Under the pieces are notes generated by a model that was not told the origin of the DNA, did no database searches, and saw nothing but the letters and a program-made list of their open reading frames with translations. Positions 1-64,000 of a DNA stretch of 64,000 nt are shown in pieces. Source of the stretch: an uncultured Pelagibacteraceae bacterium (GTDB lineage Bacteria > Pseudomonadota > Alphaproteobacteria > Pelagibacterales > Pelagibacteraceae); the NCBI GenBank assembly GCA_902565935.1, contig CACFGT010000001.1, forward strand, positions 1 to 64,000, in the 5' to 3' direction. The translations under genes and the position numbers were made by a program. The number at the start of each line of letters is the position of its first letter. The stretch's first letter is position 1.

Positions 1-1142
1 GTGAAGATAAAGATTTAGAATATATACTTTCAGTTACTGAATTGCCAAAGTTAGAAGTTAAATCAATTGAAAGTATAAAGTTCGATGAATATACTGTTAA
101 GATTGATCCTAAAGAAACAGAAAAAAGAATCCAGGATATTGCAAAAAATCAACCCAACTTTAAAGATGCACCAGATCAAGTAAAAGCTGTTGAAAAAGAC
201 TTAGTAATTTTTGATTATACAGCAACTGTTGATGATAAATCTTTTAAAGGAGGTGAAGGAAAAAATACTCAATTAACTTTAGGAAAGGATCTATTCTTAA
301 AAGGTTTTGATAAACAATTAGTTGGAGTTAAAAAGGGTGATGAAAAAATAGTTGAAGCAAAATTACCCGAAAATTTTCCAGAAAAAGAATTAGTAAATAA
401 GACAGCAAAATTTAAATGTAAAATAACAAGTATAAAAAATCCTGAGGAGTTAAAGATAAATGATGAGTTTGCCAAAAATTTAGGTGCCAAGGATTTACAA
501 GATCTCAAATCGTTAATCTCTAAACAAATTAATGATGAATACAAAAATTCTTTAGACAGACTTTCAAAAAATCAAATTGTAAAAGAAATTGAAAAATTTA
601 AAGTAAATGAAATACCGGAAAACTTAATTGAGGAAGAGGTAAAAATTCTTTCTCAAGGTATGTCAGACGAGGATGCTAAGAAAAGTAGAAAAAATTTTGA
701 AGAAATAGCAAAAAAAAGAATAAAAGTTGGTTTAATTTTGAATGAGTTTGGAGAACAAAATAAAATAAAAGTTACTGAACAAGAGATACAAGCAGAAGTT
801 CAAAAACAAATCAGGATGATGCCGGGTCAAGAAAAAATGGTAATGGATTTTTATCAAAAAAACCCTTCAGCTATTGCAAGTTTAAGAGGCACTGTTTATG
901 AAGAAAAAATTATCAGTCTTATAAAAGAAAAAGCAAAGTCAAACAAAAAAGAAATTTCAAAGGACGAAGCAGAAAAAATTTTAAAAGACTCTCAAAAACA
1001 GCAACTTGATCAAGATCTTAAAGATCAAAGAAAACCTAAAAAAAATGTTGGAGCAAAAAACCCAATAGAGAACAAAACTCAGACAAAACAGAAAAAGACA
1101 AAATCTGTTGCAAAAAAATCAAAAAAAGTTAGCAAAAAGTAA
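1..1142 (+). CDS. tig: Trigger factor, 5' end missing
   Basis: Ribosome-associated chaperone and peptidyl-prolyl isomerase that meets nascent chains at the exit tunnel. The frame is already open at base 3 (reading EDKDLEY before the first in-frame TTG at 42), so the ribosome-binding N-terminal domain lies outside the window. What remains is the FKBP-type PPIase domain (VIFDYTATVDDKSF through FKCKITSIK), then the helical C-terminal chaperone arms, ending in a very Lys-rich tail of about 50 residues. Its position directly upstream of clpP and clpX is the usual bacterial arrangement. The internal TTG at 42 is not the true start. Identity is secure; the basic tail is longer than I would expect for the family. 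Confidence 0.95.
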   Translation, partial: EDKDLEYILSVTELPKLEVKSIESIKFDEYTVKIDPKETEKRIQDIAKNQPNFKDAPDQVKAVEKDLVIFDYTATVDDKSFKGGEGKNTQLTLGKDLFLKGFDKQLVGVKKGDEKIVEAKLPENFPEKELVNKTAKFKCKITSIKNPEELKINDEFAKNLGAKDLQDLKSLISKQINDEYKNSLDRLSKNQIVKEIEKFKVNEIPENLIEEEVKILSQGMSDEDAKKSRKNFEEIAKKRIKVGLILNEFGEQNKIKVTEQEIQAEVQKQIRMMPGQEKMVMDFYQKNPSAIASLRGTVYEEKIISLIKEKAKSNKKEISKDEAEKILKDSQKQQLDQDLKDQRKPKKNVGAKNPIENKTQTKQKKTKSVAKKSKKVSKK

Positions 1143-1176
1143 TCTCAAGTTGTATAAGTAAAACGAATCAACTTTT

Positions 1177-1788
1177 ATGATTAATAAATTGTCAGAACAT
1201 ATGAATAACCTTGTGCCAATGGTTGTTGAACAATCTAATAGAGGTGAACGAGCATATGATATTTACTCAAGGTTATTAAAAGAGAGAATAATTTTTTTAA
1301 CTGGTCAAATTAATGATAACGTTGCCTCTTTAGTTACTGCTCAATTGTTATTTTTAGAAGCTGAAGATCCTAAAAAAGAAATTTTTTTATACATTAACAG
1401 CCCTGGGGGCTTAGTAACTTCTGGTTTAGGCATTTATGATACTATGCAATATATAAAACCGGATGTCTCTACTTTATGTATAGGTCAGGCAGCATCTATG
1501 GGATCATTTTTGTTAGCTGCAGGTACCAAAGGAAAAAGATTTTCATTACCAAATTCGAGAATAATGGTTCATCAACCATCAGCAGGATTTCAAGGGCAAG
1601 CAACTGATATAGAAATACATGCTAATGAAGTTTTAGCATTAAAGAAAAGACTCAATGAAATTTATTCCAAGCATACTGGAAAATCAGTTGATGAAATCAA
1701 ATCTGCTTTAGAAAGAGATAATTTTATGACAGCTGAGTTAGCTAAGTCCTTTGGCTTAATAGACGAAGTTGTGGAAAAAAGATCTTAA
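1177..1788 (+). CDS. clpP: ATP-dependent Clp protease proteolytic subunit
   Basis: Serine peptidase that forms the double-heptamer degradation chamber and receives substrates unfolded by ClpX. The 203 residues are a normal family length. The catalytic triad is visible as S107 (GQAASMGS), H132 (MVHQPSAG) and D181 (ERDNF), and the oxyanion loop NSPGG is present. A short N-terminal segment ahead of VPMVVEQ probably serves as a propeptide. It starts 34 bases after tig and is followed 89 bases later by clpX, so tig-clpP-clpX can be cotranscribed while clpX may also have its own promoter. Confidence 0.97.
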
Positions 1789-1820
1789 AATACCATATAT
1801 TGAATTATAACTATAACTAA

Positions 1821-1846
1821 CTTGATTAGTACGAGTCACTTATAAT
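1821..1846 (+). promoter_or_regulatory. Candidate heat-shock-like promoter of clpX
   Basis: In the 89-base clpP-clpX gap, CTTGAT at 1821-1826 is followed after 12 bases by CTTATAAT at 1839-1846. The CTTG box and CTTAT box resemble alphaproteobacterial sigma-32 (RpoH) promoters, and the spacing is too short for a normal sigma-70 pair. The TATAAT could instead be a plain -10 with a poor -35. This is inference from motif shape only. Confidence 0.3.
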
Positions 1847-1877
1847 AAAGTAAACTCATTGATTCGTTATAAATTTT

Positions 1878-3146
1878 ATGAGCACTAATAATAAAAACAT
1901 TTTGTACTGTTCTTTTTGTGGAAAAAGCCAACACGAGGTAAGAAAGTTAATTGCTGGTCCAACAGTATTTATCTGTGATGAATGCGTTGAACTATGTATG
2001 GACATTATTAAAGAAGAAAGTAAGGATACTTTTGTTAAACATCAAGATGGTCTTCCTTCTCCAAAAGAAATTTGCTCTGTTTTAGACGATTATGTAATAG
2101 GACAGCCTCATGCAAAGAAAGTTTTGTCTGTTGCAGTTCACAACCATTATAAGAGATTAAATTACGAAAATAAAACAAGTAAAAATGTTGAACTTGCAAA
2201 ATCAAATATTCTTTTAGTAGGTCCAACGGGCTGTGGAAAAACTTTATTAGCTCAAACATTAGCAAGAATACTTGATGTTCCATTCACTATGGCAGATGCA
2301 ACTACTTTAACGGAAGCTGGATATGTTGGTGAGGATGTTGAAAATATAATTTTAAAACTGTTACAAGCTGCGGACTACAATGTGGAAAAAGCTCAAAGGG
2401 GAATAGTTTATATCGATGAAGTTGATAAGATTAGCAGAAAATCTGAGAACCCATCAATCACTAGGGATGTATCAGGAGAAGGAGTGCAACAAGCATTATT
2501 AAAAATTATGGAAGGTACTGTTGCAAGTGTCCCTCCCCAAGGTGGAAGAAAACACCCTCAACAAGAATTTTTACAAGTAGATACAACTAATATCTTATTT
2601 ATATGTGGTGGTGCTTTTGCAGGACTGGATAAGATTATTTCACAAAGAGACAAAGGTACATCAATTGGTTTCGGAGCTAATGTTAAAAATACTCAGATAA
2701 AAAAAACTGGGGAATGGATGAAAGGTCTAGAACCTGAAGATTTACTAAGATACGGTTTGATACCAGAATTCATTGGAAGACTTCCAATGATTGCTACTCT
2801 AGACGATCTTGATGAAAAATCTTTAATCAAGATTTTACAAGAACCAAAAAATTCATTGGTTAAGCAATATCAAGAATTATTCAAACTAGATGGTGCAAAA
2901 CTAACATTTAAAGAAGGTGCTTTGAAAGAAATTGCTATCAAAGCGATTAATAAAAAAACTGGCGCAAGAGGTTTGAGGTCAATTTTGGAAAATATTTTGC
3001 TTAAAACAATGTATGATTTACCAAGCCAAGAGAATATAGAAGAAGTAATAATAGATTCAGGTACGGTAAAAGGAGATAATCAACCAATATTAGTTCATTC
3101 AAAAAATGCTAATAAATCTAAATCTAGCAAAACAACAGCGGCTTAA
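1878..3146 (+). CDS. clpX: ATP-dependent Clp protease ATP-binding subunit ClpX
   Basis: AAA+ unfoldase that recognises, unfolds and threads substrates into ClpP. The N-terminal zinc domain has four cysteines (C11, C14, C33, C36). The AAA+ module shows Walker A GPTGCGKT (115-122), pore loop GYVGED near 149-153, Walker B VYIDEVD (D180, E181) and the sensor-2 motif GARGLRS. The ClpP-docking IGF loop is intact (IGFG, 263-266). At 422 residues it is full length. Only the last 15 or so residues ([10 protein letters not shown]) are low-complexity. Gene order clpP-clpX-lon supports a shared proteostasis role. Confidence 0.98.
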
Positions 3147-3207
3147 TAACCATAATAAGTAACAAAAAGGTATTGCATTATAGATTATAATATCCATATT
3201 TATAATT

Positions 3208-5586
3208 ATGGACGTAAAAATTTCATCACCATTATTACCCTTAAGAGACATAGTTGTCTTCCCGAGTATGGTTATACCTTTATTTGTAGGAAGAGATAAA
3301 TCTATTTCTGCTTTAAATGAGGTCATGAAAAATGATAAAAAAATCATTTTAGTTACCCAAAAAAATTCTGAAATTGATGATCCAAAAAAAACAGATATTT
3401 TCATGTATGGATGTGAAGGTAATATACTTCAATTATTAAAATTACCGGACGGGACTGTTAAAGTTTTAGTTGAAGGTGTTAAAAGAGTAAAAATTCTAGA
3501 TTTTAAAGATAATGATAAGTTTATAGTCTGTGAATACTCAGCGTTAAATGATATAGTTAACGAAGATGAGGATTTATACCCTTTAGCAGCTACTGCAGTA
3601 AGGAGATTAGAAAAATTAACATCTATAAACAAAAAAATTTCAAGCGAAACAATTAACAACATTAAGAAATTAAAAGATCCTTCTCAAATTGCTGATAATA
3701 TTGCTTCTCATATATCGGCAACAATTTCTGAGAAACAACAAATATTTGAAAATGTAGATGTTAAAAAAAGATTAAACTCCATAATTAAGATAATGGAAAA
3801 TGAGACCAGTATAATTGGAGTTGAAAAGAGAATAAGAGGAAGAGTTAAAACTCAGATGGAAAAAACTCAAAGAGAATACTATTTAAATGAACAACTTAAA
3901 GCTATTCAGAAAGAATTAGGTGAAATCGAGGATGGCAAAGATGAAAGTACAAGCTTAAACAAAGCAATTCTTAAAGCTAAGATGCCTAAAGAAGTAGAAA
4001 AAAAATGCTTACAAGAGCTTAAAAAATTAAAAAATATGAGCCCAATGTCTGCTGAAGCAACTGTTGTGAGAAATTATTTAGATTGGATGACAGAACTACC
4101 TTGGTATAAAAAAAGTGAGGTCGATATAGATCTTAAGAAAGCTTTGGAAATATTAGATAAAGATCATTTTGGATTAGAAAAAGTTAAAGAAAGAATAATT
4201 GAATTTTTAGCTGTTCAAAAAAGAATGGAAAAAATTAAAGGTCCTATTTTGTGTTTAGTTGGTCCTCCTGGTGTAGGAAAAACATCTTTAGGTAAATCAA
4301 TTGCTAAAGCTACAAATAGAGAATTTGTGAGAATGTCAGTTGGTGGCATGAGAGATGAAGCAGAAATAAGAGGTCATAGAAGAACATATATTGGTTCTTT
4401 ACCAGGAAAAATTATACAAATGATGAAAAAAGCTGGTACAAAAAATCCTCTAATTTTATTAGATGAAATAGACAAAATTGGAAATGATTATAGAGGCGAT
4501 CCATCGTCTGCTTTATTAGAAGCCTTGGATCCAGAGCAAAATACATCTTTTAATGATCATTACTTAGAAGTGGATTATGATTTATCAGATGTGATGTTTG
4601 TTACAACGGCAAATACGCTTAATATTCTTCCACCGTTACTAGACAGAATGGAGGTTATCAGATTAGCTGGATACACAGAAGATGAAAAAATTAATATTGC
4701 AAATAAATATTTATTACCAAAACAGATAAAAGATAATGGTGTTAAAGAAAAAGAAATGAGTTTAGAAAATAATATAATACAAGAAATAATAAGAAGTTAC
4801 ACAAAAGAGTCAGGTGTGAGAAATCTGGAAAGAGAAATTTCAAAAGTTGCAAGAAAAGTTGTTAAAAAAGTTGTCTCCGGAGAAGAAAAAGAAGTTAAAG
4901 TCAATAAAGAAAACTTATCTGATTTTTTAGGAGTGCCAAAATTTAAATCTGGAGAGTTAGAATCTGAGAATAGGGTGGGTATTGTTACAGGTTTAGCATG
5001 GACAGAGTATGGTGGAGAAATTTTAAAAATTGAAACAGCAACCATGCCAGGCAAAGGAAGAATGCAGATAACTGGTAAACTTGGTGATGTAATGCAAGAG
5101 TCTGTTAAAGCAGCAAAATCCTTTGTTAGATCAAAATGTTTGGAGTATGGAATTATTCCACCATTATTTGAAAAAAAAGATTTTCATATCCATGTTCCTG
5201 AGGGAGCAACTCCTAAAGATGGACCTTCTGCGGGTATAGGTATGGTAACATCAATAGTCTCTTCGATCACTAATATTCCAGTTAAAAGAGATGTTGCAAT
5301 GACGGGCGAAGTTACTCTTACAGGTCAAGTATTACCAATTGGGGGTTTAAAAGAGAAATTGATTGCTGCTCATAGGGCTGGCATTAAGGAAGTTTTAATT
5401 CCCAAAGAAAATGAGAAAGATTTAGTCGACATGCCAAAAAAAATTATAGATGAAGTTAAAATTACTCCAGTAGAATTTGCTGATGAAGCACTTAAGATTG
5501 CACTAACAAAAGAGTTGAAAAAAACTGAATGGGTTGAGGTTGATATATCTAAAAAAGATGACAAATCTCAAGCTAGTATTCAATAG
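3208..5586 (+). CDS. lon: Lon ATP-dependent protease
   Basis: Cytoplasmic AAA+ serine protease that degrades misfolded and regulatory proteins. The order is the N-terminal LON substrate domain (about 1-200), a coiled linker (QREYYLNEQLKAIQKELGE), the AAA+ domain with Walker A GPPGVGKT and Walker B LILLDEIDKI, and the C-terminal protease domain with the Ser-Lys dyad at S674 (KDGPSAG) and K717 (GGLKEK). Length 792 is normal. The ATG at 3208 begins the conserved LPLRDIVVFPSMV region after a 61-base AT-rich gap that includes TATAAT at 3186-3191 but no convincing -35 box. Confidence 0.98.
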   Translation: MDVKISSPLLPLRDIVVFPSMVIPLFVGRDKSISALNEVMKNDKKIILVTQKNSEIDDPKKTDIFMYGCEGNILQLLKLPDGTVKVLVEGVKRVKILDFKDNDKFIVCEYSALNDIVNEDEDLYPLAATAVRRLEKLTSINKKISSETINNIKKLKDPSQIADNIASHISATISEKQQIFENVDVKKRLNSIIKIMENETSIIGVEKRIRGRVKTQMEKTQREYYLNEQLKAIQKELGEIEDGKDESTSLNKAILKAKMPKEVEKKCLQELKKLKNMSPMSAEATVVRNYLDWMTELPWYKKSEVDIDLKKALEILDKDHFGLEKVKERIIEFLAVQKRMEKIKGPILCLVGPPGVGKTSLGKSIAKATNREFVRMSVGGMRDEAEIRGHRRTYIGSLPGKIIQMMKKAGTKNPLILLDEIDKIGNDYRGDPSSALLEALDPEQNTSFNDHYLEVDYDLSDVMFVTTANTLNILPPLLDRMEVIRLAGYTEDEKINIANKYLLPKQIKDNGVKEKEMSLENNIIQEIIRSYTKESGVRNLEREISKVARKVVKKVVSGEEKEVKVNKENLSDFLGVPKFKSGELESENRVGIVTGLAWTEYGGEILKIETATMPGKGRMQITGKLGDVMQESVKAAKSFVRSKCLEYGIIPPLFEKKDFHIHVPEGATPKDGPSAGIGMVTSIVSSITNIPVKRDVAMTGEVTLTGQVLPIGGLKEKLIAAHRAGIKEVLIPKENEKDLVDMPKKIIDEVKITPVEFADEALKIALTKELKKTEWVEVDISKKDDKSQASIQ

Positions 5587-5598
5587 TAAAATTAAATC

Positions 5599-5718
5599 AT
5601 GGAATTTTTCTTATTTTTATTAATTGTGGTATTTATTGTTTTTTATTTGACGAGACCTACATCAAAACAGGAAGAAGAAAATTTTAACTCCAAAAATAAT
5701 TGGAGAGGTGGATTTTAA
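5599..5718 (+). CDS. Small membrane protein, 39 residues, function unknown
   Basis: A short open frame starting 12 bases after lon. It begins with one hydrophobic helix (MEFFLFLLIVVFIVFYL, residues 1-17), then a hydrophilic tail with an acidic cluster (KQEEEN) and a C-terminal NNWRGGF. The pattern of one N-terminal membrane anchor followed by a soluble tail ending in aromatic and Gly residues looks like coding sequence rather than chance, but I recognise no family. Coupling to lon suggests cotranscription. It occupies the place where many alphaproteobacteria carry hupB before the tRNA-Val/tRNA-Asp pair. Whether it is translated is unproven. Confidence 0.5.
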   Translation: MEFFLFLLIVVFIVFYLTRPTSKQEEENFNSKNNWRGGF

Positions 5719-5753
5719 AAAAATTTTCTATATTTTATAGCAAGTAATTAATC

Positions 5754-5781
5754 TTGACGTTAATCAGCGAAGATATATAAA
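5754..5781 (+). promoter_or_regulatory. Promoter of the tRNA-Val/tRNA-Asp unit
   Basis: TTGACG at 5754-5759 and TATAAA at 5776-5781 are separated by 16 bases, a good sigma-70 pair. The predicted start site is near 5788, about 10 bases before the mature tRNA-Val end, as expected for a stable RNA promoter. It is the clearest housekeeping promoter in the window. Confidence 0.65.
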
Positions 5782-5797
5782 TCACTATTTTGGATTA

Positions 5798-5873
5798 GGG
5801 CGGTTAGCTCAGTTGGTAGAGCATCTCGTTTACACCGAGGGGGTCAAAGGTTCGAGTCCTTTACTGCCCACCA
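5798..5873 (+). tRNA. tRNA-Val (anticodon UAC)
   Basis: Cloverleaf with acceptor GGGCGGT pairing with ACTGCCC (one G-T wobble), D-arm AGCTCAGTTGGTAGAGC, anticodon loop TTTACAC with anticodon TAC, T-arm GGTTCGAGTCC, and an encoded CCA at 5871-5873. Its length is 76 bases. It is followed 15 bases later by tRNA-Asp, with which it is probably cotranscribed. The Val-Asp pair ahead of nuoA is a common alphaproteobacterial arrangement. Confidence 0.97.
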
Positions 5874-5888
5874 AAATGAATCATTAGT

Positions 5889-5965
5889 GGGGGTGTAGCT
5901 CAGTTGGTTAGAGCGATCGCCTGTCACGCGATAGGTCGAGGGTTCGAGTCCCTTCACTCCCGCCA
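5889..5965 (+). tRNA. tRNA-Asp (anticodon GUC)
   Basis: Cloverleaf with acceptor GGGGGTG pairing with CACTCCC (one G-T), D-arm AGCTCAGTTGGTTAGAGC, anticodon stem ATCGC/GCGAT around loop CTGTCAC (anticodon GTC), T-arm GGTTCGAGTCC, discriminator G and an encoded CCA at 5963-5965. Length is 77 bases. Confidence 0.97.
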
Positions 5966-5969
5966 CTTT

Positions 5970-5983
5970 GCTTTATTTAAAGC
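5970..5983 (+). terminator. Weak hairpin after the tRNA pair
   Basis: GCTTT (5970-5974) and AAAGC (5979-5983) can form a five-pair stem with a four-base loop just after tRNA-Asp. No strong T tract follows, so it may be a processing or pausing hairpin rather than a true intrinsic terminator. Confidence 0.25.
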
Positions 5984-6072
5984 TAATTATACCGACTAAT
6001 TGAGCTGTATATCTTAGATAATGTGACCTATCACCACTTCATCTGGCTATAAAAAATGATATATATTCCACA

Positions 6073-6441
6073 ATGACTGCGGAATTTTTAAAAGATTATT
6101 TGCCTATAATTTTATTCCTGATAATTGCTTTGGGATTAAGTTGTGCATTTATAGTAATTAATTTTATCCTATCTCCTAAAAATCCAGACCCTGAGAAATT
6201 ATCAGCTTATGAATGTGGGTTTGAACCATTTCAAGACTCTAGAATGGAATTTGACGTAAGGTTTTATTTAGTTGCTATACTTTTTATTATTTTTGATCTT
6301 GAAATTGCTTTTTTATTTCCGTGGGCAATTTCTCTGGGAAATATTGGAATTTTAGGTTTTACCTCAATGATGATTTTTTTATTCATACTTACTGTTGGTT
6401 TTGTTTATGAATGGAAAAAAGGTGCATTAGACTGGGAATAA
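6073..6441 (+). CDS. nuoA: NADH-quinone oxidoreductase subunit A
   Basis: Small membrane subunit of respiratory complex I, at the junction of the membrane and peripheral arms. The 122 residues carry three hydrophobic segments (about 10-32, 64-84, 93-113). Between the first two lies the conserved loop [22 protein letters not shown], with the invariant Cys and the acidic/aromatic motif. It opens the nuoA-N operon and is preceded by 107 bases after tRNA-Asp containing TATAAA at 6048-6053 but no convincing -35. The short dyad GTGA-CCTA-TCAC at 6023-6034 also lies in this leader. Confidence 0.97.
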
Positions 6442-6450
6442 TTTTTTCAA

Positions 6451-6966
6451 ATGAATAACAAATTAGATCAAGTACCGGAGGAATTTAAACAATTAGCTAA
6501 AGATTTTAGCAAAAATGGTTTTATAACAACTTCTTTAGACAACCTGATAAATTGGTCTAGATCTGGCTCCCTTCATTGGATGACCTTTGGTCTTGCCTGT
6601 TGTGCAGTAGAAATGATGCAAACAGCTATGCCTCGATATGATTTAGAACGATTTGGTGCTGCACCACGAGGATCACCAAGACAATCAGATGTAATGATTG
6701 TTGCAGGCACATTAACAAATAAAATGGCACCAGCTTTAAGAAAAGTTTATGACCAAATGCCTGAACCAAGATATGTGATATCTATGGGAAGTTGTGCTAA
6801 TGGTGGAGGCTATTATCACTATTCATACTCTGTTGTAAGAGGGTGTGATAGAATAGTTCCTGTGGATATTTATGTCCCTGGTTGTCCTCCTTCTGCTGAA
6901 GCGTTACTGTATGGTATCTTACAACTTCAAAAAAAAATTAGAAATAAAGGCTCTTTAACCAGATAA
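6451..6966 (+). CDS. nuoB: NADH-quinone oxidoreductase subunit B (N2 cluster)
   Basis: Peripheral-arm subunit holding iron-sulfur cluster N2, the final electron donor to quinone. The four expected cluster ligands are present: the adjacent pair C50-C51 (GLACCAVEM), C115 (MGSCANGGG) and C145 (VPGCPPSAE). The family signature around [17 protein letters not shown] is intact. At 171 residues it is a typical length. It lies 9 bases after nuoA and 1 base before nuoC. Confidence 0.98.
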
Positions 6967-6967
6967 T

Positions 6968-7573
6968 ATGAATAATTTAATTGATTTAGAAAAAAAAATA
7001 AATTCAGAGCTTGCTACAAAGATAAATAAGTCTTTGGTAAAACATAATCAAATTTATGTTGAAATTGATAAAGAGGACTTAATTGATGTTGTTTTGTTTA
7101 TTAAAACAAATAAAGAAATTAAATTTAGACAACTTATAGATATTACAGTTGTTGATTACCCAGAAGAAACTCAAAGATTTAAAATTGTATATTTATTTTT
7201 AAGTCATGAGTTCAATCAAAGAATGATTTTAAGCTATTTCATTAACGAAAATGAAGTTATCTCTTCTTTAACGCCAGTTTTTCCATCAGCCAATTGGATG
7301 GAGAGAGAAGTTTTTGACATGTATGGAGTTAATTTTAAAGATCATCCTGATTTAAGAAGAATACTTACTGATTATGGTTTTGAGGGTCATCCATTAAGAA
7401 AGGATTTTCCTTTAACAGGTCATACAGAGGTAAGATACAGCGAGGAACAAAAAAAAGTAATTAATGAACCAGTTAAATTAGAGCAAAATTATAGAAATTT
7501 TGATTATGAAAGTCCTTGGGAAGGTACAAAATATATTAAAGAAATAAAAGAGACTAATGACAAAAAAAATTAA
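6968..7573 (+). CDS. nuoC: NADH-quinone oxidoreductase subunit C
   Basis: Peripheral-arm 30 kDa-type subunit that packs against NuoD. The C-terminal signature is clear ([24 protein letters not shown], then [17 protein letters not shown]). Here it is a separate 201-residue protein, as in other alphaproteobacteria, and not fused to NuoD as in E. coli. Its last 17 bases overlap the start of nuoD, suggesting translational coupling. Confidence 0.97.
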
Positions 7574-8733
7574 AAATTTAAATTTAAATTTTGGTCCACA
7601 ACACCCTGCTGCTCATGGTGTGTTGAGATTAATACTTGAACTTGATGGAGAGGTTGTTGAAAAAGCTGATCCACATATTGGTTTATTGCACAGAGGAACT
7701 GAAAAATTAATTGAAAATAAAACATATATGCAAGCAGTGCCATATTTTGATCGTTTAGACTATGTAGCTCCGATGAATCAAGAGCATGCTTTTGCTTTAG
7801 CGGTTGAAAAAATTTTAGAAATTGATGTCCCAATAAGAGCTCAATACATAAGAGTCATGTTTTGTGAAATTGGTAGAATATTAAGCCATATTTTAAATGT
7901 AACAACACAAGCATTGGATGTTGGAGCTTTAACACCTTCGTTGTGGGGATTTGAAGAAAGAGAAACATTGATGACATTTTATGAGCGTGCATCTGGATCA
8001 CGATTACATGCAAATTATTTCAGAGCGGGGGGGAGTTCATCAGGATTTACCTGCAGGTTTAGAAAATGATATAGCTAAATTTTGTGAGAGTTTTCCAAAA
8101 ATAATAAACGATCTTGAAAATCTTTTAACTGACAATAGAATATTTAAACAAAGAAATGTAGACATTGGTATTGTTTCTAAAGAAGATGCGCTTGATTACT
8201 CATTTAGCGGTGTAATGATCAGAGGATCCGGTATCCCATGGGATTTAAGAAAATCACAACCTTATGACTGTTATGATCAAATGGATTTTAAAATTCCAGT
8301 TGGTAAAAATGGTGACTGTTATGATCGTTATTTGTGTAGAATTGAGGAAATGAAAGAAAGCGTTTCAATTATCAAACAATGCTTAGCAAAAATGGAAAAA
8401 GGCCCCATTAAAACTTTTGATGGAAAAATATCTCCACCTTCAAAAAAAGATATAAAACAGTCAATGGAAGCTTTGATACATCATTTTAAATTATTTACTG
8501 AGGGATACCGTGTGCCTAAGGATGAAATTTATACTGCTGTTGAGGCACCGAAAGGAGAATTCGGAGTATATTTAATTTCAGATGGTTCAAGCAAACCTTA
8601 TAAGTGTAAAATTAGAGCTCCAGGATTTTCTCATTTACAATCAATGGATTATTTAATTAAAGGTCATATGCTTGCAGATGTTCCAGCTGTCCTTGGTTCT
8701 TTAGACATAGTTTTTGGAGAGGTAGACAGATGA
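7557..8733 (+). CDS. nuoD: NADH-quinone oxidoreductase subunit D, interrupted by a +1 frameshift
   Basis: 49 kDa-type subunit forming the quinone-binding pocket with NuoB. Two frames are needed. The first (from 7557, [23 protein letters not shown]) runs normally to [19 protein letters not shown] and then turns to nonsense, stopping at 8069. The downstream frame resumes at once with [17 protein letters not shown] and runs to the normal C-terminus (VFGEVDR) at 8733. The switch falls in a run of seven Gs at 8027-8033. Six Gs would give a continuous 391-residue protein with the standard [11 protein letters not shown] signature. Everything else is well conserved, so a sequencing or assembly indel is the simplest reading; a true mutation or slippage site is possible. 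The ATG at 7981 is not a real start. Confidence 0.9.
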
Positions 8734-9338
8734 GTTTAAGAAGACCAGCTAAAGATCAGCCAGATAATTTTGAATTTAATTCTTCTTCAATGGAAGCAGC
8801 GAAAATGATCATTTCTAAATATCCAGATGGTAAGCAACAAAGTGCAGTTATGGCGTTGCTATACATTGCACAAAAACAAAATGATAACTGGATACCTTTG
8901 GCTGCAATGAAGTACATAGCAAAGTTTTTAGACATGCCGTATATAAAAGTTTATGAAGTTGCTACTTTTTACAGTATGTATAATTTATCACCTGTAGGGA
9001 AATATTTCATACAAGTATGTACCACAACTCCATGTATGATAAGAGGAGCAAATAAATTAGTAGAAGCATGTAAAGAAAAAATTTCAAAAAAAGAATCTGA
9101 GCTTTTAAAAGATAAGAACTGTTCATGGATGGAAGTTGAATGTTTAGGAGCATGTGTAAATGCCCCAATGATGCAAATTAATGATGATTATTATGAGGAT
9201 CTTGATAAAGAAAAAACTTTAAAAATTTTAGATAAAATCTTAAATGGAGAAAAACCAATACCTGGATCTTATAGAGGAAGAATTAATAATGAGCCAGAAA
9301 ATAATAGAAAAACATTGATGGATATAAAAAATGCTTAA
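8730..9338 (+). CDS. nuoE: NADH-quinone oxidoreductase subunit E
   Basis: 24 kDa-type peripheral subunit carrying the [2Fe-2S] cluster N1a, next to the FMN subunit NuoF. The four ligands are C97 and C102 ([12 protein letters not shown]) and C138 and C142 ([12 protein letters not shown]). At 202 residues it is longer than the enteric protein because of the C-terminal [12 protein letters not shown] tail, also common in alphaproteobacteria. It overlaps nuoD by four bases (ATGA) and nuoF by eight. Confidence 0.97.
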
Positions 9339-10659
9339 AGATCAGGATAGAATTTTTCAAAATTTATATAATGATTTGGGACCAGATTTAGCTTCATCTC
9401 AAAAAAGAGGTGATTGGGTAAATACTAAAGAAATAACAAATAAAGGCAGAGATTGGATCATAAATGAAATTAAAGACTCTCAACTTAGAGGCAGAGGTGG
9501 AGCTGGATTTCCAACAGGTCTAAAATGGTCATTTGCTCCAAAAGAAATTGGATCTAGACCTCACTACTTAGTAATTAACGGTGATGAGTCAGAGCCAGGC
9601 ACTTGTAAAGATAGAGATATCCTAAGATTTGAACCTCATAAATTAATCGAAGGTTGTTTGATAGCATCTTACGCAATCCAAGCACATGTTTGTTATATTT
9701 ATATAAGAGGAGAATATTTTGTAGATGGACAAAAACTACAAGCTGCAATTGATGAAGCTTATGAAAAAAAATTACTAGGTAAAAATGCTGCTGGAACTGG
9801 ATGGGATTTAGATATTTACATTCATTATGGAGCAGGTGCATATATTTGTGGTGAAGAAACAGCATTACTCGAAAGCATTGAGGGAAAGAAGGGTCAACCA
9901 AGATTAAAACCTCCATTTCCGGCGCTGATAGGTCTTTATGGATGCCCAACAATTATTAATAATGTTGAAACTATAGCGGTAGTGCCAACAATTCTTAGAA
10001 GAGGTGGTAAATGGTTTGCGTCTTTAGGTAGAGAAAAAAATACAGGAACTAAAATTTTTTGTATTTCTGGTAATGTTAACAATCCTTGTAATGTTGAAGA
10101 GGAAATGAATATTCCATTGAAAGAATTAATTGAGGTTCATGCAGGTGGTGTTATTGGTGGTTGGGATAATCTTCAAGCTGTTATTCCTGGAGGATCGTCA
10201 ATGCCACTTATACCTAAAGATAAATGTGAAACATTGACTATGGATTTTGATTCTTTGATGGCAGAAAAAAGTGGATTAGGAACTGCTGGCGTAGTTGTCA
10301 TTAATAAAGATCAAGACATCATTAAATGTATGGCAAGAATTGCAAGATTTTATAAACACGAAAGTTGTGGACAGTGTACACCTTGTAGAGAGGGATCAGG
10401 TTGGATGTGGAGAATGTTAGAAAGAATGGCAAGAGGTGAAGCATCAAGAGATGAAATAGAAATGTTAGGTGATGTAACAAAACAAATAGAGGGACATACT
10501 ATTTGTGCTTTTGGTGAAGGGTCTTCTTGGCCGGTTCAAGGTTTGTTAAGACATTTTAAAGATGAGATTAAAAAAAGAAATAAATTTGATCCTATTGTAA
10601 AAGAAAATAAAAATATTCCCTATTTGGTAGATCAACACTTATTGGATAAAAATGCTTAA
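9331..10659 (+). CDS. nuoF: NADH-quinone oxidoreductase subunit F (NADH and FMN binding)
   Basis: 51 kDa-type subunit where NADH is oxidised and electrons enter through FMN. The nucleotide and flavin motifs [13 protein letters not shown] and [19 protein letters not shown] are intact, as is the N3 [4Fe-4S] motif [12 protein letters not shown] with the distal Cys in HTICAFGEG. Length 442 is normal. Overlaps with nuoE and nuoG (eight bases each) indicate tight coupling. Confidence 0.98.
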
Positions 10660-12685
10660 ATTAAAGGTTAACAATATTGAAGTTGAAGTCGAAGAGGGAT
10701 TAACTGTACTTCAAGCTTGTGAAAAAGCAGGGGCAGAAATCCCAAGATTTTGTTATCATGAAAAATTATCAATAGCTGGAAATTGCAGAATGTGTCTGGT
10801 CGAAATGGAAAAATCTCCAAAACCGATAGCTTCATGCGCAATGCCAGCAGCAGATGGAATGGTTATTAAAACCAACACTCCTAAAATAGAGAAATCAAGA
10901 AAAGGTGTGATGGAGTTTTTATTAGCAAATCATCCATTGGATTGCCCAGTTTGTGACCAAGGAGGAGAATGTGATCTCCAAGATCAGTCAATGTTTTATG
11001 GAATAGACAAATCAAGATTTAAAGAAAATAAAAGAGCTGTGCCTGATAAGAATATGGGTCCTCTTATTAAAACTCAAATGACAAGATGCATTCATTGCAC
11101 AAGATGTGTAAGATTTGCAACGGAAGTAGCAGGCGTACCAGAACTGGGTGCAATTGGAAGAGGAGAAGATATGCAAATAACTACTTACTTAGAGCAATCA
11201 GTTCAATCAGAGTTATCTGGAAATGTAATTGATCTTTGTCCTGTTGGAGCTCTTACCTCCAAACCTTATGTTTTTGAAGCTAGACCATGGGAATTAAAAA
11301 AAACTGAGACAATCGATGTTATGGATGCAGTTGGCTCAAATATTAGAGTTGATACATATGATTGGGAGGTCAAAAGGGTTTTACCAATTATTAATGAAGA
11401 TATTAATGAAGAATGGATTTCAGACAAAACTAGATATGCTTGTGATGGATTGTTAAACCAAAGGCTCGATACTCCATATATAAAATATAATAATAAATTT
11501 GAAAAAGCTTCATGGGATGAGGTTTATAATATTATTAAATCTAAAATTGAAAATACTAAAAAAGATGAAATTTGTGGTTTTGTTGGTGATTTAATAAACA
11601 TGGAAGCTAGTTTTATTTTTAAAGAATTTTTTGAGAGAACTTTAGGATCAAAAAAATATGACTCTAGATCTAATAGAAATTTTATTGATAGCTCATCAAG
11701 AGAAAACTATTTATTTAATTCCACAATAAATGGAGTTGAAGAGTCAGATTTAATTTTATTAATTGGTACAAATCCTAGATTTGAAGCAACAATGCTAAAT
11801 GCAAGAATAAGGAAGGCTTATTTAAATAATAATACCAAAATAATCTCACTTAATGAAATTGGTGATCTTACATATCCTTATGTAAGTCTAGATGGAAAAA
11901 CACAGACGCTTTATGACATCATAGAAAATAAAAATGATATATCTAATAAAATAATAAAATCTAAAAAACCTATTATCATTTTTGGTGAGTCTTTTTTAAG
12001 TTTAAAATCGGCTAAATATTTATTTTTTGCATTGAAAGATTTTTTGCTAAAAAATGATAAATTTAATGAAAATTGGAATCCTTTAAATTTATTGTCGTCT
12101 AATGCCGCAACTGTTGGTAGTTTAGACCTTGATATCGTAGATGAAACAAATTCATTATTTGAAGAATTAAATAATAATAAATTTAAATTAATTTATTTAC
12201 TTGGACGTGATGATTTGAATTTTAAAAAGAAAGATGAATTTATAATTTATCAAGGTTCTCATGGTGATAAGGGAGCTGAAATAGCTGATATAATTTTGCC
12301 TGGTTCAGCTTATACGGAACAATCTGGACATTTTACTAATTTGGAAGGTAAAATTCAAAAAGCATATAAAGCATCTTATCCTCCTGGTGAAGCCAAAGAA
12401 GATTGGCAAATAATTAATGATCTCGCTGAACTTATGAATAATCGTAAACTTTTTAACGATAAAGATGAGTTAGAAAGCAGTATGTTAAATTATTTAAATC
12501 TAAAAAAAGAAAAAGATAAATCAGGTTTAATTAAAAAGTATGATCAAAGTGTTTTTGAGAATGAAAATTTAATTGTGAATTATAAAGATTATTATTTTTC
12601 AAATGTAATTGCGAGATCATCAAAAACAATGCTTGAATGTAATAATTCTAAAATTGATATTAAGCGAACCGGAACAGAGGGATAA
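10652..12685 (+). CDS. nuoG: NADH-quinone oxidoreductase subunit G
   Basis: 75 kDa-type peripheral subunit with several iron-sulfur clusters. The N-terminal ferredoxin-like domain has the [2Fe-2S] ligands ([19 protein letters not shown]), then the His/Cys [4Fe-4S] motif ([17 protein letters not shown]), and a further [4Fe-4S] motif ([13 protein letters not shown] with the distal [10 protein letters not shown]). The extra N7 cluster of E. coli is not visible, as usual in alphaproteobacteria. The molybdopterin-oxidoreductase-like second half is divergent and Asn/Lys-rich. Length 677 fits the family. Confidence 0.96.
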
Positions 12686-12688
12686 AAA

Positions 12689-13687
12689 ATGGAATATTTA
12701 AATATTGTTTTTCAAGAGATTTATAAAATTTTATTTTTACTTATTCCAGTTTTAGTATCAGTTGCGATGATTGTTTGGTTAGATAGAAGAGTCTGGGCAT
12801 TTGTGCAAAAAAGACAAGGACCAAATGTAGTTGGACCATTTGGACTATTACAATCATTGGCAGATGCTTTGAAATATATTTTTAAAGAAATTATAATTCC
12901 CGCAAGTTCAAATAAAGTAATATTTATACTTGCACCAATTATAACAATGACACTAGCTATGATAGCATGGGCAGTAATCCCATTTGGTGAAGATCAGGTT
13001 TTAGCAAATATTAATGTTGGTATTTTATATATATTTGCTGTCTCTTCATTAGGGGTGTATGGAATTATAATGGGTGGATGGGCCTCCAATTCAAAATATC
13101 CATTTTTAGGATCAATAAGATCTGCAGCACAAATGGTTTCTTACGAGGTTTCAATTGGTATCATAATTATAAATGTGTTGTTATGTGTTGGGTCTTTAAA
13201 TTTAAGTGATATTGTGATTGCTCAGAAAAATATGTGGTTTATTATTCCATTGTTTCCAATGTTTGTGATTTTTTTTATCTCAGCTCTAGCCGAGACGAAT
13301 AGACCACCATTTGATTTACCGGAGGCAGAAGCTGAATTAGTTGCTGGATATCAGACTGAATACTCTGGAATGATGTATGCAATGTTTTGGTTAGGTGAGT
13401 ATGCAAATATTTTATTAATGTGTGCTTTAGGTTCAATTTTATTTTTAGGTGGATGGTTATCTCCTATTGACTTATATCCGTTTAATTTAATTCCAGGAGC
13501 AATATGGTTAATCTTTAAAATTTTGTTATTATTTATTTTATTTGCTCTAGTTAAAGCAATAGTTCCAAGATATAGATACGATCAATTAATGAGACTTGGT
13601 TGGAAAATATTTCTACCACTGTCTTTAACTTATGTTGTTTTAACAGCGAGTTATCTCTTTTATTTTAACCTGTTACCCACAAATTAA
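12689..13687 (+). CDS. nuoH: NADH-quinone oxidoreductase subunit H
   Basis: Membrane subunit at the base of the peripheral arm, lining the quinone entry channel. About eight hydrophobic helices are visible. The conserved loops [21 protein letters not shown] and [28 protein letters not shown] carry the acidic residues expected for the quinone site. Length 332 is normal. It overlaps nuoI by one base. Confidence 0.97.
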
Positions 13688-14172
13688 TGAAAATAACTAG
13701 ATTTTTAAAAACTATATTAATGACTGATTTTATCAGTGGATTATTTATTGCAGTTAAAGAACTTTTTAAAACTAAAAAAACCATAAATTATCCATTTGAG
13801 AAAGGAAAAATAAGCCCAAGATACAGAGGTGAACATGCATTAAGAAGATATCCGAATGGTGAAGAAAGATGTATAGCTTGTAAACTTTGTGAAGCTGTTT
13901 GTCCTGCTCAAGCTATTACAATTGAGTCAGCAGAAAGATCAGATGGAAGTAGAAAAACTACTCGTTATGATATTGATATGATGAAATGTATTTATTGTGG
14001 TTTATGTGAGGAATCTTGCCCTGTTGACGCTATTGTTCAAGGACCAAATTTTGAATTTTCAACTGAAACTCGTGAAGAGCTTTATTACACAAAAGAAAAA
14101 CTCCTAGACAACGGAGATAGATGGGAAAATGTTTTAGCAGCAAATATTAAATCAGATAATCCATACAGATAA
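13687..14172 (+). CDS. nuoI: NADH-quinone oxidoreductase subunit I
   Basis: TYKY-type ferredoxin subunit relaying electrons to N2. Two CxxCxxCxxxCP motifs hold clusters N6a and N6b: C62, C65, C68, C72 ([12 protein letters not shown]) and C101, C104, C107, C111 ([12 protein letters not shown]). The amphipathic N-terminus and [16 protein letters not shown] linker are typical. Length is 161 residues. Confidence 0.98.
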
Positions 14173-14175
14173 TTT

Positions 14176-14808
14176 ATGATTGCACATGCAATATTTTTTT
14201 ACGTCTTTTCAATTATTGCAGTTGTGTCTGCAATAATGGTAACTGCCTCTAAAAACACAGTTCATTCAGTTTTTTTTTTAATTCTTGATTTTATAAGTAT
14301 ATCTTGCCTTTTCATTATGATTGGTGCTGAATTCTTAGGAATGATAATGTTAATTGTTTATGTTGGAGCTGTAGCCGTATTATTTTTATTTGTTGTAATG
14401 ATGCTTAATGTTGCCCAACAAAAAAATCAGTGGTTTATATCAAAAGATAGCTCAAAACACATTCCAATTGGATTATTAATAAGTATAATTATATTTTTTG
14501 AATTAATCATTGTAATAGGTGGTTGGAAATATAAACCTGAATTGTTTAACTCTGAAAATCAAAACATAATTAACAGTGTTAGTAATACACATTCATTAGG
14601 CCAAGTTTTATATACAGATTATATTCATATATTTCAAATTAGTGGAATGATCCTTCTAGTTGCAATGATAGGTGCAATAGTTTTAACATTTAGACAAAGA
14701 GAGGGTGTCAAAAAACAAAGTTATATTAAACAAATATCAAGAGAAAGAGCTGAGGGAGTAGAGGTGCTTGAAGTTGCATCTAACAAAGGAGTAAAAATAG
14801 ATGATTGA
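14176..14808 (+). CDS. nuoJ: NADH-quinone oxidoreductase subunit J
   Basis: Membrane subunit of complex I with five predicted helices. The conserved third helix region, [28 protein letters not shown], contains the Glu and pi-bulge-type segment of the family. The basic cytoplasmic tail extends past residue 175 and overlaps nuoK by eight bases. Length is 210 residues. Confidence 0.95.
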
Positions 14809-15112
14809 TATAGGTCTTGGACATTATTTAACTTTGGGTGCTGTGATATTTAGTATTGGAATAATTGGAATTTTTTTAAACAGGAAGAATATTATTGTAA
14901 TTTTAATGAGTATCGAGCTTATTTTGTTAGCTGTTAATATAAATTTAGTATCTTTCTCTATGTATTTAGGAGATTTATCCGGTCAAGTTTTTACTCTCTT
15001 TATATTGACTGTGGCTGCAGCTGAAGCCGCAATTGGTCTTGCAATTATAGTTGTTTATTTCAGAAATTCAGGAACTATTAGAGTTGAAGAGATAGATAAA
15101 TTAAAAGGATAA
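14801..15112 (+). CDS. nuoK: NADH-quinone oxidoreductase subunit K
   Basis: Small antiporter-like membrane subunit with three helices in 103 residues. The two conserved membrane glutamates are seen in [10 protein letters not shown] and [13 protein letters not shown], which form part of the proton path. It lies between nuoJ (overlap) and nuoL (one-base gap). Confidence 0.97.
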
Positions 15113-15113
15113 A

Positions 15114-17027
15114 ATGGAAATTTCAATTTTAGCATTACCTTTGATAGCTTCAATTATCTCTGGATTTTTTGGAAAATTTATTGGCGATAGAAACTCAGAA
15201 ATTATTACAAGTTTATTAGTATCAATATCAGCTATTTTTTCTGGACTAGTTCTTTATGAAGTAATAGCAAATCAATATCAAGATAATATAGTTATAGCTA
15301 CGTGGATTAGCTCAGGATCCCTTGAGGTTAATTGGTCTATGAAAATAGACTCGTTATCTGCTGTAATGTTAGTCGTTGTAACATCAGTTTCTGCCTTGGT
15401 GCATGTCTATTCAATTGGATACATGTCTCATGATCCTCATAAACCTAGATTTATGGCTTACTTATCCTTATTTACTTTTGCAATGTTAATGTTGGTCACC
15501 TCGGATAATTTTATTCAACTATTTTTTGGTTGGGAAGGTGTTGGTCTTTGTTCATATTTTTTAATAGGTTTTTGGTTTAAAAAAGAGTCAGCTAATAAAG
15601 CTGCTATCAAAGCTTTCGTAGTGAATAGAGTAGGTGATTTTGGTTTTGCTCTTGGAATATTTTTAATTTTCTATTTATTTGGGACAGTTAATTATTCAGA
15701 AGTATTTAATCAAATATCAAGTATTACAGATAAAAACCTAGTTTTCTTAGGAATTACCTTCAATGCAATAGATCTAATTTGCTTACTTTTATTCATTGGT
15801 GCCATGGGTAAATCAGCACAAATTTTACTTCATACTTGGTTACCTGATGCAATGGAGGGTCCAACTCCCGTATCTGCTCTAATTCATGCAGCTACGATGG
15901 TAACAGCAGGTGTTTTTCTAGTTGTAAGATGTTCACCAATTTTTGAATACTCTGAATTTGCACTTAATATTATAACAATTGTGGGAATGAGCACTGCATT
16001 TTTTGCTGCAACCGTTGCTTTAGTACAAAATGATATAAAAAAAATAATTGCTTATTCTACTTGTAGTCAGTTAGGTTATATGTTTTTTGCTACAGGAGTA
16101 GGTGCTTATAATGTAGCAATGTTTCATTTGTTTACACACGCATTTTTTAAAGCCTTATTATTTTTAGGCTCTGGTTCAGTTATTCATGCTTTTAAGGATG
16201 AGCAAAATATTAATAATATGGGAGGTGTGTGGAAAAAACTTCCATACACTTACAGTTTAATGATAATCGGGACCCTAGCTTTAACTGGATTTCCATTTTT
16301 GTCAGGTTTCTATTCGAAAGATGCAATCATAGAATTCGCATATTTAAGAGGAAACACAACAGGTTATTATGCTGCTGGAATAGGTATTTTTACAGCATTA
16401 CTTACATCAATTTATTCTTGGAGATTAATTTTTAAGACTTTTCATGGTAATTATAATAATAAACAAATTAATATAAACGATACACACGAGTCTCCAATCG
16501 TAATGTTAATCCCACTAGCCTTACTTTCTGTTGGTGCGATTTTCGCTGGCTTTTTATTTAAAGAATTATTTATTGGAAAACAGGGATTGGATTATTTTTG
16601 GGGTGACTCAATTTTTTTCTTAAAACCATTAAGTACTGATCATCCACCTTTATGGTTTCTATTACTTACACCAATATTGGTTATTATATCTATTCCATTA
16701 GCGTATTATTTATTTGTTAAGAATAAAAAATTACCTGAACAGATTGCTAATATTAATAAACCACTTTATCAATTTTTATTAAATAAGTGGTATTTTGATG
16801 AACTTTATGATGCCCTGTTTGTAAATCCATCAAAAAAATTTGGTTTATTTTTATGGAAATTTTTTGATCTAAAAATTATAGATGGTTTTGGTCCAGATGG
16901 AATTTCATCATTGATTAAAAAATTTTCTATAAAAGCTAATAAATTTCAAAGCGGATATATATATCAATACGCTTTTGTAATGTTACTTGGTTTTTCTGCT
17001 TTATTAACTTTTTTAATTGTAAAATAA
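15114..17027 (+). CDS. nuoL: NADH-quinone oxidoreductase subunit L
   Basis: Distal antiporter-like proton-pumping subunit of complex I. At 637 residues it has about 14-16 hydrophobic helices with the family signatures FFGWEGVGLCSYFLIGFWF (conserved Glu), LLHTWLPDAMEGPTPVSALIHAATMV (Lys/His and Pro-rich loop) and AYSTCSQLGYMF. The C-terminal lateral helix region (KWYFDELYDALFV) is present. It overlaps nuoM by one base. Confidence 0.98.
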   Translation: MEISILALPLIASIISGFFGKFIGDRNSEIITSLLVSISAIFSGLVLYEVIANQYQDNIVIATWISSGSLEVNWSMKIDSLSAVMLVVVTSVSALVHVYSIGYMSHDPHKPRFMAYLSLFTFAMLMLVTSDNFIQLFFGWEGVGLCSYFLIGFWFKKESANKAAIKAFVVNRVGDFGFALGIFLIFYLFGTVNYSEVFNQISSITDKNLVFLGITFNAIDLICLLLFIGAMGKSAQILLHTWLPDAMEGPTPVSALIHAATMVTAGVFLVVRCSPIFEYSEFALNIITIVGMSTAFFAATVALVQNDIKKIIAYSTCSQLGYMFFATGVGAYNVAMFHLFTHAFFKALLFLGSGSVIHAFKDEQNINNMGGVWKKLPYTYSLMIIGTLALTGFPFLSGFYSKDAIIEFAYLRGNTTGYYAAGIGIFTALLTSIYSWRLIFKTFHGNYNNKQININDTHESPIVMLIPLALLSVGAIFAGFLFKELFIGKQGLDYFWGDSIFFLKPLSTDHPPLWFLLLTPILVIISIPLAYYLFVKNKKLPEQIANINKPLYQFLLNKWYFDELYDALFVNPSKKFGLFLWKFFDLKIIDGFGPDGISSLIKKFSIKANKFQSGYIYQYAFVMLLGFSALLTFLIVK

Positions 17028-18511
17028 TGAACTTTCCTATTCTTTCCTCATTAATATTATTACCTTCGGTAGGGGCATTATTTTTGTTTTTCACCAAAAG
17101 CAATAAAAAGAATAATTTTACTGTAAAATATGTTGCTTTGTTTACTTCGGCAGCAAATTTTTTTTTATCTATCTATTTATGGATATTATTTGATCAGTCA
17201 ACTTCAGAATTTCAATTTGTTGAACAAAGAGTTTGGATCAAAGATTTTATAAATTATAAAGTAGGAGTTGACGGTATTTCAATTCTATTTATTTTACTAA
17301 CAACGTTTATTACACCGCTTTGTATTATATCAGTCAATAATTCAATCAAAGAGAGACTTAGTGAATTTTTAATTGCAGTTCTAATAATGGAGTCTTTTAT
17401 GATAGGTGTATTTTGCTCTTTAGATCTTGTAATTTTTTACTTGTTTTTTGAAGCTGGTTTAATTCCGATGTTTTTGATTATTGGAATCTGGGGAGGTGCT
17501 AGACGAGTTTACTCTGCATTTAAATTTTTTTTATATACATTACTTGGCTCAGTATTAATGTTAGTTGCTATAATTACAATTTATTGGCTCAATGGAACGA
17601 CAGATGTAGTTGAACTTTATAAGTCAGGTGTTGATATAAGATATCAAAATCTTTTATGGTTAGCTTTTTTCAGTTCTTTTGCAGTCAAAACCCCGATGTG
17701 GCCTGTACACACTTGGTTACCAGATGCTCATGTTGAAGCACCGACTGCAGGATCTGTTTTATTGGCAGCCATATTATTAAAAATGGCAGGCTATGGTTTT
17801 ATAAGATTTTCTCTGGGATTATTTCCTGCTGCTTCAGAAATTTTTACACCACTAATTTATATCTTAAGTGTTATCGCAATTATTTTTACCTCTTTTATAG
17901 CTTTAATGCAGGAGGACATGAAAAAGTTAATTGCTTATTCATCTGTTGCTCACATGGGTTATGTCACTTTAGGAATTTTTACAATACAACAACAAGGAAT
18001 TGAAGGCAGTATTATTCAAATGATTAGTCATGGATTAGTATCAGCTGCACTTTTTTTATGTGTAGGCGTTGTCTACGATAGAATGCATTCAAGATTAATT
18101 AATACTTATGGGGGTATAGTGAGTATTATACCTAAATACTCTATTTTGTTTATGATATTTACATTAGCAGCTTTAGGCCTTCCAGGTACAAGTGGCTTTG
18201 TTGGAGAATTTTTAATTTTGATGGGCGCATTTAAAGACAATTTTTTAGTAGCTGTGATAGCTAGTATTGGAGTGATAATTGGTGCTGCATACATGCTATG
18301 GTTATACAAAAGAGTTGTTTTTGGAAAACTAATAAATATTGATTTAAAACAAATGGTTGATTTAAATAGATCTGAATTATTTATTTTATCTTGTTTAGCT
18401 ATACCAACTTTATTTTTTGGATTTTATCCTGATCCTTTGATTAATACAATTGAAGTGTCTATTTCTGATTTAATTGATCAGTATAATTTTAAATTAGCGA
18501 GTAAATTATAA
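17027..18511 (+). CDS. nuoM: NADH-quinone oxidoreductase subunit M
   Basis: Antiporter-like proton-pumping subunit. Signatures include FYLFFEAGLIPMFLIIGIWGG (membrane Glu), PMWPVHTWLPDAHVEAPTAGSVLLA and IAYSSVAHMGYVTLGIF. Length 494 is normal. It overlaps its neighbours by one base each (TAATG junctions). Confidence 0.98.
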   Translation: MNFPILSSLILLPSVGALFLFFTKSNKKNNFTVKYVALFTSAANFFLSIYLWILFDQSTSEFQFVEQRVWIKDFINYKVGVDGISILFILLTTFITPLCIISVNNSIKERLSEFLIAVLIMESFMIGVFCSLDLVIFYLFFEAGLIPMFLIIGIWGGARRVYSAFKFFLYTLLGSVLMLVAIITIYWLNGTTDVVELYKSGVDIRYQNLLWLAFFSSFAVKTPMWPVHTWLPDAHVEAPTAGSVLLAAILLKMAGYGFIRFSLGLFPAASEIFTPLIYILSVIAIIFTSFIALMQEDMKKLIAYSSVAHMGYVTLGIFTIQQQGIEGSIIQMISHGLVSAALFLCVGVVYDRMHSRLINTYGGIVSIIPKYSILFMIFTLAALGLPGTSGFVGEFLILMGAFKDNFLVAVIASIGVIIGAAYMLWLYKRVVFGKLINIDLKQMVDLNRSELFILSCLAIPTLFFGFYPDPLINTIEVSISDLIDQYNFKLASKL

Positions 18512-19932
18512 TGGAAAATTTACAATTAATATTGCCCGAAATATTTCTTTCATTATCAATAATGTTCTTATTAATTTTAGGAGTTTTTAAAAATAATAGT
18601 TCAAAATTAATTCAAAATCTCTCTTTAATTATTCTTATTATCACAGCAGTTGTTACTTTTAATGAAACAATTGGCATAAGTAATACAAAATTATTTAATG
18701 ATAGTATTATTATTGATTATTTTTCATCATTAATGAAAATAATTACTTTACTAGCTGCCTTTCTTGTTTTGATTATATCCTCTAACTATCTGAAAACTTT
18801 TCAAATATTTAAAATTGAGTATCCAATTTTGATTTTAAGTTCTGTTTTAGGAATGATGATTATGATCAATTCTAATGATTTAATAGTATTTTATATGGGT
18901 CTTGAACTTCAGTCATTAGCTTTATATGTTTTAGCTACGTTTAATAGAGATCAAATTAAATCTTCCGAGGCAGGATTAAAATATTTTGTTTTAAGTGCTT
19001 TATCATCTGGTTTATTATTATATGGATGTTCTTTAATTTACGGATTTACTGGTTCTACTAATTTTAATGTAATTGCTAATCAATTGAATTCAAGTGAATA
19101 TGCTTTAACACTCGGTATAGTATTTATTTTAGTTGGACTTTCATTTAAGATTTCTGCAGTTCCTTTTCATATGTGGGCTCCAGATGTTTATGAGGGCTCT
19201 CCAACTTCAGTAACATTATTTTTTACAATGGTTCCTAAAATAGCAGCTCTGACTGTGTTTATAAGATTTTTATATGTCCCATTCTTAAATTTGATTGATC
19301 AGTGGCAAATGATTTTAATTTTTTTATCGATTGCATCAATGCTTTTTGGTGCTGTTGCAGCGATAGGACAAACAAATTTAAAGAGACTTGTTGCATACAG
19401 TTCTATAGGACATGTTGGTTATGCATTAGCTGGTGTAGCAGCAGGAACAAATGATGGAATTCAAAGTTCAGTTATTTATATAACTATATATGTGATTATG
19501 AATTTAGGATTATTTTCATGTTTGTTAATGCTTAAAAGAAATAATCAGTATTACGAAAAAATAGATGATTTATCTGGTTTATCTAAAAATCATCCAATGT
19601 TATCTTTATCATTACTTATAATTTTATTTTCGCTAGCTGGAATTCCGCCATTAGCTGGTTTTTTTGCAAAATTTTATGTTTTTAAGGCTGTTATTGAACA
19701 ATCTATGTACTTTTTAGCAATTGTTGGGTTAATGTCGACAGTTGTAGCAGCTTTTTATTATTTGAGACTAATAAAAATTATGTATTTTGATGAGCAAAAA
19801 GAAAAATATGATACAGATCATGGTTTTTGGTTAAAGTTTTCTTTAACAGCTTCTACATTGTTAATTCTGATTTACTTTATTTTCCCAAGTCAATTAATAG
19901 AGGTAGTCTCCAGAATTAACATTATTCAATGA
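18511..19932 (+). CDS. nuoN: NADH-quinone oxidoreductase subunit N
   Basis: Third antiporter-like subunit, closing the 14-gene nuo set. Signatures are VFYMGLELQSLALYVLATF (membrane Glu), SFKISAVPFHMWAPDVYEGSPTSVT and LVAYSSIGHVGYALAGV. Length 473 is normal, with about 13-14 helices. The following birA starts inside its last four bases, so the transcript evidently continues. Confidence 0.98.
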   Translation: MENLQLILPEIFLSLSIMFLLILGVFKNNSSKLIQNLSLIILIITAVVTFNETIGISNTKLFNDSIIIDYFSSLMKIITLLAAFLVLIISSNYLKTFQIFKIEYPILILSSVLGMMIMINSNDLIVFYMGLELQSLALYVLATFNRDQIKSSEAGLKYFVLSALSSGLLLYGCSLIYGFTGSTNFNVIANQLNSSEYALTLGIVFILVGLSFKISAVPFHMWAPDVYEGSPTSVTLFFTMVPKIAALTVFIRFLYVPFLNLIDQWQMILIFLSIASMLFGAVAAIGQTNLKRLVAYSSIGHVGYALAGVAAGTNDGIQSSVIYITIYVIMNLGLFSCLLMLKRNNQYYEKIDDLSGLSKNHPMLSLSLLIILFSLAGIPPLAGFFAKFYVFKAVIEQSMYFLAIVGLMSTVVAAFYYLRLIKIMYFDEQKEKYDTDHGFWLKFSLTASTLLILIYFIFPSQLIEVVSRINIIQ

Positions 19933-20462
19933 AATTTAAAATTTTAAGATTTAAAAAATTAAAAAGTACAAACGATACAGCTATGAGAATGATAAAAAAT
20001 TCTAATTTAAAGTATGGAATGATAATTGCTGAAACTCAAAGTAAGGGACGTGGACAATATGGAAGAAAATGGACCTCATTTAAAGGAAATTTATTTGTTA
20101 GTTTTTTCTATAGTCTTGATGGAATTAATTTGACTATGGCTCAGATTACAAAATTAAATTGTTTATTAGTGAAAAAACTAATTTCTAAATATTATAAAAA
20201 AAGGATATTTTACAAAAAACCAAATGATTTATTAATTAAGGGAAAAAAAATTTGTGGAATTTTACAAGAGAGAATTAATAAACTTAATGATAAGTTTTTA
20301 ATTGTTGGAATTGGTATAAATTTGATTAAAAACCCAATAATTAGCAACTATCCAACTATAAATTTAAATGATTTAATAAATAAAAAAATTTCAAAAAAAA
20401 AAATTACAATGGAATTAAAAGATATTTTTGAAAAAAATTTGTTTAAATTTGTAAATATTTAA
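19929..20462 (+). CDS. birA: Biotin-[acetyl-CoA-carboxylase] ligase, catalytic domain only
   Basis: Attaches biotin to carboxylase carrier domains. The biotin/ATP motif GRGQYGRKWTSFKGNLF (about residues 40-56) and KPNDLLIKGKKICGILQE (about 97-114) identify it. At 177 residues it lacks both the N-terminal DNA-binding domain of bifunctional BirA and most of the C-terminal SH3-like domain, so it should be purely enzymatic. The nuoN-birA-coaX-rnj order is typical of alphaproteobacteria. It is very Lys/Asn/Ile-rich. Confidence 0.88.
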   Translation: MKFKILRFKKLKSTNDTAMRMIKNSNLKYGMIIAETQSKGRGQYGRKWTSFKGNLFVSFFYSLDGINLTMAQITKLNCLLVKKLISKYYKKRIFYKKPNDLLIKGKKICGILQERINKLNDKFLIVGIGINLIKNPIISNYPTINLNDLINKKISKKKITMELKDIFEKNLFKFVNI

Positions 20463-20477
20463 GAAAACGATAATTTT

Positions 20478-21224
20478 ATGTATATTTTAGGTGATATTGG
20501 TAATTCTGATACAAAAATTTTTTTAGTGAATGAAAAAAATAGAATTTTAAAGAGAGTAAATTTGATCACTAACAACATCAATAATCAAAATTTAGATAGA
20601 AAAATTAAATTTTTAATAAAAGATATTAAACAGATTAAAAAGATTCTTTTTTGTAGCGTAGTGCCAAAATCTTTCAATTTGGTAAAAGCTTATTTTAAAA
20701 AAAAAACTAAATTAAAGTGTTATGAAATTAAAGATCTTAATTTGAAATCGCTAATTAAGATAAGAGTTAATTACAAACAAGCTGGTTCTGATAGATTAGC
20801 TAATGCAATAGGTGTGCAAAATAATAAAGATAATTTTATAATCTTAGACTTTGGAACGGCTACGACTTTTGATGTAGTTGTAAAAAAAGATTATAAAGGT
20901 GGTATAATTGCACCTGGTGTTAAAATATCACTTGATAGTTTATCGGATAAAGCTTCCTTAATACCTCAAATACATTTAAAAAAAATGAGTAATATAGTTG
21001 GTAATAATACAACGTCAGCAGTTCGGTCAGGTTTTTTTTGGGGTTATATAGGACTAATTGACAATATTATTAATTTGATTAAGAAAGAAAATAGAAAATC
21101 TTTCAAACTTGTTATTACTGGCGGCTTTTCTAATTTGTTTAAAGAATCATTAAAAACTAAAGTAATACAAGATAAAGATATCACAATTAAAGGGTTAATA
21201 AAAATTACAAAGTTAATTAAATAA
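20478..21224 (+). CDS. coaX: Type III pantothenate kinase
   Basis: First step of coenzyme A synthesis, phosphorylating pantothenate. The ASKHA-fold phosphate motif GDIGNSDTKIF is at residues 5-15; the Asp/Gly motif NYKQAGSDRLANAIG and the FGTATTFDVV strand match CoaX. Length 248 is typical. It begins 15 bases after birA, the largest gap in the nuoA-dnaE run, and overlaps rnj by one base. Confidence 0.92.
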   Translation: MYILGDIGNSDTKIFLVNEKNRILKRVNLITNNINNQNLDRKIKFLIKDIKQIKKILFCSVVPKSFNLVKAYFKKKTKLKCYEIKDLNLKSLIKIRVNYKQAGSDRLANAIGVQNNKDNFIILDFGTATTFDVVVKKDYKGGIIAPGVKISLDSLSDKASLIPQIHLKKMSNIVGNNTTSAVRSGFFWGYIGLIDNIINLIKKENRKSFKLVITGGFSNLFKESLKTKVIQDKDITIKGLIKITKLIK

Positions 21225-22882
21225 TGAAAAAAGAATTATTATTTTGTCCATTAGGAGGTTCAGGAGAAATTGGAATGAACATGAATCTTTTTGGTTATGG
21301 TGATAACGGAAACCATAAATGGATAATGGTAGATATTGGTGTTACATTTGCTGACGATACTATTCCAGGAATTGATCTTATTTATCCAGATCCAGGATTT
21401 ATTATTGAAAGAAAAGATAATTTATTAGGAATAATTTTAACTCATGCTCATGAAGACCATATTGGAGCAATTGCTCACTTATGGCCAAGATTAAAATGTA
21501 AGATTTTTGCAACCCCATTTACTGCCGTATTAATAAAAGAGAAATTTAAGGAAAAACATATAGATATCACTAAAGACTTACAAATAGTTGAGTTAAATGG
21601 AAAAGTTTCTTTAGAAGATTTTGAAATTGAATATATCACCTTGACTCACTCCATCTTGGAGCCTAATGGATTAAGGATAAAAACTCCAGCTGGTGTAGTC
21701 TTACATACAGGTGATTGGAAAGTTGATCCAAATCCATTAATTGGTGATGAGATAAATTCAAAAAGACTTAAAGAAATAGGTGATGAGGGTGTACTAGCAA
21801 TGATTTGTGACTCTACAAACGTCTTTAGTGCAGGCAGATCTGGTTCAGAGCTTGATGTTAGAAAAAATTTATTAAATATTATGAGCAGATTAAAAAAAAG
21901 AATTATTGTTACTTCTTTTGCGTCAAATGTTGCAAGGATGGAAACAGCATTTTATTGTGCCGAGAAAACAGGTAGACAAATTTCATTAGTTGGAAGATCA
22001 ATGCATAGAATTTATAAAGCAGCAAGACAATGCGGGTATTTAAAAAATACAATTGATCCAATAGATCCAAGAGAGGCAAAAAATTTTGCTAGAGAAAAAA
22101 TAGTTTATTTGTGTACAGGTAGTCAAGGAGAACCAATGGGTGCTATGATGAGGATTTCAAATTATACGCATCCAGATGTTTTTATTGAAAAAGGTGATGC
22201 AGTTATCTTTTCATCTAAAATAATTCCAGGTAATGAAAAAAAACTTTATAAATTACACAATCAATTGGTAAAAGATGGAATTGAAGTGATTTCTGAGGAA
22301 ACTGAATTTATTCATGTCTCAGGTCACCCTAACCGTGAAGATTTAAAAGATATGTATCAATGGGTTAAGCCAAAATGTGTAATTCCGGTTCATGGTGAAC
22401 ATAGACATATGATAGAGCACATTAATTTTGCTAAAGAGATGCAAGTGCCTCACCCTGTTCAAGTTGAAAACGGTGACATAGTAAAGCTATATCCTGGTGA
22501 AATTCCCGAAGTTTATGATAAAGCACCTAGCGGCAGATTGTACTTAGATGGAAATGTAAGTGTCGAAGAGGACTCACAATCTATAAAGGACAGAAAAAAT
22601 TTAAGTAGTAATGGTTATTTAGAAATAACTATTTTAATTACACCAAAAGGAAATATTCATAATAGTCCGGTAGTTTCATTTAGAGGTATACCAATTTTAC
22701 ATCGAGATGAATTTATATATGGCTTAGAAGAAGAAATAGAGAAAACAACTAGAACATTTAAACTTGGAAATAAGCAACAAGAGCACAATCTTATTGATGC
22801 TTTAAAAATTGCATGCAGAAAGTTTACAAAAGAGATAACGGGAAAAAAACCACTTGCTAATATCAATTTAATAAAGATTTAA
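21224..22882 (+). CDS. rnj: Ribonuclease J
   Basis: Metallo-beta-lactamase/beta-CASP nuclease with 5'-exo and endo activity in RNA turnover. The zinc motif HAHEDH is at H74, H76, D78 and H79, with further metal ligands in TLTHSILEPNG and LHTGDWK. The beta-CASP region contains CTGSQGEPMGAM and HVSGHPNREDL, and VIPVHGEHRHM follows. Length 552 is normal. It is part of the conserved block between coaX and the DUF1467 gene. Confidence 0.95.
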   Translation: MKKELLFCPLGGSGEIGMNMNLFGYGDNGNHKWIMVDIGVTFADDTIPGIDLIYPDPGFIIERKDNLLGIILTHAHEDHIGAIAHLWPRLKCKIFATPFTAVLIKEKFKEKHIDITKDLQIVELNGKVSLEDFEIEYITLTHSILEPNGLRIKTPAGVVLHTGDWKVDPNPLIGDEINSKRLKEIGDEGVLAMICDSTNVFSAGRSGSELDVRKNLLNIMSRLKKRIIVTSFASNVARMETAFYCAEKTGRQISLVGRSMHRIYKAARQCGYLKNTIDPIDPREAKNFAREKIVYLCTGSQGEPMGAMMRISNYTHPDVFIEKGDAVIFSSKIIPGNEKKLYKLHNQLVKDGIEVISEETEFIHVSGHPNREDLKDMYQWVKPKCVIPVHGEHRHMIEHINFAKEMQVPHPVQVENGDIVKLYPGEIPEVYDKAPSGRLYLDGNVSVEEDSQSIKDRKNLSSNGYLEITILITPKGNIHNSPVVSFRGIPILHRDEFIYGLEEEIEKTTRTFKLGNKQQEHNLIDALKIACRKFTKEITGKKPLANINLIKI

Positions 22883-23127
22883 TGAGCCCAACTGGACTAG
22901 CAATAATCTATATTATCATTTGGTGGATTGTTTTCTTTGCTATTTTACCAATTGATGTTGAAAGAAATAAGATCGTAAAAATTGACGGCGAAGACCCTGG
23001 ATCACCAGAAAATCCAAAAATGCTGAAAAAATTCATTTATTGCACTGGAATTACAACAGTTTTATTTATAATCATATATCTATTGATGAAATTTGAATAT
23101 TTGAATTTAAGAAATATAATCACATAA
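22882..23127 (+). CDS. DUF1467 family small membrane protein
   Basis: An 81-residue protein with two hydrophobic helices (about 5-22 and 51-70) separated by the conserved-looking loop [26 protein letters not shown]. This arrangement and its place between rnj and proS match the DUF1467 family of alphaproteobacteria. Function is unknown. It overlaps rnj by one base (TAATG) and precedes proS by one base. Confidence 0.85.
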
Positions 23128-23128
23128 G

Positions 23129-24463
23129 ATGTATATTTCAAAATCATTTATCCCTATACTTAAAAACAATCCTTCAGAAGCTAAAATAAAATCTCATCAA
23201 TTAATGTTGAGAGTTGGAATGATCAAACAATCTTCAGCAGGTATTTATTCTTGGTTACCATTAGGTTTCAAAGTAATGAAAAAAATTGAAAAAATTGTAA
23301 GAGAAGAACAAGATAAAATTGGAGCACAAGAAATTTTAATGCCCACTATTCAATCGAGTGAAATTTGGAAAGAAAGTGGACGTTATGAGGATTATGGAGA
23401 AGAAATGCTTAGAATAAAAGATCGTCAGAGCCGTGAAATGCTTTATGGTCCAACAAATGAAGAACTTGTAACAGATATTTTTAGATCATCAATTAAATCA
23501 TACAAATCACTTCCGCAACTTTTGTACCACATACAATGGAAATTTAGAGACGAAATCAGACCAAGGTTTGGGATCATGAGATGTAGGGAATTCTTTATGA
23601 AAGATGCTTATTCATTTGATATTACTGATGATGAGGCTTTATTTTCTTATAATAAATTTTTCTTATCATATCTCAAAACTTTCAAAAGGTTGAATTTGAT
23701 AGCAATACCAATGGCTGCAGATACAGGTCCCATTGGTGGAAACCTTTCTCATGAATTTATTATTCTTGCAGAAACGGGCGAAAGCAAAATTTTTACTGAT
23801 AAAAGAATTTTTGATTTAGATAGTGAAGGAACTGAATTAGAAAAAAAATCTTTAGAAACTTTAAGAAAAAAATATGAACAATTTTATTCAGTAACAGATG
23901 AAAAATTCAACAAAGAAGAGTTTGAAAATAAAGTATCTGAAAAAAACAGACTTACAACTAAAGGTATAGAAGTTGGGCACATATTTTATTTTGGAGACAA
24001 ATATTCCAAACCCATGGGTGCATCTGTAGACTTGCCAGGTGGAAAAAAAGATTTTGTAAAAATGGGCTCATATGGAATTGGTGTTTCAAGACTTGTAGGT
24101 GCAATTATAGAGGCAAAATATGACGAAAAAAATGAAATCATGAAATGGCCAATTTCTATTGCACCATACGATATAGCAATAATTCCAATGATTAACAAAA
24201 ATGATAATTCAGCACTCGACAAAGCTAATAAAATTTATTCAGAATTGGAAAAAAATAAGATTGAACCTTTGATGGATGATACAGAGGAAAATTTTTCATC
24301 AAAAATAAAAAAGATGAATCTAATTGGTGTACCATTTCAAATTATAATAGGAAAACAAAATGATGGTGATTTATTAGAATTTATTGAAATTGGTAAAGAA
24401 ACCAAAAAAATTAGGCTTCAAGAAATTATAAGTATTTTAAAAAAACAAAAAGAAAAAATTTGA
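23129..24463 (+). CDS. proS: Prolyl-tRNA synthetase, short form
   Basis: Class II synthetase that charges tRNA-Pro. Motif 2 is seen around [29 protein letters not shown] and motif 3 in [16 protein letters not shown]. The [11 protein letters not shown] segment is also diagnostic. At 444 residues it lacks the roughly 180-residue editing insertion of the bacterial long form, as is usual in alphaproteobacteria. The anticodon-binding domain occupies about 350-444. Its TGA stop is overlapped by the TTG start of lolC. Confidence 0.95.
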
Positions 24464-25692
24464 TCTCTACTTTAGAAAAAGAAATAACTTTTAGATTTTT
24501 AAAAGCCAGAAAAAAAGATGGTTTTTTAAATGTAATATCAATTTTTTCTTTTATTGGTATTGGGCTTGGAGTGGCTGTTTTAATCATTGTTATGTCTGTA
24601 ATGAATGGATTTAGAACTGAACTCGTCAATAAAATAGTTGGCTTTAATGCACATATAACTATTAAACCTTATTCAGAAAAAATTGAAATAAATGATAATA
24701 AAAAACAAGTATTGGAAAAATTTTCTAGTGAGTTTATTTTAAGTAACTCAGGAGAAGCAATTATAATTAAAAATGATATATCTAAAGGTATCCTTTTAAG
24801 AGGATATAATAATAAGGATTTTTCAAAACTGAGAATAGTTAAAGATGAAAAATTTATTGGTGATAAAGATAATCTTGCAAAAAATCATATTTCGATTGGA
24901 AAAGAATTAAGTTTTATCTTAGATTTAAAAATTGGTGACAATATAACTTTATTATCTTCATCTGGCGTAGAAACTATAATTGGAAATTTGCCTAAACAAA
25001 AAACTTTTAAAGTAACATCATTATATGAGAGCGGACTAATTGATTTTGATAGTAATATTGCATTTATAAATTTAAATACTTTAGAAGAATTTTTTAATCT
25101 TAACAGCAATGAAAGGAACCTAGAAATTTATTTCAAAAATCCACAGAATATAGAGAAACAAAAAAATTCTGTTCAAAAAATTTTTCCTACAGAATTTGTA
25201 TATTCATGGTCAGATATGAACAAATCTTTATTCTCAGCTCTTAAAGTCGAAAGAAATGTAATGTTTATAATACTTTCTCTTATCATAATTGTTGCTGCTT
25301 TTAATATTATATCTGGTCTAACTATACTTGTTAAAAATAAAACCAGGGATATCGCAATTCTGAAATCTATTGGTGTATTAAATAAGTCCATAATAAAGGT
25401 TTTTTTTCTAGTTGGATTTTTTATAGGTACAACAGCAACTATTTTTGGGATTATTTTAGGAGTAGTATTTTCATTATATGTTGAAAATTTACGCCAACTA
25501 CTAAGTACAATCTTTAATATTTCTTTATTTCCAGAAGAAATATACTTTTTAAGTTCGATGCCTTCGGAAATAAATTTATCCTCAATTTTGATCATCTCTT
25601 TTTGCTCAATTCTGGTGACTGTAGTAGTATCAATTTTTCCTGCCTTTAGAGCTGCTAAGATAGATCCAATAAAATCCTTAAAATATGAATAG
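24460..25692 (+). CDS. lolC: Lipoprotein-releasing ABC transporter permease (LolC/LolE type)
   Basis: Inner-membrane FtsX-like permease that extracts lipoproteins for transport to the outer membrane. It has an N-terminal helix ([21 protein letters not shown]), a large periplasmic domain (about 60-260) and three C-terminal helices, ending with the family-typical [18 protein letters not shown]. The start is a TTG at 24460, overlapping the proS stop as TTGA; no better ATG precedes the conserved EKEITFRFL. It overlaps lolD by eight bases. A single permease gene implies a LolC-type homodimer. Confidence 0.93.
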
Positions 25693-26362
25693 TGTAATTA
25701 AATTATCAAACATTTCAAAATCATTTTTTACTTCAAAAAAAATTAATGTTTTAAAAAAAATTAATTATAATTTTAAAAAAGGAAAAATATATTCTCTTAT
25801 GGGACCCTCAGGTTCTGGAAAATCAACATTATTAAATTTACTTTCTTTAATAGACAGACCTTCTTCAGGCTTTCTAAGCTTTGAAAATAAAAAGATTGAT
25901 TTTAATGACTCAACTCAGAATGATTTATTAAGAGCAAATAAAATAGGTATAATATATCAACAAGATAACTTACTTCCCGATTTTACTTCATTAGAAAATA
26001 TATATTTGGCTGGTCTTGCTGCTGGTCAAAATAAAGCATCTTCGATTTTGAAAGCTAAAGCTTTATTAAAAAAAGTTGGTTTAATAAATAGATTAAATCA
26101 TTATCCATCAGAATTGTCTGGCGGAGAAAAACAAAGAGTATCTATTGCAAGGGCGGTAATAAATGAACCTGAAATAATACTTGCAGATGAACCAACTGGA
26201 AGTTTAGATCATGAGACAGCAAAAGAAATATTTGATATTTTAAAAAAACAACTAAATAAAGACAGAATAGTAATATTTGCAACTCATAATAGATTTTTTG
26301 CTAATAAGGCAGATTGCTTATTAGAATTAGTTAATGGTAATATAAAAACCACTAATGTCTGA
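25685..26362 (+). CDS. lolD: Lipoprotein-releasing ABC transporter ATP-binding protein
   Basis: ATPase that powers LolC. Walker A GPSGSGKST (about 40-48), the signature LSGGEKQRVSIARA and Walker B ILADEPTGSLD are intact, followed by the His switch in FATHNRFF. Length 225 is typical. It overlaps lolC upstream and dnaE downstream, both by eight bases. Confidence 0.95.
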   Translation: MNSVIKLSNISKSFFTSKKINVLKKINYNFKKGKIYSLMGPSGSGKSTLLNLLSLIDRPSSGFLSFENKKIDFNDSTQNDLLRANKIGIIYQQDNLLPDFTSLENIYLAGLAAGQNKASSILKAKALLKKVGLINRLNHYPSELSGGEKQRVSIARAVINEPEIILADEPTGSLDHETAKEIFDILKKQLNKDRIVIFATHNRFFANKADCLLELVNGNIKTTNV

Positions 26363-29300
26363 GTCGAACAATCAAAGTTTTCATCATTTAAAAATACATT
26401 CTCAATATTCAATATGTGAGGGAGCTATAAAAATTGATAATCTTAAAGAATATTCAAAAGAATACAAGATTAAGAGTTTAGGTTTGTGTGACACCTCAAA
26501 TTTATGTGGTGCACTTGAATTCGCTGAAAAAATTTCAAAAGCAGGGACTCAACCAATAATTGGAACTCAAATAAATTTTAAATTTGAAGACACAATCGGT
26601 CTTCTTCCTTTATTTGCTTTAAATAAAGAGGGCTATAAAAGGATAATAGAATTATCCTCATTATCATTTTTAAAAAATAATGAACATTTAGATCCTCATG
26701 TAAATTTTGAAGAATTATTAAAAAAGCATGAGGGTGTAGCTTTGTTTTCTGGAACAGTTTTTGGTTTTTTTGGCACTTTATTTGAAAAAGGAAAATTTTC
26801 TGAAATAGATAATTTGTATTCTAAATTAAAATCAAAATATCATGATAGATTTTATTTAGAAATACAACGTCATGGAGATAAAAATGAAAAAGAATTTGAA
26901 AAATTTAATTTATCAAAATCATTTAAATTTGAAATTCCTATTATTGCTACAAATGAAGTTTATTATATAAATCAAAATATGCATGAGGCTCATGATGCTC
27001 TTATCTGTATAAAAAATAAAACTTATATTAATGAAAAAAATAGATTGAGATTAACAAATCAACATTATCTAAAAAGTATCTCTGAAATGAGCAATTTGTT
27101 TGAAGATATTCCAGAGGCTCTTGAAAATAATATTAATTTTCCATTGAGGTGTAGTTTTAAACCTTCATCCTCTAAGCCAATTTTACCAAACATAAGCTCT
27201 GAAAAAGGTGGTGAAGCTGATGATATATTAAAATCAGAGTCAATTAAAGGTTTGAACAAAAGATTTAAAGAAACATTCAATATCCAAAAAAACGAAATTT
27301 CATCAAGCCAAGAATACTTAAGATATAAAGATAGATTAGATCATGAATTAGAAATTATAACTAAGATGAAATATTCAAGTTATTTCTTAATTGTTTCTGA
27401 TTATATTAATTGGGCAAAAAAAAATGATATACCAGTAGGACCTGGCAGAGGATCTGGTGCTGGTTCTTTAGTTGCTTGGTGTCTGTCAATTACTGATGTT
27501 GATCCAATTAAATTTAATCTCATTTTTGAACGATTTTTAAATCCAGACAGAATATCGATGCCAGATTTTGATATCGACTTTTGTGAGGAAAAAAGAGATT
27601 TAGTTTTTGAATATTTAACAAAAAAATACAAAGACAGCGTTGCACACATTATAACTTTTGGAAAATTAAAAGCTAGAATGGTGATCAGAGATGTTGGAAG
27701 AGTGATGGGACTTTCTTATGGTTTTGTAGATAGTATTTCAAAAATGATTCCTTTTGATCCATCACGACCTCAAAATTTAACGGAATGCATTAGTGGAGAA
27801 CCAAGACTTCAAAAACTTATCAACGAAGACACCAGGGTAAAAAAATTGACTGAACTTTCACTCAAATTAGAGGGTTTAAATAGAAACGTTGCAACTCATG
27901 CTGCTGGTGTTGTTATTGCTGACCAAAAACTTTCTGAAATTGTTCCATTATATAAAGATTTTACAGCAAATTTATTATTACCATCAACTCAGTTCGATAT
28001 GTACTCTGCTGAGAATGCTGGCTTAATTAAGTTTGATTTTTTAGGATTAAAAACATTAACAGTAATTAATAATACACAAAAATTGATAAGAGAAAAAGTA
28101 AAGGATTTTAATATTCAAAATATAGATTTTGATGATCAAAAAGTTTTTGAAATTTTATCATCAGGGAAAACAGTTGGATTATTTCAAATTGAAAGTGCTG
28201 GAATGAGAGAGGCATTAATGCAAATGAAACCAAATCATATTGAGGATATTATTGCATTAGTTGCACTTTATCGTCCAGGACCTATGAGCAATATACCTAC
28301 TTACAATGATTGTAAAAATGGCAACCAAGAACCTGATTATTTGCATCCATTATTAGAAGATATTCTTAGACCCACTTATGGAGTGATCATCTATCAAGAA
28401 CAAGTAATGCAAATTGCTCAAAAATTAGCAGGTTTTACAGCTGGACAAGCTGATATCTTAAGACGTGCAATGGGAAAAAAGAAAAGAGCAGAATTAGAAA
28501 GACAAAAACAAAACTTTATTGCTGGTGCTGTTAAAAATGGAATTAGTAAAGATGTAGCTGCTGGAATTTTTTTAAAAATAGAGCCTTTTGCAGAATATGG
28601 TTTTAACAAAAGTCATGCTGCAGCATATGCTATAATTTCATATCAAACTGCTTTCTTAAAAACTTATTATCCAAAAGAGTTTATTGCTGCTTCAATGACT
28701 ATGGATATTTCAAATCAAAATAAATTAAATGAGTTTTATGAAGAGTTAAAAAGGCTTAAGATTGAAATTGTAAGACCTGATATTAATGAATGTTTTGCTG
28801 ATTTTAAAACAGATGGTAAAAAATTTTATTATGCTTTAGGAGGTATAAAGGCTGTTGGTTATGAAGCAATTTCTAATATAATTAATGAAAGAACTAAGAA
28901 TGGTAAATTTGTTTCTATTGATGACTTTTTAAAAAGGGTAAACCCCAAAGATATAAATAAACTTCAATTAGAGGGCTTAGTAAAAGCTGGAGCATTTGAC
29001 AGTATGAAAGAAAATAGGCAATCATTATTTAAATCTATTCCTAATTTTATCTCTAGATCAAAGAATTTTTTTGAAAATCAATCTGCAAATCAAATTGATT
29101 TATTTGGTGAAACTCAAGATGAAATAAATAATATTATTTTTAAAATAAATGATTGGGAATTTGAGGAGAGATTGTCAAAAGAATTTGAAGCTGTTGGTTT
29201 TTTTATTTCTGATCATCCTTTAAATCAATATAGAGAGGTATTTGAAGATTATAAGATTATAGATTATCAAAAATTTGTTAATAATACTGAAATTAAAGAT

Positions 29301-29768
29301 ACCAATATCGCAGTCACTTTATTAAAAATTCAGGAAAGAAAAACTTCAAAAGGAAATTCTTATGCAGTGCTAAAGTTATCTGATTTAACAAGTGTTTTTG
29401 AATTATTTATTTTTTCTGATTTACTAGAATTAAATCGTGAAATTCTTAAAGAAGGAAACTCTTTTATTTTAACAATCATAAAATCGGTGAATGAAGATAA
29501 TAGATTTACAAGAATAAATGTACAAAAAATAGCTTCTTTAAAAGATCTTATAAATCTTCCCATTAAGGAAGTCTTATTTAAGATAAAGTCACTTAAAGAA
29601 CTTGATGAAATATCAAATTTTTTAATTAATAAAGGTGAAACAACTGTCAAAATTAATATAAATGAGAATGACAGTAACTTAAGTTTTGAATTAAAAAATA
29701 AAAGAAATTTGGATAGAAAGGACCTTAATCTGTTAAGAAATAAGGAAATTTCTACATTAATAAGTTAA
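26355..29768 (+). CDS. dnaE: DNA polymerase III alpha subunit
   Basis: Replicative polymerase of 1137 residues. The N-terminal PHP domain starts at FHHLKIHSQYSICEGAIKI. The polymerase core shows GPGRGSGAGSLVAWCL, the catalytic acidic pair D406 and D408 (PDFDIDF) and the third acidic position in IKFDFLGLKTL. Tandem helix-hairpin-helix and OB-fold regions follow (for example NIAVTLLKIQERKTSKGNSYAVLKLSD). It closes the long run starting at nuoA and is followed by the 124-base rpsB leader. Confidence 0.97.
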   Translation: MSESNNQSFHHLKIHSQYSICEGAIKIDNLKEYSKEYKIKSLGLCDTSNLCGALEFAEKISKAGTQPIIGTQINFKFEDTIGLLPLFALNKEGYKRIIELSSLSFLKNNEHLDPHVNFEELLKKHEGVALFSGTVFGFFGTLFEKGKFSEIDNLYSKLKSKYHDRFYLEIQRHGDKNEKEFEKFNLSKSFKFEIPIIATNEVYYINQNMHEAHDALICIKNKTYINEKNRLRLTNQHYLKSISEMSNLFEDIPEALENNINFPLRCSFKPSSSKPILPNISSEKGGEADDILKSESIKGLNKRFKETFNIQKNEISSSQEYLRYKDRLDHELEIITKMKYSSYFLIVSDYINWAKKNDIPVGPGRGSGAGSLVAWCLSITDVDPIKFNLIFERFLNPDRISMPDFDIDFCEEKRDLVFEYLTKKYKDSVAHIITFGKLKARMVIRDVGRVMGLSYGFVDSISKMIPFDPSRPQNLTECISGEPRLQKLINEDTRVKKLTELSLKLEGLNRNVATHAAGVVIADQKLSEIVPLYKDFTANLLLPSTQFDMYSAENAGLIKFDFLGLKTLTVINNTQKLIREKVKDFNIQNIDFDDQKVFEILSSGKTVGLFQIESAGMREALMQMKPNHIEDIIALVALYRPGPMSNIPTYNDCKNGNQEPDYLHPLLEDILRPTYGVIIYQEQVMQIAQKLAGFTAGQADILRRAMGKKKRAELERQKQNFIAGAVKNGISKDVAAGIFLKIEPFAEYGFNKSHAAAYAIISYQTAFLKTYYPKEFIAASMTMDISNQNKLNEFYEELKRLKIEIVRPDINECFADFKTDGKKFYYALGGIKAVGYEAISNIINERTKNGKFVSIDDFLKRVNPKDINKLQLEGLVKAGAFDSMKENRQSLFKSIPNFISRSKNFFENQSANQIDLFGETQDEINNIIFKINDWEFEERLSKEFEAVGFFISDHPLNQYREVFEDYKIIDYQKFVNNTEIKDTNIAVTLLKIQERKTSKGNSYAVLKLSDLTSVFELFIFSDLLELNREILKEGNSFILTIIKSVNEDNRFTRINVQKIASLKDLINLPIKEVLFKIKSLKELDEISNFLINKGETTVKININENDSNLSFELKNKRNLDRKDLNLLRNKEISTLIS

Positions 29769-29820
29769 TTAATACTTGTTAATTTAAAAAAATCTTTGTA
29801 AAACCCTCTAAAATTAATAC

Positions 29821-29892
29821 GCACACAGTTATTGGTTTTATACCTCCGGTCCTTAAATGGAAATTACTGTGGTGGCTTAACCGGGAAAAAAT
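29821..29892 (+). promoter_or_regulatory. Structured rpsB leader with a probable pseudoknot
   Basis: Two complementary pairs interleave: CACAGT (29824-29829) with ACTGTG (29866-29871), and CCGGT (29846-29850) with ACCGG (29880-29884). This gives an H-type pseudoknot. A small GGT/ACC hairpin (29834-29844) can sit inside. The second stem ends at GGGA, about 8 bases before the rpsB ATG, so it would cover the ribosome-binding site. Autoregulation by S2 is the natural hypothesis. I recall that a structured rpsB leader has been proposed from comparative work on Pelagibacter, but I cannot confirm the match here. Confidence 0.6.
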
Positions 29893-30732
29893 ATGAAGAT
29901 ACCTAACGTAACAATACAACAATTATTAGAAGCAGGAGTTCATCTAGGTCATAAAACTTTAAGATGGAACCCAAAAATGAAAAAATATATTTTTGGAAAA
30001 AGAGACTCAATTCATATCATTGATCTTACTCAAACATTAGAACTTATAAAAATAGCTCTCGAAAAAGTTTTTAATGTTATTGAAAATAACGGAAAAATTT
30101 TATTTGTATCTACAAAAAAACAGGCCTCTGAAGCAATTGCTGAAGTTGCAAAAGAAACGGATCAATATTTTGTAAATTATCGATGGTTAGGGGGTATGCT
30201 TACAAATTGGGGTACAATTTCAAATTCTATTAAGAAATTAAAAAAATTGGAAAATGATTTGGTTTCTGAGAATAGAGGTTTTACAAAAAAAGAACTTTTA
30301 AAAATGAGTGTAAAGAAAGATAAACTTCAAAGATCACTTGGAGGAATTGCTGAGATGAAAAAGATTCCAGATTTAGTATTTATAATTGATACTAATTACG
30401 AGTCATTAGCAATTCAAGAGTCAGTGAAATTAGGAATACCTATTGTAGCTATACTAGACAGTAATTCAAATCCTGATGGAATTGATTATCCAATTCCTGG
30501 CAACGATGATGCTAGAAGATCAATTGATCTATATTGTAATCTTATTAAAGAGACTATTATTGATGCAAAAAAAGTAGCACAAACTACAATTTCGAAAGAG
30601 TTTAAAGAGTCTCCTGGATCTGATGAAACAGTTTCTAAAAAGACAAAAATAAAAGCAAAAACAATTCAAGAAATCGATAGAGATAAATTAGATAAAAAAT
30701 TTTCCAATAAAAAAGAAAAAAAAGTTAATTAA
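29893..30732 (+). CDS. rpsB: 30S ribosomal protein S2
   Basis: Small-subunit ribosomal protein needed for S1 binding and subunit maturation. The N-terminal [24 protein letters not shown], the coiled-coil segment around 100-150, and [42 protein letters not shown] are diagnostic. Length 279 includes a Lys-rich C-terminal extension. The gene is one base upstream of tsf and follows a structured leader. Confidence 0.98.
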
Positions 30733-30733
30733 C

Positions 30734-31585
30734 ATGGCTGACATTGACAAAGTTAAAAAACTTAGAGAAGTAACTGGTGCAGGCTTTAAAGATTGTAATT
30801 TAGCAATTAAAGAGTCTGATGGAGACTTAGATAAGGCTGTTGAAATTTTAAGAGTGAGAGGAATATCCAAAGCGTCAAAAAAAATGACAAGAGATGCAAA
30901 TGAAGGAGTTGTTGCGATCAGTGGTGATGAAAAAAAAATGTCTTTAATTGAGGTAAATTGTGAAACAGATTTTGTAGCAAAAAATGATGATTTTATAAAT
31001 TTTGTTAAAGAGTTGAGTGAACTTAATAATGAGAAAAATTCAAATATTGATGAATTGAAAAAAAGTAAAATGAAAAATGATATTACAGTTGAGGATAATT
31101 TAGTAGCTTTGATAGCTAAGATTGGTGAAAAAATAACTATAGGTAAAACTAAAACTATATCAAGCTCTTCATCTACAAATTACCAATATCTTCATACAGT
31201 AGTAAAAGATAATCTAGCTAAATTAGCAGTTATTGTTTCAATTGAAACAAAAGACAATTCTGAAATAGTAAAAACTTTTGGAAAACAATTGTCTATGCAT
31301 ATTGCTGCTTCAAATCCTTTAGCTCTTAAGTCTGATCAAATTGAAAAAACTATAATAGACAAAGAACAAGAGCTAGTTACTGAAGAATTAAAAAATTCTG
31401 GTAAACCTGAAGATATTGCTAAAAAGATTAGTTTAGGTAAAATGAAAAAATTTAAAGAAGAAAATGCACTTTTAACACAGGCTTGGGTGATGGAACCAAA
31501 AAAAAAAGTTCAAGATATTTTAAAAGAATTAGCTATTGAAGATTTAAAAATTAAGGAGTTTAGCAGAATAAAGATAGGGGAATAA
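30734..31585 (+). CDS. tsf: Elongation factor Ts
   Basis: Nucleotide exchange factor for EF-Tu. The N-terminal UBA-like domain ([21 protein letters not shown]), the [17 protein letters not shown] segment and [11 protein letters not shown] are all present. Length 283 is typical. Its TAA is immediately followed by the ATG of frr. The UMP kinase gene pyrH, usually found between these two, is absent here. Confidence 0.97.
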
Positions 31586-32137
31586 ATGTTTGATGAAAAA
31601 TCACATAGCCTCAAAATGGATAAAGCCATTGAAGTTTTTTCTAAAGAATTATCATCCTTAAGAACCGGGAGAGCAAATTCAGCAATGCTAGATCTAATTA
31701 GAGTCGATGTTTATGGTCAGCAGATGCCAATTAATCAAATTGGAAGCATTACAACTCCAGAACCGAGAATGATAAACATTCAAGTGTGGGATCAAAACAA
31801 TGTTTCATTAGTTGATGCAGCTATTAAAAAATCTGAATTAGGACTTAATCCTCAAATAAATGGCCAATTAATTAGATTACCAGTTCCAGAATTAAATGAG
31901 GAAAGAAGAACTGAATTAAAAAAATTAATAAAATCAATGGGTGAAAAGTGTAAAGTTTCAATTAGAAACATACGTAGAGATGCAAACGATGAATTAAAAA
32001 AACTTTTAAAATCAAAAGAAATTGGTGAAGATGAAGAAAAAACTTTTGAAAAAAATGTACAAAATATAACGGACAATCATATTCAAATTGTTGATGAAAA
32101 AGTTTCATCAAAAGAAAAAGAAATAATGACAATATGA
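31586..32137 (+). CDS. frr: Ribosome recycling factor
   Basis: Splits post-termination ribosomes together with EF-G. The 183 residues carry the signatures LSSLRTGRANSAMLD, GSITTPEPRMINIQVWD, LIRLPVPELNEERR and RRDANDELKKL. It starts immediately after the tsf stop and overlaps uppS by four bases (ATGA). Confidence 0.97.
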   Translation: MFDEKSHSLKMDKAIEVFSKELSSLRTGRANSAMLDLIRVDVYGQQMPINQIGSITTPEPRMINIQVWDQNNVSLVDAAIKKSELGLNPQINGQLIRLPVPELNEERRTELKKLIKSMGEKCKVSIRNIRRDANDELKKLLKSKEIGEDEEKTFEKNVQNITDNHIQIVDEKVSSKEKEIMTI

Positions 32138-32808
32138 ACCCTTTAAATCATGTAGCCATTATCATGGATGGTAATGGAAGATGGGGTTTAAAATATAAAA
32201 GATCACGTAATGCAGGTCACAAAGCAGGACTCAAAACTGTTGAAAAAATAATTAAAGCTACAATTAGAAATAAGATAAGCTTTTTAACACTATTTGCATT
32301 TTCTACAGAAAATTGGAAAAGGCCTAAAAAGGAAATTAATTATTTATTTACTTTATTAGAAAATTTTTTGATAAATAGAATTAATGATTTACATAAACAA
32401 AATATTAAACTTCAAATATTAGGATCAAAAAAATTTTCACCAAAATTAAATAAGATTTTAAGTAATTCTGAAAAAAAAACCTCAAAAAATAAAAAATTAC
32501 AAATAAATCTTGCATTAAACTATGGCTCTAAATCTGAAATAATAGAAGCTATTAAAAAAATGAAAAAAAACAAAAATACTATAACAGAAAAGAATTTAAG
32601 TAAAAATTTACAAACAAAAAACGTACCAGATCCTGATCTATTAATTAGAACTGGTAATACAAAAAGACTAAGTAATTTCCTGTTATGGCAACTTGCTTAT
32701 TCAGAGATATTCTTTGAAAAAAAGTTATGGCCAGCTTTCAATGAAAAAGACTATAATAGAATAATCAAAGAGTACAAAAGTATTAAAAGAAATTTTGGAA
32801 AAATATGA
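32134..32808 (+). CDS. uppS: Undecaprenyl diphosphate synthase
   Basis: cis-Prenyltransferase that makes the C55 lipid carrier for peptidoglycan and other surface polymers. HVAIIMDGNGRWG near the N-terminus holds the catalytic Asp. LTLFAFSTENWKRP and PDPDLLIRTGNTKRLSNFLLWQLAYSEIFF are the other conserved blocks. Length is 224 residues. It overlaps frr and cdsA by four bases each. Confidence 0.96.
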   Translation: MNPLNHVAIIMDGNGRWGLKYKRSRNAGHKAGLKTVEKIIKATIRNKISFLTLFAFSTENWKRPKKEINYLFTLLENFLINRINDLHKQNIKLQILGSKKFSPKLNKILSNSEKKTSKNKKLQINLALNYGSKSEIIEAIKKMKKNKNTITEKNLSKNLQTKNVPDPDLLIRTGNTKRLSNFLLWQLAYSEIFFEKKLWPAFNEKDYNRIIKEYKSIKRNFGKI

Positions 32809-33446
32809 TTAATAAAGAATTACAAAAAAGAATATTAAGTTCAATTATTTTAATACCAATAGCAATTTTTTTTATTATTGAAGGATCAATATTTTTTATA
32901 TTTTTTTTAAGTATACTTCTTTTAGCTACAAGCTATGAATGGGTAAAGATGTGTAAAACAAAATACTTGATAATTTTTTTTGGAATTGTGTTTTTATTTA
33001 TTTCATTTTTTTTAGCTTATCATATTAGAGAAAATATAGGTCTAATCTTTTTTCTTTTTATAATATTAATTTGTATTTTTACTGACTTAGGGGGTTATGT
33101 ATTTGGAAAAATTTTTAAGGGTCCTAAGCTTACAAAAATTAGCCCAAATAAAACTTATTCTGGAGTAATCGGTGGTTTTTTACTTTCATTAGCTGCGGGT
33201 TTATTTTTTTTAAAATATACGAATACTAATTTTTTACAAAATGATTCTACTAAAATTTTACTTGGTATATTATTTATTTCATTAATAAGTCAAATTGGAG
33301 ACTTAATAATTTCTTATTTTAAAAGATTAGCTAAAATTAAAGATACAGGAAAAATTTTACCTGGTCATGGTGGTTTATTAGACAGAATAGATGGAATAAT
33401 TTTTGCAATACCTGTCTCTTTTTTATTATTTAATTATTTAAGTTAA
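32805..33446 (+). CDS. cdsA: Phosphatidate cytidylyltransferase
   Basis: Makes CDP-diacylglycerol for phospholipid synthesis in the inner membrane. It is short (213 residues, against about 270-285 in E. coli) with roughly five or six helices. The family signature is complete: SYFKRLAKIKDTGKILPGHG followed by GLLDRIDG. SPNKTYSGVIGG is also conserved. The missing length is at the N-terminal membrane region, suggesting a compact enzyme rather than a broken one. Confidence 0.93.
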   Translation: MINKELQKRILSSIILIPIAIFFIIEGSIFFIFFLSILLLATSYEWVKMCKTKYLIIFFGIVFLFISFFLAYHIRENIGLIFFLFIILICIFTDLGGYVFGKIFKGPKLTKISPNKTYSGVIGGFLLSLAAGLFFLKYTNTNFLQNDSTKILLGILFISLISQIGDLIISYFKRLAKIKDTGKILPGHGGLLDRIDGIIFAIPVSFLLFNYLS

Positions 33447-34615
33447 TGAAAAAAAAAATAGCTATATTAGGTTCAACAGGATCAATTGGAAAAACTTTAA
33501 TTAATATAATTAAACAAGATAAAAAAAATTTTGAAATAGTTTTATTATCTGCTGACGAAAACTATACAGAGTTATTAAAACAAGCTAAATTTTTCAAAGT
33601 AAAAAATTTAATCATCACTAATGAAAATAGTTTTAATAAAGTAAAAAAAAAAAGATTTTCAAAAAAAATAAATATTTATAATAATTTTAATAATTTTAGA
33701 AAAATTTTTAAAAAAAAAGCTGATTATACAATGAGTTCTATTTCGGGGATACAAGGACTTAAACCTACAATTGAAATTATAAAATTTACTAAAAAGATCG
33801 CTATTGCAAATAAAGAGGCAATCATATGTGGCTGGGATCTAATTCAAAAGCAGTTGAAAAAAAATAAAACAAAATTTATTCCTGTTGATTCAGAACATTT
33901 TTCAATTTGGTCATTAGTTAAAAATCATGATTACAAATTTATAGATAGGATCTATATAACAGCATCAGGAGGACCTTTTTTAAAATGGCCATTAAATAAA
34001 ATTAAAAAAGTAACACCGGAAAAAGCAATTAAACACCCAAATTGGTCTATGGGAAAAAAAATATCAATTGATTCAGCAACAATGATGAATAAGGTTTTTG
34101 AGGTGATAGAAACCCAAAGAATTTTTAATTTAGAAAAATCTAAAGTAAAAATTTTGATACATGATAAATCTTATATACACGCTATTGTTCAATTTAAAAA
34201 TGGACTAAAAAAAATTCTAGCTCATGATACAAATATGAAGATACCAATTTTTAATACACTTTATGACAGTAAAAATGAAATAAAATTTCTCAAGACAAAA
34301 AATTTAGATATTGATAAATTGAATAATTTAAATTTAAAAAGTTTAAATGAAAAAAAATTTCCACTTATTAAAATACTCGATAAAATGTCAAATAAAGCCT
34401 CCTTACTTGAGACAGTTTTAATAAGTGCAAATGATGAATTGGTAAATCTGTTTTTAAAAAAAAAAATCAGTTATACTGAATTACAAAAAAATTTATTACG
34501 AATATTAAATTTACCTGAGTTTAGAGCTTTTAGAAAAAAAATACCAAAAAATATCAATGAAATTAATAAGTTAAATAGTTATGTGAGATTGAAAATTAAC
34601 GAGTTATGTATATAA
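33446..34615 (+). CDS. dxr: 1-deoxy-D-xylulose 5-phosphate reductoisomerase
   Basis: Second step of the MEP isoprenoid pathway, NADPH-dependent. The nucleotide motif LGSTGSIGKTLINII is at residues 7-21; IANKEAIICGW, PVDSEHFSIWSL (metal ligands) and ITASGGPFLKWP form the active site. Length 389 is typical. Overlaps cdsA by one base. Normally rseP follows, but here bamA overlaps the end. Confidence 0.96.
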   Translation: MKKKIAILGSTGSIGKTLINIIKQDKKNFEIVLLSADENYTELLKQAKFFKVKNLIITNENSFNKVKKKRFSKKINIYNNFNNFRKIFKKKADYTMSSISGIQGLKPTIEIIKFTKKIAIANKEAIICGWDLIQKQLKKNKTKFIPVDSEHFSIWSLVKNHDYKFIDRIYITASGGPFLKWPLNKIKKVTPEKAIKHPNWSMGKKISIDSATMMNKVFEVIETQRIFNLEKSKVKILIHDKSYIHAIVQFKNGLKKILAHDTNMKIPIFNTLYDSKNEIKFLKTKNLDIDKLNNLNLKSLNEKKFPLIKILDKMSNKASLLETVLISANDELVNLFLKKKISYTELQKNLLRILNLPEFRAFRKKIPKNINEINKLNSYVRLKINELCI

Positions 34616-36858
34616 GTTCGATGATGTCTAGAATACTTATTTTAATTTTTTTGTTTTTTTTTAAAACAAGCTCGTTATTCGCTGAGGTAATAAATGATAT
34701 TAAAGTAAAGGGAAATAATAGAGTTTCATCAGAAACAATTATAAATTTTTCTGGAATTACTATTGGTCAGGATATTTCAGCAAAACAATTAAATGATTCA
34801 TTAAAAGAATTATATCAAACAAACTTTTTTAAAGATATTCAATTTGATCTTTCAAATAAAACTCTATTAATTAAAGTAGATGAATATCCTTTAGTTCAAG
34901 AAATTATTATCAAGGGTATTCGTGCACAAAAAACAATAAATAAAATTAAAGAAAATTTACAGCTTAAAGAAAAAAATCCTTTTATTGAGTCATTAATTCA
35001 AAATGACAAAAATAAGATTTTGAATACCTTTAAACAATCAGGATATTATTTTGTAAAAATTGAAACAAAAATTGAGGAGAATTCAAATGATACAGTCAAT
35101 ATTTATTACGAAATTGATAGAGGAAATAAAGCTACAATAAGTAAAATTAATTTTATTGGAGATAAAAAATACAAAGATCGAAAATTAAGAAGTGTTATAA
35201 CCTCTGAAGAGGATAAATTTTGGAAATTTATTTCAAATAAAAAATATTTAGATATTGAGAGAGTAGAACTTGATAAAAGACTTCTTAAAAATTTTTATTT
35301 AGATAAAGGATATTATCAGGTAAAAATTAGTGATGCGTATTCACAAATAATAGATCAGGATAGTTTTTCACTTACATTTAACATTGATTCAGGAAAAAAA
35401 TTTTATTTTGGTGACCTTGAGTTAGTTTTACCGTCTGACTTCGATCCAAATAAATTTACTGACTTAAATAAGATATTCAAAAAACTTAAAAATGAAAAAT
35501 ATAGTTATAGAAATATAGAGAAAATTTTAGATGAAATCGAAATTATTGCTTTGTTTGAAAATTATGAATTTATTAATGCAAATGTCATAGAAACAGTTGT
35601 CGATGATAAGGTAAACTTTGTTTTTGAAATAAAAGAGTCTGCTAAAGTCTTTGTCAACAAGATAAATATTTTAGGGAATAATATTACTGCTGAGGAATTT
35701 ATAAGAAATACTTTAATTGTAGATGAAGGTGATCCTTTTAATAAGATTTTACATAATAAATCTATCAATAAATTAAGATCTAAGGGTATTTTCGGAAAAG
35801 TTGAATCTAAAATAATTGATACTGATGAGGCTGAATTAAAAGACATAGAATTAACCATAGAAGAAAAACCTACAGGAGAAATAATGGCTGGTGCTGGTTA
35901 TGGATCTGATGGATCAACTTTTTCAGTTGGAATAAAAGAAAATAACTTTAATGGAAAAGGTATTATTTTAGAGTCTAATTTACGTTTGACTGAAGAATCT
36001 ATTAAAGGGAGTCTAAATTACAGGCATCCTAATTTCATGTATTCTGATAGAGCTTTATCAACATCTTTAGATGTGACAGATACAGATAAATTAAAAGATT
36101 TTGGCTATAAAAGTTCCTTAAATTCAATTTCTTTAGGTACTTCTTATGAACAATTTGAAAATACATTTTTTTCACCAAAAATTTCAATTTCAAATGAGTC
36201 CTTGGAAACCACTGCAGATGCTTCTTCAGCATATAAAAAACAAGAAGGATCTTATTTTGATGCAAGTTTTTCATACGGTTTAAATTTTGATAAAAGAAAT
36301 TCCGCTTACCAACCTACCTCAGGTTTTTATAGCAGTTGGTACCAACAATTACCCATAGTTAGTGAAAACCAAACTGTAGTAAATGGATACGTTATAACCG
36401 GATATAAAGAATTACTTGATGATATGATAATCTCAACAGGAATTTACACAAGAACAGTAAATTCTTTATCCAATGATGATGTTAGAGTATCTAGAAGACT
36501 TTATGTTCCTTCTTCTAGATTACGAGGATTTGAGTCTGGTAAAGTGGGTCCAAAAGATGGTGATGATCATGTAGGTGGAAATTACATTATTACTTTCAAT
36601 ACTTCTTCAACTATTCCATATGTACTTCAAACACAAGAAAATATGGATCTAAAGGTTTTTTTTGATGCTGGAAATGTTTGGGGTGTAGATTATTCTAGCT
36701 CAATGGATGATTCTGATGCAATTAGAACTTCAACAGGCTTAGCATTAGAAGTAACAACACCAATAGGACCGTTATCATTCTCTTTTGCTCAAGTTTTATC
36801 TAAAGCTTCTACAGATAAAACAGAGTCATTTAAATTTCAGCTAGGTACAACTTTTTAA
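34606..36858 (+). CDS. bamA: Outer membrane assembly factor BamA
   Basis: Omp85-family barrel that inserts outer-membrane proteins. An N-terminal signal sequence (MMSRILILIFLFFFKTSSLFA) leads into about five POTRA repeats (roughly 25-420), then a 16-strand barrel with the conserved lid motif LRGFE and a C-terminal strand ending FQLGTTF. Length is 750 with the start at 34606, which overlaps dxr by ten bases; ATGs at 34621 and 34624 also give a good signal peptide and are equally possible. It begins the outer-membrane/lipid A block. Confidence 0.95.
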   Translation: MYISSMMSRILILIFLFFFKTSSLFAEVINDIKVKGNNRVSSETIINFSGITIGQDISAKQLNDSLKELYQTNFFKDIQFDLSNKTLLIKVDEYPLVQEIIIKGIRAQKTINKIKENLQLKEKNPFIESLIQNDKNKILNTFKQSGYYFVKIETKIEENSNDTVNIYYEIDRGNKATISKINFIGDKKYKDRKLRSVITSEEDKFWKFISNKKYLDIERVELDKRLLKNFYLDKGYYQVKISDAYSQIIDQDSFSLTFNIDSGKKFYFGDLELVLPSDFDPNKFTDLNKIFKKLKNEKYSYRNIEKILDEIEIIALFENYEFINANVIETVVDDKVNFVFEIKESAKVFVNKINILGNNITAEEFIRNTLIVDEGDPFNKILHNKSINKLRSKGIFGKVESKIIDTDEAELKDIELTIEEKPTGEIMAGAGYGSDGSTFSVGIKENNFNGKGIILESNLRLTEESIKGSLNYRHPNFMYSDRALSTSLDVTDTDKLKDFGYKSSLNSISLGTSYEQFENTFFSPKISISNESLETTADASSAYKKQEGSYFDASFSYGLNFDKRNSAYQPTSGFYSSWYQQLPIVSENQTVVNGYVITGYKELLDDMIISTGIYTRTVNSLSNDDVRVSRRLYVPSSRLRGFESGKVGPKDGDDHVGGNYIITFNTSSTIPYVLQTQENMDLKVFFDAGNVWGVDYSSSMDDSDAIRTSTGLALEVTTPIGPLSFSFAQVLSKASTDKTESFKFQLGTTF

Positions 36859-36860
36859 GA

Positions 36861-37352
36861 ATGAAAAAAATCCTTTTTTTTTTAGCATTTTTTTACCTTT
36901 TACCATTAAATGTCCTTAGTAACGAAATTTCTATAGTAGATATAAATTTCTTATTAAAAAACTCTGAAAAAGGAAAAAAAATTCAAGAAGAGTTAGATAA
37001 ATTAAATTTAAATCAAAAAAAAATTTTTGAAAAAAAACAAAAGAAATTAAAAGAAAAAGAAAAAAAAATTACATCAAAAAAAAATGTTATTTCTGAAGAA
37101 GAATTTAAAAAGGAAATTGAAATATTTAAATCAGATTTGAATAAATTTAATGACGAAAGAAGAGTATCAATTCAAGAAATGAATAAAAAAAAATCAAATA
37201 TGATTGCAAATCTTATCAGAGAAATAAATGAAATACTAATTAATTATTCAAAAGAAAAAAATATCTCAACTATTATTGATAAAAAAAATGTGATAATTAC
37301 CAGAGCAGAAAATGATATTACAAAAGAAATTTTATCAATTTTAAATAAATAA
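36861..37352 (+). CDS. skp: OmpH/Skp-family periplasmic chaperone
   Basis: Holds unfolded outer-membrane proteins in the periplasm for BamA. A signal peptide (FFLAFFYLLPLNVLS, about 5-20) precedes ISIVDINFLLKNSEKGKKIQEEL, the usual start of mature Skp. A long Lys/Glu-rich coiled coil (about 45-125) forms the tentacle, and the C-terminal part returns to the core. Its 163 residues and place after bamA support the call, although sequence identity outside the N-terminal motif is low. Confidence 0.85.
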   Translation: MKKILFFLAFFYLLPLNVLSNEISIVDINFLLKNSEKGKKIQEELDKLNLNQKKIFEKKQKKLKEKEKKITSKKNVISEEEFKKEIEIFKSDLNKFNDERRVSIQEMNKKKSNMIANLIREINEILINYSKEKNISTIIDKKNVIITRAENDITKEILSILNK

Positions 37353-37358
37353 AAGTTT

Positions 37359-37805
37359 ATGGATAAACTTAACAAAGATCAAATAGCAAACTTATTGCCT
37401 CATAGAGAACCGATGCTTTTGATAGATGAATTGACTAATATTAGAAAATTAAAATCAGCAACAGCAATCATGAATGTAAGAAAAGACTCTTTTTATGTTG
37501 ATGGACATTTTCCTGGTCAACCAGTGATGCCTGGTGTATTGATTGTTGAGGCTTTTGGTCAAGCAGCTGCAGCTCTAACCGCTCATGGTATTGATAAAGA
37601 AACATATGAAAATAAACTTGTTTATTTGATGAGTGTAGAAAAAGCAAGATTTAGAAATCCAGTAATCCCTGATTGTAAATTGGAATTAGAAATTGAAGCA
37701 ATCAGATCACACGGAAAAGTATGGAAATACAAAGGTGAGGCTTTTGTAAATAAAAAAAAAATGGCAGATGCTTTGTGGTCTGCAACTATTGTTGATAGGA
37801 AATAA
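37359..37805 (+). CDS. fabZ: 3-hydroxyacyl-ACP dehydratase FabZ
   Basis: Hot-dog-fold dehydratase of fatty acid elongation that also balances substrate for lipid A. Catalytic H50 (GHFPGQPVMPG) and E64 (LIVEAFGQAAA) are in place, with LLPHREPMLLIDEL at the N-terminus. Length is 148. Here it lies before lpxD, whereas lpxD-fabZ-lpxA is the usual order. Confidence 0.97.
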   Translation: MDKLNKDQIANLLPHREPMLLIDELTNIRKLKSATAIMNVRKDSFYVDGHFPGQPVMPGVLIVEAFGQAAAALTAHGIDKETYENKLVYLMSVEKARFRNPVIPDCKLELEIEAIRSHGKVWKYKGEAFVNKKKMADALWSATIVDRK

Positions 37806-37818
37806 TTAGCAATAAATC

Positions 37819-37848
37819 TTGATAAGTATTTTTTCCTTAATTTGATAT
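37819..37848 (+). promoter_or_regulatory. Candidate promoter of lpxD
   Basis: The 55-base fabZ-lpxD gap holds TTGATA at 37819-37824 and, after 17 or 18 bases, TTGATA/TGATAT at 37842-37848. The -35 box is good and the -10 box weak. This is the only gap above 10 bases in the rpsB-lpxB run, so an internal promoter here is plausible. Confidence 0.3.
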
Positions 37849-37860
37849 TAAATCATTTTA

Positions 37861-38841
37861 ATGATTAATCCTTTTTTTAAAAATCATGGTCCGTTTAAGA
37901 TTAAAAAGATTATCGATTTAATCAATAATAATTCAAAGCTAAAAAAAGAAAATTATAAGATTTATGATATAAAAGATCTAATTCTTTCCACTTCTAAAGA
38001 TATAACTTTTTTTCACTCTAAGAAATATTCCGATGCTGCATCAATTACAAAAGCTAGTTTTTGTATTACAACTGATAGTCTTAAGCACTTTTTGCCAGCA
38101 ACTTGTTCTCCGATTATAGTTCAAAATGTTTTATTAAGTGTATCTTTAATTACCAAAGCCTTTTATCCAGACTCAATTAACGATGAATTTGATAATACTG
38201 TAAAAGAAATTGCTAAAACAAATTTTAATAAAAATACTAGACATGGTAAGAATATCTTAATTGGAAAAAATGTTAAAATTGGAAAAAATTGTTCAATAGG
38301 CCATAATACCATAATTGAAAAAAATGTTATTATTGGCAATAATTGTTCAATTGGATCAAATGTTATTATAAGAAATACGATAATAAAGGATAATGTTTTT
38401 ATTTTAGATGGGTGTGTGATTGGAAAAAAAGGATTTGGTTTTTTTCCAAATAACAAACTAAATACAAGGTATCCTCAAATAGGGATAGTATTAATTGAAG
38501 ATAATTCTGAAATTGGTTGTGGGTCAACGATAGACAGGGGGTCAATTTCAAATACTGTGATTGGTAAAAATACTTTTTTAGATAATCAAATTCATATTGC
38601 TCATAATGTAAAGATTGGAAATAATTGTATTATTGCTGGTCAAGTTGGATTTGCTGGAAGTTCTATTATTTCTGATAATGTCATGATAGGAGGTCAAGCT
38701 GGTATTTCAGGACATATTAGAGTCGGGAATAAAGTGCAAATCGGTGGAGGTAGTGGAGTTATAAAAGATATTGAAGATAATTCAAAAGTGATGGGCTATC
38801 CTGCAAAAAATTTAAGAGAATTTATAAAAGAAAATAAATGA
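37861..38841 (+). CDS. lpxD: UDP-3-O-acylglucosamine N-acyltransferase
   Basis: Third acylation step of lipid A synthesis. The N-terminal uridine-binding domain (about 1-105) is followed by a left-handed beta-helix of hexapeptide repeats (IGKNVKIGKNCSIGHN and on). The catalytic His lies in QIHIAHNVKIG, and the C-terminal GYPAKNLREF is typical. Length is 326 residues. It overlaps lpxA by four bases. Confidence 0.95.
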   Translation: MINPFFKNHGPFKIKKIIDLINNNSKLKKENYKIYDIKDLILSTSKDITFFHSKKYSDAASITKASFCITTDSLKHFLPATCSPIIVQNVLLSVSLITKAFYPDSINDEFDNTVKEIAKTNFNKNTRHGKNILIGKNVKIGKNCSIGHNTIIEKNVIIGNNCSIGSNVIIRNTIIKDNVFILDGCVIGKKGFGFFPNNKLNTRYPQIGIVLIEDNSEIGCGSTIDRGSISNTVIGKNTFLDNQIHIAHNVKIGNNCIIAGQVGFAGSSIISDNVMIGGQAGISGHIRVGNKVQIGGGSGVIKDIEDNSKVMGYPAKNLREFIKENK

Positions 38842-39620
38842 TACATAAAACTGCAATAGTTGATAATAATGCGAAAATTTCCTCAAATGTAGATATTGGA
38901 CCTTATTCAGTTATTGGACCAAATGTTAAAATTGACGAAGGAACGAAAGTCCAGTCACATGTGAATATAACTGGATACACTAAGATCGGTAAGAATAATA
39001 AAATTTACCCATTTGCTTCTATTGGAAGTAATCCTCAAGATTTAAAATTCAAGGGTGAAAAAACTGAACTGATAATTGGTGATAATAATACAATTAGGGA
39101 ATATGTAACAGCTAATCCTGGAACAGTTGGAGGAGGGGGAGTTACTAAAATAGGAGACAAAAATTTACTTATGATTGGTGTTCATATAGCGCATGACTGT
39201 ATTATAAGTAATAATACTGTGATTGCAAATAATGCTGCAATTGCTGGTCACGCCCAAATTGAGGATGATGTCATAATAGGCGGGAACTGTGGAGTACAAC
39301 AATTCACCAGAATTGGAAAAATGGCAATGATAGGAGGAATGTCAGGAGTATCAAGAGATGTAATTCCTTATGGTTTATCTTTTGGTAATAGAAATTATCT
39401 AGAGGGAATTAATGTAGTTGGTTTAAGGCGTAAAAATGTTTCAAATAAAGAAATTATGACTCTCCTTGAAGCCTATAAAGAAATTTTTAAATCAAATCAA
39501 TTATTTGAAAATTTAAATAATTTAAATGGAGCATTTAAAGATAATAGATTTGTAAAAGAAGTTGTTGATTTCATTAGTAAAGATAAAAAAAGACCAATCT
39601 GCACACCTATAATTAAATAA
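38838..39620 (+). CDS. lpxA: UDP-N-acetylglucosamine acyltransferase
   Basis: First step of lipid A synthesis, using 3-hydroxyacyl-ACP. Hexapeptide beta-helix repeats run through about residue 190; catalytic H119 is in VHIAHDC. The motif GNRNYLEGINVVGLRR and the helical C-terminus match LpxA. Length is 260 residues. Confidence 0.97.
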   Translation: MIHKTAIVDNNAKISSNVDIGPYSVIGPNVKIDEGTKVQSHVNITGYTKIGKNNKIYPFASIGSNPQDLKFKGEKTELIIGDNNTIREYVTANPGTVGGGGVTKIGDKNLLMIGVHIAHDCIISNNTVIANNAAIAGHAQIEDDVIIGGNCGVQQFTRIGKMAMIGGMSGVSRDVIPYGLSFGNRNYLEGINVVGLRRKNVSNKEIMTLLEAYKEIFKSNQLFENLNNLNGAFKDNRFVKEVVDFISKDKKRPICTPIIK

Positions 39621-39621
39621 A

Positions 39622-40410
39622 ATGATTGGATTATTTCTTGGTGAAACAGATTTTCCAAAATTAATTATCAAAAAATTAAAAAAGAAAAAAATTAAATATT
39701 TGATTATTGATTTAACTAAAAAAAAAATATTTAAGAATGATCCTAATTCTTATCATATTTCTATTGGTCAATTTGGCAAAATTCTAGATTTGCTAAATAA
39801 CAAAAAATGTAAAAAAGTGATTTTCGCTGGAAAAATTGACAAACCACGAATTAATAAACTTAAATTAGATCTAAAAGGTATTTATTATATAGCTAGAATT
39901 ATTAAATCAGCTAAAAAGGGTGATGCAGCAATATTGAAAGAGTTGATAAAAATTTTATTAGAGAACAAAATTAGGGTAATTAGTTCAATTTCATTTAATC
40001 CCGAACTTACATTAAAAAAAGGTATCTATTCAAAAATAAAACCAAATAAAGATGATGTATCGTATATAAGAAAAGGAATAAAAATTTTGAAAAAAACTGA
40101 CTCATATGATCATGTTCAAGCTGTAATAGTAAGAAAAAACGTTATAATCAAGGAGACAAGAAGTGGAACAAAAAAACTTATCAAATCAATTAAAAAGAAT
40201 AAAAGTCAAAATGGAGTTTTAATTAAATTTCCAAAAATCAAACAAGACTTAAGAGTAGATTTGCCAACTATAGGTATTAATACATTTAAAGATATAAAAT
40301 TAAAAAATTTAAAAGGAATAGTTGTTAAAGGAAATCAAAATATCATTTTAGATAGGAAAGATTGTTTTAAATTTGTAAACAAAAATAAGATGTTTTTAAT
40401 TGCAAAATGA
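39622..40410 (+). CDS. lpxI: UDP-2,3-diacylglucosamine pyrophosphatase LpxI
   Basis: Hydrolyses UDP-2,3-diacylglucosamine to lipid X; LpxI replaces LpxH in many alphaproteobacteria. The 262-residue protein fits the DUF1009/LpxI family: FAGKIDKP, KKGDAAILKELI, SYDHVQAVIVRKN and DLRVDLPTIGINTF. Its place between lpxA and lpxB is the expected one. It is strongly Lys/Ile-rich. It overlaps lpxB by four bases. Confidence 0.92.
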   Translation: MIGLFLGETDFPKLIIKKLKKKKIKYLIIDLTKKKIFKNDPNSYHISIGQFGKILDLLNNKKCKKVIFAGKIDKPRINKLKLDLKGIYYIARIIKSAKKGDAAILKELIKILLENKIRVISSISFNPELTLKKGIYSKIKPNKDDVSYIRKGIKILKKTDSYDHVQAVIVRKNVIIKETRSGTKKLIKSIKKNKSQNGVLIKFPKIKQDLRVDLPTIGINTFKDIKLKNLKGIVVKGNQNIILDRKDCFKFVNKNKMFLIAK

Positions 40411-41537
40411 AAAAAGTATTTATCTTAACAGGTGAAGCTTCTGGAGATAAATTAGCATCCACTGTGATTACAAATTTAAAAAAACTTAATGAAAATGTTG
40501 AGTACTTATCAGTGGGAGGATCAAATCTTTCAAAATTAGGTATAAAATCAATTTTTAATTTAAATGAAATTACTTATATTGGTTTTACAAGTGTAATATT
40601 AAATATTTTTAAGATAAGAAATAAGATAAATTTTACTGTAAATGAAATAATTAAATTCAATCCTGATATAATATTTAGCGTAGATAGTCCTGATTTTACT
40701 TTACGAGTTTCAGAGAGAGTAAAAAAAATTAAACCTAATATTAAAATAATTCATTATGTGGCACCACAAGTATGGATTTGGAGAGAAAGTAGAGTAAAAA
40801 AATTTAAAAAATTTGTTGATCATTTTTTATTATTATTTAATTTTGAAAAAAAATATTTTGATAAAGAAAATATTAGAAATACTTTTGTAGGTCATCCTTT
40901 ACTAGAAAAAAAAAATTCCAATACAGATATATCAAATATTTCAAAAGGAAAAAAAATTATATCTATATTTCCTGGAAGCAGATTATCTGAATTAGAAACT
41001 CTTCTTCCGATTTTAGTGGAGTTTGTAAAATTAATGAATACTAAATTTGAAGAATATGTTTACATATTTCATTCTACTGAGGAAAACGAAAATAAAATAA
41101 GTGATGAATTAAAAAATCACAATTTAAAAAATACAAAAGTAGTTTCTAACAAAGACATAAAATCTGAAATTTTATTTAATTCAATATTTGCTGTTGCCAA
41201 ATCAGGTACTGTTTCACTAGAAATTTGTAATGCTAAAGTCCCATCAATAATAATATATAAAATTAATTTAATTAATTTTTTAATTATGAAATCTTTAGTC
41301 AAAGTAAATTTTGCTAATTTAATCAACATTATTAATAATAAAGAAATAATTCCTGAACTTCTTCAAAATGAGTGTAACGCAAAAGAAATATTTAGATCTG
41401 TTGTCTATTTCTTAAAAAATCCCTCTTTTGCACAAAAACAAGTCGACACATGTAGTCATACCCTTAATCAAATAAAATCTAAAAGTTCATCGGCTGAAGA
41501 AGCTGCAAAAATTCTAAGTGAATATCTTATTGTTTAA
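40407..41537 (+). CDS. lpxB: Lipid-A-disaccharide synthase
   Basis: GT19 glycosyltransferase that condenses lipid X with its UDP precursor. The motifs LTGEASGDKLAS, SVDSPDFTLRVSERVKK, HYVAPQVWIWRESRVKK and IFPGSRLSELETLLP are clear. Length is 376. Its 3' end overlaps the 3' end of gltX on the other strand by 24 bases. Confidence 0.97.
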   Translation: MKKVFILTGEASGDKLASTVITNLKKLNENVEYLSVGGSNLSKLGIKSIFNLNEITYIGFTSVILNIFKIRNKINFTVNEIIKFNPDIIFSVDSPDFTLRVSERVKKIKPNIKIIHYVAPQVWIWRESRVKKFKKFVDHFLLLFNFEKKYFDKENIRNTFVGHPLLEKKNSNTDISNISKGKKIISIFPGSRLSELETLLPILVEFVKLMNTKFEEYVYIFHSTEENENKISDELKNHNLKNTKVVSNKDIKSEILFNSIFAVAKSGTVSLEICNAKVPSIIIYKINLINFLIMKSLVKVNFANLINIINNKEIIPELLQNECNAKEIFRSVVYFLKNPSFAQKQVDTCSHTLNQIKSKSSSAEEAAKILSEYLIV

Positions 41538-42914
41538 TCTTTTAGTTACTTCATCTTTACCAAGTGAAATAATTATATCATATATTCCAGGTCCAAATTT
41601 TGACCCTGTTAGAGCTATTCTTAAAGGCTGACCAACACCCTTAAAATTAGTATCATTCGTTTTAATAAGATTATTGATTATAGGTTCTAAAATTTCTCTT
41701 CTTAGCTTGTCTATTTTAATCAACTCTTTTTTAAATTCTGAAATAACTTTTTTTGCTTTATTATCAATTAGTTTCAAGTCATCTTTATTAAAATTTACTT
41801 CTTCTTGAAGAATATATTGACCGTTATTAAATATATCTTCCAAAGTTTTTGCTTTATTTTTTAAAAAAGTAAGTGAATTTTTGATTTTTTCACTTTTATC
41901 ATTAGAAATCGCTTTTTTGAAAATTTTACAATAATCTAAGAATTGAACAAATAAATCATTTTCGTTTATATTTTTAATATAATGTTCATTCATTGATAAT
42001 ATTCGGCTCATATCAAGTTTAGAGGGTGATTTTCCAATACCTTCAAGATTGAAATATTTTACACTTTCATCTAATGTAAAGATTTCTTTATCCTTATAAG
42101 ACCATCCTAATCTGAGAAGATAATTTCTAAGAGCATCTGGCATAATGCCAATTTTAGAATAATCATCTAGAGTTGAAGCCTTATCTCGTTTTGATAATTT
42201 TTTACCATCGATTGTATGAATTAAAGGTATATGTGCAAAAGACGGTAAATTCCATTTCATTGCTTGATAAATTTGTATTTGCTTAAATGTATTTATTTTA
42301 TGGTCGTCACCTCTTATAATATGTGTCATATTCATTTGATGGTCATCTACTGATGCTGATAAGTTATAAGTTGGAGTACCATCATTTCTCAAAATAATAA
42401 AATCTTCAATTGTATTGTTATCTATTTCAATATCCCCTTGAACTAAATCTTTTAATATCGAGGTTCCATCTATTTTACTTTTAAATCTAACTACTGGCTT
42501 TGTGTCTTTAGGAGCTTCAGACTCTTTTTTATCTCTCCATTTTCTATTATATATATAAGGAATTTTTTTTTGTTTTGCTCTCTTTTTTTGTTCTTCTATT
42601 TCCTCGTTTGAACAATAACATTTATATGCATGACCACTTTTCAATAATTCATTTGCAACTTTGGTATGATCTTGAATTTTTTTAGATTGAATATATTCTT
42701 CACCATCGTAGTTTATACCGATCCATTTAAGAGATTTAATGATTTGGTTTTTATATTCTTCTTTTGATCTTTCTTTATCTGTGTCTTCAACTCTAAGATA
42801 AAATTCACCTTTTTGATTTTTTGCGTATAACCAATTAAATAATGCAGTTCGAACTCCACCTATATGAAGTGGGCCTGTAGGTGATGGAGCAAATCTAGTT
42901 GCTACTTTTTTCAT
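41514..42914 (-). CDS. gltX: Glutamyl-tRNA synthetase
   Basis: Class I synthetase charging tRNA-Glu. The HIGH-type motif HIGG is at residues 17-20 after RFAPSPTGPL; the KMSKS-type motif appears as KLSKRDKAS. The zinc-region cysteines are reduced to YKCYCSNEE. Length 466 is normal. It follows lexA by 22 bases, so it probably shares the lexA promoter and may respond to DNA damage. Confidence 0.96.
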   Translation of the reverse strand: MKKVATRFAPSPTGPLHIGGVRTALFNWLYAKNQKGEFYLRVEDTDKERSKEEYKNQIIKSLKWIGINYDGEEYIQSKKIQDHTKVANELLKSGHAYKCYCSNEEIEEQKKRAKQKKIPYIYNRKWRDKKESEAPKDTKPVVRFKSKIDGTSILKDLVQGDIEIDNNTIEDFIILRNDGTPTYNLSASVDDHQMNMTHIIRGDDHKINTFKQIQIYQAMKWNLPSFAHIPLIHTIDGKKLSKRDKASTLDDYSKIGIMPDALRNYLLRLGWSYKDKEIFTLDESVKYFNLEGIGKSPSKLDMSRILSMNEHYIKNINENDLFVQFLDYCKIFKKAISNDKSEKIKNSLTFLKNKAKTLEDIFNNGQYILQEEVNFNKDDLKLIDNKAKKVISEFKKELIKIDKLRREILEPIINNLIKTNDTNFKGVGQPLRIALTGSKFGPGIYDIIISLGKDEVTKRLNNKIFT

Positions 42915-42936
42915 TAAAATGGTTTAGACTATTTTT

Positions 42937-43614
42937 TTAGAAGTTTCTATATAAAGATACTAAAACACCTTGTACTTTTACTCTGTCTGGGCCAAAAATT
43001 TTAGTTTCGTAGTTTTTATTTGCACTTTCAAGAGCAATAACTTTACCTTTTTTTCTAATTCTTTTTAACATAGCCTCATGTTCGTCTATTAAAGCCACAA
43101 CAATTTTTCCATTATCAGCTGTATTTGTTCTCTTAATAATTACCGTATCACCCTCATGAATTCCTGCCTCTATCATTGAGTCCCCTTGTACTTTTAGACC
43201 AAAATAATCACCATTTTTTTCTAAATTACTTGGCAAAGGTATTCTTGAAACTTCATTTTGAATAGCTTCAACAGGAGTTCCAGCAGCAATTTTACCTAAA
43301 ACCGGCACTTCAGTCTCATCTGATAAAGGCTTTTCCTCATCTAAGCCACCTTTGATAACACTTGGTGAAAAACTATTATAAATATCGTTAGCTGAAGCAG
43401 TTTCTGGTAATTTGATAACCTCTAAGGCTCTAGCTTTATGGGCTAATCTTTTAATAAACCCTCTCTCTTCTAATGCACTGATCAACCTGTGTATTCCAGA
43501 TTTCGATTTAAGATTTAAAGATTCTTTCATCTCTTCATAAGAAGGAGACACACCTGAACTTCTCAACTTTTTGTTGATAAATAAAAGTAAGTTTTTTTGT
43601 TTTTTTGTCAGCAT
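42937..43614 (-). CDS. lexA: LexA repressor
   Basis: SOS repressor and self-cleaving S24 peptidase. A winged helix-turn-helix domain (about 1-65) is followed by the A111-G112 cleavage site (GKIAAGTPVEA) and the Ser-Lys dyad S146 (GDSM) and K184 (AMLKRI). Length 225 is typical of alphaproteobacteria. The upstream region carries a consensus alphaproteobacterial SOS box, so the gene should be autoregulated. It lies between trpC and gltX. Confidence 0.96.
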   Translation of the reverse strand: MLTKKQKNLLLFINKKLRSSGVSPSYEEMKESLNLKSKSGIHRLISALEERGFIKRLAHKARALEVIKLPETASANDIYNSFSPSVIKGGLDEEKPLSDETEVPVLGKIAAGTPVEAIQNEVSRIPLPSNLEKNGDYFGLKVQGDSMIEAGIHEGDTVIIKRTNTADNGKIVVALIDEHEAMLKRIRKKGKVIALESANKNYETKIFGPDRVKVQGVLVSLYRNF

Positions 43615-43616
43615 AA

Positions 43617-43653
43617 GAACAAATATCGTACAAAATCTGTTCTACAAAAGTTC
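43617..43653 (-). promoter_or_regulatory. SOS (LexA) operator of lexA-gltX
   Basis: GTTC-N7-GTTC at 43639-43653 (GAAC-N7-GAAC on the lexA strand) is a perfect match to the direct-repeat box known for alphaproteobacterial LexA, 24 bases upstream of the lexA start. A second, one-mismatch copy, GAAC-N7-GTAC, lies at 43617-43631 just before the ATG. The two boxes are 22 bases apart start to start, about two helical turns, which would suit cooperative binding. Confidence 0.75.
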
Positions 43654-43702
43654 TCTTCAATTCACAATAGTAAAAAAAGCAACAAAATAGGGGATTAATT
43701 GA

Positions 43703-44494
43703 CTAAAGGACAGAAAAAATAGAGTTATTTTCTAAATTTTTTAAAAGTGATTCACCAATTAAAAATGTTTTAATTGAAGTTTTTTTAGATAATTCTAGAA
43801 GCTCATCTTTTGTTTTAATTCCACTTTCAGAAATTAATGGACCAGAATGATTAATTAAAACATCATGAATATCAAAAGTATTTTTTATATCTGTTTTTAA
43901 TGTTTTTAAATTTCTATTATTTATACCAATTAGAGCATCTTTAAACTTCAGAGCCCTTTTAGCCTCCTCGACGGTATGTACTTCAACAATGACTGACATG
44001 TCTAATTTCAAAGCTTCTTCATATAATTCATCTGCAAGGTTTTCACTAACACCAGCTAATATGATTAATATTGCGTCTGCGCCATAACTTTTTGCAAGTG
44101 GTATTTGAAATTTATCAACAAAAAAATCCTTACAAAGAATTGGTAGATTTATCTTTTTTTTAATTTCACTTATATGTTTTAAGTTTCCTAAAAAAAAATC
44201 TTCCTCAGTTAGTACTGATAAACAAGTTGCTTTATTATCATTATATAAATTGGCTATTTTGACAGGATTATAATCTTTAATTATTACGCCAGCAGATGGG
44301 CTAGCTTTTTTAATTTCGGCAATAATTGAAAATTTACTATTTTTAATGTTATTTTCAATTTTAAGTTTAAAATTAATAAATGTTTTATTCTGGTCAATTA
44401 AACCATTTAATGAGTCTAAGGAGATATTCTTTTTTAAATTAATTATCTTCTTTCTTTTATTTTGAATTATCTTTTCAAGAACATTTTCAGTCAT
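43703..44494 (-). CDS. trpC: Indole-3-glycerol phosphate synthase
   Basis: Fourth enzyme of tryptophan synthesis, a TIM barrel. Conserved blocks are IAEIKKASPSAGVI, LSVLTEEDFFLGNL, LCKDFFVDKFQI, IGINNRNLKTLKTD and SESGIKTKDEL. The 263 residues form a monofunctional TrpC, without fused TrpF. It overlaps trpD by eight bases. trpF, trpB and trpA are not in the window. Confidence 0.96.
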   Translation of the reverse strand: MTENVLEKIIQNKRKKIINLKKNISLDSLNGLIDQNKTFINFKLKIENNIKNSKFSIIAEIKKASPSAGVIIKDYNPVKIANLYNDNKATCLSVLTEEDFFLGNLKHISEIKKKINLPILCKDFFVDKFQIPLAKSYGADAILIILAGVSENLADELYEEALKLDMSVIVEVHTVEEAKRALKFKDALIGINNRNLKTLKTDIKNTFDIHDVLINHSGPLISESGIKTKDELLELSKKTSIKTFLIGESLLKNLENNSIFSVL

Positions 44495-45479
44495 TTTGTA
44501 TTTTTGCTAAATGATTTATAACTTTACTGGACAAAATATGTTTTCTTGCATCATTGTATGCATCTTTAAAATTTTGATAAGTTTCACTAACTATAAGACC
44601 TGCAGCTGCATTTAAACACACTGATTTAGAAAAATCATTATCCTCACCCTTAAATATATCTATCATTTTTCTCCCATTAAATTTTGCGTTATCACCAATA
44701 AGATTTTCAAATTTATCTGCATTTACATTTAATTCTTTTGGATCAATAATCATTTCAGAAATCTTATTATCTTTTAATTGCATAACGTTAGTTTTGGCGT
44801 AAGGTGAAATTTCATCTAAACCATCTTCACTATTAACAATCCATACAAATTTTAAATCTAAATTATTTAAAGCGTTTGCAAATATTTTTAAAAGTTTTTT
44901 ATCAAAAACTCCGACTACTTGTCTCTTTACTAAAGCAGGGCTACTTAATGGTCCAATCATATTAAATATAGTTCTCTTTCCAATTTTTTTCCTTGTTGGA
45001 CCGACAAATTTCATCGCACTATGATAATTTGGTGCAAACATAAAACCAAAATTATTTTTGTTGATTTGATTTTCAATTTCTTTTGGCTCTAGATTTATTT
45101 TAATATTTAAAGCTTCCAGTACATCACCAGAACCACATTTTGAGGATACTGCTTTATTTCCGTGTTTTGCTACTTTGACTCCCATACTCGAAAGTAACAA
45201 TGCTGATGCTGTAGATATATTAAGTGTATTCATGCCATCACCACCAGTACCACATGTATCAATACAATTTTTTACACTTACTCTTTTAGATTTATTTCTA
45301 AGTACATACACTCCTCCAGCTATTTCATCTGAAACTTCGCCCTTAGCAGATAAAAGTGTTAAAAAGTCAAATATTTCATGGTCTTCTGCTTTACCATCCA
45401 TTAATAACTCAAAAGCAGCCTTACTTTCATCGAAAGTTAAATTTTCTTTATTCCTAATTTTTTCTATAAATTGTTTCAT
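44487..45479 (-). CDS. trpD: Anthranilate phosphoribosyltransferase
   Basis: Second enzyme of tryptophan synthesis. DTCGTGGDGMNTLNIST is the phosphoribosyl-binding motif; KHGNKAVSSKCGSGDVLEAL and FMFAPNYHSAMK complete the active site. Length 330 is normal. It follows trpG by five bases. Confidence 0.97.
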   Translation of the reverse strand: MKQFIEKIRNKENLTFDESKAAFELLMDGKAEDHEIFDFLTLLSAKGEVSDEIAGGVYVLRNKSKRVSVKNCIDTCGTGGDGMNTLNISTASALLLSSMGVKVAKHGNKAVSSKCGSGDVLEALNIKINLEPKEIENQINKNNFGFMFAPNYHSAMKFVGPTRKKIGKRTIFNMIGPLSSPALVKRQVVGVFDKKLLKIFANALNNLDLKFVWIVNSEDGLDEISPYAKTNVMQLKDNKISEMIIDPKELNVNADKFENLIGDNAKFNGRKMIDIFKGEDNDFSKSVCLNAAAGLIVSETYQNFKDAYNDARKHILSSKVINHLAKIQND

Positions 45480-45484
45480 TAATT

Positions 45485-46054
45485 TTAAATTTTAATAAAG
45501 TTCTTTAAAATTTTAATACCTAACTTTGTTTTAATACTTTCAGGGTGAAATTGCACTCCATGCACATGATATTTTTTGTGTCTAACACCCATTATCAATC
45601 CATTTTCTGTTTCAGCAGTAATTTCAAGATCTTTTGATAGCGACTTTTTATCAATAATTAAGCTATGATACCTTGTAGCATCAAATGTTGTTGGAAGATT
45701 TTTCAATATACCAATTTTTTTTGAAAAGATTTTACTAGTTTTTCCATGCATAAGTTTTTTTGCTTGAATGATTTTCGATCCAAACACTTGACCAATTATT
45801 TGATGACCTAAACAAACACCCAGTATAGGCATCTTTTTATAGAGTGTTTTAACAATTTTTAGGCAATTTCCAGATTGATTTGGATTTCCAGGTCCAGGAG
45901 AGATTACTATTTTGCTATATCTTTTCTTTAATATATCGGACGACGTAATTTTATCATTTCTCATTACATCAACACTTACTTTTAATGATGATAAATAATG
46001 ATAAAGATTAAAAGTAAAACTGTCGTAATTATCTATTAAAATAATTTTTTTCAT
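45485..46054 (-). CDS. trpG: Anthranilate synthase component II (glutamine amidotransferase)
   Basis: Supplies ammonia to TrpE from glutamine. Class I amidotransferase with nucleophile C81 (GVCLGHQ) and the His/Glu pair in VQFHPESI; the first motif is DNYDSFTFNLYHYL. Length is 189 residues. It is a separate protein, overlapping trpE by four bases. Confidence 0.96.
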   Translation of the reverse strand: MKKIILIDNYDSFTFNLYHYLSSLKVSVDVMRNDKITSSDILKKRYSKIVISPGPGNPNQSGNCLKIVKTLYKKMPILGVCLGHQIIGQVFGSKIIQAKKLMHGKTSKIFSKKIGILKNLPTTFDATRYHSLIIDKKSLSKDLEITAETENGLIMGVRHKKYHVHGVQFHPESIKTKLGIKILKNFIKI

Positions 46055-47511
46055 TTTAACGCGTTAATTAAAGCTTTTGCTTTGTTAACTGTTTCTTGAT
46101 GTTCTTTTTCAGGTTTACTGTCCGCAACTATCCCTGCACCTGCTTGAACATAAAATTTATTTTTTTTTGCTATTGCAGTTCTCAAAGCTATACATGTATC
46201 AAATTCACCATTAGCGGAAAAATAACCAATACCACCAGCGTAAACTTTTCTTTTTGTTTTTTCTAGCTCATCAATTATTTCCATGGCTCTAATTTTAGGT
46301 GCTCCTGATACAGTACCTGCTGGAAAACCAGCAAGAAGTGATTTAAACCTAGAAAATTTCCTATTATATTTTCCTATTACATTAGAAACTATGTGCATAA
46401 CATGTGAGTATTTTTCAATTATAAAACTTTCTGTCACTTTTACAGTGTTTATCTTAGAAACTTTTCCCGTATCATTTCTCCCTAAGTCTAAGAGCATTAA
46501 ATGCTCAGAAAGTTCTTTTTTATCTTTGATAAGATCTTTTTCATAAAAAAGATCCTCTTTTTTGGTTTTGCCTCTTGGCCTTGTTCCTGCAATTGGTCTT
46601 ATTGTAATTTCATTATTTCTAAGTCTTACTAAGATTTCTGGACTAGCACCGATAATTTGAAAATCACTGAAATTGAAGTAAAACATAAAAGGAGAGGGAT
46701 TAGTAATTCGAAGTTTTTTATAAATTTCAATTGGTTTTTTTGTAAGTTTAGCCTCAAATCTTTGGCTTAAAACTACTTGGAATATATCTCCTAACTTAAT
46801 ATATTTTTTAGCTTTATTTACCATTGAGATAAATCTCTTTTTTGATGTATTCGATTTGACGTAAAAATTTTTTGAATTTTGTGTTATTTTGTAATCAATA
46901 CTTTTAAATGAAGATTGAATTAGTAATTGGAAAAGATTAGATTTGACTTGATCATATTTCTTTTGATAATTTAAAATTTTTTCATCTTTAAAAATATTTT
47001 GAATATAAAATATTTCTTTTTTAAGGTTATCATGAATAATTAAAGTTCTTGGGCGTAAAAGCCTTACATCTGGTAATTTCAAATCATCTTTACAATTATT
47101 TGGAATTTTTTCAATATATCTAATTGCGTCATAAGAAAAATATCCTGATAAAAGAGAGCAAATTTTTGGTAAATTCTTAGGTGTAGTAAACTTAAAATCT
47201 TCAATTATTTGCTCAATTAAAATCTCAGGTTTCTCTTTTAATTTAACTCTTATATTATTTTGTATTATATAAGAATTTTTATTGTTGAATTCCCATATCT
47301 TATCCGGATTTTTTCCAAAAATTGTATATCTACCCTTAATTTTTCCTTTTTCTACAGACTCGAATATAAAACTATTTTTTTCATCTAAAAAATTGTTAAT
47401 TAAATTTAATATTTCATCATCTTTTTGTACTTTTTTGGAGTAATAGATTATCTGATTTTCTTTGTTTCTGTGTCGAAACTTGAACTCTTTAAAGCTTCGA
47501 TTAATGTTCAT
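46051..47511 (-). CDS. trpE: Anthranilate synthase component I
   Basis: Converts chorismate to anthranilate with TrpG. Chorismate-binding motifs include IIGASPEILVRL, RPIAGTRPRGKTKKED, HLMLLDLGRNDTGKVS and FPAGTVSGAPKIRAMEII. Length 486 is normal. It overlaps the upstream ppiD-like gene by four bases. I saw no leader-peptide attenuator; the gene is embedded behind ppiD, so tryptophan control, if any, is not visible. Confidence 0.96.
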   Translation of the reverse strand: MNINRSFKEFKFRHRNKENQIIYYSKKVQKDDEILNLINNFLDEKNSFIFESVEKGKIKGRYTIFGKNPDKIWEFNNKNSYIIQNNIRVKLKEKPEILIEQIIEDFKFTTPKNLPKICSLLSGYFSYDAIRYIEKIPNNCKDDLKLPDVRLLRPRTLIIHDNLKKEIFYIQNIFKDEKILNYQKKYDQVKSNLFQLLIQSSFKSIDYKITQNSKNFYVKSNTSKKRFISMVNKAKKYIKLGDIFQVVLSQRFEAKLTKKPIEIYKKLRITNPSPFMFYFNFSDFQIIGASPEILVRLRNNEITIRPIAGTRPRGKTKKEDLFYEKDLIKDKKELSEHLMLLDLGRNDTGKVSKINTVKVTESFIIEKYSHVMHIVSNVIGKYNRKFSRFKSLLAGFPAGTVSGAPKIRAMEIIDELEKTKRKVYAGGIGYFSANGEFDTCIALRTAIAKKNKFYVQAGAGIVADSKPEKEHQETVNKAKALINALK

Positions 47512-48926
47512 TTAAAATAGTTTTTTACTCGCTCTAATGTTTTTTTATTTAATGTAACATCATATTTATTATTCAAAAATAAATCATATGATTTTAAAAT
47601 ACTGTTTTTAGTATTTGAATTTAACTTATTAACATACTCATTAAATTTGTCATCATTCTCATTGATTATCTTGTCATTGAATTTTTTTATTTTAGCTAGA
47701 TAAACATTGTTTTGTTCATCATTTATTAGAGTATAGGAGTTTTCTTGCAAAGAATACAAAATTTCTACAGAATTAATATCAAATTTTTTATTATCTTTAA
47801 TTGAATTTAATTTCAAATTTTGGATACTATTTTGACCAAGCTTTTTAAAATCATCATCATTAAAATTTTTTTGAGTAACTTTTTCTAGTAAATTTCTATT
47901 ATAATCAAATTTATTTTTCTGAGATACAAGTTCAATCACCTCATTCCTTGTTTCAGTATCATTTAGATCTGGGCCTCTTTCTTCTATTTTTCTAATTTTA
48001 TAAATGATAAAATCATTATCATTTTCAAAAATATCATATTTAACTGTTCTTAAGTTGAATATTTTTTTTTCAATACTATTTTTTTCTGAAGAAAATTTAA
48101 AATTTTTTATTTTAATTGGTTTAATATCCAATTTTGAGACAATGTTATTGAATGAAACATCATTTGAAATATCTATTTCGATTTGGTCAATTTTGTCAAA
48201 AAAAGCTTGATCAAAATCTTTAGATCCAATCAAATTTGAAGGATTGATTATTAAATAGTCGAAATCAAGATATTCTACTTTTAGATTATTTTTATTTTCA
48301 CTAACAAACTTTTCTAATTCTTGATCTGAAATAGCTGATTTTTTTTTGTAAAAAACCGATAAGTCGATAAATTCAACTTCCAGATTTCTATTTTCATCAT
48401 TATATAATTTTTTTACCAAAAAATTAGGTGAAACAGTTCCAGCTCCAACAAAATCGAATAAATTTTTTTGAAGTTCTCTATTTCTTAATCGAGCTTCAAA
48501 TCCAGGGGCAGACTGGTTATTTTCGAGAAGAAACTTTTCGTATTTAATTCTTTCAAAATTCCCATTATCATCATGAAAATTTTGATTAGATTTTATCATT
48601 TGAAATAAAGTATTTTCTGAAATTAAAATATCAAAGTCTTTGACCTCTAAATCTAATAAAGTAGTCGATACAAGTGTTGATAAAAGTTCCTCAATAATAT
48701 CTTTATCTAAATTTTCTCTAATTGTTTGCTCTGGTATATTTGATTGATTTATATGATTTATAAAATCTTGTGTAGAAATATTTTTATTATTTATTTTTGC
48801 AACATTATTTGTGTTTCCACTACTAAACATACCTCCCATACCCCAAAAAACGAATGGGATTATCATTATAAAAACAAGCAAACCTGCAAATTTTGTTTTG
48901 GCAAAATTTCTAAAACTATTTATCAT
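47508..48926 (-). CDS. PpiD/SurA_N-type membrane-anchored periplasmic folding factor
   Basis: A 472-residue protein with one N-terminal membrane helix (FAGLLVFIMIIPFVFWGMGGMF, about 14-35) and a large periplasmic part. The N-terminal NNKNISTQDFINHINQ through ISENTLFQMIKSNQNFHDDNGNFE matches the PpiD/SurA chaperone domain. PpiD is usually over 600 residues with a parvulin isomerase domain; I cannot find parvulin motifs (no GGDLG-like segment) here, so this is probably a chaperone without isomerase activity. It heads the minus-strand trp cluster, as in other alphaproteobacteria. Confidence 0.8.
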   Translation of the reverse strand: MINSFRNFAKTKFAGLLVFIMIIPFVFWGMGGMFSSGNTNNVAKINNKNISTQDFINHINQSNIPEQTIRENLDKDIIEELLSTLVSTTLLDLEVKDFDILISENTLFQMIKSNQNFHDDNGNFERIKYEKFLLENNQSAPGFEARLRNRELQKNLFDFVGAGTVSPNFLVKKLYNDENRNLEVEFIDLSVFYKKKSAISDQELEKFVSENKNNLKVEYLDFDYLIINPSNLIGSKDFDQAFFDKIDQIEIDISNDVSFNNIVSKLDIKPIKIKNFKFSSEKNSIEKKIFNLRTVKYDIFENDNDFIIYKIRKIEERGPDLNDTETRNEVIELVSQKNKFDYNRNLLEKVTQKNFNDDDFKKLGQNSIQNLKLNSIKDNKKFDINSVEILYSLQENSYTLINDEQNNVYLAKIKKFNDKIINENDDKFNEYVNKLNSNTKNSILKSYDLFLNNKYDVTLNKKTLERVKNYFK

Positions 48927-48981
48927 ATCCTATTAATTTATTGATCTATAAAAAACAAAGCTATAAATTAAAATATACCAT

Positions 48982-49719
48982 ATGACAAATAAATATATGT
49001 ATTTTATTGCTAATTGGAAAATGTTTGGTGGTTTAAATACTTTAAATTCATTACATAACGTAGAAAAATTTTTAAAAAAATTAAAGAAAAATAAGTTCAT
49101 TAAAATAGTCTATTGTCCTCCCTACACTCTGATAAGACCTATGTCTAAAAAACTTCAAAAATCAAGAATTAAAGTTGGTGCTCAAAATTGTCATGAAGCA
49201 GAAATTCCAGGTGCATTTACAGGATCAGTAAATCCTTCAATGTTAAAAAGTGTAGGTGCTAAATATGTGATTATTGGTCATTCAGAAAATAGAAGAGATG
49301 GCGAAGATGATAAATTGATAAATCGTAAAATAAAAACTTCTTTAAAAATAGGATTAAAAGTGATTTTTTGTATAGGTGAATCCTTAAAGGAAAAAAGAAA
49401 AAAAATTACAAAAAAAATATTATCTAAACAAATAAAAAATGGGTTAAGAAATATAAAAACAAAAAAAAATATAATTATTGCTTATGAACCTGTTTGGGCT
49501 ATTGGAACTGGTTTAATCCCAAAAATAAAAGATTTGTTTTTGACAATAGCTTTTATAAAAAAAAAAATGAAAAAAGTTAAAATTTTATATGGCGGTTCGG
49601 TAAATCCAAAAAATATTCAACAATTAAAAATTATTGATAATATAGATGGTTTTCTAGTGGGGGGAGCTTCTCAAGACTCTAAAAAATTTATTGATATAAT
49701 CAAAAAAACATATAATTAA
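48982..49719 (+). CDS. tpiA: Triosephosphate isomerase
   Basis: Interconverts dihydroxyacetone phosphate and glyceraldehyde 3-phosphate. Active-site Lys in IANWKMFGG, His in VIIGHSENRR, catalytic Glu in IAYEPVWAIGTG, and phosphate loop ILYGGSVNP are all present. Length 245 is normal. It is divergent from ppiD across a 55-base gap containing TTGATC and TATAAA 15 bases apart, a possible weak promoter. Confidence 0.97.
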   Translation: MTNKYMYFIANWKMFGGLNTLNSLHNVEKFLKKLKKNKFIKIVYCPPYTLIRPMSKKLQKSRIKVGAQNCHEAEIPGAFTGSVNPSMLKSVGAKYVIIGHSENRRDGEDDKLINRKIKTSLKIGLKVIFCIGESLKEKRKKITKKILSKQIKNGLRNIKTKKNIIIAYEPVWAIGTGLIPKIKDLFLTIAFIKKKMKKVKILYGGSVNPKNIQQLKIIDNIDGFLVGGASQDSKKFIDIIKKTYN

Positions 49720-49725
49720 GCCACC

Positions 49726-50028
49726 ATGGAAAATATATTGTTAATTTTGAATATTATACTTGCGTTTATTCTAGTCATTTTGGTCTTGATGCAAAAATCT
49801 GAAGGCGGCGCTTTAGGTATTGGTGTTTCTCAAGAAAGTTTTATGTTTTCGAGAACAGCAGGTAATTTTATGACAAAAGCAACAGCAATTGTTGCTATGC
49901 TTTTTATTATTTGCAGTTTAGGTTTAACAATTATATCTAGAGGTGATTTAGCACCCACTTCTTCAGTTCTTGATACTGTTGAGGAAAAAACAGAGGATAC
50001 GCCCGAAATTCCAGAAAATAATAATTAA
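49726..50028 (+). CDS. secG: Preprotein translocase subunit SecG
   Basis: Small SecYEG partner with two membrane helices (about 4-22 and 54-74) separated by the family loop QKSEGGALGIGVSQESFMFSRTAGNFM. A short acidic tail follows (EEKTEDTPEIPENNN). Length is 100 residues. The tpiA-secG-pyrG order is standard for alphaproteobacteria. Confidence 0.94.
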   Translation: MENILLILNIILAFILVILVLMQKSEGGALGIGVSQESFMFSRTAGNFMTKATAIVAMLFIICSLGLTIISRGDLAPTSSVLDTVEEKTEDTPEIPENNN

Positions 50029-50031
50029 TAC

Positions 50032-50060
50032 TTTCCATTTACTTTTTTATTCGCTATAAG
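50032..50060 (+). promoter_or_regulatory. Candidate promoter of pyrG with an almost absent leader
   Basis: TTTCCA (50032-50037) and TATAAG (50055-50060) are 17 bases apart. The -10 box ends 8 bases before the pyrG ATG at 50069, so the transcript would be leaderless or nearly so. No Shine-Dalgarno sequence is visible before this ATG. Confidence 0.4.
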
Positions 50061-50068
50061 ATACTTCC

Positions 50069-51685
50069 ATGGCGCGATATATTTTTGTTACGGGCGGCGT
50101 GGTTTCTTCATTAGGCAAAGGTCTCTCTTCAGCATCCCTAGCATACTTGCTTCAATCAAGAGGATTTAAAGTTAGATTAAGAAAATTAGATCCATATTTA
50201 AATGTTGATCCAGGTACAATGAGCCCATTTCAACATGGTGAAGTTTTTGTTACTGATGATGGAGCAGAAACAGATCTTGACCTTGGTCACTATGAGAGAT
50301 TTTCAGGTGTATTAGCCAAAAAATCTGACAATATCACGACTGGGAAAATTTATAATGATGTTCTTAGGAAAGAACGTAAAGGTAAATATTTAGGTAAGAC
50401 TGTTCAAGTAATTCCACACATCACAGATCGAATTAAAGAGTTTATTAAAAATGACTCTTCTAAAGAAGATTTTATTATTTGTGAAATAGGAGGAATTGTT
50501 GGAGATATAGAAAGTTTACCGTTTGTTGAGGCTATAAGACAATTTGCTAATGATATTGGCAAAAAAAATGTATTATTTATTCATTTAACTCTTGTTCCAT
50601 ATTTAAAATCTTCTGATGAGATAAAGACAAAACCCACACAACATTCTGTAAAAGAATTAAGAAGCATAGGAATTCAACCTGATATAATTATTTGTAGATC
50701 CGAAAGACCAATACCATTAGAACACCGCAAAAAAATTTCGTTATTTTGCAATGTTCACATTAAAAATGTCATTGAAACAGTTGATGTTAAAACAATTTAT
50801 GAGGCACCAATAAGTTTTTCCAAAGAAAAATTAGATGTACAAGTTCTTAATTATTTCAATTTAAGATCAAAAAAAGTTGTTAATTTAAATCCTTGGAAAA
50901 AAATTACTCAAATAATCTTAAAAACTAAAAAACAAATTAATATAGCTATTATAGGAAAGTATGTTGAGCTTAAAGATGCATATAAATCACTAGATGAAGC
51001 ACTAATTCACGGAGGTATAGAAAATAAGGTAAAAATTAATTTGGTTAGAATTGATTCAGAAAAATTAAAAAAAAATGAAATTAAATCTAGGCTTAAAGGT
51101 ATTTCTGGTATCTTAATTCCAGGTGGATTTGGAAAAAGAGGCACCGATGGTAAAATTGAGGCTATAAAATATGCTAGAAAAAATAAAATTCCATTTTTAG
51201 GCATATGTTATGGAATGCAGATGGCAATTATTGAATTCGCAAGAAATGTATTAAATCTTAAAAAGGCCACATCTTCAGAGTTTAATAAAAATGGTTTACC
51301 TGTGATAGGTTTAATAAATGAGTGGAATAAAGATGGAAAAGTTATTAAAGGCACAGACAAAGAATTAGGTGGAACTATGAGGCTAGGTTCATATGAGGCT
51401 AAATTAAAAGAAAATTCAATGATAAAAAAAATTTATGGAAAAAAAATGATCGAGGAGAGACACCGTCATAGATACGAGGTGAATATTAATTTTAAGGATA
51501 GATTTGAAAAAAAAGGTATGATCTTTTCAGGTTTATCTCCAGATGATACTTTACCAGAAATAATTGAGTTAAAAAACCACCCATGGTTTATTGGAGTTCA
51601 ATTTCATCCGGAATTTAAATCTAGACCTTTATCACCTCATCCTTTATTTTCATCATTTATTAAGGCATCAAAAAATTACAAATGA
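50069..51685 (+). CDS. pyrG: CTP synthase
   Basis: Aminates UTP to CTP using glutamine. The N-terminal synthetase domain (1 to about 265) opens with [22 protein letters not shown] and includes [14 protein letters not shown]. The C-terminal class I amidotransferase domain has the nucleophile Cys in [11 protein letters not shown] and VQFHPEF. Length 538 is normal. It overlaps kdsA by four bases. Confidence 0.98.
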
Positions 51686-52509
51686 ATAATATAAAAGTAA
51701 ATTGTGGACAAATAGAAATCTCAAATGATAATAAAATTTGTATTATTGCTGGTCCATGTCAACTTGAAACAGAACAGCATGCTATGGATATGGCTGGAAA
51801 AATTAAGGAAATTACAAATAAATTTAAAGTTGGGTTTATTTATAAAACATCATTTGATAAAGCTAACAGAACAAGCCTAAAGGGTAAAAGAGGAGCGGGT
51901 CTGGAAGCGTCTTTACCTATTTTTGATAAAATTAAAAAAGAGTTTGGAATTCCAATTTTGACAGATATTCATAATATTGAACAGTGTACAATTGTTGCAG
52001 ATCATGTTGACGTAATTCAAATACCAGCATTTTTATGCAGACAGACTGATTTATTAATCGCTGCTGCAAAAACTAATAGAATTATAAATGTAAAAAAAGG
52101 ACAATTTCTAGCACCATGGGATATGGTAAATGTAACTAAAAAAATTTCAGACTCTGGAAATAAAAATATTTTAGTTACAGAAAGGGGCGCAAGTTTTGGC
52201 TATAATACCCTCGTCTCAGATATGAGATCGTTACCAATAATGGCTAAGAATGGCTATCCAGTTATTTTTGACGCTACACATTCAGTTCAACAACCTGGTG
52301 GTCTTGGAGAAAAAAGTGGAGGACAAAGAGAATTTGTAGAATATTTGGCAAGAGCAGCTGTAGCAGTAGGTGTTGCAGGAGTATTTATTGAAACCCATCA
52401 AGATCCAGACAATGCTCCATCAGATGGACCAAATATGGTGCCACTTGATAAATTGGAAAATTTATTAAATCAACTTACTGATATTGATAATTTAATAAAA
52501 AAATTGTGA
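51682..52509 (+). CDS. kdsA: 3-deoxy-8-phosphooctulonate synthase
   Basis: Makes KDO 8-phosphate for the LPS core. Conserved blocks are [74 protein letters not shown] and [14 protein letters not shown]. Length 275 is normal. It overlaps eno by four bases (GTGA). Confidence 0.97.
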
Positions 52510-53762
52510 GTAAAATTCTAAAAGTAAAGGGTCGTCAAATTTTTGACAGCAGAGGAAATCCAACTGTCGAGGCTGAGGTGTTTACAAAAAATAATAGTGC
52601 TAAAGCAATATGTCCATCAGGTGCTTCAACCGGAACATACGAAGCATTTGAAAAAAGAGATAAAAGTAATAAAAGATATCTAGGTAAGAGCGTTTTAAGT
52701 GCTGTAAACTCAATTAACAAAAAAATTTCAAAAAAGTTAAAAGGACAAAATGTTCATAATCAAGAAAGAGTTGATGCTATCATGATCAATTTAGACGGAT
52801 CAAAACAAAAAAACAAATTAGGTGCTAATGCGATTTTAGCAGTATCTATGGCAGTTAAAAAACTTTCTGCAAAAGAAAAAAATATTCCTCTATATAAAAA
52901 TTTTTTGATAAAAAAAAATTTTAAATTACCTTATCCAATGATGAATATCATAAACGGTGGGGCTCATGCCAATAATGGTTTAAGAATACAAGAATTTATG
53001 ATCAGGCCTGATAAAGCAAAAAGTTTTTCAGAAGCTATGAGAATGTGTTTCTTAGTTGTAAAAAATTTAAGTAAACTATTAGAAAAAAGAAAATTATCTA
53101 CTTCTGTTGGTGATGAAGGTGGCTTTGCCCCAATGATTAGCAACAATAATCAAGCTTTAGACTTAATTGTTTCCGCAATAAGAAAGTCAGGTTTTATCAA
53201 TGGCAAACATGTATCTATTTGTTTAGATGTTGCTGCAAACGAGTTATACAAAAAAAATAGATATTCTATTCATTCAAAAAAATACATATCAGCTGAAAAA
53301 TCTATAAAAGAATACAGTAAGATTGTTAAAAAATATAAAATTAAATCATTAGAAGATCCTTTTGCAGAAAATGATTGGATATCATGGAGCAAAATTATGA
53401 GAACAATAAACCAAGTCCAAATAGTTGGGGATGATCTTTACGTTACAAATCTTGAAAGATTAAAAAAAGGTTTCTTGAATATTTCATCAAACGCTATCTT
53501 GATAAAACTAAATCAAATTGGCACTGTTTCAGAAACTCTTGATGTGATTAAATTTGCTCAAATAATTGGTTTTAAAACAATTGTTTCTCACAGATCTGGT
53601 GATACAGAAGATACTTTTATTGCTGATTTAGCAGTAGGTACTAATTCTAATCAAATTAAAACAGGATCTCTAGCAAGATCTGAGAGAGTGGCTAAATATA
53701 ATCAATTATTACGCATAGAAGAAGAACTTGGCAAAAAAGCTATAATGAATAAAATTCATTAA
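52506..53762 (+). CDS. eno: Enolase
   Basis: Converts 2-phosphoglycerate to phosphoenolpyruvate. The N-terminal [17 protein letters not shown], active-site loop [19 protein letters not shown], metal-binding [11 protein letters not shown] and [19 protein letters not shown] are all intact. The start is GTG at 52506, overlapping the kdsA stop. Length 418 is normal. Confidence 0.98.
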
Positions 53763-54058
53763 TGCTTCAAAAATTAAAAAAAAATTATTTTTTGCTAATT
53801 ATAACTTTTTTAATTTTTTACTTTTTCTTTAATCTTTTGTCAGGTGAAAGAGGCCTTATCTCTTATTTTGAAAAAAAAGATCAGTTGAATACACTAAAGG
53901 CTGAAGAATCATTACTTAAAAATCAAATTAAAGACTTGGATTTCAAGAATTCGTTATTAAGTGACAATCTAAATCTTGATTATATTGAAACTTTAATTAG
54001 AGAAAGACTCTTATTTGGAAAAAAAAATGAAAAAATTTATATTATTAAAAATCAATGA
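53762..54058 (+). CDS. ftsB: FtsB/DivIC-type septum formation protein
   Basis: Small bitopic protein of the division complex. One membrane helix ([19 protein letters not shown], about 10-28) is followed by a coiled-coil segment (about 35-70, [21 protein letters not shown]) and the tail [22 protein letters not shown], which resembles the FtsB region after the coil. Length is 98. The position after eno matches FtsB in proteobacteria. It overlaps eno by one base and lipA by four. Confidence 0.85.
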
Positions 54059-54975
54059 AAATTAGACACCCTGAAAAACAAAAAAATCCAGTTAATCCAA
54101 TCAAAAAAAAACCTGATTGGATCAGATCTAAACTTACTAATAGTAAAGAATTTTTCTTAACCAAAACTGTAGTAAATAATAATAATCTTGTAACTGTTTG
54201 CCAGGAAGCGAATTGTCCAAACATAACTGAATGTTGGAGTAAAAGACATGCAACTTTTATGATTATGGGAGATACTTGCACAAGAGCATGCGCTTTTTGT
54301 GATGTTAAAACTGGTAAACCTGAAAAACTTGATATACTTGAACCAATTAAGATTGCTGAGGCAGTTAAAAAACTAAATTTAAAACATGTGGTAATTACCT
54401 CAGTAGATAGAGATGATTTAAATGATGGTGGTTCAAATCATTTTTATGAAGTTATTACTCAAACTAGAAAAACAAATCCAAATACCACTATTGAAGTTTT
54501 AACACCAGATTTTTTGAGAAAAGGTGAGGCTTATAAAAAAGTATTAGAGGCAAACCCTGATGTGTTCAATCATAATATTGAAACTGTGCCTAGTCTTTAT
54601 TTAAAAGTAAGACCTGGTTCGAGGTATTTTGCATCTTTAGAACTTTTAAAAAATGCAAAAAGAATAAATAAAAAAGTTTTTACCAAGTCAGGTATGATGG
54701 TTGGTTTAGGTGAAACAAGAGATGAAATATTACAAGTGATGGACGATTTAAAATCAGCTGATGTAGACTTTTTAACTATTGGTCAATACCTTCAGCCATC
54801 AGTAAAACATTTTCCTCTAGATAGATATTATACTCCACAAGAGTTTGAAGAATTTGCAAGTATTGCAAAATCTAAAGGTTTTTTATTGGTTTCATCTTCA
54901 CCTTTAACTAGATCTTCTTACCATGCTGATGAAGATTTTGCACAACTTCAACGTAATAGAATTAATAATCATTAA
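54055..54975 (+). CDS. lipA: Lipoyl synthase
   Basis: Radical SAM enzyme that inserts sulfur into octanoyl groups. The auxiliary cluster ligands are C49, C54, C60 ([12 protein letters not shown]) and the radical SAM ligands C75, C79, C82 (CTRACAFC). The C-terminal RSSYHADE holds the conserved Ser cluster ligand. Length 306 is normal. In many alphaproteobacteria pdh and lpd genes separate ftsB and lipA; here they are adjacent. Confidence 0.97.
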
Positions 54976-55433
54976 TGCCAAAAGCTTCAGTTAAGAGATT
55001 AATTGAATGTAAAAAGGATGATTTAATAAAATTAGTATTAGATATTGAAAAATACCCTGAATTTGTTCCTTTTTGTTTTGATGCAAAAATTTATGAAAAT
55101 AAAAATGAAGGTGATTTGAATAAAATAATTGCTGATCTTACTATTGGAAAAGGACCATTTAAAGATACTTATAAAAGTGATGTAGTCTTTAACAAAGTAA
55201 AAGATACTATTTTTGTTAAAAATATTGACGGTCCTTTAAATCACTTATCAAATAATTGGACATTTACGGATAAGAAGAATGGAATTACCGAAGTAACATT
55301 TGATATAGATTTTGAAATTAAAAACAAATTTTTAAATTCTTTAATGGTTGTCTCTTTTCAGTTTGGATTAGAAAGAATAGCTGACGCTTTTCAAAAAAGA
55401 GCTAAAGATTTATTTGGTAGCTCTAAGAATTAA
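54975..55433 (+). CDS. Coq10/RatA-type START-domain protein
   Basis: A 152-residue SRPBCC-fold protein: YPEFVPFCFDAKIYENK at the N-terminus, the central IADLTIGKGPFKDTYKSDV, and GPLNHLSNNWTFTDKKNG. This family includes ubiquinone-binding Coq10 and the RatA toxin; next to lipA in alphaproteobacteria it is generally taken as Coq10-like. The exact role, quinone handling or ribosome-related, cannot be decided from sequence. Its 3' end overlaps cinA on the opposite strand by 24 bases. Confidence 0.85.
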   Translation: MPKASVKRLIECKKDDLIKLVLDIEKYPEFVPFCFDAKIYENKNEGDLNKIIADLTIGKGPFKDTYKSDVVFNKVKDTIFVKNIDGPLNHLSNNWTFTDKKNGITEVTFDIDFEIKNKFLNSLMVVSFQFGLERIADAFQKRAKDLFGSSKN

Positions 55434-55871
55434 ATCTAAAGCCTTTTTTACAGTAGCCCTTTGTATCGAGGACCTTTTTTGACTTTTAAATAAATACTTG
55501 TTTACTTTAATTTTATTACCTTTTTTAATACCAATATAAACTAAACCTACAGGTTTTTGTTTTGTACCACCTTTAGGTCCTGCAATTCCTGTTATGGAAA
55601 TATTTATATTAGCTTTTGAGATTTTAGCTAAGTTATTTACCATGGATTTACAACATTCGAAACTCACAGCACCGTACTTTTTAATAATATTTTTATTAAC
55701 TTTTAAAACTTTAATTTTTGATTGATTAGAATATGTAATTAAACCTAAACTAAATACTTTTGATGCACCATTTATCGAAGTAACTGTGCTTGCAAGTAAT
55801 CCACCTGTACATGACTCAGCAAATGAAACTTTAATTTTTTTTTTAATTAATAGTTTTATTAAAGATTTCAT
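55410..55871 (-). CDS. CinA C-terminal domain protein (PncC-type nicotinamide-nucleotide amidase)
   Basis: A 153-residue protein made of only the CinA C-terminal domain, which in other bacteria deamidates nicotinamide mononucleotide. Motifs: VSFAESCTGGLLASTVTSI, GLITYSNQSKIKVL, YGAVSFECCKSM and SITGIAGPKGGTKQKPVGLVYIG. I chose the ATG at 55871 because it overlaps the pgpA stop (TAATG) and begins just before the conserved core; an upstream in-frame ATG at 55937 would add a non-conserved segment read from inside pgpA. Confidence 0.9.
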   Translation of the reverse strand: MKSLIKLLIKKKIKVSFAESCTGGLLASTVTSINGASKVFSLGLITYSNQSKIKVLKVNKNIIKKYGAVSFECCKSMVNNLAKISKANINISITGIAGPKGGTKQKPVGLVYIGIKKGNKIKVNKYLFKSQKRSSIQRATVKKALDLILRATK

Positions 55872-56374
55872 TAAATAAAATAACTCTTTAAAACCATAAA
55901 ACAAATCAATGATAATACAACATAAAAACCTGCGCAAACATCATCCATTATTACACCAAAACTGTTTTTGTAATTTTTGTCAAAATAGCTTACTGGAAAT
56001 GGTTTTAATATGTCAAAAAATCTAAATAGTATAAAGCAAATAAAATAAAAAATTATTGCTTCATCAGGAGATTTTTCAGTTCCATGTGAAATTTCATAAA
56101 GATAAATTGGTATAGATTGACCAATTAATTCATCTATAATAATTTCTTTTGGATCTTTGTTATCATTATCTTTGATATGAAATGCAACTGATAAAAAAGA
56201 TAAAATAAATATTATCATCAAACCAATAAATATAACTTTTGAAGTTAAGTTTAATACATGAAAAAAAATATAAAGTAATACTACTGTAGCTAATGAACCG
56301 AAAGTGCCAGGAATTTTAGGAACTTTTCCTAGACCGCACATTGTAACAAATAATGTATTTAAAGTTCTAATCAT
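55871..56374 (-). CDS. pgpA: Phosphatidylglycerophosphatase A
   Basis: Removes phosphate from phosphatidylglycerol phosphate. The motif GLGKVPKIPGTFGSLATV at the N-terminus and EIIIDELIGQSIPIYLY and RFFDILKPFPVSYFDKN later define the family. Length is 167 with about four helices. It overlaps ispDF by eight bases upstream and cinA by one base downstream. Confidence 0.93.
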   Translation of the reverse strand: MIRTLNTLFVTMCGLGKVPKIPGTFGSLATVVLLYIFFHVLNLTSKVIFIGLMIIFILSFLSVAFHIKDNDNKDPKEIIIDELIGQSIPIYLYEISHGTEKSPDEAIIFYFICFILFRFFDILKPFPVSYFDKNYKNSFGVIMDDVCAGFYVVLSLICFMVLKSYFI

Positions 56375-57473
56375 TCTTAAAAATTGAAACTATCACTTCA
56401 CAAGCAATAGCTTTTTCTTTTCCTATTAAACCTAATTTTTCTACAGTTTTACCTTTCAAATTAATTTGATCTTTATCCAAATTTACCAGTTTTGATAGCG
56501 AATTGATTATTCTATTTCGGTACTTTGAAACTTTAGGTTTTTCACAAATTAGATTTATATCAAGGTTATTTATTAAAAAATTAGATTTATGAAGATTTTC
56601 TATAATAGGTTTCAACATTTTTGGTGATCTAATGTTCATAAATTTCTTTGCATTTGGAAAATAAGTTCCAATATCTTTTCTTCTTGTAGCGCCTAAAATT
56701 GCATCAATTATAGCGTGTAAAATTACATCCCCATCTGAGTGTCCTTTAAGCCCTGAATGAAAAGGAATTTTTATTCCACCTAGAAAAAGTTTTTTATTTT
56801 TAATTAATTTATGGATATCAAAACCAATACCATAATATGTTTTTGACATTTTAGTATCATCTAAGTATGTAATTTTGCTATTTTGATTTTCACCTTTTAT
56901 AAATTTTACTTTTAAATTTTGATTTAGATAAAAAGAGGCTTCATCACTTACTTTGTTTTTTTCTTTAATTGCAAGTTTATATAAATCTTCAAATCTAAAT
57001 GCTTGTGGAGTTTGAGTTAAAAAAGATTTTTTTTTATTTAGATTAAATATTTGATTTTTGATCTTATATTTTATCGAGTCTCTTGATGGGATTACTGGAA
57101 TGACTGCTTTATTTACTTTTAAATTTTTTGTTAAATTTTTTAGCAATTTAATAGAGAAATTTGGTCTTGCTGCATCATGTATAAAAACATTTCTTGGTTT
57201 ATATTTTTTTAGATATTTTAAAGCGATTAAAGAAGAATCTGATCGTTCTTTGCCTCCTTTTATTAAACTTACAATTTTTGGATATTTTTTCTTTTTAAGA
57301 TGATTAATATTACTAGTAACAATTAAAATCTTTTTGAATAGATTTGAATCTAAAGATTTTTGAACCGAGTGATCAATAATTTCTTTATTTTTATATTTAT
57401 AGAATTGTTTAGCTAATTTTCTATGAAATCTCTTACTTTTTCCTGCTGCTAATATTACAAAATAGTTGTTCAT
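56367..57473 (-). CDS. ispDF: Bifunctional IspD/IspF of the MEP pathway
   Basis: A 368-residue fusion of two enzymes. Residues 1-210 are IspD (CDP-ME synthase), with AAGKSKRFHRKLAKQF, IHDAARPNF and FLTQTPQAFRFEDL. Residues 213-368 are IspF (cyclodiphosphate synthase), with zinc ligands D219, H221 (GFDIHKL) and H253, the motif HSGLKGHSDGDVILHAIIDA and the C-terminal EKLGLIGKEKAIACEVIV. The fusion is common in alphaproteobacteria and complements dxr elsewhere in this window. Confidence 0.97.
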   Translation of the reverse strand: MNNYFVILAAGKSKRFHRKLAKQFYKYKNKEIIDHSVQKSLDSNLFKKILIVTSNINHLKKKKYPKIVSLIKGGKERSDSSLIALKYLKKYKPRNVFIHDAARPNFSIKLLKNLTKNLKVNKAVIPVIPSRDSIKYKIKNQIFNLNKKKSFLTQTPQAFRFEDLYKLAIKEKNKVSDEASFYLNQNLKVKFIKGENQNSKITYLDDTKMSKTYYGIGFDIHKLIKNKKLFLGGIKIPFHSGLKGHSDGDVILHAIIDAILGATRRKDIGTYFPNAKKFMNIRSPKMLKPIIENLHKSNFLINNLDINLICEKPKVSKYRNRIINSLSKLVNLDKDQINLKGKTVEKLGLIGKEKAIACEVIVSIFKND

Positions 57474-57485
57474 TTGTTTAAATGC

Positions 57486-57491
57486 TATAAT
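57486..57491 (+). promoter_or_regulatory. Candidate -10 box of ntrY
   Basis: The ispDF-ntrY divergent gap is only 26 bases. A perfect TATAAT at 57486-57491 ends 8 bases before the ntrY ATG at 57500, so the transcript would begin at or just before the start codon. No good -35 is seen at standard spacing (TAGTTG at 57463-57468). Confidence 0.4.
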
Positions 57492-57499
57492 TCTAAATT

Positions 57500-59299
57500 A
57501 TGTTAGAATTTTTGAAAAAAAATATATTCATTATTGTTCTATCTACTATCACACTTATTGTAGGTTTTTTAACTTTTTTAACATTTATTGATCGAGGTTT
57601 CATAGAACTTAATGAAAAAAATTTACAATATCTATTAATTTCAAATATTTTTTTACTATTTCTATTATTTATTTTTATTTTTAACGAAATCAAAAGATCT
57701 ATCAAAAATGATATTGATAGAGATGGACTTTCATCTAATAAAAGATACATAACGTATTTTTCGTTGTTTACATTAATTCCGTCCATTTTGATTTCAGTTT
57801 TTTCTTTATTTCTATTTTCTTTTGCTCTGGAAAAATATTTTGATAAAAAAGTAACAACAGTAGTAAATAATTCGTATGAATTAGCTAAGAATTATGTTCA
57901 AGAAGTAAGAGATAAAATTGAAGCAGATATAATCTTAATAGCATTTGATACAAATAAAAGCTCTAAATTTCTTAATGATAATCTTAATGAGTATCTAAGG
58001 TTTCTTAGAACACAAAAATTAATCAGAGATGTTGATGCAATACATATAATAGATAAAAATAAGAATGTTTTATTTTCTAGTGAACCGTTTGAAAAATATA
58101 TTCCTCCTGTTGATAGAGCATTAAATTTAGTTTTAGATGATGATCGTCCCTTAAAAATAGTGAATGCGCCAGAAAATATTTCTGCTGCAATAATGCGGTT
58201 ACAATCTTTTGAGGATAGATTTTTATATGTGGTTAAAAATTTAGATAAAAATATCTCTAACTATCTAAACGAGTCTCAAGAGGCAATTAATTTCTATTAT
58301 AATGTTGAGGAAAGAAGTACGGGTATAACTATTTCTTTTGCAATTATTTATATTATAATAGTAACTTTATTACTATTCGTATCTATTACAATCGCTATAA
58401 GATTTTCTTCTCGTTTTTTTAGATCGATTAATAATCTTATATTAGCTTCTACAGCAATCGGTAAAGGTGATTTAGAAGTTAAAGTTCCTGAGATTAAGAC
58501 TGATAAAGACTTAGAAATTTTGAATAAAAATTTTAACATGATGACTGATCAGTTAAAAAATCAGCAAGAAAAATTGATAATTAACGAGAGACATGAAGCA
58601 TGGAGTAATTTAGCTAGAAAATTAGCTCATGAAATTAAGAATCCTTTGACACCAATACAATTAACTATTGATAGAATAAAAGATAAATATTTAAATAAAA
58701 TAGTTGAAACTGATCAATCAAATTTTAAAGAAAATTTGAAAATTATAAATAATCAAATTAAACAAATTGAAAATTTAGTTAACGAATTTTCAGATTTTGC
58801 AAGAATGCCAAAACCAATTTTGAAAGATAACGATCTTATCAAAATTCTTAATGAAAATATTAATTTGTTAAAAGAAATAGATAAAAGTATAAATATAAAT
58901 TTTAAAAATAATTATGATAAGATTTTACTGCATTGTGATAAAGAGCAAATAAGTAGAGTTTTTTTCAATCTGATTAAAAATTCAATTGAGAGTATTCAAC
59001 AAAAAGCTGATAAAAATGATGATTTTGAAAAGAATATTAAGATTGAAATTTTAAATAATAATGACCATATTAAAGTCATTATTATTGATAATGGTGTAGG
59101 ATTAGATAAGGTAAATAACGTTAAAGATATATTAAACCCTTATTTCACAACAAAAAAAAATGGAACTGGATTAGGATTATCGATAGTTAATAAGATTATA
59201 AATGATCATGAAGGCAAACTTTTATTTTTTCCAATTAAAAATGGAGCAAAAGTCGAAATAACTTTTAGGATAAATGTCAGTAGAAATTTTAATAGTTGA
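57500..59299 (+). CDS. ntrY: Sensor histidine kinase NtrY
   Basis: Membrane sensor kinase of the NtrYX pair, linked in alphaproteobacteria to nitrogen and redox responses. Helices lie at about 9-30, 43-60, 77-105 and 275-302, enclosing a periplasmic sensor region (about 106-275). A HAMP segment (FRSINNLILASTAIGKGDLEVKVPEI), then HisKA with H377 (LAHEIKNPLTP) and an ATPase domain (DNGVGLDKVNN, TGLGLSIVNKI) follow. I could not identify a clear PAS domain. Length 599 is shorter than many NtrY proteins (over 700). Confidence 0.94.
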   Translation: MLEFLKKNIFIIVLSTITLIVGFLTFLTFIDRGFIELNEKNLQYLLISNIFLLFLLFIFIFNEIKRSIKNDIDRDGLSSNKRYITYFSLFTLIPSILISVFSLFLFSFALEKYFDKKVTTVVNNSYELAKNYVQEVRDKIEADIILIAFDTNKSSKFLNDNLNEYLRFLRTQKLIRDVDAIHIIDKNKNVLFSSEPFEKYIPPVDRALNLVLDDDRPLKIVNAPENISAAIMRLQSFEDRFLYVVKNLDKNISNYLNESQEAINFYYNVEERSTGITISFAIIYIIIVTLLLFVSITIAIRFSSRFFRSINNLILASTAIGKGDLEVKVPEIKTDKDLEILNKNFNMMTDQLKNQQEKLIINERHEAWSNLARKLAHEIKNPLTPIQLTIDRIKDKYLNKIVETDQSNFKENLKIINNQIKQIENLVNEFSDFARMPKPILKDNDLIKILNENINLLKEIDKSININFKNNYDKILLHCDKEQISRVFFNLIKNSIESIQQKADKNDDFEKNIKIEILNNNDHIKVIIIDNGVGLDKVNNVKDILNPYFTTKKNGTGLGLSIVNKIINDHEGKLLFFPIKNGAKVEITFRINVSRNFNS

Positions 59300-60629
59300 T
59301 GATAACTCAGATATAAGAAACATCTTAAATGATTTAATCTTAGATGCAGGATATAAGACGAGAATTGCTGCAAATTACAATCAAGCCTTATCCGAAATTG
59401 ATAAAAAAATGCCCGATGTTGCAATTTTAGATGTAAAATTAGATAAGGGTGATAATGATGGAATTGAATTATTAACTCACATAAAATCCAAAAATAAAGA
59501 TGTACCAGTTATTATAATTACTGGTCACGCAAATGTAGAAATGGCTGTAAACTCATTAAAACATGGTGCATTTGAATTTATTGAAAAACCTTTTGATCAA
59601 AATAGATTGTTAAATTTTGTAAAACGAGCGGTTGAAAATCTAAAACTTAAATCACAAAATAAAGAGTATGAAACAAAATTATTTTATTCATACGAATTAA
59701 TAGGAAATAGTAAAAATATATCAAACATTAGGGAACAAATTGAAAAAATTTCAATAACAGAAAGCAGAGTCTTAATTAATGGACCATCTGGTTCAGGAAA
59801 AGAATTAGTAGCAAGAAAAATTCATAAACAATCTAAGAGAAATAATAAACCATTTATAATTTTAAATGGTGCATTACTAGATGCAAATAAATATGAGTTA
59901 GAATTATTTGGGGAAGAAAAAAATAATGGTTCAATTTCTTACGGTGCTTTAGAAAAAGCTAATCAAGGCACATTATTAATTGATCAAGTGTCTGAAATTC
60001 CTTTAGATATTCAGTCGAAAATATTAAGAGTTTTAACAGATCAAAAATTTAAAAGATTAAATGGAAATGATGATATTAACGTAGATGTAAGAATTATTTG
60101 TTCATCTAGCAAAGACCTTAAAGAAGAGATTTCAATTGGAAATTTTAGAGAAGATCTTTATCATAGACTTAATGTTTTTGAAATTAACATAAAACCTTTA
60201 AATGACAGAATTTCAGATATTCCCTTATTGATAGAATATTTTTCAAAGAAAATTTCTGAAAACTACGGTATTAAGAATTTAGCTATTGATGACAATGATA
60301 GTTATATTCTTAATCATAATTGGCATGGAAACGTAAGAGAATTGCGTAATCTTATTGAACGTATTGCAATTTTACAGCCAGAAAATAGAGAGAAAATTTC
60401 AATTATCATCAAAGAGTCTTTAAAAAATGACAATTTTGATAACAAAATAGCTGAAAATAACTTATCAGTCCCTCTTAAAGAGGCTAGAGAAAAATTTGAA
60501 AAAGAGTATTTAACTATTCAACTTAAAAAATTTAATGGAAATATATCAAAAACAGCAAGCTTTGTTGGTATGGAAAGAAGTGCCCTTCATCGTAAATTAA
60601 AAGGCTTGGGAATAAAAGAATTTAATTAA
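59274..60629 (+). CDS. ntrX: NtrX-type response regulator with degenerate AAA+ domain
   Basis: Partner of NtrY, overlapping it by 26 bases. The receiver domain (1-120) is intact: D9, D10, phosphoacceptor D53, T83, K105. The central AAA+ domain (about 140-370) has Walker A GPSGSGKE (170-177), but the sigma-54 contact loop GAFTGA is replaced by NNGSISYGA (217-225) and Walker B reads LLIDQ, with Gln238 where catalytic Glu is expected. FREDLYHRLNV is kept. A Fis-type helix-turn-helix closes the protein (KTASFVGMERSALHRKLKGLG). It should bind DNA but probably does not activate sigma-54. Confidence 0.93.
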   Translation: MSVEILIVDDNSDIRNILNDLILDAGYKTRIAANYNQALSEIDKKMPDVAILDVKLDKGDNDGIELLTHIKSKNKDVPVIIITGHANVEMAVNSLKHGAFEFIEKPFDQNRLLNFVKRAVENLKLKSQNKEYETKLFYSYELIGNSKNISNIREQIEKISITESRVLINGPSGSGKELVARKIHKQSKRNNKPFIILNGALLDANKYELELFGEEKNNGSISYGALEKANQGTLLIDQVSEIPLDIQSKILRVLTDQKFKRLNGNDDINVDVRIICSSSKDLKEEISIGNFREDLYHRLNVFEINIKPLNDRISDIPLLIEYFSKKISENYGIKNLAIDDNDSYILNHNWHGNVRELRNLIERIAILQPENREKISIIIKESLKNDNFDNKIAENNLSVPLKEAREKFEKEYLTIQLKKFNGNISKTASFVGMERSALHRKLKGLGIKEFN

Positions 60630-62020
60630 TGAATATAATTATTTGTGGGGCTGGAAGAGTAGGTTTTACAATTGCAAAACTTTTAAGTGAGCAAGGTCAT
60701 TCAATTACAGTAATAGATCAATCCAGTGAAGATATACAAAAAATCAACGAAAGCTTGGATGTTAAAGCAATTGTGGGAAAGGCTACTTATCCATCAATTC
60801 TTGAAAAAGCGAATGCAGTTGAAACAGATATGATTATAGCTGTTACAAGAAATGACGAAATTAATATGTTAATTTGTCAAATAGCTTTTTCAATTTTTAA
60901 TATTCCAAAAAAAATTGCAAGAATTAGATCTCAAGATTATTTAAATCCTAAATTTTCAGGTGTATATAATAAAGAAAACTTACCAATCGATGTGATTATT
61001 TCACCTGAAAGAGAAATAGCTAAATCTATTCAGCGTAAATTAGAGGCCCCAGGAGCTTTAGATAGTGTTCCATTTGCTGATAATAAAATAAAATTACTTG
61101 AAATTTTGATTAAGGAAGATTGCAAATCAATAGATATTAAATTTAACGAGTTATCAAAAAAATACCCAAAATTAGAAGCTAATATTATCGGTATAAATAG
61201 AGGTGATAAATTCTTTATTCCCAAGAAAACAGATGCAGTTAAAAAAGATGATAAAATTTATGTAATTATAAATTCGTCACAAATGGCAGAAACTTTAAGA
61301 GCTTTTGGAAGAGAGGAAAAAATTTCAAAAAAAATTTTGATTATTGGTGGTGGAAATATTGGATTTAATCTTGCAAAAAATATTGAAGAAACTTTGGAAA
61401 CGATAAGAGTTAAAATTGTCGAGAAAGATAAACAACGAGCAGAATTTTTAGCAAGTGAACTTAATGACTCAATTATAATTAATGGCGATGGATTAGATGA
61501 AGAAGTTTTAACAGAAGCAAATTTAGATGAATCGGAGACCGTACTAGCATTGACGAATGATGATGAAGATAATCTGATGGTAAGCGTTCTTGTAGAAAAG
61601 TTTGCAAAAGACCAAAAAGATTTTGATGATAAAAGAACTATGGCTTTGATTAATAAACCAAATTATTCTTTACTTCAATCTTCACTCAAAATTGATGATC
61701 TTATCGATCCTAGGATGACAACAGTTTCAAGTATATTAAAACATGTTCATAAGGGAACAATTGAAAATGCCTATACCATATCAAATGGTGAATATGAGGT
61801 AATAGAAGCAGAAATAATTGAGTCTTCTGAATTAATGAATATGGAAATAAAGAATTTAAGCTTACCAGATGAGTTACGAATTGGAGCTGTACTAAGAGAT
61901 GAAAAAATCATTATTCCTAGATCTAATTTTGTTTTTAAAAAAGATGACAGAGTTGTTTTTATTGTCAAAAAGGACTCAATTTCTTTTGTAGAAAATATTT
62001 TCAGATTAAGTTCTGTTTAA
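60629..62020 (+). CDS. trkA: Trk potassium uptake regulatory protein TrkA
   Basis: Cytoplasmic NAD-binding gating subunit of the TrkH channel. Two RCK_N domains are seen, IICGAGRVGFTIAKLLSEQGHSITVID at the start and ILIIGGGNIGFNLAKNIEE near 236, each followed by an RCK_C domain. Length 463 is typical. It overlaps ntrX by one base; ntrX-trkA adjacency is conserved in alphaproteobacteria. Confidence 0.95.
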   Translation: MNIIICGAGRVGFTIAKLLSEQGHSITVIDQSSEDIQKINESLDVKAIVGKATYPSILEKANAVETDMIIAVTRNDEINMLICQIAFSIFNIPKKIARIRSQDYLNPKFSGVYNKENLPIDVIISPEREIAKSIQRKLEAPGALDSVPFADNKIKLLEILIKEDCKSIDIKFNELSKKYPKLEANIIGINRGDKFFIPKKTDAVKKDDKIYVIINSSQMAETLRAFGREEKISKKILIIGGGNIGFNLAKNIEETLETIRVKIVEKDKQRAEFLASELNDSIIINGDGLDEEVLTEANLDESETVLALTNDDEDNLMVSVLVEKFAKDQKDFDDKRTMALINKPNYSLLQSSLKIDDLIDPRMTTVSSILKHVHKGTIENAYTISNGEYEVIEAEIIESSELMNMEIKNLSLPDELRIGAVLRDEKIIIPRSNFVFKKDDRVVFIVKKDSISFVENIFRLSSV

Positions 62021-62024
62021 ATAA

Positions 62025-63431
62025 ATGATAAAATTACAACTTAAATATTTAAGTTTCTTTTTTGGTCTTATTTCAATTTTATCTTTTTTTAATATTATTT
62101 ACTCTTATTATTTTAATTTATATCTTAATATAAATACTTATTATTTGAGTTTGATTATATCTTTTTTGATATCTATTCTTTTTTTTAAATTAAATTCTAA
62201 TGAAAAAAAACAATCAATATTTGATAAAATTTTAACTGTCTTATTAGGATATATCTTTATTCCATTAATTTTATGTATTCCGTTTTATTACAGTATTTAT
62301 AATCTAACATTGCTTAATTCATATTTTGAAACAGTTTCTGGATTTACTTCAACAGGTTTTACTATCTTTGAAAATATCAAAAATATTGATCAAAGTTTAA
62401 TTTTATGGAGATCTTCTACCCAATGGATCGGAGGCCTATATTTTCTTTTTTCTATAATTTTTTTAATAGATATATACGATGAAAATTTTAAAAAGACTTT
62501 AACAAATTTTATATCTTTTGATAGTTCAGAAGTTTTTAAACAAGCTTTAAAAATTTTTTTTTTATATTCTGGTTTGACATTATTAATTTTTTTAATTTTA
62601 AATTTTTTTTCAATAAGATCTTTTAACTCACTCAATTTAGCTTTTACGCTTATATCTTCGGGTGGTTTTCTACCAGTTAATGATCTTTCAAATATTTTAA
62701 AAGATAATACTCAAATAATAGTCTTATCAATATTAATGTTGTTATCTTTTTTTAGTATTTTTTTTAGCTATAACTTAATTTTTTTTAAAAAAAAGAACAT
62801 GAATTTTTTTTATGAGGATTTTCACTTATTAGTTTACCTTCTTATAATAACGGGTATTTTTTTTCTTTTTTTTAGTTTAAATGTTGATTTTTCAATTAAT
62901 TTTTTATCTATAACTAGTAGCATATCTAATATTGGATTTTCCTTAGAAAATGATCAACATAATTTATCTCTTTTATTCTTAATTTTAGTAATCATTGGCG
63001 GTTCCTTTTTTTCTACAAGTTCAGGTTTAAGATTTATAAAGATTTATTCTTTATTAAAGTATTCTTTGAACCAAATTTTATCTTTTAGTAGGCCGAAAAA
63101 TGTATTCACAAATAAATTAATATTCACAAAGATAAATTTTGATTTTCAAGAAATTAATAAATATTTCTTAACAATTCTTATTTTTATAATGTCACTTTTT
63201 ATTCTTACAATTTTATTAACTATAAGTGGCATTGGATTTGAGAGTTCATTCAAATTATCTATATTAACTTTAATGAATACAGTAAATTCCTCTATTTATG
63301 GTTTAAATGATTTTGATTTTGATAATCTCAATTTTTTTATTAAGTATTGTCTGATTTTATTCATGATTATCGGTAGAATTGAATTATTAACAATATTACT
63401 ACTTTTTAAAAAATTCTTATTTAAAAATTAG
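62025..63431 (+). CDS. trkH: Trk potassium transporter membrane subunit TrkH
   Basis: Potassium-translocating subunit with about ten hydrophobic helices. The selectivity-filter-like segments are TVSGFTSTGFTIF, LISSGGFLPVND, SSISNIGFSLEN and LMNTVNSSIYG, one per pseudo-repeat. GGSFFSTSSGLRFIKIY is also family-typical. Length 468 is normal. It is four bases after trkA, forming a complete K+ uptake pair. Confidence 0.94.
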   Translation: MIKLQLKYLSFFFGLISILSFFNIIYSYYFNLYLNINTYYLSLIISFLISILFFKLNSNEKKQSIFDKILTVLLGYIFIPLILCIPFYYSIYNLTLLNSYFETVSGFTSTGFTIFENIKNIDQSLILWRSSTQWIGGLYFLFSIIFLIDIYDENFKKTLTNFISFDSSEVFKQALKIFFLYSGLTLLIFLILNFFSIRSFNSLNLAFTLISSGGFLPVNDLSNILKDNTQIIVLSILMLLSFFSIFFSYNLIFFKKKNMNFFYEDFHLLVYLLIITGIFFLFFSLNVDFSINFLSITSSISNIGFSLENDQHNLSLLFLILVIIGGSFFSTSSGLRFIKIYSLLKYSLNQILSFSRPKNVFTNKLIFTKINFDFQEINKYFLTILIFIMSLFILTILLTISGIGFESSFKLSILTLMNTVNSSIYGLNDFDFDNLNFFIKYCLILFMIIGRIELLTILLLFKKFLFKN

Positions 63432-63460
63432 TTTATTATTGTATATGTATATTTTCCAAT

Positions 63461-63537
63461 GCGCCCTTAGCTCAGCTGGATAGAGCATCGGTTTTCTAAA
63501 CCGAGGGTCGTAGGTTCGAATCCTTCAGGGCGCGCCA
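63461..63537 (+). tRNA. tRNA-Arg (anticodon UCU)
   Basis: Cloverleaf with acceptor GCGCCCT pairing AGGGCGC, D-arm AGCTCAGCTGGATAGAGC, anticodon stem TCGGT/ACCGA around loop TTTCTAA (anticodon TCT), T-arm AGGTTCGAATCCT and an encoded CCA at 63535-63537. Length is 77. It reads AGA/AGG, AGA being the dominant Arg codon in this AT-rich sequence. Confidence 0.97.
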
Positions 63538-63712
63538 TTTTTATTGATAATTTTGAACTTTTTTTTAATATTTTACTTGACGGGCATCTGTCCAAATTTC
63601 TAAATCCAATTAATTTTTTCTTGAAGAGGGTTTTTTATCATGGTTAAATTATGAATATTCAAAACGAAGTTTTGAATTATTTGTTAACAAATAAATAACA
63701 GAAGGAAGAATA
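63538..63712 (+). promoter_or_regulatory. Leader of the amino-acid binding protein gene: two promoter candidates and a dyad
   Basis: This 175-base gap, the longest in the window, holds TTGACG at 63577-63582 (with only CTAAAT 17 bases on) and a better pair TTGAAG 63621-63626 and TTAAAT 63644-63649 with a 17-base spacer. Just after the latter is an 8-bp perfect dyad, TTCAAAAC (63658-63665) and GTTTTGAA (63669-63676), with a GAA loop. An imperfect dyad GGGCA-TC-TGTCC follows the first -35. A clear Shine-Dalgarno AAGGA is at 63702-63706. Confidence 0.5.
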
Positions 63713-64000
63713 ATGTTTAAATACTTAAAACAATTAACTTCTTTAGTTGCTGTATTTGCTGTGTTGTTTGCTTTTACAACAGAGACTATGGCTGCTAAAA
63801 AATCAAAAACACTTAAAAACACTCAAAAGAAAGGTTTTGTAAGATGTGGAGTATCTCAAGGTCTTCCAGGATTTTCCAATGCTGATGCAGCGGGAAATTG
63901 GACTGGTGTTGACGTTGATGTATGTAGAGCGGTAGCTGCTGCGGTATTAGGTGATGCAAACAAAGTTAAGTTTACACCATTAAGTGCTAAAGAGAGATTT
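63713..64000 (+). CDS. aapJ: General L-amino acid ABC transporter, periplasmic binding protein (3' end outside window)
   Basis: The first 96 codons of a solute-binding protein. A signal peptide (hydrophobic core SLVAVFAVLFAFTTETMAA, about 10-28) precedes LKNTQKKGFVRCGVSQGLPGFSNADAAGNWTGVDVDVCRAVAAAVLGDANKVKF. The CGVSQGLPGFS and GVDVDVCRAVAAA blocks are characteristic of the AapJ/BztA/YhdW group. The better GC content of the third positions and strong Shine-Dalgarno suggest high expression. Proximity to ntrYX fits nitrogen-linked uptake. The reading frame is open to the window edge. Confidence 0.92.
   Translation, partial: MFKYLKQLTSLVAVFAVLFAFTTETMAAKKSKTLKNTQKKGFVRCGVSQGLPGFSNADAAGNWTGVDVDVCRAVAAAVLGDANKVKFTPLSAKERF

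Follow-up and report, generated by a model that had tools for sequence, protein, structure and literature searches.

The window, by which we mean the whole stretch of 64,000 nucleotides that was analysed, probably contains an ordinary, single-copy and functional nuoD, the gene for subunit D of complex I, from a SAR11-type bacterium. In the run at which its reading frame breaks, the seventh G is best explained as a one-base consensus error of the assembly (probability about 0.8). This extra G would have arisen in sequencing, amplification or assembly, while the DNA of the cell or cells would carry an intact nuoD. The explanation is favoured by the intact gene of the relatives, by the lack of decay, by the fact that no second copy was found and by a private one-base change in livG, and a new biological mechanism is most likely not involved. 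On this sequence evidence, the proposal of the earlier note that a homopolymer sequencing or assembly error lies in a functional gene appears to be the best supported. The genome is SAR11/Pelagibacter-like: the named relatives closest to the window belong to the Pelagibacteraceae, most of them being single-cell or MAG records, and the G+C content of the window is 23-32%. The case is a caution that a single assembled base can make a core respiratory gene appear lost, and automatic annotation would give two fragments or a pseudogene for nuoD.

Gene nuoD spans positions 7557-8733 on the plus strand, in two ORFs (7557-8069 and 7981-8733). The starting frame begins with the ATG at 7557 and encodes 170 amino acids before the stop at 8067-8069, which lies 34 bases past the run of seven Gs at 8027-8033. 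The switch of frame falls within this run. The frame carrying the conserved GVHQDLP segment is open from 7975 and ends at 8733, and the valine of this segment is the first codon of the 3' part of the gene (8035-8733, plus strand). Both the position of the break, exactly in the run, and the resumption with GVHQDLP in the next frame had been claimed in the earlier note and are borne out here. Against PRK06075, the NCBIfam model for NuoD (384 positions), the 5' part (7557-8069) covers positions 2-154 and the 3' part positions 149-384, so that NuoD models are matched in consecutive parts and the profile is covered along its length. As single open frames the two pieces stay below the curated cut-off of 360 bits (257.0 and 358.6 bits), whereas the intact NuoD of the closest relative found, genome G003, scores 624.2 bits.

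A second nuoD was not found: searching the present genome with the PF00346 profile gave two matches, and both are the nuoD pieces. The genome (1,094,908 bases in 34 contigs) is 95.77% complete, so a second copy could still lie in the missing part. The nuo genes adjoining nuoD are full-length ORFs, in agreement with the earlier view that the rest of complex I is intact. The first 17 bases of nuoD (7557-7573) also belong to nuoC, and the ATG of nuoE overlaps the nuoD stop (8730-8733). Because of this last overlap, a real break in the nuoD frame would probably lower the translation of nuoE too.

G003 is ~95% identical at nuoD and carries six Gs at the site together with an intact NuoD of 391 amino acids, the same length that had been calculated for the window's protein with six Gs restored. 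Aligning nuoD to that of close relatives, which had been suggested as a check, gave nine in-frame bases between the Phe-Arg and the Val-His-Gln-Asp codons in all 80 named relatives (80 were kept out of 571 confirmed matches); among these 81 loci only the present genome has ten. Nine bases are also found in 109 of the 110 loci L002-L111, read on both strands, the ten-base one (L082) being the present genome again; 30 of these loci (L082-L111) are the best 30 from 148 genomes with a match and overlap in part with the 80, and the 110 loci are not independent. Of the 110 loci, 107 have the start and end motifs of the gene in a single open frame; the exceptions are the present genome and two loci whose sequence begins within the gene, where the contig ends. 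The longest G run at the site is seven in this genome only, six in G003 only and at most five in the 108 other loci, where relatives have mixed Ala and Gly codons. Of 399 genomes of the genus, only this one has the ten-base form, which is private to this assembly; the nine-base form occurs in 214, and the remaining genomes match neither strict pattern, for which missing sequence or other codons would each account.

The frame past the break has kept its coding character. Compared with G003, the 5' part of nuoD shows 22 synonymous differences and one non-synonymous, and the 3' part shows 37 and one (59 and two for the whole gene), with no sign of relaxed selection past the break. If the 3' part had been untranslated over the whole branch leading to the window, we estimate from the observed sites and rates that roughly 70 non-synonymous changes would be expected in it. 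The pattern of differences indicates equal constraint on the two parts, both of which still evolve as protein under purifying selection. The earlier observation of no decay on either side therefore stands, and it follows that the seventh G is either very young or absent from the cell.

A very young change would be a real slippage mutation from six to seven Gs in the sequenced cell or strain, by which NuoD would be inactivated and the translation of nuoE probably lowered, in a variant that is being lost. We consider this unlikely, although it is the most serious competitor of a consensus error. The six Gs of G003 at the same site could gain one by slippage, the absence of decay suits such a recent event, and the other long homopolymers of the window agree with G003, so that the assembly seems mostly sound. 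This explanation nevertheless requires that a probably costly variant was caught in the sequenced cell or strain, plus another in livG, and the ten-base form is absent from the 398 other genomes of the genus that were searched. The rarity of such costly variants is taken here from mutation rates known as general background.

The quality of the assembly can be judged from the comparison with G003, which shows 94-96% identity across three stretches of 20 kb and is colinear with positions 1043-61005 of the window (~60 kb). Across this region no gene other than nuoD has its frame broken by an indel without compensation. When the ORFs of G003 were compared with the window, 59 of 60 were matched and one frame break, that of nuoD, was seen; in the opposite direction 60 of 63 window ORFs were matched, again with one break, in a minus-strand ORF at 3102-3404. 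We took this ORF for a chance one and rejected it as a candidate, as it spans the gap before lon, with a one-base difference near 3202. Outside the window, contig C8 of the present genome and contig C2 of G003 gave no breaks in either direction (43 of 61 G003 ORFs and 45 of 60 ORFs of C8 matched), and contigs C2 and C3 of the present genome were uninformative, with 0 of their 121 ORFs matched in the G003 stretches compared.

The remaining frame-changing gaps relative to G003 are intergenic, at gene ends or in mutually compensating clusters. Isolated one-base losses at 6441 and 21225 are intergenic or at a gene start, and two clusters of indels, at 54,053-54,718 and 32,968-33,722, are compensated or at gene ends and break no frame; we take them to lie in lipA and in cdsA/dxr, respectively. 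At 32968-33722, where one gene ends and the next begins, many small gaps are seen but few in the flanks, and this short stretch may have recombined locally or be evolving fast. Among the 478 homopolymers of at least six bases in the aligned part of the window, two are longer than in G003, the seven Gs of nuoD and an intergenic run of seven As at 5717. The idea that the assembly is faulty at homopolymers in general was rejected, the long A/T runs of the window being in agreement with G003. That this assembly is not generally poor at homopolymers (2 of 478 longer, other seven-base runs intact, contig C8 unbroken) is the counterpoint to a consensus error in nuoD. In Illumina metagenome contigs at 10x coverage about 1% of proteins are reported to contain homopolymer errors, according to the available portion of that study (PMC3277595), and the breaks found here, one among the 59 matched ORFs of the window and none among the 43 of contig C8, are of this published order.

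The run of seven Gs is by itself only mildly unusual, 0.37 G runs of seven or more being expected in the window under a first-order model. The earlier note had called it an unusual G run in a very AT-rich genome, a description which loses force from the six Gs of G003 and from the 32 G/C runs of at least six in the genome, four of them of length seven (36 pattern hits, four being second hits inside seven-base runs). All 32 were read, and an open frame of at least 60 amino acids surrounds 31 of them. The three other seven-base runs sit in intact frames: two are coding-strand G runs, in a TRAP permease and in an ORF of 259 amino acids with no NCBIfam match, and one is a C run in chorismate synthase. 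In this genome, therefore, seven-base G/C runs do not as a rule go with misassembly or harm. More striking is the break of a frame that was found intact wherever the sequence of a relative was read.

A second break was found in a LivG-like ABC transporter ATPase, which is split over two frames at C5:23117-23901 (L126:1456-2240), beside a run of six Gs. The present genome has four Ts where G003 has five, a one-base loss, and the gene is whole in all 19 other genomes read, which are the best of those with a match; 117 of the 121 genomes, counting the present one, gave a match. The assembly thus carries no fewer than two private one-base changes in homopolymers of conserved genes, a gain in nuoD and a loss in livG. 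Two such changes of opposite sign are best accounted for by consensus errors, with very recent real mutation in second place. Taken as a sign of consensus error, further one-base changes in the same assembly are in evidence weakly, through livG. No further clear break came to light when codon usage was surveyed over 387,147 bases, counting overlaps, and this sets a lower bound. This survey gave 152 neighbour pairs, most of which were judged from their start codons to be ordinary adjacent genes. Among the pairs scanned, livG was the only case of one family split over two frames; of the five others, two consist of members of different families and in three the second member matched nothing, the first fitting most of its family profile, and a break in these three could still exist.

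It could also be supposed that the seven Gs are real and that the cell produces the protein nevertheless, through slippage at the run, whether of transcription or of the ribosome (+1), but we regard this as very improbable. A +1 slip after the second GGG codon, onto GGA, would enter the right frame; the tRNA-Gly anticodons found are TCC and GCC, with no CCC among 30 tRNA hits; and the apparent purifying selection on the 3' part would be expected if it is translated. Set against this, the run is not conserved among relatives, with their mixed Ala and Gly codons, and the 80 bases past it fold no better than shuffled sequences (z 0.46, 132 of 200 at least as stable), by a calculation that is blind to pseudoknots. 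Efficient slippage would moreover do harm at the two other coding-strand G7 runs and the C7 run in intact frames, and the livG break concerns a different base and has the opposite sign. In the accessible part of a study of tobacco chloroplasts (PMC8254509), a tract of eight As was insufficient for effective transcript slippage. Slippage and frameshifting, offered as alternatives in the earlier note, have therefore gained no support from a site that is unconserved, that has no standout structure and whose G7 counterparts lie in intact genes. Least probable of all is that a frame-broken gene persists in a free-living bacterium with a real G7 run, enough NuoD being made through +1 slippage of a tRNA-Gly able to decode GGG as well as GGA, or through transcript slippage.

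Among the tRNA genes, an Rfam tRNA match of 50.7 bits at C12:28887-28957 on the minus strand (L192:1501-1571) was not called by ARAGORN. It may be the tRNA-His that is otherwise missing from the ARAGORN list, its anticodon loop reading GTG by eye.

Were the seven Gs real and the protein made, a G run would be the site of frameshift rescue in an ocean bacterium that is free-living and streamlined. Literature on this feature of nuoD was not found among the matches listed, which is not proof of its absence from print. The nearest known parallel to such a rescue is the chloroplast atpB mutant of Oenothera, in which the frame is corrected at an oligoA run (PMC8254509, in the part available) and which likewise involves a one-base homopolymer change in an essential energy gene. 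The recoding of atpB is backed by protein data and a predicted stem-loop, whereas in nuoD the G7 run is known from DNA and no structure stands out. In sequence, operon place and length the two pieces combined are like NuoD, the NADH-quinone oxidoreductase subunit D (PRK06075, TIGR01962), from which the nuoD of the window differs in that it needs two frames in this assembly. The consensus error that we favour resembles the homopolymer frameshift errors of draft assemblies, as described in the portion of PMC3277595 at hand, in that a single-base change of length disrupts one conserved gene and is confined to one assembly; it differs from them in that the window and G003 agree in their long A/T runs, which point to no general problem.
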